Shown here piece after piece: positions 1-39,715 of a stretch of 39,715 nt of DNA; the first letter of the stretch is position 1, and every line of letters starts with the position of its first letter. Position numbers and translations under genes: made by a program. The notes beneath the pieces are model-generated. The model did not search any database, was not told the DNA's origin, and saw nothing but the letters and a program-made list of their open reading frames with translations. Source of the DNA: a bacterium (GTDB lineage Bacteria > Cyanobacteriota > Vampirovibrionia > Gastranaerophilales > Gastranaerophilaceae); the NCBI GenBank assembly GCA_017467605.1, contig JAFUSQ010000062.1, positions 1-39,715 of the forward strand, given 5' to 3'.

Positions 1-3
1 ACT

Positions 4-37
4 AACCACTTGTGATTTATTTCGCAAGTGGTTTTTT
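4..37 (+). terminator. Rho-independent terminator of an upstream gene
   Basis: The arms AACCACTTG (4-12) and CAAGTGGTT (25-33) pair perfectly and run into a six-T tract (32-37). It would end a plus-strand gene lying left of the window. The minus strand shows no T tract before the window edge. Confidence 0.75.
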
Positions 38-158
38 ATGCTGCTTTAAAGAATTTTAGTTGGTCTATGACCTCTTGACTTAATAAATCTTTTAAACTAT
101 AAATAATTTTATGGAGTTCTAACTTCGGTAAGTTTGTTGCTCCATTAAAAAGACCCAT
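36..158 (-). CDS. Possible 40-residue small protein
   Basis: An ATG-initiated minus-strand frame of 40 codons. It begins MGLFNGATNL, contains the amphipathic-looking stretch KLELHKIIYSLKDLL and ends QLKFFKAA. Amino-acid composition is protein-like for such a short frame. Against it, there is no Shine-Dalgarno sequence, and the start codon lies inside the 14-bp terminator palindrome at 145-177. It could be a real small protein, the remnant of a larger gene, or chance. No family is recognised. Confidence 0.3.
   Translation of the reverse strand: MGLFNGATNLPKLELHKIIYSLKDLLSQEVIDQLKFFKAA
75..103 (+). promoter_or_regulatory. Candidate sigma70 promoter ahead of the transporter
   Basis: TTGACT (75-80), a 17-bp spacer and TATAAA (98-103) predict a start near 110. 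The transcript would carry a 35-nt structured leader: ATGGAG (111-116) pairs with CTCCAT (140-145) around a C(UUCG)G tetraloop hairpin. It would then meet the terminator at 145-177 before reaching the transporter gene. Confidence 0.45.
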
Positions 159-177
159 ATCAAATGGGTCTTTTTAA
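145..177 (+). terminator. Perfect 14-bp terminator hairpin between promoter and transporter
   Basis: TTAAAAAGACCCAT (145-158) is an exact inverted repeat of 164-177, with a 5-nt loop and a T5 tract in the 3' arm. The A and T runs make it potentially bidirectional. It ends only 19 bp before the transporter ATG, so it either attenuates that gene or ends a short RNA starting near 110. Confidence 0.75.
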
Positions 178-196
178 TTAGAGTATAAAAGGAATT

Positions 197-1507
197 ATGT
201 TAGCACTTATTACAAATCCGATAGTTATTTCCGTAATTTTGCTTTGCGTAATGTGTTTATGCAGGGTCAACGTTTTGTTAGCTCTTATTGTATCATCAGT
301 TATCGGTGGACTTGTCGGACATATTAGCTTGGCAGAAGTTATGAATATATTCATAAGCGGAATGGGCGGAAACTCTGAAACTGCTTTGAGTTATATTTTA
401 TTAGGAGCTTTTGCTGCTTCTATGACTCATACCGGACTTGCGCCTATTATGTCAATGAAAATTGCTAATGCGATTAAATCCAGAAAATACACTTTAATTT
501 TTATTTTAACAGGAATCGCGATACTTTCTCAAAATCTTATTCCTGTACATATAGCGTTTATTCCGATTTTAATTCCGCCATTACTGGTTATTATGAATGA
601 ATTAAAATTAGACAGACGAGCAGTAGCATCAGGACTGGCATTTGGGCTTAAAGCACCATATATTGTTATTCCTGCGGGTTTTGGTCTGATTTTTCAGGGC
701 TTAATTGCTGAAAATATGATTCAAAACGGAGTTGAAGTTTCAAAAAATGACATTTGGCACTATAGTTGGATATTGGGACTTGGAATGCTTGTGGGATTTC
801 TAATATCAATTTTTATAACATATAGAAGCCCAAGAGAATATAAAAACCTTGAAATTTCTCAAGAAAACCTCAAAGAAAATTTATCATTAAACAAAAATCA
901 TTATATTACGCTTATTGCTGCTGTCTTGACTCTTATTGTTCAACTTTGGACAAATTCTTTACCTTTAGGGGCATTAGTCGGACTGTCAGTAATCTTTGGA
1001 TTAAAAGCGATTGACCATGATAAAATGGATAAATTAATAAACGAAGGAGTTGGCTTGATGGGCTATGTTGCTTTTGTAATGCTTGTTGCTGCAGGATTTG
1101 CCAGCGTAATGAAAGCAACCGGCGGAATTGAAACAATGGTTAATGCCATTACTCCTTATATGACAACAAGTAAGATTATTGCAGCAATTTTAATGCTTAT
1201 TGTCGGATTATTTATAACAATGGGAATAGGAACATCTTTTGGAACAATTCCTATTTTGGCGGTTTTATATGTTCCAATATGTTTAAAATTAGGCTTTAGT
1301 GTTCCGTCAATTATACTAATTTTGGCGGCATCTGCTGCATTAGGAGATGCAGGCTCTCCTGCATCTGATACTACACTTGGACCTACAGCAGGGCTGAATG
1401 CTGACGGCCAGCATAACCATATTTGGGATACCTGTGTTCCGACATTTTTACACTACAATATTGCTCTAATTATTACCACAGTAATTGCAGTGGCAATTTT
1501 GGGATAA
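197..1507 (+). CDS. Na+/H+ antiporter family transporter (YuiF/NhaC-like)
   Basis: A polytopic inner-membrane protein of 436 residues with about 11-12 hydrophobic segments along its whole length. Near residues 396-412 it carries a GDAGSPASDTTLGPT signature, typical of the YuiF-like branch of the Na+/H+ antiporter superfamily. Some members of this branch are annotated as amino-acid transporters. It therefore probably exchanges cations or takes up an organic solute; the substrate cannot be read from sequence. The start is the ATG after AAAAGGA, with unusually tight spacing. A terminator sits just upstream, suggesting attenuation. The gene is monocistronic and converges on an HTH gene one base beyond its stop. 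Confidence 0.8.
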   Translation: MLALITNPIVISVILLCVMCLCRVNVLLALIVSSVIGGLVGHISLAEVMNIFISGMGGNSETALSYILLGAFAASMTHTGLAPIMSMKIANAIKSRKYTLIFILTGIAILSQNLIPVHIAFIPILIPPLLVIMNELKLDRRAVASGLAFGLKAPYIVIPAGFGLIFQGLIAENMIQNGVEVSKNDIWHYSWILGLGMLVGFLISIFITYRSPREYKNLEISQENLKENLSLNKNHYITLIAAVLTLIVQLWTNSLPLGALVGLSVIFGLKAIDHDKMDKLINEGVGLMGYVAFVMLVAAGFASVMKATGGIETMVNAITPYMTTSKIIAAILMLIVGLFITMGIGTSFGTIPILAVLYVPICLKLGFSVPSIILILAASAALGDAGSPASDTTLGPTAGLNADGQHNHIWDTCVPTFLHYNIALIITTVIAVAILG

Positions 1508-1508
1508 T

Positions 1509-1841
1509 CTAAAACTCATCTTCAGCAATTATTCTAAGTATACGATATGCTTTCTCAAGTCGAGACGAATCAAGTTTGATTTTATCAATATAACTATAAA
1601 TATCCGGAAGTATTTCTTCTTCTGTTCTTAAATGGTCATATGAAAATAATATATCAGCAGAAACATTTAATGTTTTCAAAATTTTATCTAAAGTCTCAGA
1701 TGTAACAAAGTTTTCTCCTGATTCTATCCTATTTAAGTTTCGAGGAGTAATATCAATCATATCTGCAAATTTTTCTTGGGTAAAACCTCTTAATTTTCTG
1801 AGCCGCTTAACTTTTTTACCTAACAGATTTTTAATACTCAT
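1509..1841 (-). CDS. XRE-family HTH regulator with helical C-terminal tail
   Basis: A 110-residue protein. Residues 7-62 form a lambda-repressor-like helix-turn-helix (RLRKLRGFTQEKFADMIDIT, then the recognition helix PRNLNRIESGE). A charged helical tail of about 40 residues follows and may dimerise. AAGAGG lies 8 bases before the ATG. It is divergent from the unknown gene at 2041, and the shared region holds a weak ACGTC...GACGT repeat (1860-1864 and 1883-1887). Overall layout resembles the XRE gene at 28603, but no prepilin gene faces it here. The target is unknown. Confidence 0.85.
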   Translation of the reverse strand: MSIKNLLGKKVKRLRKLRGFTQEKFADMIDITPRNLNRIESGENFVTSETLDKILKTLNVSADILFSYDHLRTEEEILPDIYSYIDKIKLDSSRLEKAYRILRIIAEDEF

Positions 1842-2005
1842 GATATTTACCTCTTAATCACGTCTGTTTTTTGTATTGTTATGACGTTAAACATCATTAT
1901 ATATTAAGTTTTATGAAGCTGAAATGGCTCATACAGACTTTATTTTGTATAATAATGTCTTTAAATATCCTAAAATCTAGCAATATTTTTAAACAAAAAG
2001 TTTTA

Positions 2006-2011
2006 TATAAT
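2006..2011 (+). promoter_or_regulatory. -10 box for the 2041-3041 gene pair
   Basis: TATAAT lies 29 bases before the 2041 ATG, followed by GAAAGGGAAAA as ribosome-binding site. No convincing -35 is visible. It sits in the 199-bp region shared with the divergent XRE gene at 1841. Confidence 0.4.
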
Positions 2012-2040
2012 ACGTAGGAAAAAATTAGAAAGGGAAAATT

Positions 2041-2370
2041 ATGGAAGGTATCAATCAAAATTATCATGTACGCGGCAATAACCAAAATACGAACAAAAAA
2101 GGGAAAGGCTTGCTATACACATTTCTTGGTACAGGTTTAGCAACTCAGGCAGGGTATTTTATGTTCAATCGTAAAATTGACAGGGATACATTTGAGTGGG
2201 AGAAGGAATTTAAAGCAAAAGGAGCGACTCCTGAACTGGGTAAAAAATTAGACAAACTTGAAAAACTAAATAATATCGGCGGTAAAGCTTTTAAATACAC
2301 AGGTATAGCCTTGTTAGCAGCTTCTATTATTGAATTTATAAGAATTTATAAAGCAAATCAAAAACAATAG
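2041..2370 (+). CDS. Small two-helix membrane protein, unknown function
   Basis: 109 residues. A polar Asn/Lys-rich N-terminus (1-22) is followed by a hydrophobic segment at about 24-42, a charged central helix (45-80) and a second hydrophobic segment at about 84-103. The central motif ELGKKLDKL resembles ELGKKIDAL in the SFTG membrane protein at 14208, so both may belong to one lineage-specific class. A good ribosome-binding site (AAAGGGA) precedes the ATG. The downstream gene starts 17 bases after the stop, so the two are probably co-transcribed. No characterised family is recognised. Confidence 0.7.
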   Translation: MEGINQNYHVRGNNQNTNKKGKGLLYTFLGTGLATQAGYFMFNRKIDRDTFEWEKEFKAKGATPELGKKLDKLEKLNNIGGKAFKYTGIALLAASIIEFIRIYKANQKQ

Positions 2371-2387
2371 CCAATAGGAGATTATAT

Positions 2388-3041
2388 ATGACAACAACTC
2401 AATTCAACACAATAAGATATGTCACAAATTACGGCGAACATTGCATAGCAACCAAAAATAATGGCACAGTCACAATTCAGGGAGATTGTAACGGAATTCG
2501 AGAAATGCCGGAAGCAGAATTTATGGACGCTTTTGTTAAAGATCAGACAAAAGTAAAATTAGAACGCAGTCCAAATACAGATAGAGTAGATTTAACTACT
2601 CAAACAGGAAGTTTTGAAATCAGCAATAAAACTCTTGAGAATTTCGAGAAATATGTTATAGATAGCAAAAGAGCCTGGTATGACATAACAAACAGACATA
2701 CTTTAAAAGGTATGGGGCTGGACCTTATAATTCAAGAAAAGTTTAACGGACGCAGTGTCAAAGGTAAAATTTGCGGGAAAGAAACAGAATTAAAATTTTA
2801 CAATCCAGGATTATTTGACTTTCTCAGATTGGATAAAGGCGGACTCAAGGGTAATATTGACGGACGACCTGTAAATATAAAATATAGTACAACAAAAAAT
2901 GGTATAAAATTAGAAGGCTTACCTGAAGATTATAGCGATATAAAAATGCATTTGGGACTTGTTATTGCCGAAAAAATATATGATGATATTGCAGCAGATG
3001 AAGCAATGGCAGCCGGTGCAATTATGTCAGGAATGAAGTAA
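2388..3041 (+). CDS. Hypothetical soluble protein
   Basis: 217 residues with no signal peptide or membrane segment. Beta-rich patches alternate with Gly/Asp turns, for example GNIDGRPVNIKYSTTKNGIK around 160-180, and the C-terminus is Ala/Met-rich (AADEAMAAGAIMSGMK). AGGAG precedes the ATG at good spacing. It follows the 2041 gene by 17 bases and probably forms a two-gene unit with it. It converges on the M2 peptidase gene with only 10 bases between stops. Function is not recognised. Confidence 0.7.
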   Translation: MTTTQFNTIRYVTNYGEHCIATKNNGTVTIQGDCNGIREMPEAEFMDAFVKDQTKVKLERSPNTDRVDLTTQTGSFEISNKTLENFEKYVIDSKRAWYDITNRHTLKGMGLDLIIQEKFNGRSVKGKICGKETELKFYNPGLFDFLRLDKGGLKGNIDGRPVNIKYSTTKNGIKLEGLPEDYSDIKMHLGLVIAEKIYDDIAADEAMAAGAIMSGMK

Positions 3042-3051
3042 AAGGGGAAAA

Positions 3052-4605
3052 TTAAAATCTGTTACAAAAATCATCTTCAGACAGTGGTTTTCCGGTAACG
3101 CTTTCTATTATATCTTCTTCTAAAAGCGAAGCTCCATATTTAAATAATTTTTCATTTAAAAATTCTGTTGTATGCTGATTTTTTGAAATTTGTCCAAGTT
3201 CTTTTGTCATTGCACCATAAATTTGAGCCTTTAAAAGTGCAGCTCTGAAATAATTTTGATAATATCCGGGGTGAGATAAATAATGAGGAATTGTTGCCCA
3301 TTCATTATTTAATTCTGTATTTTCTCCTCTGAATAAAAAGGTCTTTTTCATATTACTCCAAAGTACTTTCAAGTCTTGCTCAGGATTTGCATACATTTCT
3401 TTTTCAAAATTTATAATTTGCAGTGAACGAGTTACAAATCTTGCATCATCTTCTTTTAATTCATTCATAAATCCTTCTAAGACTTCATCAGGAACAATAT
3501 CTTCTAAAATTTTTTCGGATTTTGGCAAATCTCCCATCATCATAGCAATAGCCTCAGTCATTACAGGAGAAGAACAATCCTGCTCGATAAAAGGTAATCT
3601 CGAATCTATACCAATATCATAAACACAGTGCCCCAATTCGTGTAAAATAGTATCTAAACTTTTAACATTATTTGTTAAATTTGCTAAAATTCTTGCATCT
3701 TTTCCCGGTTTTATACAAAATGCAAATCCATGTGTATTTTTATTTTTACGAGGAAATAAATCAAGAGTAATCCCCATATTATCTACATTATAACCCATCT
3801 GACCATAAACATTTTTGGCAATTTCAACAACTTGTTCTTTGGTCTTTATGTACGAATTTACTTTTGATTCGTTACTGTTTTGAGGAAGTAACCCATAATG
3901 GAAGTCAAATAATTGCTCCGAAGAAATCCCAAATTCCAATGAAAGTTCAGATTTTCTTTTTTTATCAAATTCAATACATTTACTTTTTAGTTTTCCATAA
4001 ACTCCATTTAGTAATTCAGATAATTTTTCAGGCTTTATATCGTAGGTTTCTTCAACCATATAATCAAAGTAATTATCGAAACCCTTTAATTTGGCATAAT
4101 CATTACGCAATTTAACAAGTTCAACCAAATCTTTTGCAATAATATCTCCGGCTTTAACATTTGCTTCATAAGCCTTTTTACGTATTTCAATATCCTTTTC
4201 AGTTTCTAAAATTTTCATTATCTCTGATTTTGAAACAGGTTTATCATCAATTGTCAAAACATAAGAATTATATTTGGCAGAAATTTCGTTTTCCTTATCT
4301 CGTAAAGCTTTTAATTCCTGACCGGATTCTATTTCATTATAAAAAGCTTTTACTATATCTTTTATTTGCTTTGCCAGATGTTTATTTGCAAATCCTTTTT
4401 CTTTTATTTTTTTAAATTTTTCATACAAATCTTCATTTTTATATAAATTACTCATTTTCTCCTGAGCCAGAGTGTAGATTGAAAGATTTTCATCTGTAGA
4501 ATTTGTATAAAAATTCCAACCTGATAATTCTGCTTCATAAACAAGCACCTCAAGCTCTTTACCAAACTCATCACGCAGAACTTTATAATCCTCTATATTT
4601 GTCAT
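3052..4605 (-). CDS. M2-family (ACE-like) zinc metallopeptidase
   Basis: 517 residues of mostly helical sequence. The gluzincin motif HELGH is at 322-326. Its probable third zinc ligand is Glu351 in VMTEAIAMMMGD, 25 residues after the second His, as in angiotensin-converting-enzyme peptidases. The C-terminal block IPHYLSHPGYYQNYF (around 437-451) also matches that family better than M3. Members of this family remove dipeptides from peptide C-termini. There is no signal peptide, so it probably recycles peptides in the cytoplasm. The start follows AAGGA. It lies 12 bases downstream of the 4618 gene on the same strand, so the two are likely co-transcribed. Family M3 is the alternative. Confidence 0.8.
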   Translation of the reverse strand: MTNIEDYKVLRDEFGKELEVLVYEAELSGWNFYTNSTDENLSIYTLAQEKMSNLYKNEDLYEKFKKIKEKGFANKHLAKQIKDIVKAFYNEIESGQELKALRDKENEISAKYNSYVLTIDDKPVSKSEIMKILETEKDIEIRKKAYEANVKAGDIIAKDLVELVKLRNDYAKLKGFDNYFDYMVEETYDIKPEKLSELLNGVYGKLKSKCIEFDKKRKSELSLEFGISSEQLFDFHYGLLPQNSNESKVNSYIKTKEQVVEIAKNVYGQMGYNVDNMGITLDLFPRKNKNTHGFAFCIKPGKDARILANLTNNVKSLDTILHELGHCVYDIGIDSRLPFIEQDCSSPVMTEAIAMMMGDLPKSEKILEDIVPDEVLEGFMNELKEDDARFVTRSLQIINFEKEMYANPEQDLKVLWSNMKKTFLFRGENTELNNEWATIPHYLSHPGYYQNYFRAALLKAQIYGAMTKELGQISKNQHTTEFLNEKLFKYGASLLEEDIIESVTGKPLSEDDFCNRF

Positions 4606-4617
4606 AACTAAAATTCC

Positions 4618-5328
4618 TTATTTTACAATTATCTCATAACAAGGGTAAGCTTTTGAACAACCTTCAAGACGCTGAATTTTTATATCAACTTTATCAAAAA
4701 CTTTAAATTGATTGGAAAATTCTCCTATTTCAAGGCTTTTGCTATCATTTGGTACAATGTAGTATTTGTAAAAATCTTTATTTTTATCATTAAACAAAAT
4801 ATATTTATTATTCGATTTGGCAAAGTCAATTGAATAATTTCCTTTTACTAATTCTGAAACTTTTATAATTTTGTAATCAGGAAAAATTTCTTGAATTTCA
4901 TTATTTGACAATTTTTTTGGAACAAATTTAACCCCGTTAAATATAATTTCATAAAATTCAAATGTTTTTGGAAAATATGAATAAAGCTTTTTCCCAACTA
5001 AAAATTCTTGCGAATATTCTCCAAATATTGCATTTTCCTTAGGAATTTGAGCATTATCCGTTAACAGAGAATAAGTCGTATTACCGGAAGTTTCTTCCGG
5101 CATTAGAATTTGTAAAACAATTTCTTCCTTGGACATATCATCATCATTATCAGAGTGTTTACGAAATTCATGCTTATTCATGTTATAAGTCCATAATTTC
5201 TGACCAAATCTCGGAAGCACATTATTCTCAAAAGAAGCCTTCTTATCTTCTCCTTCATACAAAATTCCTGCAATAAAAATCACTAGCAGCAGTAAGACAA
5301 CCACCCCAAAAGCATAACGTTTTTTCAT
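4618..5328 (-). CDS. Membrane-anchored extracytoplasmic protein, unknown function
   Basis: 236 residues. Positively charged MKKR is followed by one strongly hydrophobic segment (about 5-24) without a clear signal-peptidase site or lipobox, so it is probably a signal anchor. The remainder is polar, rich in Lys, Asn and aromatics, and looks beta-rich. A strong AGGAGAGGGG site precedes the ATG. It is first in a two-gene unit with the M2 peptidase. A possible promoter is TTGTAT, 17 bp, TATTAA upstream. No family recognised. Confidence 0.7.
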   Translation of the reverse strand: MKKRYAFGVVVLLLLVIFIAGILYEGEDKKASFENNVLPRFGQKLWTYNMNKHEFRKHSDNDDDMSKEEIVLQILMPEETSGNTTYSLLTDNAQIPKENAIFGEYSQEFLVGKKLYSYFPKTFEFYEIIFNGVKFVPKKLSNNEIQEIFPDYKIIKVSELVKGNYSIDFAKSNNKYILFNDKNKDFYKYYIVPNDSKSLEIGEFSNQFKVFDKVDIKIQRLEGCSKAYPCYEIIVK

Positions 5329-5564
5329 AAAAACCCCTCTCCTTCCGGTTAATAATCATATTTGATACAAAATACAATACCACAAAAGAATAATATTTGT
5401 CTAATATTTTATACCCAATTAACCAATATAAATAATCTATTGATAAGTTTAAATATAATTAATCTTTTTCATACTTCCAGCTATTCTTAATTCCAATGAG
5501 CCTCATTTGGGGCTCTTTTTTTAATTTCTGGTAAAGACCCAAAAACCTTTACTATTAACAGAAG
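5329..5564. other. Intergenic region with an orphan plus-strand terminator
   Basis: 236 bases between two minus-strand genes. The upstream part holds the likely promoter of the 5328 gene. The only other clear element is the plus-strand hairpin at 5499-5522. A weak 6-bp hairpin (GTAAAG/CTTTAC, 5532-5553) follows the GHL10 stop. No convincing reading frame was found. Confidence 0.5.
5499..5522 (+). terminator. Plus-strand terminator without an obvious gene
   Basis: GAGCC (5499-5503) and GGCTC (5511-5515) form a short GC stem with a 7-nt loop, followed by seven Ts (5516-5522). Both neighbouring genes lie on the minus strand, where this hairpin has no T tract. It may end an unannotated small RNA or shield against antisense transcription. 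Confidence 0.6.
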
Positions 5565-7472
5565 TTACGACTCTGCCTGCTGTTCTGCGCACTTCTTTTT
5601 TTTCTTCCTTTGAAAAAACCTCTTTTTTTTTTGTTTTTGAGCAATAGTAACACCGGCAGATTTCATATCATTAAATGCACTTGCCATAAGTGTTGTTGTA
5701 TAAACAGGAGTTGTATGTGCATAATCAAAAATAATCACACCGTTAGCATTCATAAGTCTTGTTTGATAAATTTGACGAATTAAATCTTCAGGAGCTCCGC
5801 CCATAAATGTAACAAACAACCCTGCATATAAATCCGTTCTTGGGGATTTTACCCGCATGACATCATTCATCATTGATGCTAACATTTTTGGATCATATGT
5901 TAAAAATAACGGAGTAAAGCCATTTATATAATTATTTTGAGACCAATTTCTCCAATCTTGCTGCTTAGAAGCAAGTGCAGAAGCTATATCAGGGAAAATA
6001 ACCGCACTTATATAAACCTTTTTTTCTTTTCCAAGCTGACCGACTTTTTGAACAAATTCACTTACTTTATTTCTTCTATACTGATTCCAATCATACCATT
6101 GAACATCTGCAACCGTTAAATCCAGCGGATCAACATCATATAATTTTTTAAATTCGTTTCTTGCATATTCGGTAAATCCCCAGGCATTTTGATCATTCCC
6201 AGCCGTTGCGTTCGGATATCTTATATAATCAAGATTTATTCCGTCCGGTTTATAAGTAGTAATAATTTCATCAAGCAATTCAAGTAAAAAATCTTGTACT
6301 TCAGGGTTAGCAGGATCAATAAAATAACCGTTATGTTCTGATACGGATTTTGTTGCACCGGGCATTGATGCATATTTTTTTATTTTATTTCCCCAATCGG
6401 GTCGTATGGATAAAATGCTTGACTGATTATATTCCGGCGGTTGATTACCTACATAAAATGACTGAAACCATATATGAACCTTTATACCTCTTTTATGTGC
6501 TTCACTAATCCATATTTCAAGCGGATCTATACCTTCAAATATTTCATTTTGCACGGTAAATCCATATCTGTTCATTGTTTGACTTGGAAATATTGTTTTG
6601 CCATGAAAATAAGTTTCTAAAAATATATTGTTAAATCCGTTTGCTTTTATTTTGTCAAGAGTAGATATAATTTGTTCTTTTGAAGTTTCCGTTGGTCTTA
6701 TCCAAGTTCCTTTAAGTTCATTTTCAATATACGGAACGGCAGTTTTTATTGCCATATTCGCAGCATCAATAGCCTCTTGAGTGTATTGACGTAAAACAGT
6801 AACATTCTGTTTTTCATTATCTGCAATTTTTAAATAATTTTCAGCAGTTTGAATATGGTTTGACGGCAAGATATAGTTATAATTCAAGGTATTCATTTTA
6901 TAATAATCAATCATTGATTTTGCTTCATTGATTTTTGCTCTTGCTTCAAATGTATAACTTTCAGATGTAGTATAAACAGTTAAAGTTCCGGTCATTATAT
7001 CAACATAAACTTTTGAACCTACCGAAATATTTTGAGTAATCCAATTTTTTGCTCTTCCATGACCACTGATTACAATACCGTTTTTAGGAATAGTAGAATC
7101 CGCACCGCTTAAGGCCACAACCGTATTATTTTCAACAATTGCCTCAGTTCCGAATTCATTTGTGCCTGTATGTAAGCCGTAATTCGGGGTATATATTACA
7201 AGTTTATTTGCACCTCTGCCGCCCGGATAAAAACTTGCACTAAAATTAGGATCTAATGAATCATACCTTATTTCTGAGTTTTTAAATACAACTTCTCCTT
7301 GATTTAAATTTAACGGTGAAAATGCATTTAATTCATTTTTATTATTATTTATAACAGTTTCTTCTTCTGTCTCTGGATAAAAAATTATAGAATCAAGATC
7401 ATCTTCCGCACGTACTTGGGGAAAACTAAATAACAATGCCAATATTATATAAAATAGGTATCTTTTCTTCAT
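5565..7472 (-). CDS. Secreted glycoside-hydrolase-like (GHL10/DUF187) protein
   Basis: 635 residues. A signal peptide ends near VRA|EDD (residue 22). Residues 60-170 form a beta-rich domain with GLHTGTNEFG and IVISGHGRAKNW, resembling phosphodiester-glycosidase-type folds. A helical linker follows (175-250). From about 252 comes a TIM-barrel-type GHL10 domain: GTWIRPTETSK, IKVHIWFQSFYVG, and the diagnostic GINLDYIRYPNA. Related proteins (YngK type) act on envelope glycans; the substrate here is unknown. The C-terminus is an odd Lys-rich tail with two KKK-type runs coded by poly-A. It is last in an operon, 4 bases after the TPR gene. Confidence 0.85.
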   Translation of the reverse strand: MKKRYLFYIILALLFSFPQVRAEDDLDSIIFYPETEEETVINNNKNELNAFSPLNLNQGEVVFKNSEIRYDSLDPNFSASFYPGGRGANKLVIYTPNYGLHTGTNEFGTEAIVENNTVVALSGADSTIPKNGIVISGHGRAKNWITQNISVGSKVYVDIMTGTLTVYTTSESYTFEARAKINEAKSMIDYYKMNTLNYNYILPSNHIQTAENYLKIADNEKQNVTVLRQYTQEAIDAANMAIKTAVPYIENELKGTWIRPTETSKEQIISTLDKIKANGFNNIFLETYFHGKTIFPSQTMNRYGFTVQNEIFEGIDPLEIWISEAHKRGIKVHIWFQSFYVGNQPPEYNQSSILSIRPDWGNKIKKYASMPGATKSVSEHNGYFIDPANPEVQDFLLELLDEIITTYKPDGINLDYIRYPNATAGNDQNAWGFTEYARNEFKKLYDVDPLDLTVADVQWYDWNQYRRNKVSEFVQKVGQLGKEKKVYISAVIFPDIASALASKQQDWRNWSQNNYINGFTPLFLTYDPKMLASMMNDVMRVKSPRTDLYAGLFVTFMGGAPEDLIRQIYQTRLMNANGVIIFDYAHTTPVYTTTLMASAFNDMKSAGVTIAQKQKKKRFFQRKKKKKCAEQQAES

Positions 7473-7476
7473 TAAG

Positions 7477-8166
7477 TTATTTCTTTCTACGTCTGTTATA
7501 ATAACCCGTATTTTTATATTTTAAATCCTCTAAAGCCCTGATTTTATCAGGAAGTTCAGTATTATCCGGTTTGACTAAATAAGCCTTTTTATAATATTGG
7601 TTAGCCCTCAATAAATCACCGAGCTTTTCATACATTACTGCCATTTTTATAAGGACATCATAATTTTCTTTATAACCGTTTTTAAAAGCAATATTATAAT
7701 AGTCAAGAGCTTTTTTATAATCATTACGGGTATAATAAAATTCCCCAAAATGATAATTAGTATAAGCATCAGTCTTGTTTATATCCAAAGCTTGATAAAA
7801 GTAAGCTTTCGCATAGCTGTTTTTATGCTCAAAATCGTAAATACGCGCCATTTGTACTATAGGATATAAATTATTCGGTTCGAGCTTATTTAAAACAAAA
7901 TACTCTCCCCCGGCTTGTTGTAAAAAAAGTTTTCTCTCCTCACCATCAACTTCCAAAGCTTTATTAAAATGTTCATCGGCAGACTTTAGAACAGAAGCTT
8001 TGTCGAACTTGGTATAATCAATAAAACCCTCGTTATACTTAACGACTCCAAACTCAACCGCGAGAGTTTCTACACCAAACAAGGTGCTTCCATATAAAAT
8101 GAAAGCACCAAGCAGTATAAAAATCGTCTTATAAATCTGTATATTTTGGAACCGGATCTGTGTCAT
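7477..8166 (-). CDS. Membrane-anchored TPR protein
   Basis: 229 residues with one N-terminal hydrophobic segment (about 14-33), then tandem tetratricopeptide repeats from about 85 to 210. Clear TPR units include AYTNYHFGEFYYTRNDYKKA and NYDVLIKMAVMYEKLGDLLR. The repeats should sit outside the cytoplasmic membrane and scaffold partners. The ATG used overlaps the preceding gene by 38 bases and lacks a good ribosome-binding site. Translation may instead start by coupling at a non-ATG codon just after that gene's stop. It is the middle gene of a three-gene unit with the GHL10 protein. Confidence 0.8.
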   Translation of the reverse strand: MTQIRFQNIQIYKTIFILLGAFILYGSTLFGVETLAVEFGVVKYNEGFIDYTKFDKASVLKSADEHFNKALEVDGEERKLFLQQAGGEYFVLNKLEPNNLYPIVQMARIYDFEHKNSYAKAYFYQALDINKTDAYTNYHFGEFYYTRNDYKKALDYYNIAFKNGYKENYDVLIKMAVMYEKLGDLLRANQYYKKAYLVKPDNTELPDKIRALEDLKYKNTGYYNRRRKK

Positions 8167-8446
8167 GATGGTAGAATGAATAATCCTCTGAAGCAGGATC
8201 TGTATACAAATACAATTTTCTCCAGAATCTTACAAATTTGTTTTGCTTTTTAAAAGCAACTTCATCAGGAGTATAATATTCCTGAGCAGTTGCACGAGAT
8301 TTACTTACGTTAACCATGTCACCCATTTGAGCTGAATATCCGCTATTTTTCAAAACTGCAGGATTTGTAGCTTGGTCAACTGAAATAGCTGCATTAGCCA
8401 TTGCCGGAATTGCTGCTGTTAAAGCGATTAATAATAATTTCTTCAT
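8129..8446 (-). CDS. Small secreted protein
   Basis: 105 residues from ATG 8446. This ATG is preferred over an in-frame GTG two codons upstream, because AGAGG sits 6 bases before the ATG and directly abuts the GTG. A classical signal peptide (MKKLLLIALTAAIPAMANA) is cleaved near residue 19. The mature part is small, polar and aromatic-rich, with YYTPDEVAFKKQNKFVRFW in the middle and an acidic/His end. It is the first gene of an operon with the TPR and GHL10 proteins, suggesting a joint envelope role. No family recognised. Confidence 0.75.
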   Translation of the reverse strand: MKKLLLIALTAAIPAMANAAISVDQATNPAVLKNSGYSAQMGDMVNVSKSRATAQEYYTPDEVAFKKQNKFVRFWRKLYLYTDPASEDYSFYHHDTDPVPKYTDL

Positions 8447-8471
8447 AGTCACCTCTTTTTATTTAAACAAC

Positions 8472-8500
8472 ATTATATTCATTTTTTTGAACGTGTGCAA
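8472..8500 (-). promoter_or_regulatory. Promoter of the secreted protein-TPR-GHL10 operon
   Basis: Read on the minus strand: TTGCAC (8495-8500), a 17-bp spacer and TATAAT (8472-8477). The predicted start near 8465 gives a leader of about 20 nt with AGAGG before the ATG. Confidence 0.7.
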
Positions 8501-8536
8501 TTATATTATAATTTGTTTACAAAAAGATTTCATATA

Positions 8537-9592
8537 TTATTTGTATGATTTAATAATAATTTCTTCTAACTTGTCAATAAGTTGATTTTCAGGAACTTTT
8601 GCTATTATTTCACCTTTTTTAAATACGTAGCCTTCTCCGATTCCTCCAGCTATACCAAAATCAGCATGACTTGCTTCTCCGGGTCCGTTAACAGCACAAC
8701 CCATTGTTGCTATTGTTATATTTTTATCGAAATTTTTAAATCTCGCTTCAACTTCTTTTGCCAACTTAATCAGATCAATTTGTGTTCTTCCGCAGGTCGG
8801 GCATGACACAAAATTTACCCCGTACTCACGTAAATTTAAGCTTTTTAATATTTCATAACCGGCAAAAACTTCTTCAATAGGATCTTCTGTAAGGGAAACT
8901 CTTATAGTATCACCTATACCTTCGGCAAGAAGTGTTCCCAAACCTACAGAAGATTTTATAAGCCCTCCTTTTAGCGTTCCGGCCTCTGTCACACCTAAAT
9001 GGAGCGGATAATCCACTTTTTGCGCTATAAGTCGATATGCTTCAATCGTTGTCAATACATCTGAAGATTTTAGTGAAACCTTTATCAAATCAAAATCTAA
9101 ATCCTCAAGAATTTTTATGTGCTTCATTGCACTTTCAACCATTTTTTCAGATAACGAAATTTCTTTTTCTTTTAATTCTTTTTCTAAAGACCCTGCATTC
9201 ACCCCTATTCTTATGGGAATATTTTGTTGTTTTGCCAATTTTACAACCTTTTCAACATTTTCACGTTTTCCTATATTCCCGGGGTTTAAACGTAATGCAC
9301 TTATTCCGTTATTTATACATTGAATTGCCAATCTGTAATCAAAATGAATATCAGCAATCAAAGGAACAGGGGAAAGTCTCACTATTTCTTTAATTGCTTC
9401 GGCGGCATCCTTATTTAACACTGCAAGCCTAACTAATTCACAGCCTGCATCAGTTAATTCTTTGATTTGTTTTACTGTTTGTTCAACATTTCGTGTGTCT
9501 GTATTACACATAGATTGAACGCTTATCGGATTATTATTACCAATTTTTACATTTCCGATAGAAATTTCTTTTGATTTTCGTCTTTTTATCAT
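8537..9592 (-). CDS. ispG: 4-hydroxy-3-methylbut-2-enyl diphosphate synthase IspG
   Basis: 351 residues matching the compact bacterial IspG (GcpE). The enzyme reductively opens the cyclic diphosphate MEcPP to HMBPP in the MEP isoprenoid pathway, using a [4Fe-4S] cluster. The N-terminal TIM-barrel half contains VQSMCNTDTRN, IADIHFDYRLA and ALRLNPGNIG. The C-terminal half carries the cluster ligands Cys264, Cys267 and Cys299, and Glu306 in MGCAVNGPGEA. No Shine-Dalgarno precedes the ATG; a -10 box lies six bases upstream, so the mRNA may be leaderless. It is divergent from the phosphoesterase gene and monocistronic. Confidence 0.97.
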   Translation of the reverse strand: MIKRRKSKEISIGNVKIGNNNPISVQSMCNTDTRNVEQTVKQIKELTDAGCELVRLAVLNKDAAEAIKEIVRLSPVPLIADIHFDYRLAIQCINNGISALRLNPGNIGKRENVEKVVKLAKQQNIPIRIGVNAGSLEKELKEKEISLSEKMVESAMKHIKILEDLDFDLIKVSLKSSDVLTTIEAYRLIAQKVDYPLHLGVTEAGTLKGGLIKSSVGLGTLLAEGIGDTIRVSLTEDPIEEVFAGYEILKSLNLREYGVNFVSCPTCGRTQIDLIKLAKEVEARFKNFDKNITIATMGCAVNGPGEASHADFGIAGGIGEGYVFKKGEIIAKVPENQLIDKLEEIIIKSYK

Positions 9593-9598
9593 AGAATG

Positions 9599-9607
9599 AT
9601 TTTATCA
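9599..9607 (-). promoter_or_regulatory. Extended -10 promoter of ispG
   Basis: On the minus strand TGATAAAAT forms an extended -10 (TGn plus TAAAAT). Exactly six bases separate it from the ispG ATG, which places the transcription start at or next to the start codon. No good -35 is seen. Confidence 0.5.
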
Positions 9608-9632
9608 CATAATAAAAAGAGGGAGTAAAATT

Positions 9633-10367
9633 ATGAGAATTGCCGTATTATCTGACTTACATGCTAACGTTCAGGCTTTGGAAGCCGTTATGAATGATGT
9701 GGTCAATCAAAGTTGTGAGCATGTATTTTGTCTTGGGGATATTGCACTTGCAGGTCCTCAACCTAAGGAAGTAACAGATTATGTTATGGCTCAAAATGAA
9801 TGGACGGTTATTCAAGGTAATACGGATAAAATGATTGCTCAATACGGACCGGAAGTTGTCGAATTTTTGGAAGCACAATATCCCGTTATGGCAAATGCTA
9901 TTGCTGATGATGTTTTAGCTCTTGACGATTCTCACAGGGCTTTTCTTGCAAATCTTCCTCCTATGCTTAGTCTTGATGTTGAAGGTTGTAACGTGCTTTT
10001 AGTCCATGGTTCTCCAAGAGCAAACAATGAGGACATATTACCTGAAATGCCGTTAGAAATTGTTGAGGAAATTATAGAAGGTACTACAGAAAAACTAATA
10101 CTTTGCGGACATACTCATATACCTTGCGGTTACCAAACACGCACAAATCAAACAGTTGTAAATGTCGGTTCTGTCGGCAGACCAATGACTAAAGAACCTA
10201 AAGCGTGCTATGCAATTATTGATTTTTCTCAAGGCGGATTCGAAATTCGCCACAGATTTGTACCATATGATAATAAATTAGCGGCTCAAATTATGTCACA
10301 AAGAGGGTTTGTTGGAGCTGACAGATTGGCTGATTTATTGTTAAACCCTGTTGAAAGACATATATAA
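9633..10367 (+). CDS. Calcineurin-like metallophosphoesterase
   Basis: 244 residues with all motifs of the YfcE/MJ0936-type metallophosphoesterase family in order: SDLHAN (Asp8, His10), CLGDIALAG, VIQGNTDK, LLVHGSPR, LCGHTHIP, then VNVGSVGRP. These build a dinuclear metal site that hydrolyses phosphomono- or diesters. Such small cytoplasmic members often have unknown physiological substrates. GAGGGAG lies 7 bases before the ATG. It stands alone, divergent from ispG with only 40 bases between them, so the promoters overlap. Confidence 0.85.
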   Translation: MRIAVLSDLHANVQALEAVMNDVVNQSCEHVFCLGDIALAGPQPKEVTDYVMAQNEWTVIQGNTDKMIAQYGPEVVEFLEAQYPVMANAIADDVLALDDSHRAFLANLPPMLSLDVEGCNVLLVHGSPRANNEDILPEMPLEIVEEIIEGTTEKLILCGHTHIPCGYQTRTNQTVVNVGSVGRPMTKEPKACYAIIDFSQGGFEIRHRFVPYDNKLAAQIMSQRGFVGADRLADLLLNPVERHI

Positions 10368-10387
10368 CAGCCAAAAGCCTAAATATA

Positions 10388-10418
10388 TTGACTTTTTTTG
10401 AAACATTATTATTATAAT
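10388..10418 (+). promoter_or_regulatory. Candidate promoter of the EF-hand gene
   Basis: TTGACT (10388-10393) and TATAAT (10413-10418) are separated by 19 bp, slightly long. The ATG follows 29 bases later with AAGAGGAA as ribosome-binding site. Confidence 0.5.
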
Positions 10419-10447
10419 GTTAGGTAGAAAATAAGAGGAATTATATT

Positions 10448-11005
10448 ATGGCATCTTCAGGCGCATCAATTATTTCAAATTTGACATCTAATTTATCAAA
10501 TACATATTCGTATTTGGCATCACTTTACCCTGATGAAGGTGTAACAATTAAAAATATTACAAAAGCCAGAAATGATAATACGAATTATTTAACATTAAAT
10601 CAGTCATTTGCATCATATTTGCAAAATAATTTCTCTACTCTTGACAAAGACGGAGACGGAGTAATCAGTGCAGATGAAATGAATAAAATGACAAACACTC
10701 TTTCTACTGCCGGAGTTTCTAAGGCTGAATTGACTCAATTAGCTGCATCAGGTGCTTATTCAGGCGATATGATTAATAAAATTCTTGAAAATTTTGACGA
10801 AATGGATACAAACCACGATGGTCGGGTTACAAGTGCAGAAATTTCATCTTTTTCATATTCTTGCAACAAACAAGAAAAAATTGACGAAGAAAATTACAAA
10901 AAAGCCACAGGAATATCCGTTTTTTACGGAGATGACAGTGCAAGCGAACCATCAAGCTATAGTATTTTAAGTTACAGATATAAAAATTATAATTCCAATA
11001 AATAA
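10448..11005 (+). CDS. EF-hand calcium-binding protein
   Basis: 185 residues with two canonical 12-residue EF-hand loops: DKDGDGVISADE (66-77) and DTNHDGRVTSAE (120-131). Acidic or amide residues fill positions 1, 3 and 5, Gly is at 6 and Glu at 12. The loops flank a helical linker. The Ser/Thr/Asn-rich N-terminus has no classical signal peptide, and the C-terminus is Ser/Tyr-rich. It is probably a calcium sensor or calcium-stabilised structural protein; location is unclear. It has its own promoter, is convergent with mnmE and abuts it without a gap. Confidence 0.8.
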   Translation: MASSGASIISNLTSNLSNTYSYLASLYPDEGVTIKNITKARNDNTNYLTLNQSFASYLQNNFSTLDKDGDGVISADEMNKMTNTLSTAGVSKAELTQLAASGAYSGDMINKILENFDEMDTNHDGRVTSAEISSFSYSCNKQEKIDEENYKKATGISVFYGDDSASEPSSYSILSYRYKNYNSNK

Positions 11006-12352
11006 TTATTTACCGATACAAAAATGATCAAATATATTATTTAAAATTTCATCTGTAATAACTTCACCTGTAATTTCATCAAGCGATAGCAGAGCAGATT
11101 TTACATCAATATAAATCATGTCCTGTAATTCTTCTTTTTTAGAAGCTTTTAATGCTCTTTCAAGACTTTCTTTACATTTTAAAAGGCAGGCTTGCTGACG
11201 TTTATTTGTTATAAATTCAGTATCTTCCGGTGAAAAATCACATACGATATCTTTTATTTTTACTTTTAATTCATCAATACCCCTATTTAGCACAGTAGAA
11301 ATTTTAATTGTTTCTTTATCCGTATTGATTTTATTTTCCGGAAGTAAATCTATTTTATTTGCAATTATAATATTAGGCTTATCTTTTACAAAATTATAAA
11401 TTTCTCTATCTTCATCAGTAAAACCAACACTTGAATCATATAAAAATAAAATCAAATCAGCATCATTTGCAGACTGTTTTGAATATTCAATTCCGATTTC
11501 TTCAACCTTATCAATCTCATCACAATCTCTAATTCCTGCAGTATCAATCAATGTAATCCCAACACCAAGTTCAAGATTTTCTTTAATAACATCACGTGTT
11601 GTACCTGCAATATCAGTAACAATTGCCCTATCAATATTTAGCAAAGCATTGAATAAAGAAGATTTACCAACATTTGGCCTGCCTACAATTGCAACCTTAA
11701 TCCCTTGTCTTAATATGTCGGAAGACTTTGCACAAGCCAAAATTCTGTTAATTTCAGTCAATGAATGCTCAAATTTTTCATTAAGATATGAATATTCCGG
11801 TTCTGCGACATCTTCCGGGAAATCAATTCCCGCAACAATTCTTGATGCCGTTTCAAAGATTTCTCCTTTAATTTCGTTTATTTTTGAAGCCAAAACTCCT
11901 GATAAATTTTTGGCAGATTGAATAGCGAAATTTGAAGTTTTAGCATGAATTAAATCATCAACGGCTTCTGCTTGAGATAAATCTAATTTTTTATTCAAAA
12001 AAGCTCTTTTGGTAAATTCACCGCGCTCGGCTATCCTTGCCCCGTTTTTTAATACAACATCAAGAATATTTCTAACAACATTGACCCCGCCATGGCATTG
12101 AATTTCAATAACATCTTCTCCGGTATAACTGTTTGGATTTTTGAAAGGTAAAATAACAACTTCATCAATCTTTATACCGTTATCCATAATCCAGCCGTGG
12201 CAAATTTTTCCTGCCGGGAATTCTGTTTTATTAGAAATTTTTTTAATTACATCAAAACTTCTATCTCCGGATATACGAATAACTCCGACACCACCTGTTC
12301 CAATCGGGGTAGATATTGCTGCAATTGTTTCAAATTCCTGATTTATATTCAT
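11006..12352 (-). CDS. mnmE: tRNA modification GTPase MnmE
   Basis: 448 residues from ATG 12352. With MnmG this GTPase modifies uridine 34 of certain tRNAs at C5. The N-terminal folate-binding domain begins with ETIAAISTPIGTGGVGVIRI. The G domain shows GRPNVGKSS (about 224-232), DIAGTTRD, DTAGIRD and NKID, and the protein ends in the conserved CIGK. An in-frame TTG five codons upstream is rejected because the family normally starts close to the ATIAA-type motif and because a TATAAT box overlaps that stretch. It is downstream of, but transcribed apart from, the pilin gene at 12386. Confidence 0.96.
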   Translation of the reverse strand: MNINQEFETIAAISTPIGTGGVGVIRISGDRSFDVIKKISNKTEFPAGKICHGWIMDNGIKIDEVVILPFKNPNSYTGEDVIEIQCHGGVNVVRNILDVVLKNGARIAERGEFTKRAFLNKKLDLSQAEAVDDLIHAKTSNFAIQSAKNLSGVLASKINEIKGEIFETASRIVAGIDFPEDVAEPEYSYLNEKFEHSLTEINRILACAKSSDILRQGIKVAIVGRPNVGKSSLFNALLNIDRAIVTDIAGTTRDVIKENLELGVGITLIDTAGIRDCDEIDKVEEIGIEYSKQSANDADLILFLYDSSVGFTDEDREIYNFVKDKPNIIIANKIDLLPENKINTDKETIKISTVLNRGIDELKVKIKDIVCDFSPEDTEFITNKRQQACLLKCKESLERALKASKKEELQDMIYIDVKSALLSLDEITGEVITDEILNNIFDHFCIGK

Positions 12353-12358
12353 AAGTTT

Positions 12359-12364
12359 ATTATA
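12359..12364 (-). promoter_or_regulatory. -10 box six bases before mnmE
   Basis: TATAAT on the minus strand followed by AAACTT and then ATG. The spacing puts the transcript start at the start codon, suggesting a leaderless message. No Shine-Dalgarno is present and the -35 is weak. Confidence 0.45.
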
Positions 12365-12385
12365 CAATAAATGAAATTTTAATGT

Positions 12386-13111
12386 TTACAATTTTATCGG
12401 ATAATCAGATGGAATTTTGTAGCCGTTTTTTACAATAAGAGAAGAACAAAACGCATACGGGTGCGAATATAATGCCGGATATTCTTCATTTGATATACAA
12501 TGTTGTCTAAATTCTTCATAATTAAATTCATTCCCATAAAACTTATAATCATTATACCAATTACCGTTTTTGTCTGCTCTATATGTAAGCGTAAAAACGT
12601 CACGTCCTGAAACTAATTTTGATTTTTGAGGATTTAATATTACGGCAATATCAAATTTATTTTCATTAACTGCAAAAAATTCTAAAATTGTACCATCAAG
12701 CAAACCAACCATATAATAATATCCGAGTGTTCCAATTTTTGTCGATCCGTCAGCTGAATAAACGTCAAAAAGCGTATTTTTAGGATATTTTGTAACTACT
12801 TTAAAACCCAATGAAAAATTATCCTCAAACACTTGTTTACTTGATTCCCATGAATGACCGGCTGAATTATCATGTTCATCTCCGGATTTAACAACGGAAA
12901 AATCACTGTCAGTATTAGCCTGAACCATTCTTATACCTTGCAATATAGTTGAATTTATTTTATAGAGTTTATTTTCAATTTCACGTTTGTGATAATGACT
13001 TATTATTGCAGGAATAGTTATAGCACTAACAACCCCGATAATACCGATTGTAATGAGAATTTCTGCGAGAGTAAATGCTTTATTATTTTTCTTCTTTGTA
13101 AAATGTTTCAT
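12386..13111 (-). CDS. Prepilin-like protein A
   Basis: 241 residues. A 12-residue basic leader (MKHFTKKKNNKA) precedes FTLAEILITIGIIGVVSAITIP, a type IV pilin/pseudopilin N-terminal helix with the conserved Glu at mature position 5. Predicted cleavage is A|F, with Ala rather than the usual Gly at -1. The soluble domain (about 50-241) is beta-rich and has two Cys (residues 212 and 225) that may pair. Such proteins are inserted in the membrane, cut by prepilin peptidase and assembled by type IV pilus or type II secretion machinery. A strong AAGGAGG precedes the ATG. It is head-to-head with the XRE gene at 13173. Confidence 0.85.
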   Translation of the reverse strand: MKHFTKKKNNKAFTLAEILITIGIIGVVSAITIPAIISHYHKREIENKLYKINSTILQGIRMVQANTDSDFSVVKSGDEHDNSAGHSWESSKQVFEDNFSLGFKVVTKYPKNTLFDVYSADGSTKIGTLGYYYMVGLLDGTILEFFAVNENKFDIAVILNPQKSKLVSGRDVFTLTYRADKNGNWYNDYKFYGNEFNYEEFRQHCISNEEYPALYSHPYAFCSSLIVKNGYKIPSDYPIKL

Positions 13112-13125
13112 TTTTCCTCCTTGTA

Positions 13126-13157
13126 GGTAATTCCGAACAGAATAAATTTATATTACC
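13126..13157. promoter_or_regulatory. Pilin A promoter with inverted-repeat candidate operator
   Basis: In the 61-bp region between pilin A and its HTH gene, GGTAAT (13126-13131) and ATTACC (13152-13157) form an inverted repeat with a 20-bp spacer. The right arm overlaps the minus-strand extended -10 TGGTAATAT (13150-13158). A dimeric repressor bound here could shut the pilin promoter. Confidence 0.45.
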
Positions 13158-13172
13158 ACTAGCATTAAAATT

Positions 13173-13445
13173 ATGCAAGCGGAAAATAAACAAAAACGTC
13201 AAGAATTGTTAAAAGCTATTGCTGCAACGGTAAAAGGATTAAGAAATAAAACGGGGAAATCAATAAGTTTAATATCTAATGAATTAAATGTCTCAAAGTC
13301 TATATGGTCAGATGTTGAACTTGCAAAAACAGATATTCAATTCAGTACATTTTGGCGTATTGCAGAAGCTCTTGATATTATGCCGGAAGAATTACTAAAA
13401 AAAATAAAAGAAAATTTACCTCAAAATTTCACATTTATTGAATAA
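13173..13445 (+). CDS. XRE-like HTH regulator paired with pilin A
   Basis: 90 residues. Residues about 17-75 fit an XRE/Cro-C1 helix-turn-helix: GLRNKTGKSISLISNELNVS, then the recognition helix KSIWSDVELAKTD, then FWRIAEALDIMPEEL. No effector domain. It is divergent from pilin A across 61 bp, the same geometry as three other cassettes in the window, so it probably regulates pilin A and itself. There is no Shine-Dalgarno ahead of the ATG; the sequence TTAAAATT directly precedes it, implying weak or leaderless translation. Confidence 0.8.
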   Translation: MQAENKQKRQELLKAIAATVKGLRNKTGKSISLISNELNVSKSIWSDVELAKTDIQFSTFWRIAEALDIMPEELLKKIKENLPQNFTFIE

Positions 13446-13515
13446 AAAAAAGCTATGTACTGAGGTGCATAGCTGTTGATTAGGGATATGTGTATCTTAG
13501 TCTCTAAGGAGTATA
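13443..13515 (-). ncRNA. Candidate minus-strand small RNA
   Basis: A minus-strand terminator (13444-13474) has no minus-strand gene upstream of it. Between it and a TATAAC-like box near 13523-13528 lies about 70 nt that includes the hairpin CTTAG-AGA-CTAAG (13496-13508). Together this could be a short two-hairpin RNA. The promoter is weak, and no known RNA family is recognised. Confidence 0.3.
13444..13474 (-). terminator. Minus-strand terminator hairpin
   Basis: AGCTATG (13451-13457) and CATAGCT (13468-13474) pair with a 10-nt loop. On the minus strand the stem is followed by seven Ts (As at 13444-13450 on the plus strand). The plus strand has no T tract, so it does not obviously end the HTH gene that stops at 13445. 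Confidence 0.6.
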
Positions 13516-13594
13516 TTGTTATATTAGCATATGTTTTTTTTTTGAAATCATACAAATTGATGAGATTTTTTAAATTTGAAAATTAATTTAATTC

Positions 13595-13623
13595 TTCACA
13601 TTTTGAACAATTTCTGCTATACT
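13595..13623 (+). promoter_or_regulatory. Promoter of the secreted protein at 13655
   Basis: TTCACA (13595-13600), a 17-bp spacer and an extended -10 TGCTATACT (13615-13623). The ATG follows with AGGGAGGAA as ribosome-binding site. Confidence 0.65.
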
Positions 13624-13654
13624 GTCGTTATAAATAAAGGATAGGGAGGAAGTT

Positions 13655-14143
13655 ATGAGGAAATCGTTAATTGCAACAGTTTTAACACTATTTGTTTGTT
13701 CTACATTCAGTTGTGTTTTTGCAGCAAATTATACCAAATTTTCTTCTAAATTTGTAAAAAATTTCAAAGATTGCGATAAATATGAAGAAACTACAACTTC
13801 AGAATCTGACGGAACTACTTTTACTACAAACAGACGTATTTTAGGCTGGCGTAACGGATTTTGCAAATATGAAGAAACTTTCAAAACAAACAAAAATGAA
13901 TACAAAGTAAATTGTTCATTTACAAGTGTACAGGTTGATGAGTTATATGATGCAATGAAAAGCAGATCAAAAGAGCTTGAAAAATATGAATTGGAAACAT
14001 TTGCGGAAAGTAAAGATCCAAAAACAGGAAAAACAAAATACATAAGCACAGGAACTCAAACCATTAAAGGAAACAAAGCATATATTGCTTGGGCTAAATA
14101 CCAGAATAATCCATACTTTTGCTCTCCGCAAAAAGTAAAATAA
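13655..14143 (+). CDS. Secreted protein, unknown function
   Basis: 162 residues with a clear signal peptide (MRKSLIATVLTLFVCSTFSC, cleavage near VFA|AN at residue 23). The mature domain is small, Lys/Thr/Tyr-rich, with Cys at about 38, 69, 88 and 157 that could form disulfides. The arrangement KFVKNFKDCDKYEE ... RRILGWRNGFCKYEE ... YKVNCSFT suggests a compact beta fold. Strong GGGAGGA ribosome-binding site. It is monocistronic and ends in a strong terminator. No recognised family. Confidence 0.75.
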   Translation: MRKSLIATVLTLFVCSTFSCVFAANYTKFSSKFVKNFKDCDKYEETTTSESDGTTFTTNRRILGWRNGFCKYEETFKTNKNEYKVNCSFTSVQVDELYDAMKSRSKELEKYELETFAESKDPKTGKTKYISTGTQTIKGNKAYIAWAKYQNNPYFCSPQKVK

Positions 14144-14161
14144 GAATTTTATACAATAAAG

Positions 14162-14192
14162 AAATGTCTGTGAAATTCACAGACATTTTTTA
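14162..14192. terminator. Bidirectional terminator between convergent genes
   Basis: AAATGTCTGTG (14162-14172) pairs exactly with CACAGACATTT (14178-14188), followed by more Ts on the plus strand. It ends the secreted-protein gene. On the minus strand it is also usable, though with a shorter A/T flank, for the SFTG operon. Confidence 0.8.
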
Positions 14193-14207
14193 TTGTTATC
14201 CTTTATT

Positions 14208-15014
14208 TTATTGAGCTTTGGAATTTTTACTTTCTGCAAGTTTGTTACCAATCATATTTGCAAAAGGTGTAATTAGAACCGGAGAAAGGAATCTGTATAC
14301 AGTACCGAAGATAATTAATTTCTTCAATACGCCCATACCTTTCAATTTTATTTCAAGAGGTTCATTGTCCATGTATTCTTCTACATATTTAAGGGTATTA
14401 GTTAATTTTACACCTTTTTTATCTTTTTTAGTAAAATCTTTCCAAGCTTTACCGAGTTTTTCCTCAGCTTCTTTTATAGCTTTATTATTTAGAGCATCTA
14501 TTTTCTTACCAAGTTCATGATCTCCGGTTCTGCTTTGTGCATATTTAACGGTTTGTTTTTCCCACCAGTTATCAAGACTTTGGTCGATAACAACCGAACC
14601 TAATGTAGCAAGCCCGAAAGTCAAACCTTGGTTAATTGCAAGTGTACGTTTTCTATCTTCATCAAGTTGTTTATTTCTTAAAGTTTGAGTCATATACATG
14701 CCTGAAATTATGATAGAACCAAGTATTGACATTTTATCAACAACACTATCAAGTTTATCCGATTTAGCTGCCAGTTTTTCAGCAAACCAAGAAGTATACA
14801 ATTTATCTGTATAATGTTTTTGAATAAAACTTGTAAACTTATCAAATAAATTTGTAATTGGTTTCAAAAATCCTGACTTACCCGGCAGATCTGCAACCCC
14901 TGTAAATGAAGGTTGAGATATTGGCAAATTCCTTTGTTTATTATTTTTCACAAATTGATTTTGGTTATATCCATATTTAGGATTGAAATTATTTGTTTGT
15001 AAAGTTACGTTCAT
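14208..15014 (-). CDS. SFTG-motif membrane protein, unknown (second of pair)
   Basis: 268 residues. A disordered Asn/Gln-rich N-terminus contains PSFTG at about residues 35-39. Hydrophobic segments lie at about 93-107, 128-146 and 230-255, separated by charged helical stretches with ELGKKIDAL (about 166-174). The SFTG-type motif after a polar N-terminus is shared with the upstream neighbour and recalls lineage-specific families of gut Melainabacteria (from memory, not searched). Its ATG overlaps the neighbour's stop (TAATG), so translation is coupled. Function unknown. Confidence 0.75.
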   Translation of the reverse strand: MNVTLQTNNFNPKYGYNQNQFVKNNKQRNLPISQPSFTGVADLPGKSGFLKPITNLFDKFTSFIQKHYTDKLYTSWFAEKLAAKSDKLDSVVDKMSILGSIIISGMYMTQTLRNKQLDEDRKRTLAINQGLTFGLATLGSVVIDQSLDNWWEKQTVKYAQSRTGDHELGKKIDALNNKAIKEAEEKLGKAWKDFTKKDKKGVKLTNTLKYVEEYMDNEPLEIKLKGMGVLKKLIIFGTVYRFLSPVLITPFANMIGNKLAESKNSKAQ

Positions 15015-15970
15015 TATTTCAACCCTCCTGCAAATTTACTGATTTCCGGTTTTTCAACTATTGACGAAGTCATTGATACCTGAGCCGGGTTTTGAACAGA
15101 AGCTTGTTCAACTTTTTTCTTCTTTTCTAATCCAAAACCGTATTTAAGAATTGGCGGAATCAATGCAACAGTGAGCATTGCTTTTGCGATTCCAAATATG
15201 AATACATCAGGAGCCATATCAAGAGCTTTTGTAGTCATCTTGAAAGCGTGAGATTGTTCAAGTTTTGTCAAATTTTCTACTTTGTAAATCTGTTTGAATT
15301 TTTTGAACAATTCGACATTTTCAAGATCCTTCAAATCGCTTACATGGTATTTTTCTTTAATTTTATCAATCAATTCGGCAGTTGTATTAACATTAAATTT
15401 TTCTCTCAGTTTTTTAATTTTTCTTGCAAGTTTTTTTGCTTCCTTTTTGTTTTCCATTGTTGATAAATCTCTTTCCAAGAAAGGAGCTGTTGCAACTTCT
15501 GAGACATTTTGTTTAGATTTTTCAACGGCTTGACCTAAAGGATACATAACAATACTTGAGAAACCAAAACCGATAACCCCTGATGCTATTGCGTGTCCTG
15601 AAGCATACATTTTGTCTTCTTTATCTTTCTTGCCCGGCAATGACATAATTGCCGCAGGTCTGAATACGGAAGCCAAAACTAATGCCACTAAGTTTTGAGC
15701 GATAACTGTATGTTTTTCACATAACTTTAAGATTTTATCAAACCAGTTATCTTTAACAACATCGGCAGCTACATCTGCCAAATCCTGAGAAATACTTGCG
15801 GCAGCTCGGTTTATACCCGTAAAGCTGCCGCCATAATATCCTCTATTTACACTTTTTCCTTCTGCGCACAAGAGCTCACTCTGCTGTTTATACTCAAGCA
15901 CATTCCTGCTCTTATGCTTGAATTTAGCCGATGAGCCGGTGGGATAATTCTTAATTGAGTCTATATTCAT
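15014..15970 (-). CDS. SFTG-motif membrane protein, unknown (first of pair)
   Basis: 318 residues. A polar N-terminus with GGSFTGINRAA around 48-58 precedes hydrophobic segments at about 90-112, 127-148 and 256-280. Between the last two lies a highly charged helical insert (about 172-245, for example KKLARKIKKLREKF) that probably forms a coiled coil. The first two membrane segments and the intervening KKDKEDKMYASG loop align in layout with the downstream gene (RNKQLDEDRKRT loop), suggesting divergent paralogues. The genes overlap by one base. No characterised family. Confidence 0.75.
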   Translation of the reverse strand: MNIDSIKNYPTGSSAKFKHKSRNVLEYKQQSELLCAEGKSVNRGYYGGSFTGINRAAASISQDLADVAADVVKDNWFDKILKLCEKHTVIAQNLVALVLASVFRPAAIMSLPGKKDKEDKMYASGHAIASGVIGFGFSSIVMYPLGQAVEKSKQNVSEVATAPFLERDLSTMENKKEAKKLARKIKKLREKFNVNTTAELIDKIKEKYHVSDLKDLENVELFKKFKQIYKVENLTKLEQSHAFKMTTKALDMAPDVFIFGIAKAMLTVALIPPILKYGFGLEKKKKVEQASVQNPAQVSMTSSIVEKPEISKFAGGLK

Positions 15971-16080
15971 TTCACACCACTTAATAATTAACTGCTATAC
16001 ACTAATTCTAAATCAAAGAAAAAAAATTTTTGTTAGTAGTTTACAAAAATGTTACAATTAGAGTTAAATATAGTTATACC

Positions 16081-16109
16081 TTGAAATTCTCCAATATTTA
16101 TATTAATAT
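16081..16109 (+). promoter_or_regulatory. Promoter of the HEAT-queC-DUF366-SPOR operon
   Basis: TTGAAA (16081-16086), a 17-bp spacer and TAATAT (16104-16109). The coding start follows after AAGAGG (16122-16127). Confidence 0.6.
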
Positions 16110-16135
16110 ACCCTTAAAAATAAGAGGTATGAGAG

Positions 16136-17083
16136 TTGACAGAAGAAGGCCTTAATTTGGAGTTGATAGCCAAAGAATGCGGTTTGTTTACTAAAACAAG
16201 CTCTCAAAAGGTCATAGAACAAATTGATTTGTTACAAGAAAAATATTCACAAAATTACCTTGTCTGTATATATAATTATATGATTAGCCATGCCGAAGAA
16301 CCTGATGTAATAATGCATTTAATACGCTGCATTGATATGTATAGAGATTCGTCAAGTCTTGAATATCTTGTTGATATTTTACTCCTGAAAAACTACAATT
16401 CTGAAGATAATGAAATAAAAGAAAAGTATAACAATGTCAGAGTAATGTGTGCAAAAGCAATTGCTAATCAGAAAAATACCGAAGTTGTATCATCTTTGTT
16501 ATATTGTTTAAACAATAAAAATGAAAACTACAGAGTAAGATTGGCATGTGCAGATGCTTTAGGCCGAATTGGAGACAGATTTGCAGTAGCTCCCTTGATT
16601 GAAGTTGTAAAAGATGAAGATGAAAAATCGGTATATTTAAGAGAATCCGCAGTATCAGCATTAGGGTTGTTAGGAGACACCAGAGCCATTGACCCGCTTG
16701 TCAGCATTCTTGAAGCAAAACAGGGAATAATGGATAAATTTTCATTTTTAAAAGAAAGAGCTATTGAAGCTCTTACAAAAATGGGATTTAATGATAACGA
16801 AAGAATTTTTAAAGCTTTGAAAAATTCACTATCAGATGAATCGTCTCAGGTTAGAATAAATGCTATAGAAGCATTAATGGAAAGTGAAAATCCAAAAGCT
16901 TATGAAACAATTAAAAAGTGTCTTGAGCAGGATTCTGATATTGAAGTAAAGAAGAATGCAATGATTGCACTTTATAATATGTCTGACAGAAGAATATTAG
17001 ATGAAGTTATTTCGTCTCAAAATTATCCTGATGAATTAAAAGTTGAAGCTGTAGAAATACTTGATGAGTATGAAGGAGAGTAA
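16136..17083 (+). CDS. HEAT-repeat protein (PBS-lyase-like repeats)
   Basis: 315 residues of alpha-helical repeats. Typical units are YRVRLACADALGRIGDRFA, LRESAVSALGLLGDTRAIDP and SQVRINAIEALMESENPKAY. These match the HEAT/PBS-lyase repeat seen in cyanobacterial phycobilin lyases but also in many scaffold proteins. There is no sign of a chromophore role here. The start is TTG, chosen because AAGAGG lies 8 bases upstream and the nearby ATG is out of frame. It leads a four-gene operon; queC begins on the base after its stop. Confidence 0.85.
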   Translation: MTEEGLNLELIAKECGLFTKTSSQKVIEQIDLLQEKYSQNYLVCIYNYMISHAEEPDVIMHLIRCIDMYRDSSSLEYLVDILLLKNYNSEDNEIKEKYNNVRVMCAKAIANQKNTEVVSSLLYCLNNKNENYRVRLACADALGRIGDRFAVAPLIEVVKDEDEKSVYLRESAVSALGLLGDTRAIDPLVSILEAKQGIMDKFSFLKERAIEALTKMGFNDNERIFKALKNSLSDESSQVRINAIEALMESENPKAYETIKKCLEQDSDIEVKKNAMIALYNMSDRRILDEVISSQNYPDELKVEAVEILDEYEGE

Positions 17084-17767
17084 ATGTCCTATAACAACCT
17101 AAAATCAATAATACTTTTATCTGGCGGTTTAGATTCGCTTGTAAGTTTGGGTTTGAAAAAAGAAGAATTGAATATAAATTTGGCTATAACTTTTGATTAC
17201 GGACAAAAATCTGCCCAAAAAGAAATTTCAGCTTCTAAAAAAATATCAGAATACTATAATATTGAACACAAAGTTATAAAACTTGACTGGCTTAAAGAAA
17301 TTACTACAACTTCATTAGTATCAGATAAAAAAATTCCGTCAGGTAAAGCTCTTAAATATGATAAAGAAAGTGCTAAATCTGTTTGGGTTCCTAACAGAAA
17401 TGGTTTGTTTTTAAATATTGCAGGCTGTTTTGCTGATTCTTACGGCTATAATTACATACTAATTGGTGCAAATAAAGAAGAAGCTCAAACTTTTTCTGAT
17501 AATACCCAAAAATTTATAGATAGTGTTAATGCTGAATTTGAATTTTCTACCCAAATTCACCCGAAAGTAGTTGCACCCTTGATAAATTCCGATAAAAATG
17601 ATATAGTCATGTTAGCTTTGAACAATAACATTCCGTTAGAGTTAACAATGAGTTGTTATCAAGGATTGGAGGGTCATTGCGGGATATGTGAGTCATGCAC
17701 AAGATTGAAAAATGCACTTCTAAAAAATCATGACAATCATTATGTAAAGGTACTTTTTAAAAACTAA
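17084..17767 (+). CDS. queC: 7-cyano-7-deazaguanine synthase QueC
   Basis: 227 residues. The enzyme converts 7-carboxy-7-deazaguanine to preQ0 with ATP and ammonia, in queuosine tRNA modification. The PP-loop SGGLDS (13-18) binds ATP. The C-terminal zinc site is Cys191, Cys199, Cys202 and Cys205. VPNRNGLFLNIA and IGANKEEAQTFSDN are also family-typical. No queD, queE or queF is adjacent, so the rest of the pathway must lie elsewhere or the precursor is salvaged. It is immediately adjacent to the HEAT gene and overlaps the next gene by one base, indicating tight translational coupling. Confidence 0.95.
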   Translation: MSYNNLKSIILLSGGLDSLVSLGLKKEELNINLAITFDYGQKSAQKEISASKKISEYYNIEHKVIKLDWLKEITTTSLVSDKKIPSGKALKYDKESAKSVWVPNRNGLFLNIAGCFADSYGYNYILIGANKEEAQTFSDNTQKFIDSVNAEFEFSTQIHPKVVAPLINSDKNDIVMLALNNNIPLELTMSCYQGLEGHCGICESCTRLKNALLKNHDNHYVKVLFKN

Positions 17768-18321
17768 TGAAAACACTTTATATCGACAAAGAAATTAAAT
17801 ATATCGGCTCACAATTAGCACCGCATTGGATTTATAAAAATTTTAAGATTCAAGGTGATGCGATTGTTGCGTTTTGCGGTGAATGTGAAGTTAAATTGGC
17901 CGAAATGGTCGACATTGAAGATGTTATAAATAATGAACCTATTTATAGCAAATATATGCTGAGTTTTATATCCGAGCAATTTAATGTCGAACTTGTAGAA
18001 GGTGTTTTCAGACAAAGATTACTGATTTGTTGTATAAAAGAAGCACTTGAAAAAAGAGGGTTTTTAATTCAAAGAAGCGGTGATGATTTATTTTTTAATG
18101 GCAAAAAATTATCTGTATCAATTGCAACAAAATCAATAACATCTACCCTAATTCATACCGGAATAAATATATTGTCTGATGGTGCTCCAATACCGGTTTC
18201 AGGATTAGAAAGTGATTTAGGGATTAAGGATATAAAAGATTTTGCAATTGAAGTTATGAAAAATTATAGCGAAGAAATTGATGATATAATTCTTGCAAGT
18301 ACGAAAGTGAGGGGTGTTTAA
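17767..18321 (+). CDS. DUF366 family protein
   Basis: 184 residues. It begins with MKTLYIDKEIKYIGSQLAPH and includes AFCGECEVKLAEMVDIED and VFRQRLLICCIKEALEKRG, the pattern I associate with DUF366. It is predicted cytoplasmic with a compact alpha/beta fold; the reaction is unknown. Several Cys (around 38, 41, 83 and 84) could bind metal or act in catalysis. Its one-base overlaps with queC and the SPOR gene argue for a shared transcript, and possibly for a role in 7-deazaguanine metabolism (inference). Confidence 0.8.
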   Translation: MKTLYIDKEIKYIGSQLAPHWIYKNFKIQGDAIVAFCGECEVKLAEMVDIEDVINNEPIYSKYMLSFISEQFNVELVEGVFRQRLLICCIKEALEKRGFLIQRSGDDLFFNGKKLSVSIATKSITSTLIHTGINILSDGAPIPVSGLESDLGIKDIKDFAIEVMKNYSEEIDDIILASTKVRGV

Positions 18322-19040
18322 TGCTTAAAGATACTGATAAATTTGAAACTTCATCACATTTTTCGTACAACGACTATAAGAAAAAAGTTCACAAAGCACC
18401 AAATAAAGATGTAATGGTATTTGCATCTGTTTTCTTTATTGGAGTACTTATAATACTTGGATTTGCTAAAATTTTATCACCAAATGTAGATGTTGGGATT
18501 ACAACAGACAATGAAATAGCTTCATTTGAAGATGAAGAAGATACAACAACAGGTTCAGTAATAGATGAAAGATTACGAAATCTAAAACTTGAAGATGAAG
18601 GAAAAAAAGTTGGTGATGAAGAAATGTTTTCGCCTGAATTAGATGAAAGGGTTATACTTCCGACCAGAACGAGAAAAACCGAAGGGCAAATGGAAGCTGA
18701 AAAATCTCAAGCACAAGAAGCTTTACCAACAAATGACCCTCAAAAAACAGTTCAAGCAGAAACGACCAAAACAACAACTCAACCTGCACCAAAACCTGCA
18801 GCCCAACCTGAACAAATAGTAAATGCAAAAGTTGTTGTAGGATATTATGCAACGGAAAAACAAGCAGAAGTCGCAAAAAGTATTATCCAAGATGCAGGTT
18901 TGGGAGTAACGCCTATTGTAAAAAATCTTGGCGGATATTATACACTTCAAGTCGGTTCATATTCATCTCGAGAAAAAGCTCAACAAGCTGCAAACAGTTT
19001 ATTAAAAAGCAATTTCCCGGCTCGTGTTATCGTTGAATAG
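18321..19040 (+). CDS. SPOR-domain membrane protein
   Basis: 239 residues. A short cytoplasmic N-terminus precedes one transmembrane helix (about 32-51), a long acidic and then Thr/Gln/Pro-rich linker (55-165), and a C-terminal SPOR domain (about 166-239: VVGYYATEKQAEVAKSIIQ and YYTLQVGSYSSREKAQQAAN). SPOR domains bind peptidoglycan stripped of stem peptides at division sites. It is probably a division- or envelope-associated protein. ATG overlaps the DUF366 stop (TAATG). Last in the operon. Confidence 0.88.
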   Translation: MLKDTDKFETSSHFSYNDYKKKVHKAPNKDVMVFASVFFIGVLIILGFAKILSPNVDVGITTDNEIASFEDEEDTTTGSVIDERLRNLKLEDEGKKVGDEEMFSPELDERVILPTRTRKTEGQMEAEKSQAQEALPTNDPQKTVQAETTKTTTQPAPKPAAQPEQIVNAKVVVGYYATEKQAEVAKSIIQDAGLGVTPIVKNLGGYYTLQVGSYSSREKAQQAANSLLKSNFPARVIVE

Positions 19041-19060
19041 GGGTAAATAGGGGTAAATGT
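19041..19060 (+). repeat. Left arm of an inverted repeat flanking pilin B
   Basis: The 20-mer GGGTAAATAGGGGTAAATGT, itself two tandem copies of AGGGGTAAAT. It matches the reverse complement of 19871-19889 with one insertion and one substitution. The arms enclose nearly the whole pilin B gene. Its last 12 bases also recur at 29744-29755. Confidence 0.6.
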
Positions 19061-19065
19061 ATAAA

Positions 19066-19165
19066 AGTGTGTTCACACTGATTGGTATTCTGAGGCTTTA
19101 GCCGAAGAATCTCAAAAATTTTAACTGTTATGAAATTCTTCGCTTGACACACGCATGAACACACT
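19066..19165. repeat. 100-bp foldable element with terminal inverted repeats
   Basis: The ends AGTGTGTTCA (19066-19075) and TGAACACACT (19156-19165) are perfect inverted repeats. Inside, CGAAGAAT (19103-19110) pairs with ATTCTTCG (19135-19142). The inner stretch ATTCTGAGG...GAAGAATCTC (19087-19113) matches the repeat at 39475-39510. It looks like a MITE or intergenic palindrome lying between convergent genes. Confidence 0.6.
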
Positions 19166-19177
19166 CCGATTAACTGC

Positions 19178-19918
19178 TTACCAAGGGTAGTCTTTTTCAA
19201 TTCTCCAACCGGCACGGCGGATTTTTTCCGCACAGTAAGATCCTCTACCGCTTTTTGAACAATTCTCGTTTATTTCATTATCAGTCATGCCATAACCATA
19301 TGGTCGAACACCTAAACCGTCCTCAATACGTTCAAGAAAAAATACATCTTTACCATATTTATTTGGTAACTCTCCGCCATTTATATCAATCATTATTTGG
19401 TTATTTTCATAAAATACACCATCACTTTTTGCTCCAATAAGAATAATATATAAAAGTCCATCAGCAGTATAAAAAGATGTTCTTGAATTTTCTAAAACAA
19501 CATTTCTTGTTGTATTGTTATTATTTGCATCTCTAAATGGGGCGCTACGATTATACCCGCAAGTTGAATATAAATCACAGTAAGTGACAACTTTCAAATA
19601 CGGCTGCCAGTATTGTTTAAAATATTCTTCAGCACCCATATTAAATGCACTGTCAGGTTCACCCTGTTCGTCAAACGATAATTTATAAGCCTGATTTATT
19701 ACAGAAATTCCTTTCTGTAATTTAGTAACAGTTGCTCGTTTTTGGTTTTCTTGGATTAAGCTTGGAATAGTCATTGCCGCGACTACCCCGATTATGCCGA
19801 TTGTTATAAGGACCTCTGCTAAAGTGAACGCAACCTTCTTTTCCCTTCGCCCAACGGGAGAGAGGGTATTACACTTACCCCATTTACCCTTTTTAATTTT
19901 CAATTTTACTAAATTCAT
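19178..19918 (-). CDS. Prepilin-like protein B with long leader
   Basis: 246 residues. Unusually, the basic leader is 30 residues and includes CNTLSPVGRREKK before VA|FTLAEVLITIGIIGVVAAM. The mature domain has Cys pairs (YCDLYSTCGY and NCSKSGRGSYC) and a DINGGELPNKYGKDVFFL block, a pattern shared with pilins C and D. That block probably marks the C-terminal sheet of this pilin class. The start is fixed by AAGAGG 5 bases before the ATG. The leader coding region contains one arm of a flanking inverted repeat. It is head-to-head with the HTH gene at 20044. Confidence 0.85.
   Translation of the reverse strand: MNLVKLKIKKGKWGKCNTLSPVGRREKKVAFTLAEVLITIGIIGVVAAMTIPSLIQENQKRATVTKLQKGISVINQAYKLSFDEQGEPDSAFNMGAEEYFKQYWQPYLKVVTYCDLYSTCGYNRSAPFRDANNNNTTRNVVLENSRTSFYTADGLLYIILIGAKSDGVFYENNQIMIDINGGELPNKYGKDVFFLERIEDGLGVRPYGYGMTDNEINENCSKSGRGSYCAEKIRRAGWRIEKDYPW
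19871..19889 (-). repeat. Right arm of the inverted repeat flanking pilin B
   Basis: ACACTTACCCCATTTACCC, the near-exact reverse complement of 19041-19060 (18 of 20 positions with one gap). It lies inside the leader-peptide coding part of pilin B and contributes its unusual extra residues. Confidence 0.6.
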
Positions 19919-19960
19919 ACTAACCTCTTAATAATCTTTCATAATTCCAACTAATATTAT

Positions 19961-19991
19961 TTATTTTGTTAATAAATAATTAACAAAATAA
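19961..19991. promoter_or_regulatory. Perfect 13-bp inverted-repeat operator of cassette B
   Basis: TTATTTTGTTAAT (19961-19973) and ATTAACAAAATAA (19979-19991) pair perfectly around AAATA. The element covers the -10 and start region of the pilin B promoter (TTGACA at 20008-20013, 17 bp, TATTTT at 19985-19990, minus strand). This is the classical position for a repressor. No T tract follows, so it is not a terminator. Confidence 0.65.
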
Positions 19992-20013
19992 CATTAATTC
20001 TACAAAGTGTCAA
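19985..20013 (-). promoter_or_regulatory. Promoter of pilin B
   Basis: On the minus strand: perfect -35 TTGACA (20008-20013), a 17-bp spacer and -10 TATTTT (19985-19990). The predicted leader of about 60 nt ends with AAGAGG before the ATG. Confidence 0.6.
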
Positions 20014-20043
20014 TATCAACAAAAAATAATCTAAAATATTCAC

Positions 20044-20286
20044 ATGGGAATAAACATTGATATTGATTCAAATACAGATATAAACGAAGTTATTAGGCTT
20101 TTACTTTACAGAAATAAAATTACCATTGCCGAATTAGCCCGCAGAATGACAGAATTAACAAACCGTAATTACACAAGATTTAACCTTCGTGCCAAACTTG
20201 AGGGGAAACGATTGCATTTCAACGAAGCAGTATTAATTTTTGAAATACTTGGCTACAAAGTAGATTTAATAGAAGCTTTAAAATGA
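20044..20286 (+). CDS. Small HTH-like regulator paired with pilin B
   Basis: 80 residues. INEVIRLLLYRNKITIAELARRMTEL looks like helices 1-2 of a lambda-type HTH. After a slightly long turn (TNRNYTRFNLRAKLEGKRLH), FNEAVLIFEILGYKVDLIEAL resembles the closing helices. It is less canonical than the other three partners but has their size, orientation and position. No Shine-Dalgarno: a TAAAAT box lies six bases before the ATG, suggesting a leaderless message. Its stop overlaps the convergent 20278 gene by 9 bases. Confidence 0.7.
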   Translation: MGINIDIDSNTDINEVIRLLLYRNKITIAELARRMTELTNRNYTRFNLRAKLEGKRLHFNEAVLIFEILGYKVDLIEALK

Positions 20287-21390
20287 TTCTATTGTTTCAT
20301 CATCAACCATTAGTGTAGGTTTTGGGATAGGATTTTCCGCAATAGAATTATCGTCTGAATCTGAAATACCTGAGCTTTCAATATCAAGTTTTGCCAACTC
20401 GTCTTGACCTAAATCTTTATATACCTGAGCTCTTTCAAGATATAATCTGTCTTTCAGTAAATATATTCTGTCATTATCGGATTGTATTAATAATTGATTA
20501 TATATATCCATTGCATCTTCGTATTTTTTAATATTATACAAAAACTGAGCTTTATCCCATAAAAACTGATCTTTTTCGTTATCATTTTGTGCTTTTTTAA
20601 TTTCGTTATCAAAATCTTGCAAAGCACTATCGTAATCTTTTATATAATATTTTATAAAAATTTTGTTATCAAAGTTCATTATATCAAAACCATTGGCACT
20701 CAGTTCATATGCTTTGTCAAAATCCTTTATTGCACCTTGATAATCACCGGTTTTATATTTTGCATAACCTCGCATTGAATACCAATCCGAAGCAATCGGA
20801 AAAATTTTAGAACCAAAAGTTGTAAGTTTTATTACATCATTAAATCTTTCTTTTTTAAGCAATTCTCTGGTAAAAGCAAACGGTGAAATAATAGCAAAAA
20901 TGGTAACAATTAAAAAAACTAATGTCAAAGCCTTTGCCAATTCAATTTTAAATAACCTATAAAAATTCTCATCAGTGACACCGGAGGATATATATTTAAC
21001 ATTTGTATAACTACCAAATTTTTTCTTTAATTTCTTTTCAAATAATTTAGCAAAAATTACAGTTATAATTTGACAGACAATAGTTATTAGAAGCAAAATA
21101 TATAAAACATTTGCTAAAGAATTATTATTCACCAAAAACGAAAATTTAGGAAAAATAATTTCATACAAAACAAATAGAAATACAAAAGATATTAAAATTG
21201 TTGAAATACGCCTGTGAAATTTTATTTCATTCCAAACAGAATTAATTTCATCTGTGGAAAATTTTCTATCAAATTTATAACCTGTAAAAGTATTATACAC
21301 GGACCTAATGACAGTACAATCGCCCTCATTTGAATAAAAATTCATCGGGGAAAAATTATACATTCTTTTTAAAATTTGATTTTTGGTCAT
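20278..21390 (-). CDS. Membrane protein with C-terminal TPR domain
   Basis: 370 residues. Hydrophobic segments lie at about 62-80, 92-113 and 155-175. From about 195 a set of TPR units follows: SDWYSMRGYAKYKTGDYQGAIKDFDKAYE, then YDSALQDFDNEIKK, FLWDKAQFLYNIKKYEDAMD and RLYLERAQVYKDLGQDELAK. An acidic Ser/Asp tail ends the protein. The layout suggests a membrane-tethered scaffold. It is monocistronic, and convergent and slightly overlapping with the cassette B regulator. Function unknown. Confidence 0.78.
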   Translation of the reverse strand: MTKNQILKRMYNFSPMNFYSNEGDCTVIRSVYNTFTGYKFDRKFSTDEINSVWNEIKFHRRISTILISFVFLFVLYEIIFPKFSFLVNNNSLANVLYILLLITIVCQIITVIFAKLFEKKLKKKFGSYTNVKYISSGVTDENFYRLFKIELAKALTLVFLIVTIFAIISPFAFTRELLKKERFNDVIKLTTFGSKIFPIASDWYSMRGYAKYKTGDYQGAIKDFDKAYELSANGFDIMNFDNKIFIKYYIKDYDSALQDFDNEIKKAQNDNEKDQFLWDKAQFLYNIKKYEDAMDIYNQLLIQSDNDRIYLLKDRLYLERAQVYKDLGQDELAKLDIESSGISDSDDNSIAENPIPKPTLMVDDETIESF

Positions 21391-21532
21391 TCTACTGATA
21401 ACTCCGCAGAATTATATTAGCATAAAATTTTACAAACAAAATTGCCCAAAATAGCTTAAAAAAAATAAATATCAATATAATTGCATTTGCGACATAAAAG
21501 AAAAATTATTCAACTTAATAAACCTTTACATC

Positions 21533-23539
21533 TCAAATTTTTAAGATTATATCTGCAATTTCAGCTTCACTCAATCCCTTGTAATTTATATGAGAAGAAG
21601 TAATAGGCTGTCTGTAATCATATTTATTTATTGAGCGGGAATCTACAATTACTGATGGCGGCAAAATTGACCATTTATACAGTGCTGTTGACATTCTTCT
21701 GTAAAATTTATCAAGCCACTGAGCTTTTTGTTCTTTTGAAACAGAATTATTCTTTTCGTAAAGGAATTCTGAATTAATCATATCAAAATAGTGTTCTTTT
21801 TTGTTTTCAATTCGCCAAATTACTTCATCTAAAAATTCATAAGGCATAAGTGCATCTTCTGCAATCAAAGGTTTTCCGGTTTTTGGATCAATTGCAAGCT
21901 CGGCTCCCGGTTTTTTCAGAATAACTGACTCAGGAATTGCATCTTTTATCGGGCGATTTTTGTTTAACCAGCGAGCAAGTGCAAATAATTTTGTTTTTGG
22001 TACGTCCGCAATAGGTGCAAATCCTCCTGACATATCTCCGTTTATTGTTGCATAGCCCATGTATAACTCCGATTTATCAGAGGTTGCAATAGGGAGACAA
22101 TTACCGAATTCATTACTTATTCCCCACAAAAATATTGCTCTCGATCTTGCTTGAATATTATCTGAAGTAAAAGATTGTTTGTAACGGCCGTCCCATTTCT
22201 TTTCGATTTCTCCAAATAATTTTTGCAAGCAATTGTTTGTAGTGTCATACATTTCTTTGATTGGAGCTTCTGTAAAATTAATTCCTAAATTTTGCGCCAA
22301 TTTTTCAGCGTCACTTTTACTTTCTTTAGAGGTAATTTTTGATGGCATACTAATCCCGAAAACATTTTCTTTCCCCAGCGCATCAGCCAATAATACGGCA
22401 CATACGGTGGAATCAAGTCCGCCTGACAAGCCTAAAACCGCACGTTTAAATCCTGTTTTTTTGAAGTAATCCCTAATACCTTGAATAATTGTTTTATAAG
22501 TTCTTTCCAAATCCGGCTCATATTCTAAAGTGTAAACTTTTGATTCCGTTAAAGTTTTTTCCAAACCTTTTGTAAGCGGATAAATTTTGCCCAGACCTTT
22601 ATGCGGATTAACAATCATAAATTGTTCTTTAAATGATTCTGCTCTGGCAAGTAATTCTCCGTTTTTATCAAAAACCCTGCTTGAACCGTCAAAGGAGCTG
22701 TTATCAATTGCGCCTACTTGGTTTACATAAACAATTGGGGTTGAATATTTTTTTGCAATAAAAGAAAGCATATTGTGTTTTAATTGTTCTTTTTTAGCTC
22801 TTGTCGGAGATGCTGAACAATTTATGAATACGTCAGGATTTTCTTTTGATAATTCTTCTATCGGATCAAGCGAATATAATGTTGTATCATTAAAAAATTC
22901 TTTATTATTCCAACAATCTTCGCAAATAGAAATTCCGTATTTTTTACCGCTAATAATATTAGTTTTTGGGCAATTCCCTATATTATCTTCAGCAAAATTT
23001 CCAAGAGTTTCTCCGCTTTGGCTGCCAACTACAGGCGAAGGTTCAATATACCTATAATCATTAAATTCTGAATATGTAGGAAGCAAAGATTTTCTTATAA
23101 TTCCTTGAATTTTTCCATTTGATAATACCGCAACCGAATTGTAATATTTTTTACCTGTTAAATGATCATATTTTCTGGGTTCAACAAAACCTACAAGAGC
23201 CGTTGTATTTTTAGTTATTTTTGCAATTTGCTTGAGCCATTTAACATTTTCTTCAACAATAATAGGATGCCTATCAATAGTATCTTCTATCGGATATCCC
23301 ATCAAAATCAATTCGGGAAAAACTACTAAATCTAAATTTAGCTCTTGTGCATAATTTATGAATCTTACAACTTTTTTAGAATTGTATTCAATATCTCCGG
23401 CAATCGGATTTATTTGAGCAATTCCAATTGAACCGTCCTTATATGGTTTTAATAAATCTATCAATTCCTGTTTTTGCTCAGAGGTTAATCCCTGTTCAAT
23501 TTTTTCGGCTAATTCATAAATTCTGTCTTTATCTGTCAT
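21533..23539 (-). CDS. nadE: Glutamine-dependent NAD+ synthetase
   Basis: 668 residues, last step of NAD biosynthesis. The N-terminal nitrilase-type glutaminase (about 36-300) has the Glu76, Lys150, Cys206 triad (VVFPELILMGYP, IIRKSLLPTY, ISICEDCW). The C-terminal synthetase has the PP-loop SGGLDSTV from residue 372, adenylating deamido-NAD. An extra N-terminal helix of about 35 residues precedes the glutaminase domain. A TATAAT box (23558-23563) and GAGGG give a very short leader. It is monocistronic, downstream of pilin C on the same strand but with its own promoter. Confidence 0.96.
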   Translation of the reverse strand: MTDKDRIYELAEKIEQGLTSEQKQELIDLLKPYKDGSIGIAQINPIAGDIEYNSKKVVRFINYAQELNLDLVVFPELILMGYPIEDTIDRHPIIVEENVKWLKQIAKITKNTTALVGFVEPRKYDHLTGKKYYNSVAVLSNGKIQGIIRKSLLPTYSEFNDYRYIEPSPVVGSQSGETLGNFAEDNIGNCPKTNIISGKKYGISICEDCWNNKEFFNDTTLYSLDPIEELSKENPDVFINCSASPTRAKKEQLKHNMLSFIAKKYSTPIVYVNQVGAIDNSSFDGSSRVFDKNGELLARAESFKEQFMIVNPHKGLGKIYPLTKGLEKTLTESKVYTLEYEPDLERTYKTIIQGIRDYFKKTGFKRAVLGLSGGLDSTVCAVLLADALGKENVFGISMPSKITSKESKSDAEKLAQNLGINFTEAPIKEMYDTTNNCLQKLFGEIEKKWDGRYKQSFTSDNIQARSRAIFLWGISNEFGNCLPIATSDKSELYMGYATINGDMSGGFAPIADVPKTKLFALARWLNKNRPIKDAIPESVILKKPGAELAIDPKTGKPLIAEDALMPYEFLDEVIWRIENKKEHYFDMINSEFLYEKNNSVSKEQKAQWLDKFYRRMSTALYKWSILPPSVIVDSRSINKYDYRQPITSSHINYKGLSEAEIADIILKI

Positions 23540-23632
23540 TGTTTATCCCTCACAAAAATTATATATGAAAAATAAACGAATTACAGACCTTTGCCAAATT
23601 ATTTTGTCCGGCATAATAGAAGTTCATCAGGT

Positions 23633-23666
23633 AAAGTTAATAAGGCAATAATACCTTATTAACTTT
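23633..23666. repeat. Perfect 13-bp palindrome between pilin C and nadE
   Basis: AAAGTTAATAAGG (23633-23645) and CCTTATTAACTTT (23654-23666) pair perfectly with an 8-nt loop. There is no T tract on either strand. It lies just after the pilin C stop, about 70 bases upstream of the nadE promoter. It may act as an RNA 3' end structure or as a protein-binding site. Confidence 0.6.
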
Positions 23667-23722
23667 CCTTATCACCATAATGCCTTCGTGTCGATTGGGA
23701 GAAATTGTACATATATTTAACC

Positions 23723-24418
23723 CTATTTAGCAGTATTCAGAACATACATAGAAGCATTTGTTGCAGGAACTACATCATTAGGTTTTCCATCAGGTCGAGG
23801 GAAATAGATACGAAAAACATCAGTCATATGCTTAGCGTCATTTGGGACAGTGCATGGTACCTTTGCAGGAGATGGTGCAAACCAAGCATCATTTGTATCT
23901 TGATTGTCAGAGCAAGATACAATCTTATTTGGAAGAGAAACACCATTCACATCAATAAAACCTTCAGCAGCACTATCTGTACTTATTCCTACCAACGAAC
24001 CATCTGCTAAAGAATATAAATAATACTCATCTAAAAATATCGTACTTACGTAATTTCCATTTTCTTCCGGCGTAATATTATAGGTATTTCCTTTTGAATC
24101 TTTGACATCATCACCTTTACCTAAATAAGTAAGTCCTGTGATTGTACCGTTTAATATTGCACAAACAGTATGGTTTGTTTCAGGATTATCTGTTGCAGGA
24201 TTATCGCATTCAAAATTTTCTAAATCTGCAAAATTAAAATCATATTTAGCCTGAGACATTCTGTTTGCTTGTTTTAGTGTTGAAAAAGATTTTTTAAATT
24301 GATTTCTAAATTTTGCACCTTGAATTTTTGTCATCAATGTCGGAATAGTTATTGCTGCAACTACTCCGATTACACCGATTGTAATAAGTACTTCTGCTAA
24401 TGTAAAAGCTTTTCTCAT
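23723..24418 (-). CDS. Prepilin-like protein C
   Basis: 231 residues. A very short leader MRKA precedes FTLAEVLITIGVIGVVAAITIP, again Ala at -1 and Glu at +5. The soluble domain contains several Cys and the block GFIDVNGVSLPNKIVSCS, then NDAKHMTDVFRIYFPRP and the end YVLNTAK. These closely match pilin D, so C and D are paralogues. The block resembles a pilin-type sheet that could bind calcium or other subunits (inference). AAAGGAAG precedes the ATG. It is head-to-head with the XRE gene at 24489. Confidence 0.88.
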   Translation of the reverse strand: MRKAFTLAEVLITIGVIGVVAAITIPTLMTKIQGAKFRNQFKKSFSTLKQANRMSQAKYDFNFADLENFECDNPATDNPETNHTVCAILNGTITGLTYLGKGDDVKDSKGNTYNITPEENGNYVSTIFLDEYYLYSLADGSLVGISTDSAAEGFIDVNGVSLPNKIVSCSDNQDTNDAWFAPSPAKVPCTVPNDAKHMTDVFRIYFPRPDGKPNDVVPATNASMYVLNTAK

Positions 24419-24436
24419 AATAACTTCCTTTCTTTT

Positions 24437-24455
24437 TGTAATGTGTCACCTTACA
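24437..24455. promoter_or_regulatory. Candidate 19-bp operator of cassette C
   Basis: TGTAATGTG-T-CACCTTACA is a 9-bp inverted repeat with one mismatch around a central T. It is in the 70-bp region between pilin C and its XRE partner, in the likely 5' leader or start region of the pilin transcript. Size and symmetry fit an XRE dimer. Confidence 0.6.
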
Positions 24456-24488
24456 TATTTATTCATATTATTATCGCAAAATATAATT

Positions 24489-24698
24489 ATGTCAAGACTT
24501 AAGCAACTCGGACAAAATATAAAACAATACAGAAAAGCAAAAAAATTGTCTCAAAATCAGCTTGCCGAAATACTTGATTTTTCACGAGAACATCTTGCCT
24601 GTGTGGAAACAGGCAAGGAATTCATAAGTCTGAGAAAATTGTTCGAGATTGCTGATACACTTGAAATTTCTATGAAAAATTTAATAAATTTTGATTAG
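24489..24698 (+). CDS. XRE-family HTH regulator paired with pilin C
   Basis: 69 residues, a bare Cro/C1-type HTH domain: LGQNIKQYRKAKKLSQNQLAEILD (helices 1-2), FSREHLACVETGKE (recognition helix), LRKLFEIADTLEISMKNL. I chose the ATG at 24489, next to the canonical domain start; an in-frame ATG at 24441 would add 16 hydrophobic residues and lies inside the operator. No Shine-Dalgarno: ATATAATT directly precedes the ATG. Probably represses pilin C and itself. Confidence 0.85.
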   Translation: MSRLKQLGQNIKQYRKAKKLSQNQLAEILDFSREHLACVETGKEFISLRKLFEIADTLEISMKNLINFD

Positions 24699-24715
24699 GA
24701 TAATTATCGTATGAT

Positions 24716-25330
24716 TTACTCAAATTTTTTGATTAATCTATCTTCCGGCGTATTAGGAATGGTTTCAACACCGTCCGAATAAAGTAAAATATTAAATCGG
24801 TCTCCCACCCTGCTGCCAACAGAGAATTTATTTGCGCCCTTATTAAATCCGTCAGCATCAACCGTTAAAATTGCACAAGCTGTTTTTTCAGATATTTTTT
24901 CAGGTTTGCGCTGACAAGTGCCGCTTATTTTTTCATATTTTACTTCGGTTAAATCAGCAAGAACAATACCGTTTTCAATATCTTGATATCTGCTTAATTG
25001 CCCTTTAATCGCCTTATTCCAAACATCATCAAATGTTGTATAATATTTTCCGGAAATTGCATTATCCATTAAAATAGCCTGATTAAAGGTTGAATAAGTC
25101 TTTTTAAATATAGCTTTATTTCTCGCCTGCTCAGTACTTGCAACAAGTGTGGGAATAGTCATAGCAGCCACTATCCCAATTATGGGCAATCCAAAAAATC
25201 CTGTACCTGCAAGAACTATCAATACTATTGCCCAAACAGGAAAAGTATCGTGTTTTATTTTTGCGCCACAATTCGGACATATATTTATTTTCTTATCCTC
25301 AATTTCCGTTCCGCAATTCACACATTTCAT
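24716..25330 (-). CDS. Zinc-ribbon/pilin-like chimeric membrane protein
   Basis: 204 residues. It starts with a zinc ribbon (Cys3, Cys6, Cys18, Cys21: CVNCGTEI and CPNCGAKI). A hydrophobic stretch follows (about 31-63), whose second half GIVAAMTIPTLVASTEQARNKA is the end of a prepilin helix as seen in the pilins nearby. FKKTYSTFNQAILM then continues as in pilin C. The cleavable leader and FTLAE motif are missing, so it should remain uncut and membrane-anchored with the ribbon in the cytoplasm. The DADGFNKGANKFSVGSRVGD block recalls the DVNG...PNK block of pilins. AGGAGG precedes the ATG. Convergent with the cassette C regulator. Confidence 0.8.
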   Translation of the reverse strand: MKCVNCGTEIEDKKINICPNCGAKIKHDTFPVWAIVLIVLAGTGFFGLPIIGIVAAMTIPTLVASTEQARNKAIFKKTYSTFNQAILMDNAISGKYYTTFDDVWNKAIKGQLSRYQDIENGIVLADLTEVKYEKISGTCQRKPEKISEKTACAILTVDADGFNKGANKFSVGSRVGDRFNILLYSDGVETIPNTPEDRLIKKFE

Positions 25331-25378
25331 AAAAACCTCCTAACAAATAAAATTAATATACCACAAATTAATAAATCA

Positions 25379-25387
25379 TGATATAAT
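25379..25387 (+). promoter_or_regulatory. Extended -10 promoter of the methyltransferase gene
   Basis: TGATATAAT is a perfect extended -10 (TGn plus TATAAT) with no clear -35. The predicted start near 25394 gives a leader of about 29 nt with AAGAGGG before ATG 25423. Confidence 0.65.
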
Positions 25388-25422
25388 AAATTTGTATTTT
25401 GGCAGGAAATCAAGAGGGATAT

Positions 25423-26532
25423 ATGGAAGGAAATAACACTGAAAAAGCTCGTACAGTTGATTTTATCAGACATTATTTAGCATCAGCTTTTATTTACGGA
25501 ACAATTTTAATATTTATGGCATTTTGTCCGGCATATGTTGATACTCTTGAGGATACAGGATTTGATTATACAACATTTTTTACGATATACTTTGTCGGAT
25601 ATTTAGTTCTGGCTCCGTTATTTTATGCATTATTTAAACCACAAACCGTTTTACAATCAAGAAGTTTGACTATTTTCGGATACTTTGCAAGACAATTTAG
25701 AAGAAATCAATCTACCGAATATTTTCTTCAAAATCTTTCACCTACGGAAGAAGAAAAAAATGCTTTTATGATTCTGTTTATACAAACATTTTTCGGTATC
25801 TACAGTATAAATCTTCTTTGTAATTCGTATCTTCCGAGTCTTGGCTATAATTTAGACTTTCTAAAAGTTATGTTTTCGGATGCAATGACATATATTTCAG
25901 GCGGAAACGGCATTATGGCAGGCATTATGCAATTTTTAATCGATACAGGTGATATGTGGATAAGGTTAACAACAACAATTACACTGATTGTTCTTTCTTT
26001 GAGTTATCTTACAGAACTTGATATCTTCAAAAACAGGATTAAATCTACGGATACAACACCTTTAGGTATAATTTCATGTATCGCATGTTATTATCCTGTG
26101 ACAATATTAACAGATAAATTTTTACATATAACAGATCAATCTTTACTTCCTGTTAATAATACTGTTTTATTAGCAATTTTAAATTTGTTAGCAATTATTG
26201 CAAACATAGGTATAATGATTGCTGTAATCAGACTCGGAGCAAAATCCGGAAATCTTACAAATCGCGGAATAGTAACAGGATTTCCTTATAACATTGTAAG
26301 ACACCCTGATTATGCTATGCAAATTTTATACATAATAATTACGACAATTCCGCTTTACATGTTGTCCAATGCAGGAAAATTTGACAAAACAGTTATGACA
26401 GTAGCAACATTAGGCTGGATTTTGCTTTACCTATTTAGAGCGATAACAGAAGAACGTCATTTGATAAAAGATCCTGATTATCAAAAATATGTGGAAAAAG
26501 TTAAATATAGATTTATTCCGAAATTATTTTAA
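25423..26532 (+). CDS. ICMT-like integral membrane methyltransferase family protein
   Basis: 369 residues from ATG 25423. This start is preferred over an upstream in-frame TTG because AAGAGGG sits about 7 bases before the ATG. Eight or more hydrophobic segments are present. The C-terminal third has the isoprenylcysteine/phospholipid methyltransferase signature: NIVRHPDYAMQILY, then LFRAITEERHLIKDPDYQKY and VKYRFIP. Family members methylate lipids, quinone precursors or thiols using SAM from the membrane interior. The large N-terminal membrane domain is unlike the minimal ICMT, so the substrate is open. Monocistronic. Confidence 0.82.
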   Translation: MEGNNTEKARTVDFIRHYLASAFIYGTILIFMAFCPAYVDTLEDTGFDYTTFFTIYFVGYLVLAPLFYALFKPQTVLQSRSLTIFGYFARQFRRNQSTEYFLQNLSPTEEEKNAFMILFIQTFFGIYSINLLCNSYLPSLGYNLDFLKVMFSDAMTYISGGNGIMAGIMQFLIDTGDMWIRLTTTITLIVLSLSYLTELDIFKNRIKSTDTTPLGIISCIACYYPVTILTDKFLHITDQSLLPVNNTVLLAILNLLAIIANIGIMIAVIRLGAKSGNLTNRGIVTGFPYNIVRHPDYAMQILYIIITTIPLYMLSNAGKFDKTVMTVATLGWILLYLFRAITEERHLIKDPDYQKYVEKVKYRFIPKLF

Positions 26533-26584
26533 TCATTAACCTAATTACTTAGCAAAAAATTTTATTTTTGGTTTTTAGATTTGT

Positions 26585-26869
26585 ATGCTCAAAATCGGTC
26601 CAAAAATTCAAAAAAGTATTTACAGATATGAAATGAAGAATACTATTTCAGGAAGATACGAAAGGTATATAAACCGAGCTTATCTTTTTGGTATAGGAAC
26701 AGGAGTACAAATGGCAAGATTTTCTAATTGGGGATTTCAAGATATAGGAATTACTTCAATACTTGCTACTTTATCTCTCAAAAATTTTAAAGAAGCATTT
26801 AAAATGCAAAGGGCATTGAAACCCATAAAACAAAGAGCACTTTCCATAAAGAAAGCAGCCCTTAAATAA
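26585..26869 (+). CDS. Small basic hypothetical protein
   Basis: 94 residues, strongly basic (MLKIGPKIQKSIYRYEMKN, ending IKQRALSIKKAALK), with one weakly hydrophobic centre (about 31-62). No Shine-Dalgarno is visible before the ATG. It follows the methyltransferase by 52 bases with only a weak A/T hairpin between, so it may be co-transcribed. No family is recognised. Composition is protein-like and no competing frame exists, but it could be spurious. Confidence 0.5.
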   Translation: MLKIGPKIQKSIYRYEMKNTISGRYERYINRAYLFGIGTGVQMARFSNWGFQDIGITSILATLSLKNFKEAFKMQRALKPIKQRALSIKKAALK

Positions 26870-26981
26870 CTATTAGTATATTCAATTATTTATGCAACTA
26901 TATGGCTCATACCGCGAAGTTGTAATTCGGAACTTTACAAAGCGAACCAAAAATTTTGTCATTCAAACTGGTTTCGTAGAT

Positions 26982-27113
26982 GTCACCCTGAACTTGATTC
27001 AGGGTCTAATCCAGAATCTGAAAATTTTTGTGTGAACCTGTATCCGTCGGCGAAGCCGTTAGGGGTTTCAGAATCTAATAAATAGATAGACCCTGAAATA
27101 AATTCAGGGTGAC
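26982..27113. repeat. MITE-like element with 27-bp terminal inverted repeats
   Basis: The ends read GTCACCCTGAACTTGATTCA (26982-27001, continuing to 27008) and the near reverse complement at 27087-27113, matching at 24 of 27 positions. The interior is 78 bp, non-coding, with the hairpin CGGCGAAGCCG. This CACCCTGAA...TTCAGGGT type of intergenic repeat is known in many bacterial genomes. The flanking 26870-26981 and 27114-27162 hold nothing else I can name. Confidence 0.8.
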
Positions 27114-27162
27114 AGTTTCAATTATTTTTAGTGGCAACTTCTATATAATTACCATTATTTAT

Positions 27163-27615
27163 TTATACATTTAAATCAGATGTACAATGAGGACATTTAA
27201 CTGCTCTTATATCAATTTCGGTAAAACAATAAGGACATTGTTTTACTGTAGGAACTGCAGCCTCATCTGCGGCATCTTGAGCAGTTTTGTCAGCTCTAAG
27301 TTTATTTATTCCCTTAATCAAAATAAATACTGCAAAAGCAACTAATAAAAAACTTATAATTGTATTGATAAACACACCATAATTGATATTAACAACATCT
27401 CCTTCTCTGCCGGTTGGGATAGACAAAACTAATTTTGAAAAATCAACTCTGCCCATTAACCAACCCAAAGGAGGCATAATAACATCATTTACCAAAGAAT
27501 CAACAATCTTACCAAAAGATGCACCAATAATTATACCGACAGCCATGTCAATAACATTACCGCGCATTGCAAAAGTTTTGAATTCATCACCGTATCTTTT
27601 CAATCTTTCAATCAT
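27163..27615 (-). CDS. mscL: Large-conductance mechanosensitive channel with C-terminal zinc ribbon
   Basis: 150 residues from ATG 27615, chosen over an in-frame GTG that overlaps the AAAGG ribosome-binding site. The N-terminal half is classical MscL: DEFKTFAMRGNVIDMAVGIIIGASFGKIVDSLVNDVIMPPLGWLMG, with pore helix TM1 near 15-45 and TM2 near 72-96. MscL opens under membrane tension to relieve hypo-osmotic shock. Instead of the usual short C-terminal helix, it continues through an Ala/Asp linker into a zinc ribbon (CPYC at about 129-132, CPHC at about 143-146). A perfect consensus promoter precedes it. Confidence 0.95.
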   Translation of the reverse strand: MIERLKRYGDEFKTFAMRGNVIDMAVGIIIGASFGKIVDSLVNDVIMPPLGWLMGRVDFSKLVLSIPTGREGDVVNINYGVFINTIISFLLVAFAVFILIKGINKLRADKTAQDAADEAAVPTVKQCPYCFTEIDIRAVKCPHCTSDLNV

Positions 27616-27658
27616 TTTCCACACCTTTCAAATAAACTATCTAACCAAAAGATAAGTC

Positions 27659-27687
27659 ATTATAGCGAGGTGAAATGATTGTGTCAA
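27659..27687 (-). promoter_or_regulatory. Perfect consensus sigma70 promoter of mscL
   Basis: On the minus strand TTGACA (27682-27687), exactly 17 bp, TATAAT (27659-27664). Start predicted near 27652, giving a leader of about 37 nt. It lies only 8 bases after the pilin D stop. Confidence 0.9.
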
Positions 27688-27695
27688 GCAAAGAG

Positions 27696-28445
27696 TTACT
27701 TAGCAGTTCTTAATACATATCTAGCTGCAGCAGATGCAGGCTCTACTACACTATCATGAAATCTTATCGGATAAATATCTGTCATATGCTCGGAATCATT
27801 TTTTACAATACAAGTATTTTCAGATAACAGATTTTTCCCGCTTGAGCAACTTACTTCTTTATTTGGAAGATTTACACCATTTACATCAATAAAGCCGTAA
27901 CAATCATTCAAACTACCTCCGGAGTAATTTTCCCCAAGAGTTTCCCCAACCGGTAAAGAACAAGGATTGTCAATTCCTAAAACATTTGGAAATGCAATAA
28001 TAATTCCGTTAGATAAAACGTATGAATGAAATCTATCAAGATTATTGCCGCTACCACTGGTAAGAATTGCTGAATAGGAAAGTGTTGTACTATAATTCAA
28101 TATACTATTAACTTTTGTCATTTGTATCTCAGATGCTTTATCATAATAAGTTACGCCTGTTAAAGTTCCGTTGAGCAAAGAACAAATAGTTTGAACCGAC
28201 TCAGGCTTTTCATTTCCGCCATTTGCTCCGCACTTAGCATTAATTCCGGCATAATCAAATCCATATTGTGCTTGTGACAATCTTGCCGCATTACTCAATG
28301 TGGAAACAGTTTTCTTAAGTTTTTGCCTATATTGATGAGCTTTGATATTACTTAATAAACTCGGAATTGTAAGAGCTGATACGACACCAATAATACCGAT
28401 AGTTATGAGGATTTCAGCTAATGTAAAAGCTTTATTGTTTCGCAT
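27696..28445 (-). CDS. Prepilin-like protein D
   Basis: 249 residues from ATG 28445; AAGGAG lies 7 bases upstream, so a longer in-frame start at 28466 is rejected. Leader MRNNKA, then FTLAEILITIGIIGVVSALTIP (Ala at -1, Glu at +5). The soluble part shares with pilin C the blocks LSQAQYGFDYAGI, ICSLLNGTLTGVTY, GFIDVNGVNLPNKEVSCS, NDSEHMTDIYPIRF and the end YVLRTAK. It is therefore a paralogue. Six or more Cys suggest disulfides. Head-to-head with the XRE gene at 28603. Confidence 0.88.
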   Translation of the reverse strand: MRNNKAFTLAEILITIGIIGVVSALTIPSLLSNIKAHQYRQKLKKTVSTLSNAARLSQAQYGFDYAGINAKCGANGGNEKPESVQTICSLLNGTLTGVTYYDKASEIQMTKVNSILNYSTTLSYSAILTSGSGNNLDRFHSYVLSNGIIIAFPNVLGIDNPCSLPVGETLGENYSGGSLNDCYGFIDVNGVNLPNKEVSCSSGKNLLSENTCIVKNDSEHMTDIYPIRFHDSVVEPASAAARYVLRTAK

Positions 28446-28472
28446 AAATATTCTCCTTATTCGCATAATTTC

Positions 28473-28495
28473 AAGAATTATATCAATAAATTCTT
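28473..28495. promoter_or_regulatory. Pilin D promoter embedded in an inverted repeat
   Basis: AAGAATT (28473-28479) and AATTCTT (28489-28495) flank 9 bases. Inside lies the minus-strand extended -10 TGATATAAT (28477-28485). A protein binding the repeat would cover the pilin D promoter. Confidence 0.5.
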
Positions 28496-28576
28496 ATAAT
28501 TTCTCACTTATTCTATATAATTTACGAATTAATGTCAAGTAATCATGAATTTTATAGTTTTCAATAATAAAAATAG

Positions 28577-28586
28577 AGGTTAACCT
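28577..28586. promoter_or_regulatory. Palindrome AGGTTAACCT before the cassette D regulator
   Basis: A perfect 10-bp palindrome 16 bases before the XRE ATG, just upstream of its AAAGGGA ribosome-binding site. Possible autoregulatory operator; short enough to be chance. Confidence 0.4.
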
Positions 28587-28602
28587 GTTGTAAAGGGAAA
28601 AA

Positions 28603-28920
28603 ATGGACATAAAAGTATTACTTGGGAAAAGAATAAGAGAATACAGACAAAAATATAATTATACACAATCACAACTTGCGGAATTACTTGGTATAGATGA
28701 CAAGCATTTAAGCAGAATAGAACTTGGCAAAAACATGCCAAATCCGGTATTATTAGAAAAATTAGCTAATTTATTCAAAATAGAATTAAAAGATTTGTTT
28801 GAATTATCACATCTTGAACAGCCTGAAATAATAAGAAAAAAATTGCAAGAAATAATAAACGAACTGCCAACGGATCAATTGTTATTGACATATAAATACG
28901 TAAAAACATTTGTGATATAA
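28603..28920 (+). CDS. XRE-family HTH regulator paired with pilin D
   Basis: 105 residues. A canonical Cro/C1 HTH spans about 7-62: LGKRIREYRQKYNYTQSQLAELLG, then IDDKHLSRIELGKN. A C-terminal helical tail (about 63-105, ending TYKYVKTFVI) probably dimerises. Unlike the other three partners it has a good ribosome-binding site (AAAGGGA). It is divergent from pilin D across 157 bp, with two candidate operators in between. Size and tail resemble the XRE gene at 1509. Confidence 0.88.
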   Translation: MDIKVLLGKRIREYRQKYNYTQSQLAELLGIDDKHLSRIELGKNMPNPVLLEKLANLFKIELKDLFELSHLEQPEIIRKKLQEIINELPTDQLLLTYKYVKTFVI

Positions 28921-28930
28921 AAATTAGTTC

Positions 28931-28958
28931 TTGACAAAGGATTTTGAATAGGTAGAAT
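28931..28958 (+). promoter_or_regulatory. Promoter of tRNA-Ser
   Basis: Perfect -35 TTGACA (28931-28936), a 16-bp spacer and TAGAAT (28953-28958). The predicted start is about 20 bases before the mature tRNA 5' end. Confidence 0.8.
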
Positions 28959-28983
28959 GAAGATACATTCGAAGCAATTGCTT

Positions 28984-29070
28984 GGAGGAGTGCCAGAGCG
29001 GTTGATCGGAGCGGTCTTGAAAACCGTCGAACGTGCGAGCGTTCCGTGGGTTCGAATCCCACCTCCTCCT
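28984..29070 (+). tRNA. tRNA-Ser (anticodon UGA)
   Basis: A class II tRNA. The acceptor GGAGGAG (28984-28990) pairs with CTCCTCC (29063-29069). The anticodon loop CTTGAAA carries TGA between GCGGT and ACCGT. A long variable arm (GAACG-TGCGAG-CGTTC) and the T-arm GTGGG-TTCGAAT-CCCAC complete it. CCA is not encoded. Position 73 reads T, where bacterial tRNA-Ser usually has G. Its own promoter and terminator flank it. Confidence 0.95.
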
Positions 29071-29079
29071 AATCTTAAG

Positions 29080-29113
29080 AAGCCCGTAAACATTAAAGTT
29101 CGGGCTTTTCTTA
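29080..29113 (+). terminator. Terminator of tRNA-Ser
   Basis: AAGCCCG (29080-29086) and CGGGCTT (29101-29107) with a 14-nt loop, followed by a T-rich stretch (TTTTCTTATT). The remaining 29114-29255 contains only a short direct repeat TGTCCATT (twice). Confidence 0.75.
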
Positions 29114-29255
29114 TTAAGTACCATGTCCATTCTGTGTCCATTAACCATTTTAAATTATTCCCTCATTACATAAAAGAAACCAAAAATTTTGGAAATTTTT
29201 TAACGATTCCGGAACTATCTTTCAAACTCATTATAGGTTAAATAAAAAATAAAAC

Positions 29256-29642
29256 TTAATTTCTATTCATATCGGATAAACATTCTTCGCATTCAGGTAC
29301 AATGCTTTCTTCATTCATAAATTCTTTTGCCCAATCACCTAACATAGATAAAGCAGGAATTACGCTTTTCCCCTTTTTAGTCATTGTATAATCTACATGC
29401 GGCGGGACTTCGTTATATTGATGTCTTATAACTATTCCGTCACGCTCAAGTTCTTTCAAAGTTTGAGATAACATAACATTTGAAACATTACCCAATTTCT
29501 TTTTTATTTGTCCGAATCTCACAGTTCCGCCCGACTCTAAAATACAAAGTATCGGGAGCTTCCACCTGCCGCCTAATACTTTTGTCAAGTATTTTATAGG
29601 ACATAACAAATTTTCTATTTTATCTTTTTCAGGTTTCTTCAT
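29256..29642 (-). CDS. HxlR-family redox-type transcriptional regulator
   Basis: 128 residues with the winged-helix HxlR signature: LGGRWKLPILCILESGGTVRFGQI, VSNVMLSQTLKELERDGIV, and VDYTMTKKGKSVIPAL. Cys14 (ENLLCPIKYL) occupies the position of the redox-sensing cysteine in HypR/YodB-type members, and a CEEC pair is near the C-terminus. It is divergent from the rubrerythrin gene, whose promoter contains an inverted repeat. It probably represses or activates that operon in response to oxidants or electrophiles. Ribosome-binding site AAAGG. Confidence 0.9.
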   Translation of the reverse strand: MKKPEKDKIENLLCPIKYLTKVLGGRWKLPILCILESGGTVRFGQIKKKLGNVSNVMLSQTLKELERDGIVIRHQYNEVPPHVDYTMTKKGKSVIPALSMLGDWAKEFMNEESIVPECEECLSDMNRN

Positions 29643-29705
29643 TTATTAACCTTTATCTACATTAATGGTTATATTTATCTTACTATGTTAGTTTTATCTA
29701 ATTAC

Positions 29706-29734
29706 TTGAATATTACTTATCTGTTTTAGATAAT
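29706..29734 (+). promoter_or_regulatory. Rubrerythrin promoter with embedded HxlR-type operator
   Basis: TTGAAT (29706-29711), a 17-bp spacer and GATAAT (29729-29734). Between and across the -10 lies the inverted repeat TTATCT-GTTTT-AGATAA (29717-29733), a likely site for the divergent HxlR protein. Start predicted near 29741, giving a 90-nt leader. Confidence 0.65.
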
Positions 29735-29757
29735 AATACAACAAGGGGTAAATGTAA

Positions 29758-29790
29758 ATGATTAAAGAAGTAAATATACTTCAAAGGTAA
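29758..29790 (+). other. Ten-codon leader ORF and start-stop codon in the rubrerythrin leader
   Basis: AAGGGG is followed by ATGTAA (29752-29757), a minimal start-stop, and then at once by ATG of MIKEVNILQR ending at 29790. Both lie in the 5' leader, upstream of the hairpin at 29796. A regulatory upstream ORF is possible; the frame is too short to be sure. Confidence 0.3.
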
Positions 29791-29795
29791 AGCAG

Positions 29796-29813
29796 GGCAG
29801 ACTTTAGTCTGCC
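29796..29813 (+). promoter_or_regulatory. Leader hairpin before rubrerythrin
   Basis: GGCAGAC-TTTA-GTCTGCC, a perfect 7-bp stem with a 4-nt loop, 18 bases before the rubrerythrin ATG and without a T tract. Probably an mRNA-stabilising or translational element. Confidence 0.55.
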
Positions 29814-29831
29814 AAGATATAGGAGAAATAA

Positions 29832-30395
29832 ATGAGCATATTCGGACAAACAAAAGGAACTGAACTTGAAAAACAAATTGCACAATTAGCAACAGGCGAA
29901 GCTATTGGCGGAGCTATGTATTATGCTTTAGCTAAAGTCGCAAAAGAAAAATTCGGACTAGATGATGTAGCGCGTGAATTTATTGAACTCGGTAATCAAG
30001 AAACAAATCACGGAGCATTTTATGCATCATTAAACGGCAGATACCCTTATGATGAGAAAACATTTTGGGATATGGTCAGAGGTCTTTCAAAAGCCGAATA
30101 TAAAGGTGAAGGGAATGTAAATGTTTTGGCAGATAAATTAGCTGAACTTGGAGTTGATAAAGAAGCAGTTGAGCAAGTACGAGAATTTGCACTCCAAGAA
30201 AAACACCATGGTGAAGTTACAAAAGCAATTATTGATAAGTATGCACCGAAAAACACAGATGAAAATAAAGACCAAAAAGTTTATGTTTGTAAAGTATGCG
30301 GATTTGAATATGTCGGGGATTTGACAAGTGAACCTGCCGACTACAAATGCCCAATTTGTGCTATGCCAAAAACTGTATTTGAGTTAAAACAATAA
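29832..30395 (+). CDS. Rubrerythrin (peroxide-reducing)
   Basis: 187 residues. The N-terminal ferritin-like four-helix domain (about 10-140) carries the diiron ligands in TGEAIGGAMYY, IELGNQETNHGAFY and LQEKHHGEV. The C-terminal rubredoxin domain binds iron through Cys153, Cys156, Cys173 and Cys176. Rubrerythrins reduce hydrogen peroxide to water with electrons from rubredoxin partners, protecting anaerobes. It has its own regulated promoter and is followed 19 bases later by an MBL-fold gene, apparently in one transcript. Confidence 0.93.
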   Translation: MSIFGQTKGTELEKQIAQLATGEAIGGAMYYALAKVAKEKFGLDDVAREFIELGNQETNHGAFYASLNGRYPYDEKTFWDMVRGLSKAEYKGEGNVNVLADKLAELGVDKEAVEQVREFALQEKHHGEVTKAIIDKYAPKNTDENKDQKVYVCKVCGFEYVGDLTSEPADYKCPICAMPKTVFELKQ

Positions 30396-30414
30396 GTAAT
30401 AAGGAGATAGAAGT

Positions 30415-31167
30415 ATGAAAGTTATTCCATTAAAGTATTATGACGGCGGATTTATGACTCAAGGCTTTGCCTTTGGCGGTTCAAGAGACAAAGAAAAATG
30501 TGAAGATGTTAAATACGGTTCTTCCCTTCAAAATTTTCTGATTGATGACGGAAGCGAAGTTATTTTATCTGATACAGGTATGCCGAACGATTCGCCTGAT
30601 ATGGGTTCAAACCCTAATATGCCTCTATCTATGGGTAAAAAAGTTGCAACATTCCAAGAAGCGTTTGAAGCAACGGGATACAAGGTTGAAGATGTAACAA
30701 AAATAGTTGTAACTCATAAGCACCCTGACCACACAGGCGAACTCAGAATGTTTCCTAACGCTAAAATTTATATCTCTGAACGCGAAGCAGACGATATGAA
30801 ACTGACAGGAGATAATATTGTGAGGGTGAAATTTACAGACGGAGCATATAAAAATTTCCCTGCCTCTCAAAGAATAACAGATTCTCTTGTTATGATAAAA
30901 GCAGAAGGACATACAAACGGTAATTCAATTTCAATTTTGGAAGATAAAGAGCAGGATTGCTATTATATGTTTCAGGGAGATGTTACCTATTGTGATGCAG
31001 CATTAAAAGCAAACGAGTTGTCTGTTGTTTTTGAAGATAAAGAAAAAGCAAGAGAAACTTTGACAAGAGTTCGTGAATTTGTGAAAAACAACAAAACAAT
31101 ATATTGTTCAACACATTGTCCCGAAGGGTATTTGAATGTTGAACAACACAAAATCATGGAACTTTAA
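30415..31167 (+). CDS. MBL-fold metallo-hydrolase
   Basis: 250 residues of the metallo-beta-lactamase fold. The metal motif THKHPDHTG has His101, His103, Asp105 and His106. KAEGHTNGN supplies the next His, FQGDVTYCD the bridging Asp, and CSTHCPEG the last His. AAGGAG precedes the ATG. Co-transcription with rubrerythrin suggests a stress role, such as thioester, lactone or oxidised-metabolite hydrolysis. It lacks the flavodoxin domain of flavodiiron proteins, so oxygen reduction is unlikely. Confidence 0.88.
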   Translation: MKVIPLKYYDGGFMTQGFAFGGSRDKEKCEDVKYGSSLQNFLIDDGSEVILSDTGMPNDSPDMGSNPNMPLSMGKKVATFQEAFEATGYKVEDVTKIVVTHKHPDHTGELRMFPNAKIYISEREADDMKLTGDNIVRVKFTDGAYKNFPASQRITDSLVMIKAEGHTNGNSISILEDKEQDCYYMFQGDVTYCDAALKANELSVVFEDKEKARETLTRVREFVKNNKTIYCSTHCPEGYLNVEQHKIMEL

Positions 31168-31190
31168 TTTCCATTATAGTTCTAACATAT

Positions 31191-31232
31191 AAAAAAAGGC
31201 GGCTCATTATATAATAAGAGCTGCCTTTTTTT
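31191..31232. terminator. Bidirectional terminator between MBL-fold and AKR genes
   Basis: AAAAAAAGGCGGCTC (31191-31205) pairs with GAGCTGCC plus the T7 tract (31218-31232), with a single G-U wobble. A and T runs on both sides let it serve the convergent genes on both strands. Confidence 0.8.
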
Positions 31233-31248
31233 GATTTATAAAATCAAA

Positions 31249-32100
31249 TTAATCGTGTATTTTATATGCTTTTAATAACGTTTCTCCAAACGATAAATCG
31301 TCAGGGTTATGAGTTCCCCTGCCTGTATCAATTGAGCGAATTTTTGCCATATCATCACTGTCAAGAGAGAAATCAAATATTTCAAAGTTTTCTTTTAGGT
31401 GATTCATTGAAGTTGATTTAGGAATAGGGATTATACCTTCTTCCACGTGCCACCTTAAAATAATTTGGCTTACTGTCTTGTTATATTTTGCCCCTATGGA
31501 TTTTAATATTTCATTTTCAAAGAGTTCTTTATTACCATGTCCCAACGGATACCATGCCTGCATTTTAATATCATAAGGTTTCATATATTCTCTTAATTCT
31601 TTTTGTTGGAACAATGGATTACATTCCATTTGGTTAATTGCAGGTTTAATACGCATTTCAGGAAGTAAATTTTCTAAAAATCCAATTGTATGGTTACTGA
31701 TACCTATTGACTTAATCTTTCCTTCATTTACCCCTTCTTCAAGAGCTTTCCAGGCACCTTTTGTATCAAAATAAGGTTGATGAAGCAGGTATAAATCAAT
31801 ATAATCAAGATTTAAGTTTTTTAATGATGTATCAATCCCTTTTTTAGCAGCTTCATAGCCGTAATCTTGCAGCCAAAGTTTTGAAGTCACATAAATATCT
31901 TCTCTTTTGAGTCCGCTTGATTTAATTGCTTTACCTACCCCAACTTCATTCATATAAGCGGCAGCAGTATCAATAAATCTGTATCCGACTTCAAGTGCAT
32001 CACTTACGGCACGTTCACAAGTCCCATCATCAGGAATAAGAAAAACTCCAAACCCGATTGCGGGAATTTCAGTTCCGTTGTTTAATTTTACTGTTTGCAT
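31249..32100 (-). CDS. Aldo/keto reductase
   Basis: 283 residues. The NADPH-dependent (beta/alpha)8 family tetrad is complete: Asp44, Tyr49 (DTAAAYMNEVGVG), Lys74 (VTSKLW) and His107 (LLHQPY). The cofactor end shows GISNH, NQMECNP and IPIPKSTSMNHLKEN. Most like the 2,5-diketogluconate reductase/YvgN type, which detoxifies aldehydes and ketones such as methylglyoxal. It is the last gene of the minus-strand redox cluster, 21 bases after an iron-sulfur flavoprotein gene. Confidence 0.93.
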   Translation of the reverse strand: MQTVKLNNGTEIPAIGFGVFLIPDDGTCERAVSDALEVGYRFIDTAAAYMNEVGVGKAIKSSGLKREDIYVTSKLWLQDYGYEAAKKGIDTSLKNLNLDYIDLYLLHQPYFDTKGAWKALEEGVNEGKIKSIGISNHTIGFLENLLPEMRIKPAINQMECNPLFQQKELREYMKPYDIKMQAWYPLGHGNKELFENEILKSIGAKYNKTVSQIILRWHVEEGIIPIPKSTSMNHLKENFEIFDFSLDSDDMAKIRSIDTGRGTHNPDDLSFGETLLKAYKIHD

Positions 32101-32121
32101 AAATTATTCTCCCTTGTCTTA

Positions 32122-32661
32122 TTATCTTATACTTTTACCCATTTCGTATGCTTCTTTCATTGCGGGTTTGTCTTTGATTTCACCTTTTTCATAAACACTA
32201 TGCCCATAGATTATTCCGCATTCTTTTGCACCGTTTACACAATCTGCGTAACCTCTAAAGCATTCTATTGTTCTATATAAACCCTCTTTTCCGTCAGCAC
32301 AGGTTGCGATATAATAAAATTCCTTATTCTTAACCTCTGTCCAACGTGCAACAGTTCTATCGATTAATGCTTTTAATTGTGCATCTATTGAATAAAAGTA
32401 AACAGGACTTGCAAGAACCAAAACATCTGCATCTATCATTTTTTGTAAAATTTCAGCCATATCATCTTTTATGATACATTCACCGCTACTTTTTTGGCAG
32501 TAATAACAACCTTTGCAATAATCAATTTTCTTTTTTGAAACATTTATTTTTTCAACATCATTACCCGATTCTATTGCACCTTTCATAAATTCATCACATA
32601 AAATATCTGAATTCCCGCCAATTCTTGGACTTCCTGATAATATTAAAACTTTTTTACTCAT
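32122..32661 (-). CDS. Iron-sulfur flavoprotein (NADPH-dependent FMN reductase family)
   Basis: 179 residues. The flavodoxin-like N-terminus SGSPRIGGNSD binds FMN phosphate. The compact motif CX2CX2CX6C (Cys49, 52, 55 and 62) is the [4Fe-4S] motif of Isf-type flavoproteins. ASPVYFYSIDAQLKALIDR is family-typical. It probably reduces oxygen, peroxide or quinone-type electrophiles, or shuttles electrons. Its stop lies 21 bases before the AKR ATG, and it follows the CMD-cupin gene by 9 bases. It is a paralogue of the 34169 gene. Confidence 0.9.
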   Translation of the reverse strand: MSKKVLILSGSPRIGGNSDILCDEFMKGAIESGNDVEKINVSKKKIDYCKGCYYCQKSSGECIIKDDMAEILQKMIDADVLVLASPVYFYSIDAQLKALIDRTVARWTEVKNKEFYYIATCADGKEGLYRTIECFRGYADCVNGAKECGIIYGHSVYEKGEIKDKPAMKEAYEMGKSIR

Positions 32662-32670
32662 AATCCGCTC

Positions 32671-33525
32671 CTACTTTAATTTTCCATATTCTTCATCACT
32701 TACAGGTTCTAACCATTCGTTTGAAGTTTCCTCCCCGTCAACTTCAACTGCCAAATGTGAAAACCAAGAATCAGAGGCTGCACCGTGCCAATGCTTTACA
32801 TTTGCAGGAATATTTATTACATCACCTGCTTTCATTTCTATTGGTTCCTTACCCCATTCCTGATAATATCCACGACCGCCAATAGCAATTAACATCTGAC
32901 CGCCGCCTGATTTTGCTTTGTGAATATGCCAATTGTTTCTGCATTTAGGTTCAAAGGTTACATTATAGATTTTCACTTGTTCTGTTGAAACAGGTGCAAT
33001 GTAACTTTGTCCGATAAAGTATTTAGCATAAGCTATATTTGGTTCACCTATCGGAAACATAATTGTATGTGCATAATTGTCTTTTTCAGTTAGGGCTTGT
33101 GTAGGTTCGTTCCATATTTCTTTTGCTAAATTAAATGTCGCCCATGCTTTAGGCCACCCTGCGTAAAATGCTGTATGAGTAATGGCAGCAGCAATTTCTT
33201 CTTTTGTAACACCATTATTTTTAGCATTTTGAAGGTGATGTTTCATTGATGAATCCGTTATTCCTTGCGACATTAAAGCAACAACGGTTATTATACATCT
33301 TGTTTTAATCGGAATATCTTTATTATTCCAATTTTCACCAAATAGAATATCATCATTAAAGTGTGCAAATTCAGGAGCAAAGTTTCCTAAATTATCTCTG
33401 CCTGCCGTTTGTACTATTTTCCCACTGTTCATATTATTCACCCCTTTGTTTTTATTTCCAAGTGCAAAACAAGTGCCTTGTGCTAAAAATGACATTATTA
33501 AAATTGAAAGTAATATCTTTTTCAT
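32671..33525 (-). CDS. Exported carboxymuconolactone decarboxylase-cupin fusion
   Basis: 284 residues from ATG 33525, whose A overlaps the upstream stop (TAATG); a GTG-type upstream start is rejected. A signal peptide (MKKILLSILIMSFLAQGTCF) comes first. A carboxymuconolactone-decarboxylase-like domain follows (about 45-140: HHLQNAKNNGVTKEEIAAAI and HTAFYAGWPKAWATF). A cupin is at about 165-275 (NWHIHKAKSGGGQML, then GDVINIPANVKHWHG) with His metal ligands. The CXXC of AhpD-like proteins is absent. Related cytoplasmic fusions accompany flavodoxins and AKRs in anaerobes; export is the unusual feature here. Function probably quinone/aromatic or oxidant detoxification (inference). Confidence 0.85.
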   Translation of the reverse strand: MKKILLSILIMSFLAQGTCFALGNKNKGVNNMNSGKIVQTAGRDNLGNFAPEFAHFNDDILFGENWNNKDIPIKTRCIITVVALMSQGITDSSMKHHLQNAKNNGVTKEEIAAAITHTAFYAGWPKAWATFNLAKEIWNEPTQALTEKDNYAHTIMFPIGEPNIAYAKYFIGQSYIAPVSTEQVKIYNVTFEPKCRNNWHIHKAKSGGGQMLIAIGGRGYYQEWGKEPIEMKAGDVINIPANVKHWHGAASDSWFSHLAVEVDGEETSNEWLEPVSDEEYGKLK

Positions 33526-34157
33526 TAAAACCCTAAACCTTTCAACCATTCGGTTAGTTGTTTATCTGCTTGAAGTCTATCATTTTGCGCAGTATGTCCG
33601 TATATCGCTAAACCTTTAATAACCTTTGCTCCGGTGCGAGCCATACCCTGTTCCCCGCAATATCCGCTACCTTCATGAGTACAGAATGGAATGATTGTTT
33701 TACCGTTAAAATCATAACTGTCCAAAAATGTATAAACAGGCATTGGTTTATCACCCCACCAAATAGGATAACCGACAAAAACAGTATCATATTTATTGAA
33801 ATCATTTACCCCGCCGATTATTTCAGGTCTCGCATTGGCTTGTAATTCTTTTTTAGCATATTCGGTTAATTCCGCATAACCTTTTGGGTAGTTGTCTTTT
33901 GCAACTTTGATTTCAAATAAATCACCATTTGTTTTATTTGCTATCATTTTGGCAATAATAGCGGTGTTACCTTCTGTTATGTTTCCAACCGAATACTGTT
34001 CACCGGTGCGTGAAAAATATGCAACTAAAACTTTGCAATTGTCATTTACCCCTTCATTTAGCCCTGCCATTGTTTTACCTCCGTTATTTGTTTTAAATAA
34101 GAAAAATCCGCCTAATACGACTATTAAAAGTGTAATTAAAATTAGTTTAATATTCAT
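33525..34157 (-). CDS. Membrane-anchored flavodoxin
   Basis: 210 residues. One N-terminal transmembrane helix (about 4-21), then a flavodoxin domain from about residue 42. It has the phosphate loop YFSRTGEQYS, VFVGYPIWWGDKPMPVYTF, and FCTHEGSGYCG, as in the flavodoxin_4 group. The anchor with a short linker (NNGGKTMAG) places the flavin domain outside the membrane if the protein follows the positive-inside rule. It may pass electrons to the exported CMD-cupin protein, whose start overlaps its stop. It follows the 34169 gene by 11 bases. Confidence 0.88.
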   Translation of the reverse strand: MNIKLILITLLIVVLGGFFLFKTNNGGKTMAGLNEGVNDNCKVLVAYFSRTGEQYSVGNITEGNTAIIAKMIANKTNGDLFEIKVAKDNYPKGYAELTEYAKKELQANARPEIIGGVNDFNKYDTVFVGYPIWWGDKPMPVYTFLDSYDFNGKTIIPFCTHEGSGYCGEQGMARTGAKVIKGLAIYGHTAQNDRLQADKQLTEWLKGLGF

Positions 34158-34168
34158 ATTTTTACCTA

Positions 34169-34708
34169 TTATAAAGATTTTCCAAGCTCATAAGCCTGTT
34201 TTAAGTATTCACTATTATTTAAATCAGAACCGTTTAAAACACCGTAAACATTAATTATACCAATATTTTCCATTTTTAACCACCAAGAAAAAATTCTTTC
34301 ATATTTTTGATTCATTTCTTGAGCAAGTTCCGGGAGATTACTGTGTTGTGAAGTTATTAAAATGGTTTTCATTTCTTTGTTTGTGAGTTGAGTATTTATT
34401 GAATAAAATCTGTCTATAATTTTCTTCAATTGTGCCGAAAAATCCATATAATACATTGGTGTTGCAAGGACTAAAACATCAGAACTTAAAAGATTTTCTC
34501 TCAATTCAACAAAATCGTCTTTAAATATACACGTTTTTTCTCCCATACCACAATGATTACAACCGATACAAAAATGAACATCTCTAAAATGAGAGTCAAA
34601 TCGGTAAATTTCGTGGCCTTTTTCCTTCGCACCTTTAATAAATTCTTCTGCTAATATTGTTGAACCGCCGTTTTTTCTCGGGCTCCCTGTAATAACGGTT
34701 ATTTTCAT
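34169..34708 (-). CDS. Iron-sulfur flavoprotein (first gene of redox operon)
   Basis: 179 residues. FMN loop TGSPRKNGGST, the [4Fe-4S] motif CX2CX2CX6C (Cys47, 50, 53 and 60) and ATPMYYMDFSAQLKKIIDRF. It is the same family as the 32122 gene but only moderately similar, so it is an older duplication or a separate acquisition. A strong AAAAAGGAGGG ribosome-binding site precedes the ATG. A short-chain dehydrogenase relic lies directly upstream on the same strand, so the promoter may be inherited from that lost gene. Confidence 0.9.
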   Translation of the reverse strand: MKITVITGSPRKNGGSTILAEEFIKGAKEKGHEIYRFDSHFRDVHFCIGCNHCGMGEKTCIFKDDFVELRENLLSSDVLVLATPMYYMDFSAQLKKIIDRFYSINTQLTNKEMKTILITSQHSNLPELAQEMNQKYERIFSWWLKMENIGIINVYGVLNGSDLNNSEYLKQAYELGKSL

Positions 34709-34724
34709 CTTTCTTCCCTCCTTT

Positions 34725-34808
34725 TTAGGCCTCGCCGTAGAAATATGCGGCTGTTACTCCGTCGTCTATGAAGAAATCACTTCCTGATATAAAATCACAA
34801 TTAGGAAA
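34725..34808 (-). pseudogene. C-terminal relic of a short-chain dehydrogenase/reductase
   Basis: An open minus-strand stretch of 27 codons with no start codon, reading FISGSDFFIDDGVTAAYFYG and then EA before TAA. This is the C-terminal signature of classical SDR enzymes (usually ITGSDFLIDGGVTA-like). A stop at 34809-34811 blocks the frame upstream and no other SDR motif is found. The rest of the gene has been deleted. Its position ahead of the redox operon suggests it was once the first gene. Confidence 0.75.
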
Positions 34809-34931
34809 TCATGATAATCTTATAAAACTGAAACTTAATTTTATTTTCTTACTTTTAACAGAATTAAGAATGATATTGTTAAACACCTAAATCCATCACT
34901 TACACTAAATAACCTTCATTTTTACAGAATT

Positions 34932-34940
34932 ATTATATCA
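34932..34940 (-). promoter_or_regulatory. Extended -10 promoter upstream of the redox operon
   Basis: TGATATAAT on the minus strand, immediately after the nrdG stop, without a clear -35. It would transcribe through the SDR relic into the redox operon with a leader of about 215 nt. The AT-rich stretch 34812-34931 shows no other element. Confidence 0.5.
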
Positions 34941-34978
34941 AAAAAAATAAATTAATAATATAAATATTTTAAATTTTA

Positions 34979-35674
34979 TTATCTGTATTGTACAAAATCC
35001 ACGTATAACTGCAATTTTTGACAAATATTTTCAAATTCTTTATCAGAATATGTTTTTGCATTCAGAAATTCAGGATTATAAATTTTAGACGGAATAAATT
35101 TTTGCAAATAATAACGTTTTGCACCTTTTAGCATTTGACCGATTTTTTCAAAATCATCAAAGGATAATTGAGATTTTACGACAGTTGTTCGAAATTCGTA
35201 ATCAATTCCTATACTCTTAATCAAGTTTATACTTTCTAATATATCCTCTTTATTAACTTTTACACCAACAATTTCTTCATATTTTTCAATTGGAGCTTTT
35301 ATGTCCATTGCAACATAATCAAGCAAATTCGCTTTTAGCAATTTTCGAATTATTTGCGGATTTGTCCCATTTGTATCAAGCTTTACCGCAAAACCCAATA
35401 ACTTAATTTCTTTTACAAAGTCATAAAGTCCGGATTGAATTGTAGGTTCTCCACCTGTTATAACAACTCCGTCAAGCTTACCTTTTCTGGCTTTTAAAAA
35501 CTCAAAAAATTCTTCTGTAATATATTTCGGTTTCAAATCAAAATTTAACAACTCAGAATTATGGCAATAGCCGCAACGAAAGTTACAGCCCTGTGTAAAA
35601 ACAATGGCTGCAACTTTTTGCGGGAAATCAACTAATGTTGTTTTTTGAATACCCCCGATTACAAACAACAACAA
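34979..35674 (-). CDS. nrdG: Anaerobic ribonucleotide reductase activating enzyme
   Basis: 231 residues, a radical SAM enzyme that installs the glycyl radical on NrdD. The cluster motif CX3CX2C is Cys30, Cys34 and Cys37 (CNFRCGYCH). GVVITGGEPTIQ and VKLDTNGTNP follow. It is the longer NrdG type also annotated as anaerobic RNR activator in nrdDG operons. The 5' end overlaps nrdD by up to 16 bases. There is no ATG; three consecutive TTG codons (35674, 35671, 35668) follow AGGAG, and the exact one used is uncertain. Confidence 0.93.
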   Translation of the reverse strand: MLLFVIGGIQKTTLVDFPQKVAAIVFTQGCNFRCGYCHNSELLNFDLKPKYITEEFFEFLKARKGKLDGVVITGGEPTIQSGLYDFVKEIKLLGFAVKLDTNGTNPQIIRKLLKANLLDYVAMDIKAPIEKYEEIVGVKVNKEDILESINLIKSIGIDYEFRTTVVKSQLSFDDFEKIGQMLKGAKRYYLQKFIPSKIYNPEFLNAKTYSDKEFENICQKLQLYVDFVQYR

Positions 35675-37794
35675 CTCTCCTGAGCTTTTTGCATATCAAA
35701 CGTTTTACGGTTGCCAAATTCAGCCTTTTTACCTTTATTCCAGCCTTTTACCGGACGAATGTAACCTACAATTCGTGAATAAATTTCACATTCTGTTCCG
35801 CAATCAGGACAAGTTTCGTGTTCTCCTGCGACATATCCGTGAGTCGGACATACAGAAAATGTCGGAGAGAATGTAAAATATGGCAAATGATAATTTTCAC
35901 ATATCTTTTTAACGAGATTTTTCATTGTAGTCAAATCGTTTATTCTTTCTCCCGCAAAGATGTGAACAACTGTACCTCCTGTATATTTGGTTTGCAAATC
36001 GTCCTGATGATCAAGGAGTTCAAAAATGTCATCAGTATAATTTACAGGCAGTTGTGTTGAATTTGAATAATAAGGTTCTGCCCCTTGAGAATAATATTCT
36101 TCATCATTTGCACACTTAATATCAGTGAGGTTTTTCTTATCGAGTTTTGCAAGACGATAACTTGTCCCTTCGGCAGGAGTTGCTTCCAAATTATAATTAT
36201 TACCGGTTTCTTCTTGGAATTTTACAATTATATCTCTCATAAAATCCATAACTTCTACGGCAAAATCGTGTCCTGCTTCATCAGCAATTGAACAGCCTAA
36301 AAGATTTTCACAAGCTTCATTCATACCAACTAAACCGATAGTAGAAAAATGATTCTTCCAATAAACCCCGAAACGAGCCTTTATATCTCTTAAATAAAAT
36401 TTTGTATATGGATATAAACCTCCATCTGTCAAACGTTCCAATAATTTACGTTTAATCTCAAGAGATTCTTTTGCTATTTCCATTCTGTCTTTTAAAACTT
36501 CGAAAAATTCTTCTTTAGATTTAGTTTGATACCCGATTTTTGGCAAATTCATAGTAACAACACCGATAGAACCGGTTAAAGGATTTGAGCCAAAAAGACC
36601 TCCACCTCTGTATTCCAGTTGTCTGTTATCAATTCTTAAACGGCAGCACATAGAACGTGCATCTTCAGGATTCATATCAGAATTTACGAAATTAGAAAAA
36701 TAAGGAATACCATATTTTGCACTCATTTCCCAAAGCCCGTCTAATTCAGGGTTATCCCAATCAAAATCTTTTGTAATGTTATAAGTCGGAATCGGGAATG
36801 TGAATACTCGGCCTGATGCATCTCCTTCCATCATAACTTCAAAGAAGGCCTTATTTATCATATTCATTTCGTTTTGAAATTCGCCGTAAGTTTCTTCTTT
36901 CATTTCGCCGCCAACAATTACACATTGATCTTTATAATATGACGGAACAGTCAAGTCCATTGTTACGTTAGAAAATGGGGTTTGGAAACCGACACGAGTC
37001 GGAACATTCATGTTAAATACAAATTCCTGCAACGCCTGCTTTACCTGTGCATAATTCAAGCCGTCATATCTGACAAACGGAGCAAGCAAAGTATCAAAAT
37101 TAGAAAATGCCTGAGCCCCTGCACTTTCGCCTTGCATAGTGTATAAGAAATTCACCATTTGTCCCAGAGCTGTTCTGAAATGTTTTGCAGGTTTTGAAGC
37201 CACCTTACCGACTACACCGGTAAACCCTTCTGTTAATAAATCTTTTAAATCCCAACCTACACAATAAACAGATATAATATTCAAATCGTGAATATGAATA
37301 TCTCCGTTTTCGTGTGCTTCTTTAATTTCGTTAGGATAAATTTTGTTTAACCAATAATTTTTGCTCATTGCTGATGCCAAATAATTATTTAAACCTTGGA
37401 TTGAGTAGCCCATATTGGAATTTTCATTAACTTGCCAATCCAGTTGTTTTAAATAATCGTCAACCATATCAATTGACGCATTTTTAGCAAAATCTCTCAT
37501 TTTATTGTGCTGCTCACGATAAAGTATATAAGATTTCGCAGTTTGTTTATACTCGGAAGATAACAAAACTTTTTCAACGATATCTTGAATTTCTTCGACC
37601 GTTGGTGCAGACATGTTTGATTGTTTTTCTTTTACAAAATCATTAACGATTTTAATTACATTTTTTGTCAATCTGCGTGCAGTAAACTGATCAATTTCTT
37701 TTGTAACATTAGATGCCTTACAAATGGCATTGGTGATTTTTTCGGAATCAAATTCTACGATTTGTCCATCACGCTTGATAACTTTTTGTTGCAT
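35659..37794 (-). CDS. nrdD: Class III (anaerobic) ribonucleoside-triphosphate reductase
   Basis: 711 residues. It makes dNTPs from NTPs in the absence of oxygen. The N-terminal ATP-cone is at about 1-95 (VIKRDGQIVEFDSEKITNAI), followed by the ten-stranded barrel. The C-terminal zinc site uses Cys649, Cys662, Cys665 and Cys669. The glycyl radical is expected at Gly677 in SRIVGYIRPV. The protein ends in a CCCL run. GGAGG precedes the ATG. A cobalamin riboswitch and consensus promoter control the nrdDG operon. Confidence 0.97.
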   Translation of the reverse strand: MQQKVIKRDGQIVEFDSEKITNAICKASNVTKEIDQFTARRLTKNVIKIVNDFVKEKQSNMSAPTVEEIQDIVEKVLLSSEYKQTAKSYILYREQHNKMRDFAKNASIDMVDDYLKQLDWQVNENSNMGYSIQGLNNYLASAMSKNYWLNKIYPNEIKEAHENGDIHIHDLNIISVYCVGWDLKDLLTEGFTGVVGKVASKPAKHFRTALGQMVNFLYTMQGESAGAQAFSNFDTLLAPFVRYDGLNYAQVKQALQEFVFNMNVPTRVGFQTPFSNVTMDLTVPSYYKDQCVIVGGEMKEETYGEFQNEMNMINKAFFEVMMEGDASGRVFTFPIPTYNITKDFDWDNPELDGLWEMSAKYGIPYFSNFVNSDMNPEDARSMCCRLRIDNRQLEYRGGGLFGSNPLTGSIGVVTMNLPKIGYQTKSKEEFFEVLKDRMEIAKESLEIKRKLLERLTDGGLYPYTKFYLRDIKARFGVYWKNHFSTIGLVGMNEACENLLGCSIADEAGHDFAVEVMDFMRDIIVKFQEETGNNYNLEATPAEGTSYRLAKLDKKNLTDIKCANDEEYYSQGAEPYYSNSTQLPVNYTDDIFELLDHQDDLQTKYTGGTVVHIFAGERINDLTTMKNLVKKICENYHLPYFTFSPTFSVCPTHGYVAGEHETCPDCGTECEIYSRIVGYIRPVKGWNKGKKAEFGNRKTFDMQKAQESCCCL

Positions 37795-37828
37795 AATAAA
37801 GCCTCCAGTCTCGTAAAGTAATAACTAA

Positions 37829-37951
37829 CCAAATAAGCATTCCGACTTTTTCAGTAGATTCACTGAAGTCATGCACTATCCTAAAGATTTCGTACAGAGG
37901 ACACGGCTGCGGACCAGTGAGGGACTTTCACCCATGCTTTCCTTACTCGGT
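37829..37951 (-). promoter_or_regulatory. Cobalamin (AdoCbl-type) riboswitch controlling nrdDG
   Basis: On the minus strand the leader reads GCATGGGTGAAAGTCCCTCA then CTGGTCCGCAGCCGTG (about 37904-37939), the conserved core of cobalamin riboswitches. It ends with AGTCGGAATGC (about 37837-37847). It starts at the predicted transcription start and lies 35 bases before nrdD. No T-tract terminator is seen between aptamer and nrdD, so control is probably translational, by masking GGAGG. B12 should lower nrdDG expression. Confidence 0.85.
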
Positions 37952-37957
37952 TCATTT

Positions 37958-37986
37958 ATTATAAAATATTTGAAAATTTTTGTCAA
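37958..37986 (-). promoter_or_regulatory. Perfect consensus promoter of nrdDG
   Basis: TTGACA (37981-37986), 17 bp, TATAAT (37958-37963) on the minus strand, with the predicted start near 37951 at the riboswitch 5' end. It sits 6 bases after the glycosyltransferase stop. Confidence 0.92.
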
Positions 37987-37992
37987 ACAATT

Positions 37993-38862
37993 TTACTTTA
38001 ATGAATTTGGAAAATCCATTTGTTTAAACAGTTCATCTACTTTTTTAATAACTTTTTCATGCTGAGTAGCAATGATATTGTTATTTACCTGTTTTACCAA
38101 TAGTGCACACAAATATTTCTTATACTCATCTTTTAAATTGTTTTCTTTAGCATAATTAAATATACGCATATAAACATCAAACATATCCAATATATTATCA
38201 CTGCCTGCCATTGCACTTGTTACAATAGAATTTGTACGTTTTCGATAGTTATATAAACAATCTTCGGTATAATAAAAACTTTTATATTTTGTAAAATATT
38301 TAAAATAAAACTCGGTTTCTTCAAAACATAATCCGTCAGGGAATCTTATTTCATCTTTTTTTATATTATCTAACTTATATACCTTATTCCAAGCATATGT
38401 CGAATATTTCACTATACTATCAGGGGTTACTTCATAAAAACCGTTTGAATTTAAAATGTATTTTTCATCAAACATTTTTTTTATTTTATCTGATGCGTGA
38501 ACAAAAGTATTAAACCATATACTATCAGCATTAGTTTGTTCTACTTTTTCGTTTAATATCTCTAAAGTTCTTAAATCAATCCAATCATCTGAATCAATAA
38601 ATAATACATAATCACCTTTTGCATTATCTATTCCGGTATTTCGAGAAGTTGATAAGCCTTTATTTTTTTCATGAGTTATTATTTTGATTCGATTATCTTT
38701 TTTAGCAAATTTTTCAGCTGTTTCTCTTGATTTATCATTCCCGCAATCATCTACACATAAGCATTCGAAATTTGAATATGTTTGATTTGTTATACTTTCC
38801 AAACATTTTTCAAAATATTCTTCTACATTATAAAAAGGTACTATTAATGAAAATTTAGGCAT
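37993..38862 (-). CDS. Family 2 glycosyltransferase
   Basis: 289 residues. GT-A fold: FSLIVPFYNVEEYFEKCLES at the N-terminus, ECLCVDDCGNDKS, NKGLSTSRNTGID and the metal-binding DXD-type FIDSDDW (Asp90, Asp92). WNKVYKLDNI and GLCFEETEFYFKYF fit the acceptor half of capsule/LPS-type enzymes. It transfers a sugar from a nucleotide sugar, probably to a surface glycan; no other glycan genes are in the window. It overlaps the TPR-like gene upstream by 8 bases, so the two are coupled. Confidence 0.9.
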   Translation of the reverse strand: MPKFSLIVPFYNVEEYFEKCLESITNQTYSNFECLCVDDCGNDKSRETAEKFAKKDNRIKIITHEKNKGLSTSRNTGIDNAKGDYVLFIDSDDWIDLRTLEILNEKVEQTNADSIWFNTFVHASDKIKKMFDEKYILNSNGFYEVTPDSIVKYSTYAWNKVYKLDNIKKDEIRFPDGLCFEETEFYFKYFTKYKSFYYTEDCLYNYRKRTNSIVTSAMAGSDNILDMFDVYMRIFNYAKENNLKDEYKKYLCALLVKQVNNNIIATQHEKVIKKVDELFKQMDFPNSLK

Positions 38863-39448
38863 TAACTACTCCATACAATTCTATTTTGATAGCTTTTTGC
38901 ATATATTTTAATGTTGTATAATAATCCTCAAACGCTTCATATACCCTTGCTAAACCCCAATTATAATGAGCATTATCTTTCATTTGCGGTTCAATCTCCT
39001 GATATATTTCTAAAGCTCTTTCCTTGTTTTCATAACCTTTCAAATAAGTATCTGCTATGTTCTGAATAAACAAATAATTTCCGGTCCAATTGTGCAACTG
39101 ATTATTTATAATTATTACATCTTCATATTTTTTCTCATCTATCAGTATTTTTGAGTAATCCTGATATTTTTGGATTAAGTTACTCTTTAGCAGAATTACA
39201 TATTCTAACGGTTCAAACCCATCAGGCAGCAAACTAAAATCTGTTGTTTTGTTATTTAAAATATCGATTATATTTTTGTCATAATTATCAGCATCAGATA
39301 AAATATCAGCCCTAATTTTTGAACCGACATTTATCAAATCGCAATACTCTTTTTCTAATTCGCGAAAATCATTATACTGCTTACCTTCTATTGCTTCGCA
39401 GGATTGCTTGTAATCATTTAATCGTTCTTTTATTGTTTGTATACTCAT
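38855..39448 (-). CDS. TPR-like helical protein
   Basis: 197 residues, all helical, no signal peptide. C-terminal repeats resemble TPRs: YLFIQNIADTYLKGYENKERALEIYQEI and YNWGLARVYEAFEDYYTTLKYMQKAI. The N-terminal half (1-95) is unassigned. It precedes the glycosyltransferase gene with an 8-base overlap. A TPR protein beside a GT2 enzyme often acts as a scaffold or acceptor-binding partner (inference). The ATG follows an AT-rich region without a good Shine-Dalgarno. Confidence 0.72.
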   Translation of the reverse strand: MSIQTIKERLNDYKQSCEAIEGKQYNDFRELEKEYCDLINVGSKIRADILSDADNYDKNIIDILNNKTTDFSLLPDGFEPLEYVILLKSNLIQKYQDYSKILIDEKKYEDVIIINNQLHNWTGNYLFIQNIADTYLKGYENKERALEIYQEIEPQMKDNAHYNWGLARVYEAFEDYYTTLKYMQKAIKIELYGVVNA

Positions 39449-39474
39449 TTTTTAGTTATATTGTAACACAAAAT

Positions 39475-39510
39475 GTCATTCTGAGGGAACGCAAGTGAGC
39501 GAAGAATCTC
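39475..39510 (+). repeat. Interspersed repeat GTCATTCTGAGG...GAAGAATCTC
   Basis: A 36-bp unit whose outer parts (ATTCTGAGG and GAAGAATCTC) are also at 19087-19113. A further GCCATTCTGAGGG begins at 39694, at the window edge. A common type of intergenic repeat in bacteria. Confidence 0.65.
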
Positions 39511-39527
39511 AATATTGTTCAAAGACT

Positions 39528-39554
39528 GTTAAGACCGCTAAGACCGTTAAGTCC
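39528..39554 (+). repeat. Three 9-bp tandem repeats
   Basis: GTTAAGACC, GCTAAGACC and GTTAAGTCC in direct succession. They lie between two interspersed repeats in a non-coding stretch. Confidence 0.7.
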
Positions 39555-39591
39555 AATACGGTGCTGAAGCACATATTAATAAATCGTAAAT

Positions 39592-39688
39592 GTCATTGCG
39601 AGGAGCAAAGCGACGAAGCAATCCAGTCGTTTTTGTACGAATTTTTCTGGATTGCCACGCACTCACTGTCGTTCGTGCTCGCAATGAC
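39592..39688. repeat. 97-bp MITE-like palindromic element
   Basis: GTCATTGCGAG (39592-39602) and CTCGCAATGAC (39678-39688) are perfect terminal inverted repeats. Inside, CAATCCAG (39619-39626) pairs with CTGGATTG (39647-39654). This GTCATTGCGAG-type repeat is widespread in intergenic DNA of many bacteria. The final 39449-39715 stretch holds only repeats. Confidence 0.82.
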
Positions 39689-39715
39689 GGGTTTGCCATT
39701 CTGAGGGCAATGTCC

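Follow-up and report, generated by a model that had tools for sequence, protein, structure and literature searches.

A probable pilin-derived membrane protein with an N-terminal zinc ribbon and no prepilin processing signal in a genus of the Gastranaerophilaceae

What does a pilin-like protein do when its N-terminus is a zinc ribbon instead of a leader that can be cleaved? What defines a pilin is a signal through which prepilin peptidase and the assembly platform draw the subunit into a fibre, and the free, methylated N-terminus and Glu5 of known pilins are located in the fibre core. We analysed a gene for a protein of 204 aa that raises this question. It lies in the window, i.e. the whole stretch of 39,715 nucleotides that was analysed, which is one contig (C47) of a draft MAG (G000) from the Gastranaerophilales, a lineage of gut bacteria. 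A first-pass annotation of the sequence had proposed an uncleavable, membrane-fixed pilin with a cytoplasmic sensor or docking domain, perhaps an assembly regulator.

In the ORF check of the window, the coordinates of the gene corresponded to exactly one ORF (Table 1). The protein has orthologs in the same genus (E 1e-53 to 1e-71), and the membrane form, with helix and head, was found in 10 of the 46 genomes of the genus, so the architecture is not confined to a single genome. Purifying selection was seen in three unsaturated species pairs of membrane forms (dN/dS 0.22–0.32). The division of the draft MAG into 79 contigs would allow for an artefact, meaning a chimeric assembly, a wrong start codon or a decaying pseudogene. 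Against this stand the strong ribosome-binding site, the purifying selection and the presence of this architecture, with synteny conserved, in eight species; the orthologs already refute an artefact, and the chance of one is negligible. The full-length relatives in the same genus also ruled out a one-genome accident as the origin of the fusion. An origin from a mobile element or phage was ruled out as well: viral contigs and plasmids were searched, and neither contained a relative.

Table 1. Positions of the features of the pilin-derived gene and of its divergent neighbour in the window
Feature	Coordinates	Strand	Basis
CDS, 204 aa: zinc ribbon, long TM helix and pilin-type periplasmic domain	24716..25330	-	ORF, orthologs, dN/dS
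Ribosome-binding site AGGAGG, 5 nt before ATG	25336..25341	-	Sequence
Cys4 zinc ribbon, residues 1-27 (C3, C6, C18, C21)	25250..25330	-	Pfam, alignment, model pLDDT about 85-90
D-x-[FM]-P-x-W motif, residues 28-33, start of membrane helix	25232..25249	-	Alignments
Hydrophobic segment, residues 31-63	25142..25240	-	Alignment with canonical pilins
One continuous helix, residues 32-93: pilin alpha1 lengthened at the N side	25052..25237	-	AlphaFold2
Pilin-type globular domain, residues 94-204	24719..25051	-	AlphaFold2, structural matches, conservation with signal-peptide forms
C139/C152 pair, residues 139-152, invariant in family, probable periplasmic disulfide	24875..24916	-	Alignment
Membrane protein with ICMT/PEMT-like methyltransferase C-terminus, divergent neighbour, locus marker	25399..26532	+	Pfam, synteny

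The CX2C...CX2C ribbon followed by a pilin-like helix, as first described, was borne out. The two pairs are C3–C6 and C18–C21, and they were invariant in all eight ribbon-bearing copies (eight species). Zn_Ribbon_1 (PF13240) matched the 204-aa protein with 22.7 bits (E 8e-5), slightly short of the cut-off of 25 bits, and the ortholog L188 with 33.3 bits, above the cut-off. Judged by sequence, residues 1–27 form a Cys4 knuckle of the Zn_Ribbon_1 type, and zinc binding is predicted. In the motif that follows, D28, P31 and W33 were invariant in 6/6 aligned membrane forms; the motif was visible in all ten membrane forms, including two without an intact ribbon.

The helix itself is that of a pilin. 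Residues 39–63 aligned with positions 1–25 of pilin alpha1-N, with G52 corresponding to G14 and P60 to P22, and GIVAAMTIPTLV (residues 52–63) matched mature pilin positions 14–25. The segment LPIIGIVAAMTIPTLV is a hydrophobic alpha1-N with the pilin pattern, and it aligned, as a pilin should, with canonical pilins of the same order. Among the membrane forms, equivalents of G14, A18 and P22 were retained, A17 nearly always, and the residues of alpha1-N were about as conserved as the head. Positive charges flank the helix on both sides, and homology points to an N-in topology.

The processing features of a pilin were absent. No class III signal was found: WAIVLI (residues 33–38) precedes the pilin +1 position (V39), and there is no basic leader. 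By alignment, cleavage would fall between Ile38 and Val39, which puts Ile at -1 instead of Gly or Ala. At +5, Glu is replaced by Thr43, and none of the ten membrane forms had a Glu at the equivalent position. N_methyl (PF07963) was missing from the Pfam matches of the 204-aa protein even at E 1. The lack of an FTLAE motif and a basic leader, noticed in the first reading, is thus confirmed. Residues 29–66 are free of charge. This stretch of 38 residues (35–38 in the family) is longer than in two canonical pilins (21–26 residues) because the hydrophobic residues W33–I38 replace the basic leader.

The ribbon-bearing full-length form occurred in eight species (G000, G028, G012, G025, G035, G060, G061 and G059). 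G024 has no ribbon left and G067 a degenerate one; both keep the D-x-[FM]-P-x-W interface motif, the helix and the head. In the genus, the usual order is prfB, the pilin-derived gene and a divergent gene for an ICMT-like methyltransferase, often with MscL near; in the window itself, prfB does not adjoin the pilin-derived gene. The ICMT/PEMT-like protein is polytopic and present in 36/46 genomes of the genus. At 13 loci without the pilin-derived gene, prfB and the ICMT-like gene were 3–91 bp apart on the same strand; hence, the gene is cargo that was inserted in some members of the genus. It was missing from most of the genus, though the genomes without it also carry many pilins. In other species, the slot held unrelated genes, a GDSL-type hydrolase (L182 of G062) and a HemW-like gene (L179 of G064), and may be a hot spot for insertions.

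No pilus-machinery genes adjoined the gene: its neighbours in the genus are prfB, the ICMT-like gene and MscL, and those in the window are a lone pilin gene and the genes for a NAD synthase and an XRE regulator. Location beside pilus genes is a weak criterion here, since the majority of pilin genes in this genome are not near the pilus machinery either. The MscL of the window (27163–27624, - strand) has a C-terminal CPxC...CPxC zinc ribbon that is common to its orthologs in the genus (e.g. L186 2112–2585). It and the 204-aa protein come from two nearby membrane genes, both with predicted cytoplasmic ribbons.

In five genomes (G018, G007, G068, G001 and G009), the prfB/ICMT locus encoded the head behind a putative Sec-type signal peptide without a lipobox, called by eye and with a simple -3/-1 rule rather than with a dedicated predictor. 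The whole ribbon and pilin helix are replaced in these forms. Three genomes (G035, G067 and G061) carried a membrane form and a signal-peptide form in tandem, 10–14 bp apart. The family was monophyletic in the tree (support 98/96), and seven signal-peptide forms made up one clade. The alpha1-C helix is retained in the signal-peptide form G061b, which was nested among the membrane forms and is clearly an independent, later N-terminal swap. Between the membrane form and the main signal-peptide clade, the change may have run in either direction. In a different genus and a different gene context (G212, L268 1501–2253, + strand), a signal-peptide pilin head was found with an extra C-terminal domain.

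The AlphaFold2 model, built from an alignment of 24 sequences, had a pLDDT of 91.2 and consisted of a single 62-residue helix followed by a compact alpha/beta head. This is the lollipop fold of pilins, with moderate match scores. In VIA-align, the top seven matches were all pilins or pseudopilins, and the match spanned helix and head. The best was PilA5 6xxe (110 residues, 4.0 Å), whose Z of 6.6 falls below the caution level of the tool (8). It was followed by the PAK pilin 1oqw (Z 4.6), FimA 3sok (4.4), XcpG 9a1f (4.0), the EpsG-type major pseudopilins 4lw9 and 3gn9 (both 3.9) and the pilin 1ay2 (3.5); non-pilin chains started at Z 3.4. The top match in Foldseek was the pilin 1ay2 and was not significant (best E 0.47). 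A profile search of the PDB placed pilins first, with a profile that included six canonical pilins. The first-pass annotation had named structure prediction as a check, and residues 60–204 did not turn out to be unrelated to pilins. The model of the signal-peptide form alone matched a pilin weakly (3sok, Z 3.6). As most of its matches were nonspecific, this form is taken to be pilin-like on the basis of its homology, in sequence, with the membrane form. Both forms share, without exception, the cysteine pair and the residues D158, G161, N167, Y184 and E196.

The genome is rich in ordinary pilins, with 149 N_methyl matches in 2.19 Mb that are spread over many contigs. Four pilin genes in the window (12386–13111, 19178–19918, 23723–24418 and 27696–28466) had no adjoining pilus-machinery genes. 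Small XRE-type regulators were seen at 24441–24698 (+), 28603–28920 (+) and 1509–1841 (-), the first two adjoining pilin-like genes divergently. A canonical pilin frame of L119 (1099–2286, + strand) has a long N-terminal extension that resembles translated repeat DNA (CHSELVSES...MLKQVQHDKSKK) before AFTLAEV.

A search for prepilin peptidase gave no match at E 0.01. At E 0.1, a divergent Peptidase_A24 match was present in 45/46 genomes of the genus, mostly in open frames of about 350–430 aa, and this ruled out a missing peptidase as the cause of the missing site. The only plausible candidate of the genome itself is C46:13675–14100 (E 0.013, far below the Pfam cut-off). With a candidate in the genome and in the genus, the loss of the processing signal is specific to the 204-aa protein, and the ordinary pilins of the genome can presumably be processed. 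The divergent peptidase, together with the pilin fold and alpha1, would also suit a functional minor pilin that enters pili after being cut at an unconventional site. However, the protein has no Gly/Ala-Phe/Met site, Glu5 or basic leader, its 35–38 uncharged residues offer no polar border for cleavage, and the signal-peptide forms lack an alpha1-N for polymerising. We regard a minor pilin as very improbable.

A profile of ribbon and helix was run against 386 sampled genomes of the phylum, and the full ribbon-pilin fusion was found solely in this genus. The genome of the window had no further ribbon-pilin fusions; its other Zn_Ribbon_1 matches did not coincide with pilin matches. A ribbon and a TM segment without the pilin part were found on LprI-like and PDZ-domain proteins of relatives (Gastranaerophilales), and the ribbon-TM segment is a general N-terminal module in these bacteria. 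Among the ribbon-TM proteins compared, the D-x-[FM]-P-x-W motif was confined to the pilin-derived family. The simplest inference for the origin is a domain replacement, in which a pilin would have lost its leader and the gene would have gained an N-terminus of the ribbon/TM type. Later, at least one copy (G061b) would have traded its whole N-terminal half for a signal peptide.

Alignments and model together show a pilin head on a continuous alpha1, in which the ribbon, some seven added hydrophobic residues and the conserved D-x-[FM]-P-x-W motif stand in place of the leader, the cleavage site and Glu5. The protein is probably an exapted type IV pilin that is tethered in the inner membrane and predicted to be unable to polymerise. 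Inserted N-in/C-out, it would have a cytoplasmic ribbon and a periplasmic head. Prepilin peptidase would not be able to process the ribbon-anchored form, and the ribbon at the start of the helix and the missing Glu5 would exclude it from the filament core. The result would be a single-pass inner-membrane protein that displays a pilin head. This supports the original idea of an uncleavable, membrane-fixed pilin: prepilin peptidase should not recognise such a pilin body, which should hence stay a membrane anchor.

The proposed role of the ribbon as a sensor or docking domain fared less well. The ribbon is lost or degenerate in two membrane forms and absent from the signal-peptide forms, and ribbon-TM segments also serve as a general module on other domains. 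It is probably a generic folded anchor. The conserved function would be carried by the head, since the relatives at this locus have heads that either lack a ribbon or follow a Sec-type signal peptide, and since a membrane-bound copy lies beside a secreted one in three genomes. As ribbon and helix are dispensable, the partner of the head would be the conserved element. Most likely, the head acts in the periplasm by binding an envelope partner, either pilus machinery or something unrelated.

Evidence against a mere tether came from the helix. The membrane forms retain pilin alpha1-N residues that a mere anchor would not need, which may mean that the helix remains in contact with pilins or the pilus machinery. 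The moderate fold matches, the weakly pilin-like model of the signal-peptide form and the topology, which is taken from homology while both sides of the helix are positively charged, also weigh against the exapted, tethered pilin. The retained residues, and the 149 pilin-motif matches as something to regulate, would fit a pilus assembly regulator or adaptor. Such an uncleavable pilin would sit in the inner membrane beside the assembly platform, pair with pilins via alpha1-N and control the start, growth or anchoring of filaments, with the ribbon docking cytoplasmic pilus proteins. Direct evidence for the regulator suggested by the first-pass annotation was not found, and the gene is not among pilus-machinery genes. 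The changes to the ribbon in G024 and G067, the signal-peptide forms without a membrane helix and the lack of the gene in most of a genus with many pilins also argue against it, and we consider this role rather unlikely.

A stand-alone envelope protein is the better candidate of the two, though still short of probable. Its head would bind a ligand, a surface or an inhibitor target unrelated to pili, and its N-terminus would merely set the delivery, tethered or released. This agrees with the three interchangeable delivery modes and the co-encoded tethered and released copies, with the occurrence of the ribbon-TM module on LprI-like and PDZ proteins too, with the patchy, cargo-like distribution at one locus and with the extra C-terminal domain of the head in G212. 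It leaves the conservation of pilin alpha1-N in the membrane forms unexplained, and no ligand or enzymatic motif was found. Both readings are narrower forms of the exapted, tethered pilin, and the regulator can hold together with it.

More tentatively, the exapted pilin could represent a clade-specific family that takes the pilin head off the filament and presents it in two envelope forms, ribbon-capped and tethered or Sec-released, which are sometimes paired. One conceivable role is that of a receptor or decoy, itself unable to polymerise, through which the many pilins of these cells would be controlled or exploited. The canonical pilin, the ribbon-anchored uncleavable form, the anchored form without a ribbon and the head with a signal peptide make up a natural series, the last three at one locus. 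The series shows a filament subunit being turned into a non-filament envelope protein, and its naturally occurring variants could be used to find out what each part of a pilin is needed for. For annotation, it calls for caution: such proteins obtain pilin scores over part of their sequence, yet they are unlikely to be pilus subunits.

With type IV pilins and pseudopilins (PilA/PilE, GspG; PF07963), the protein shares the IIG(V/I)VAA-T-P pattern of alpha1, the lollipop fold and a head with a DxNG...N loop and a Cys pair. Unlike them, it has no class III leader, cleavage site or Glu5 but an N-terminal zinc ribbon; its gene lies outside a pilus operon, and its relatives have Sec-type signal peptides for export. 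As it has the helix pattern and the fold and lacks the processing features, it is classed as pilin-derived rather than as a pilin. Short canonical pilins of sister genera (L200–L209, 170–198 aa) have a similar head size and aligned from position 43 of the family profile to near its end (E about 1e-21 to 1e-23). They differ in having FTLAE and a basic leader, and they form a separate clade in the tree, which ruled out direct descent from them. With the LprI- and PDZ-type ribbon proteins of Gastranaerophilales, the protein shares the modular ribbon and single TM followed by an exported domain; what sets it apart is that a modified pilin helix serves as the TM and a pilin head as the exported domain. 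The TcaA-like proteins of Firmicutes presumably have the same order of N-terminal zinc ribbon, TM and exported domain.

No zinc-ribbon pilin turned up in a search of the literature. In a survey of pilus operons, an asterisk marks pilin-like proteins in which no prepilin cleavage site was recognised (PMC3244431). Mitochondrial GspG has a long N-terminal extension in a host without prepilin peptidase, and its processing probably yields a mature form like that of bacteria (PMC10128026). Like these (PMC3244431, PMC10128026), the 204-aa protein is pilin-like and stands without or outside normal prepilin processing. Unlike the 204-aa protein, they have no reported zinc ribbon, and they are or may be parts of a pilus or T2SS machine.
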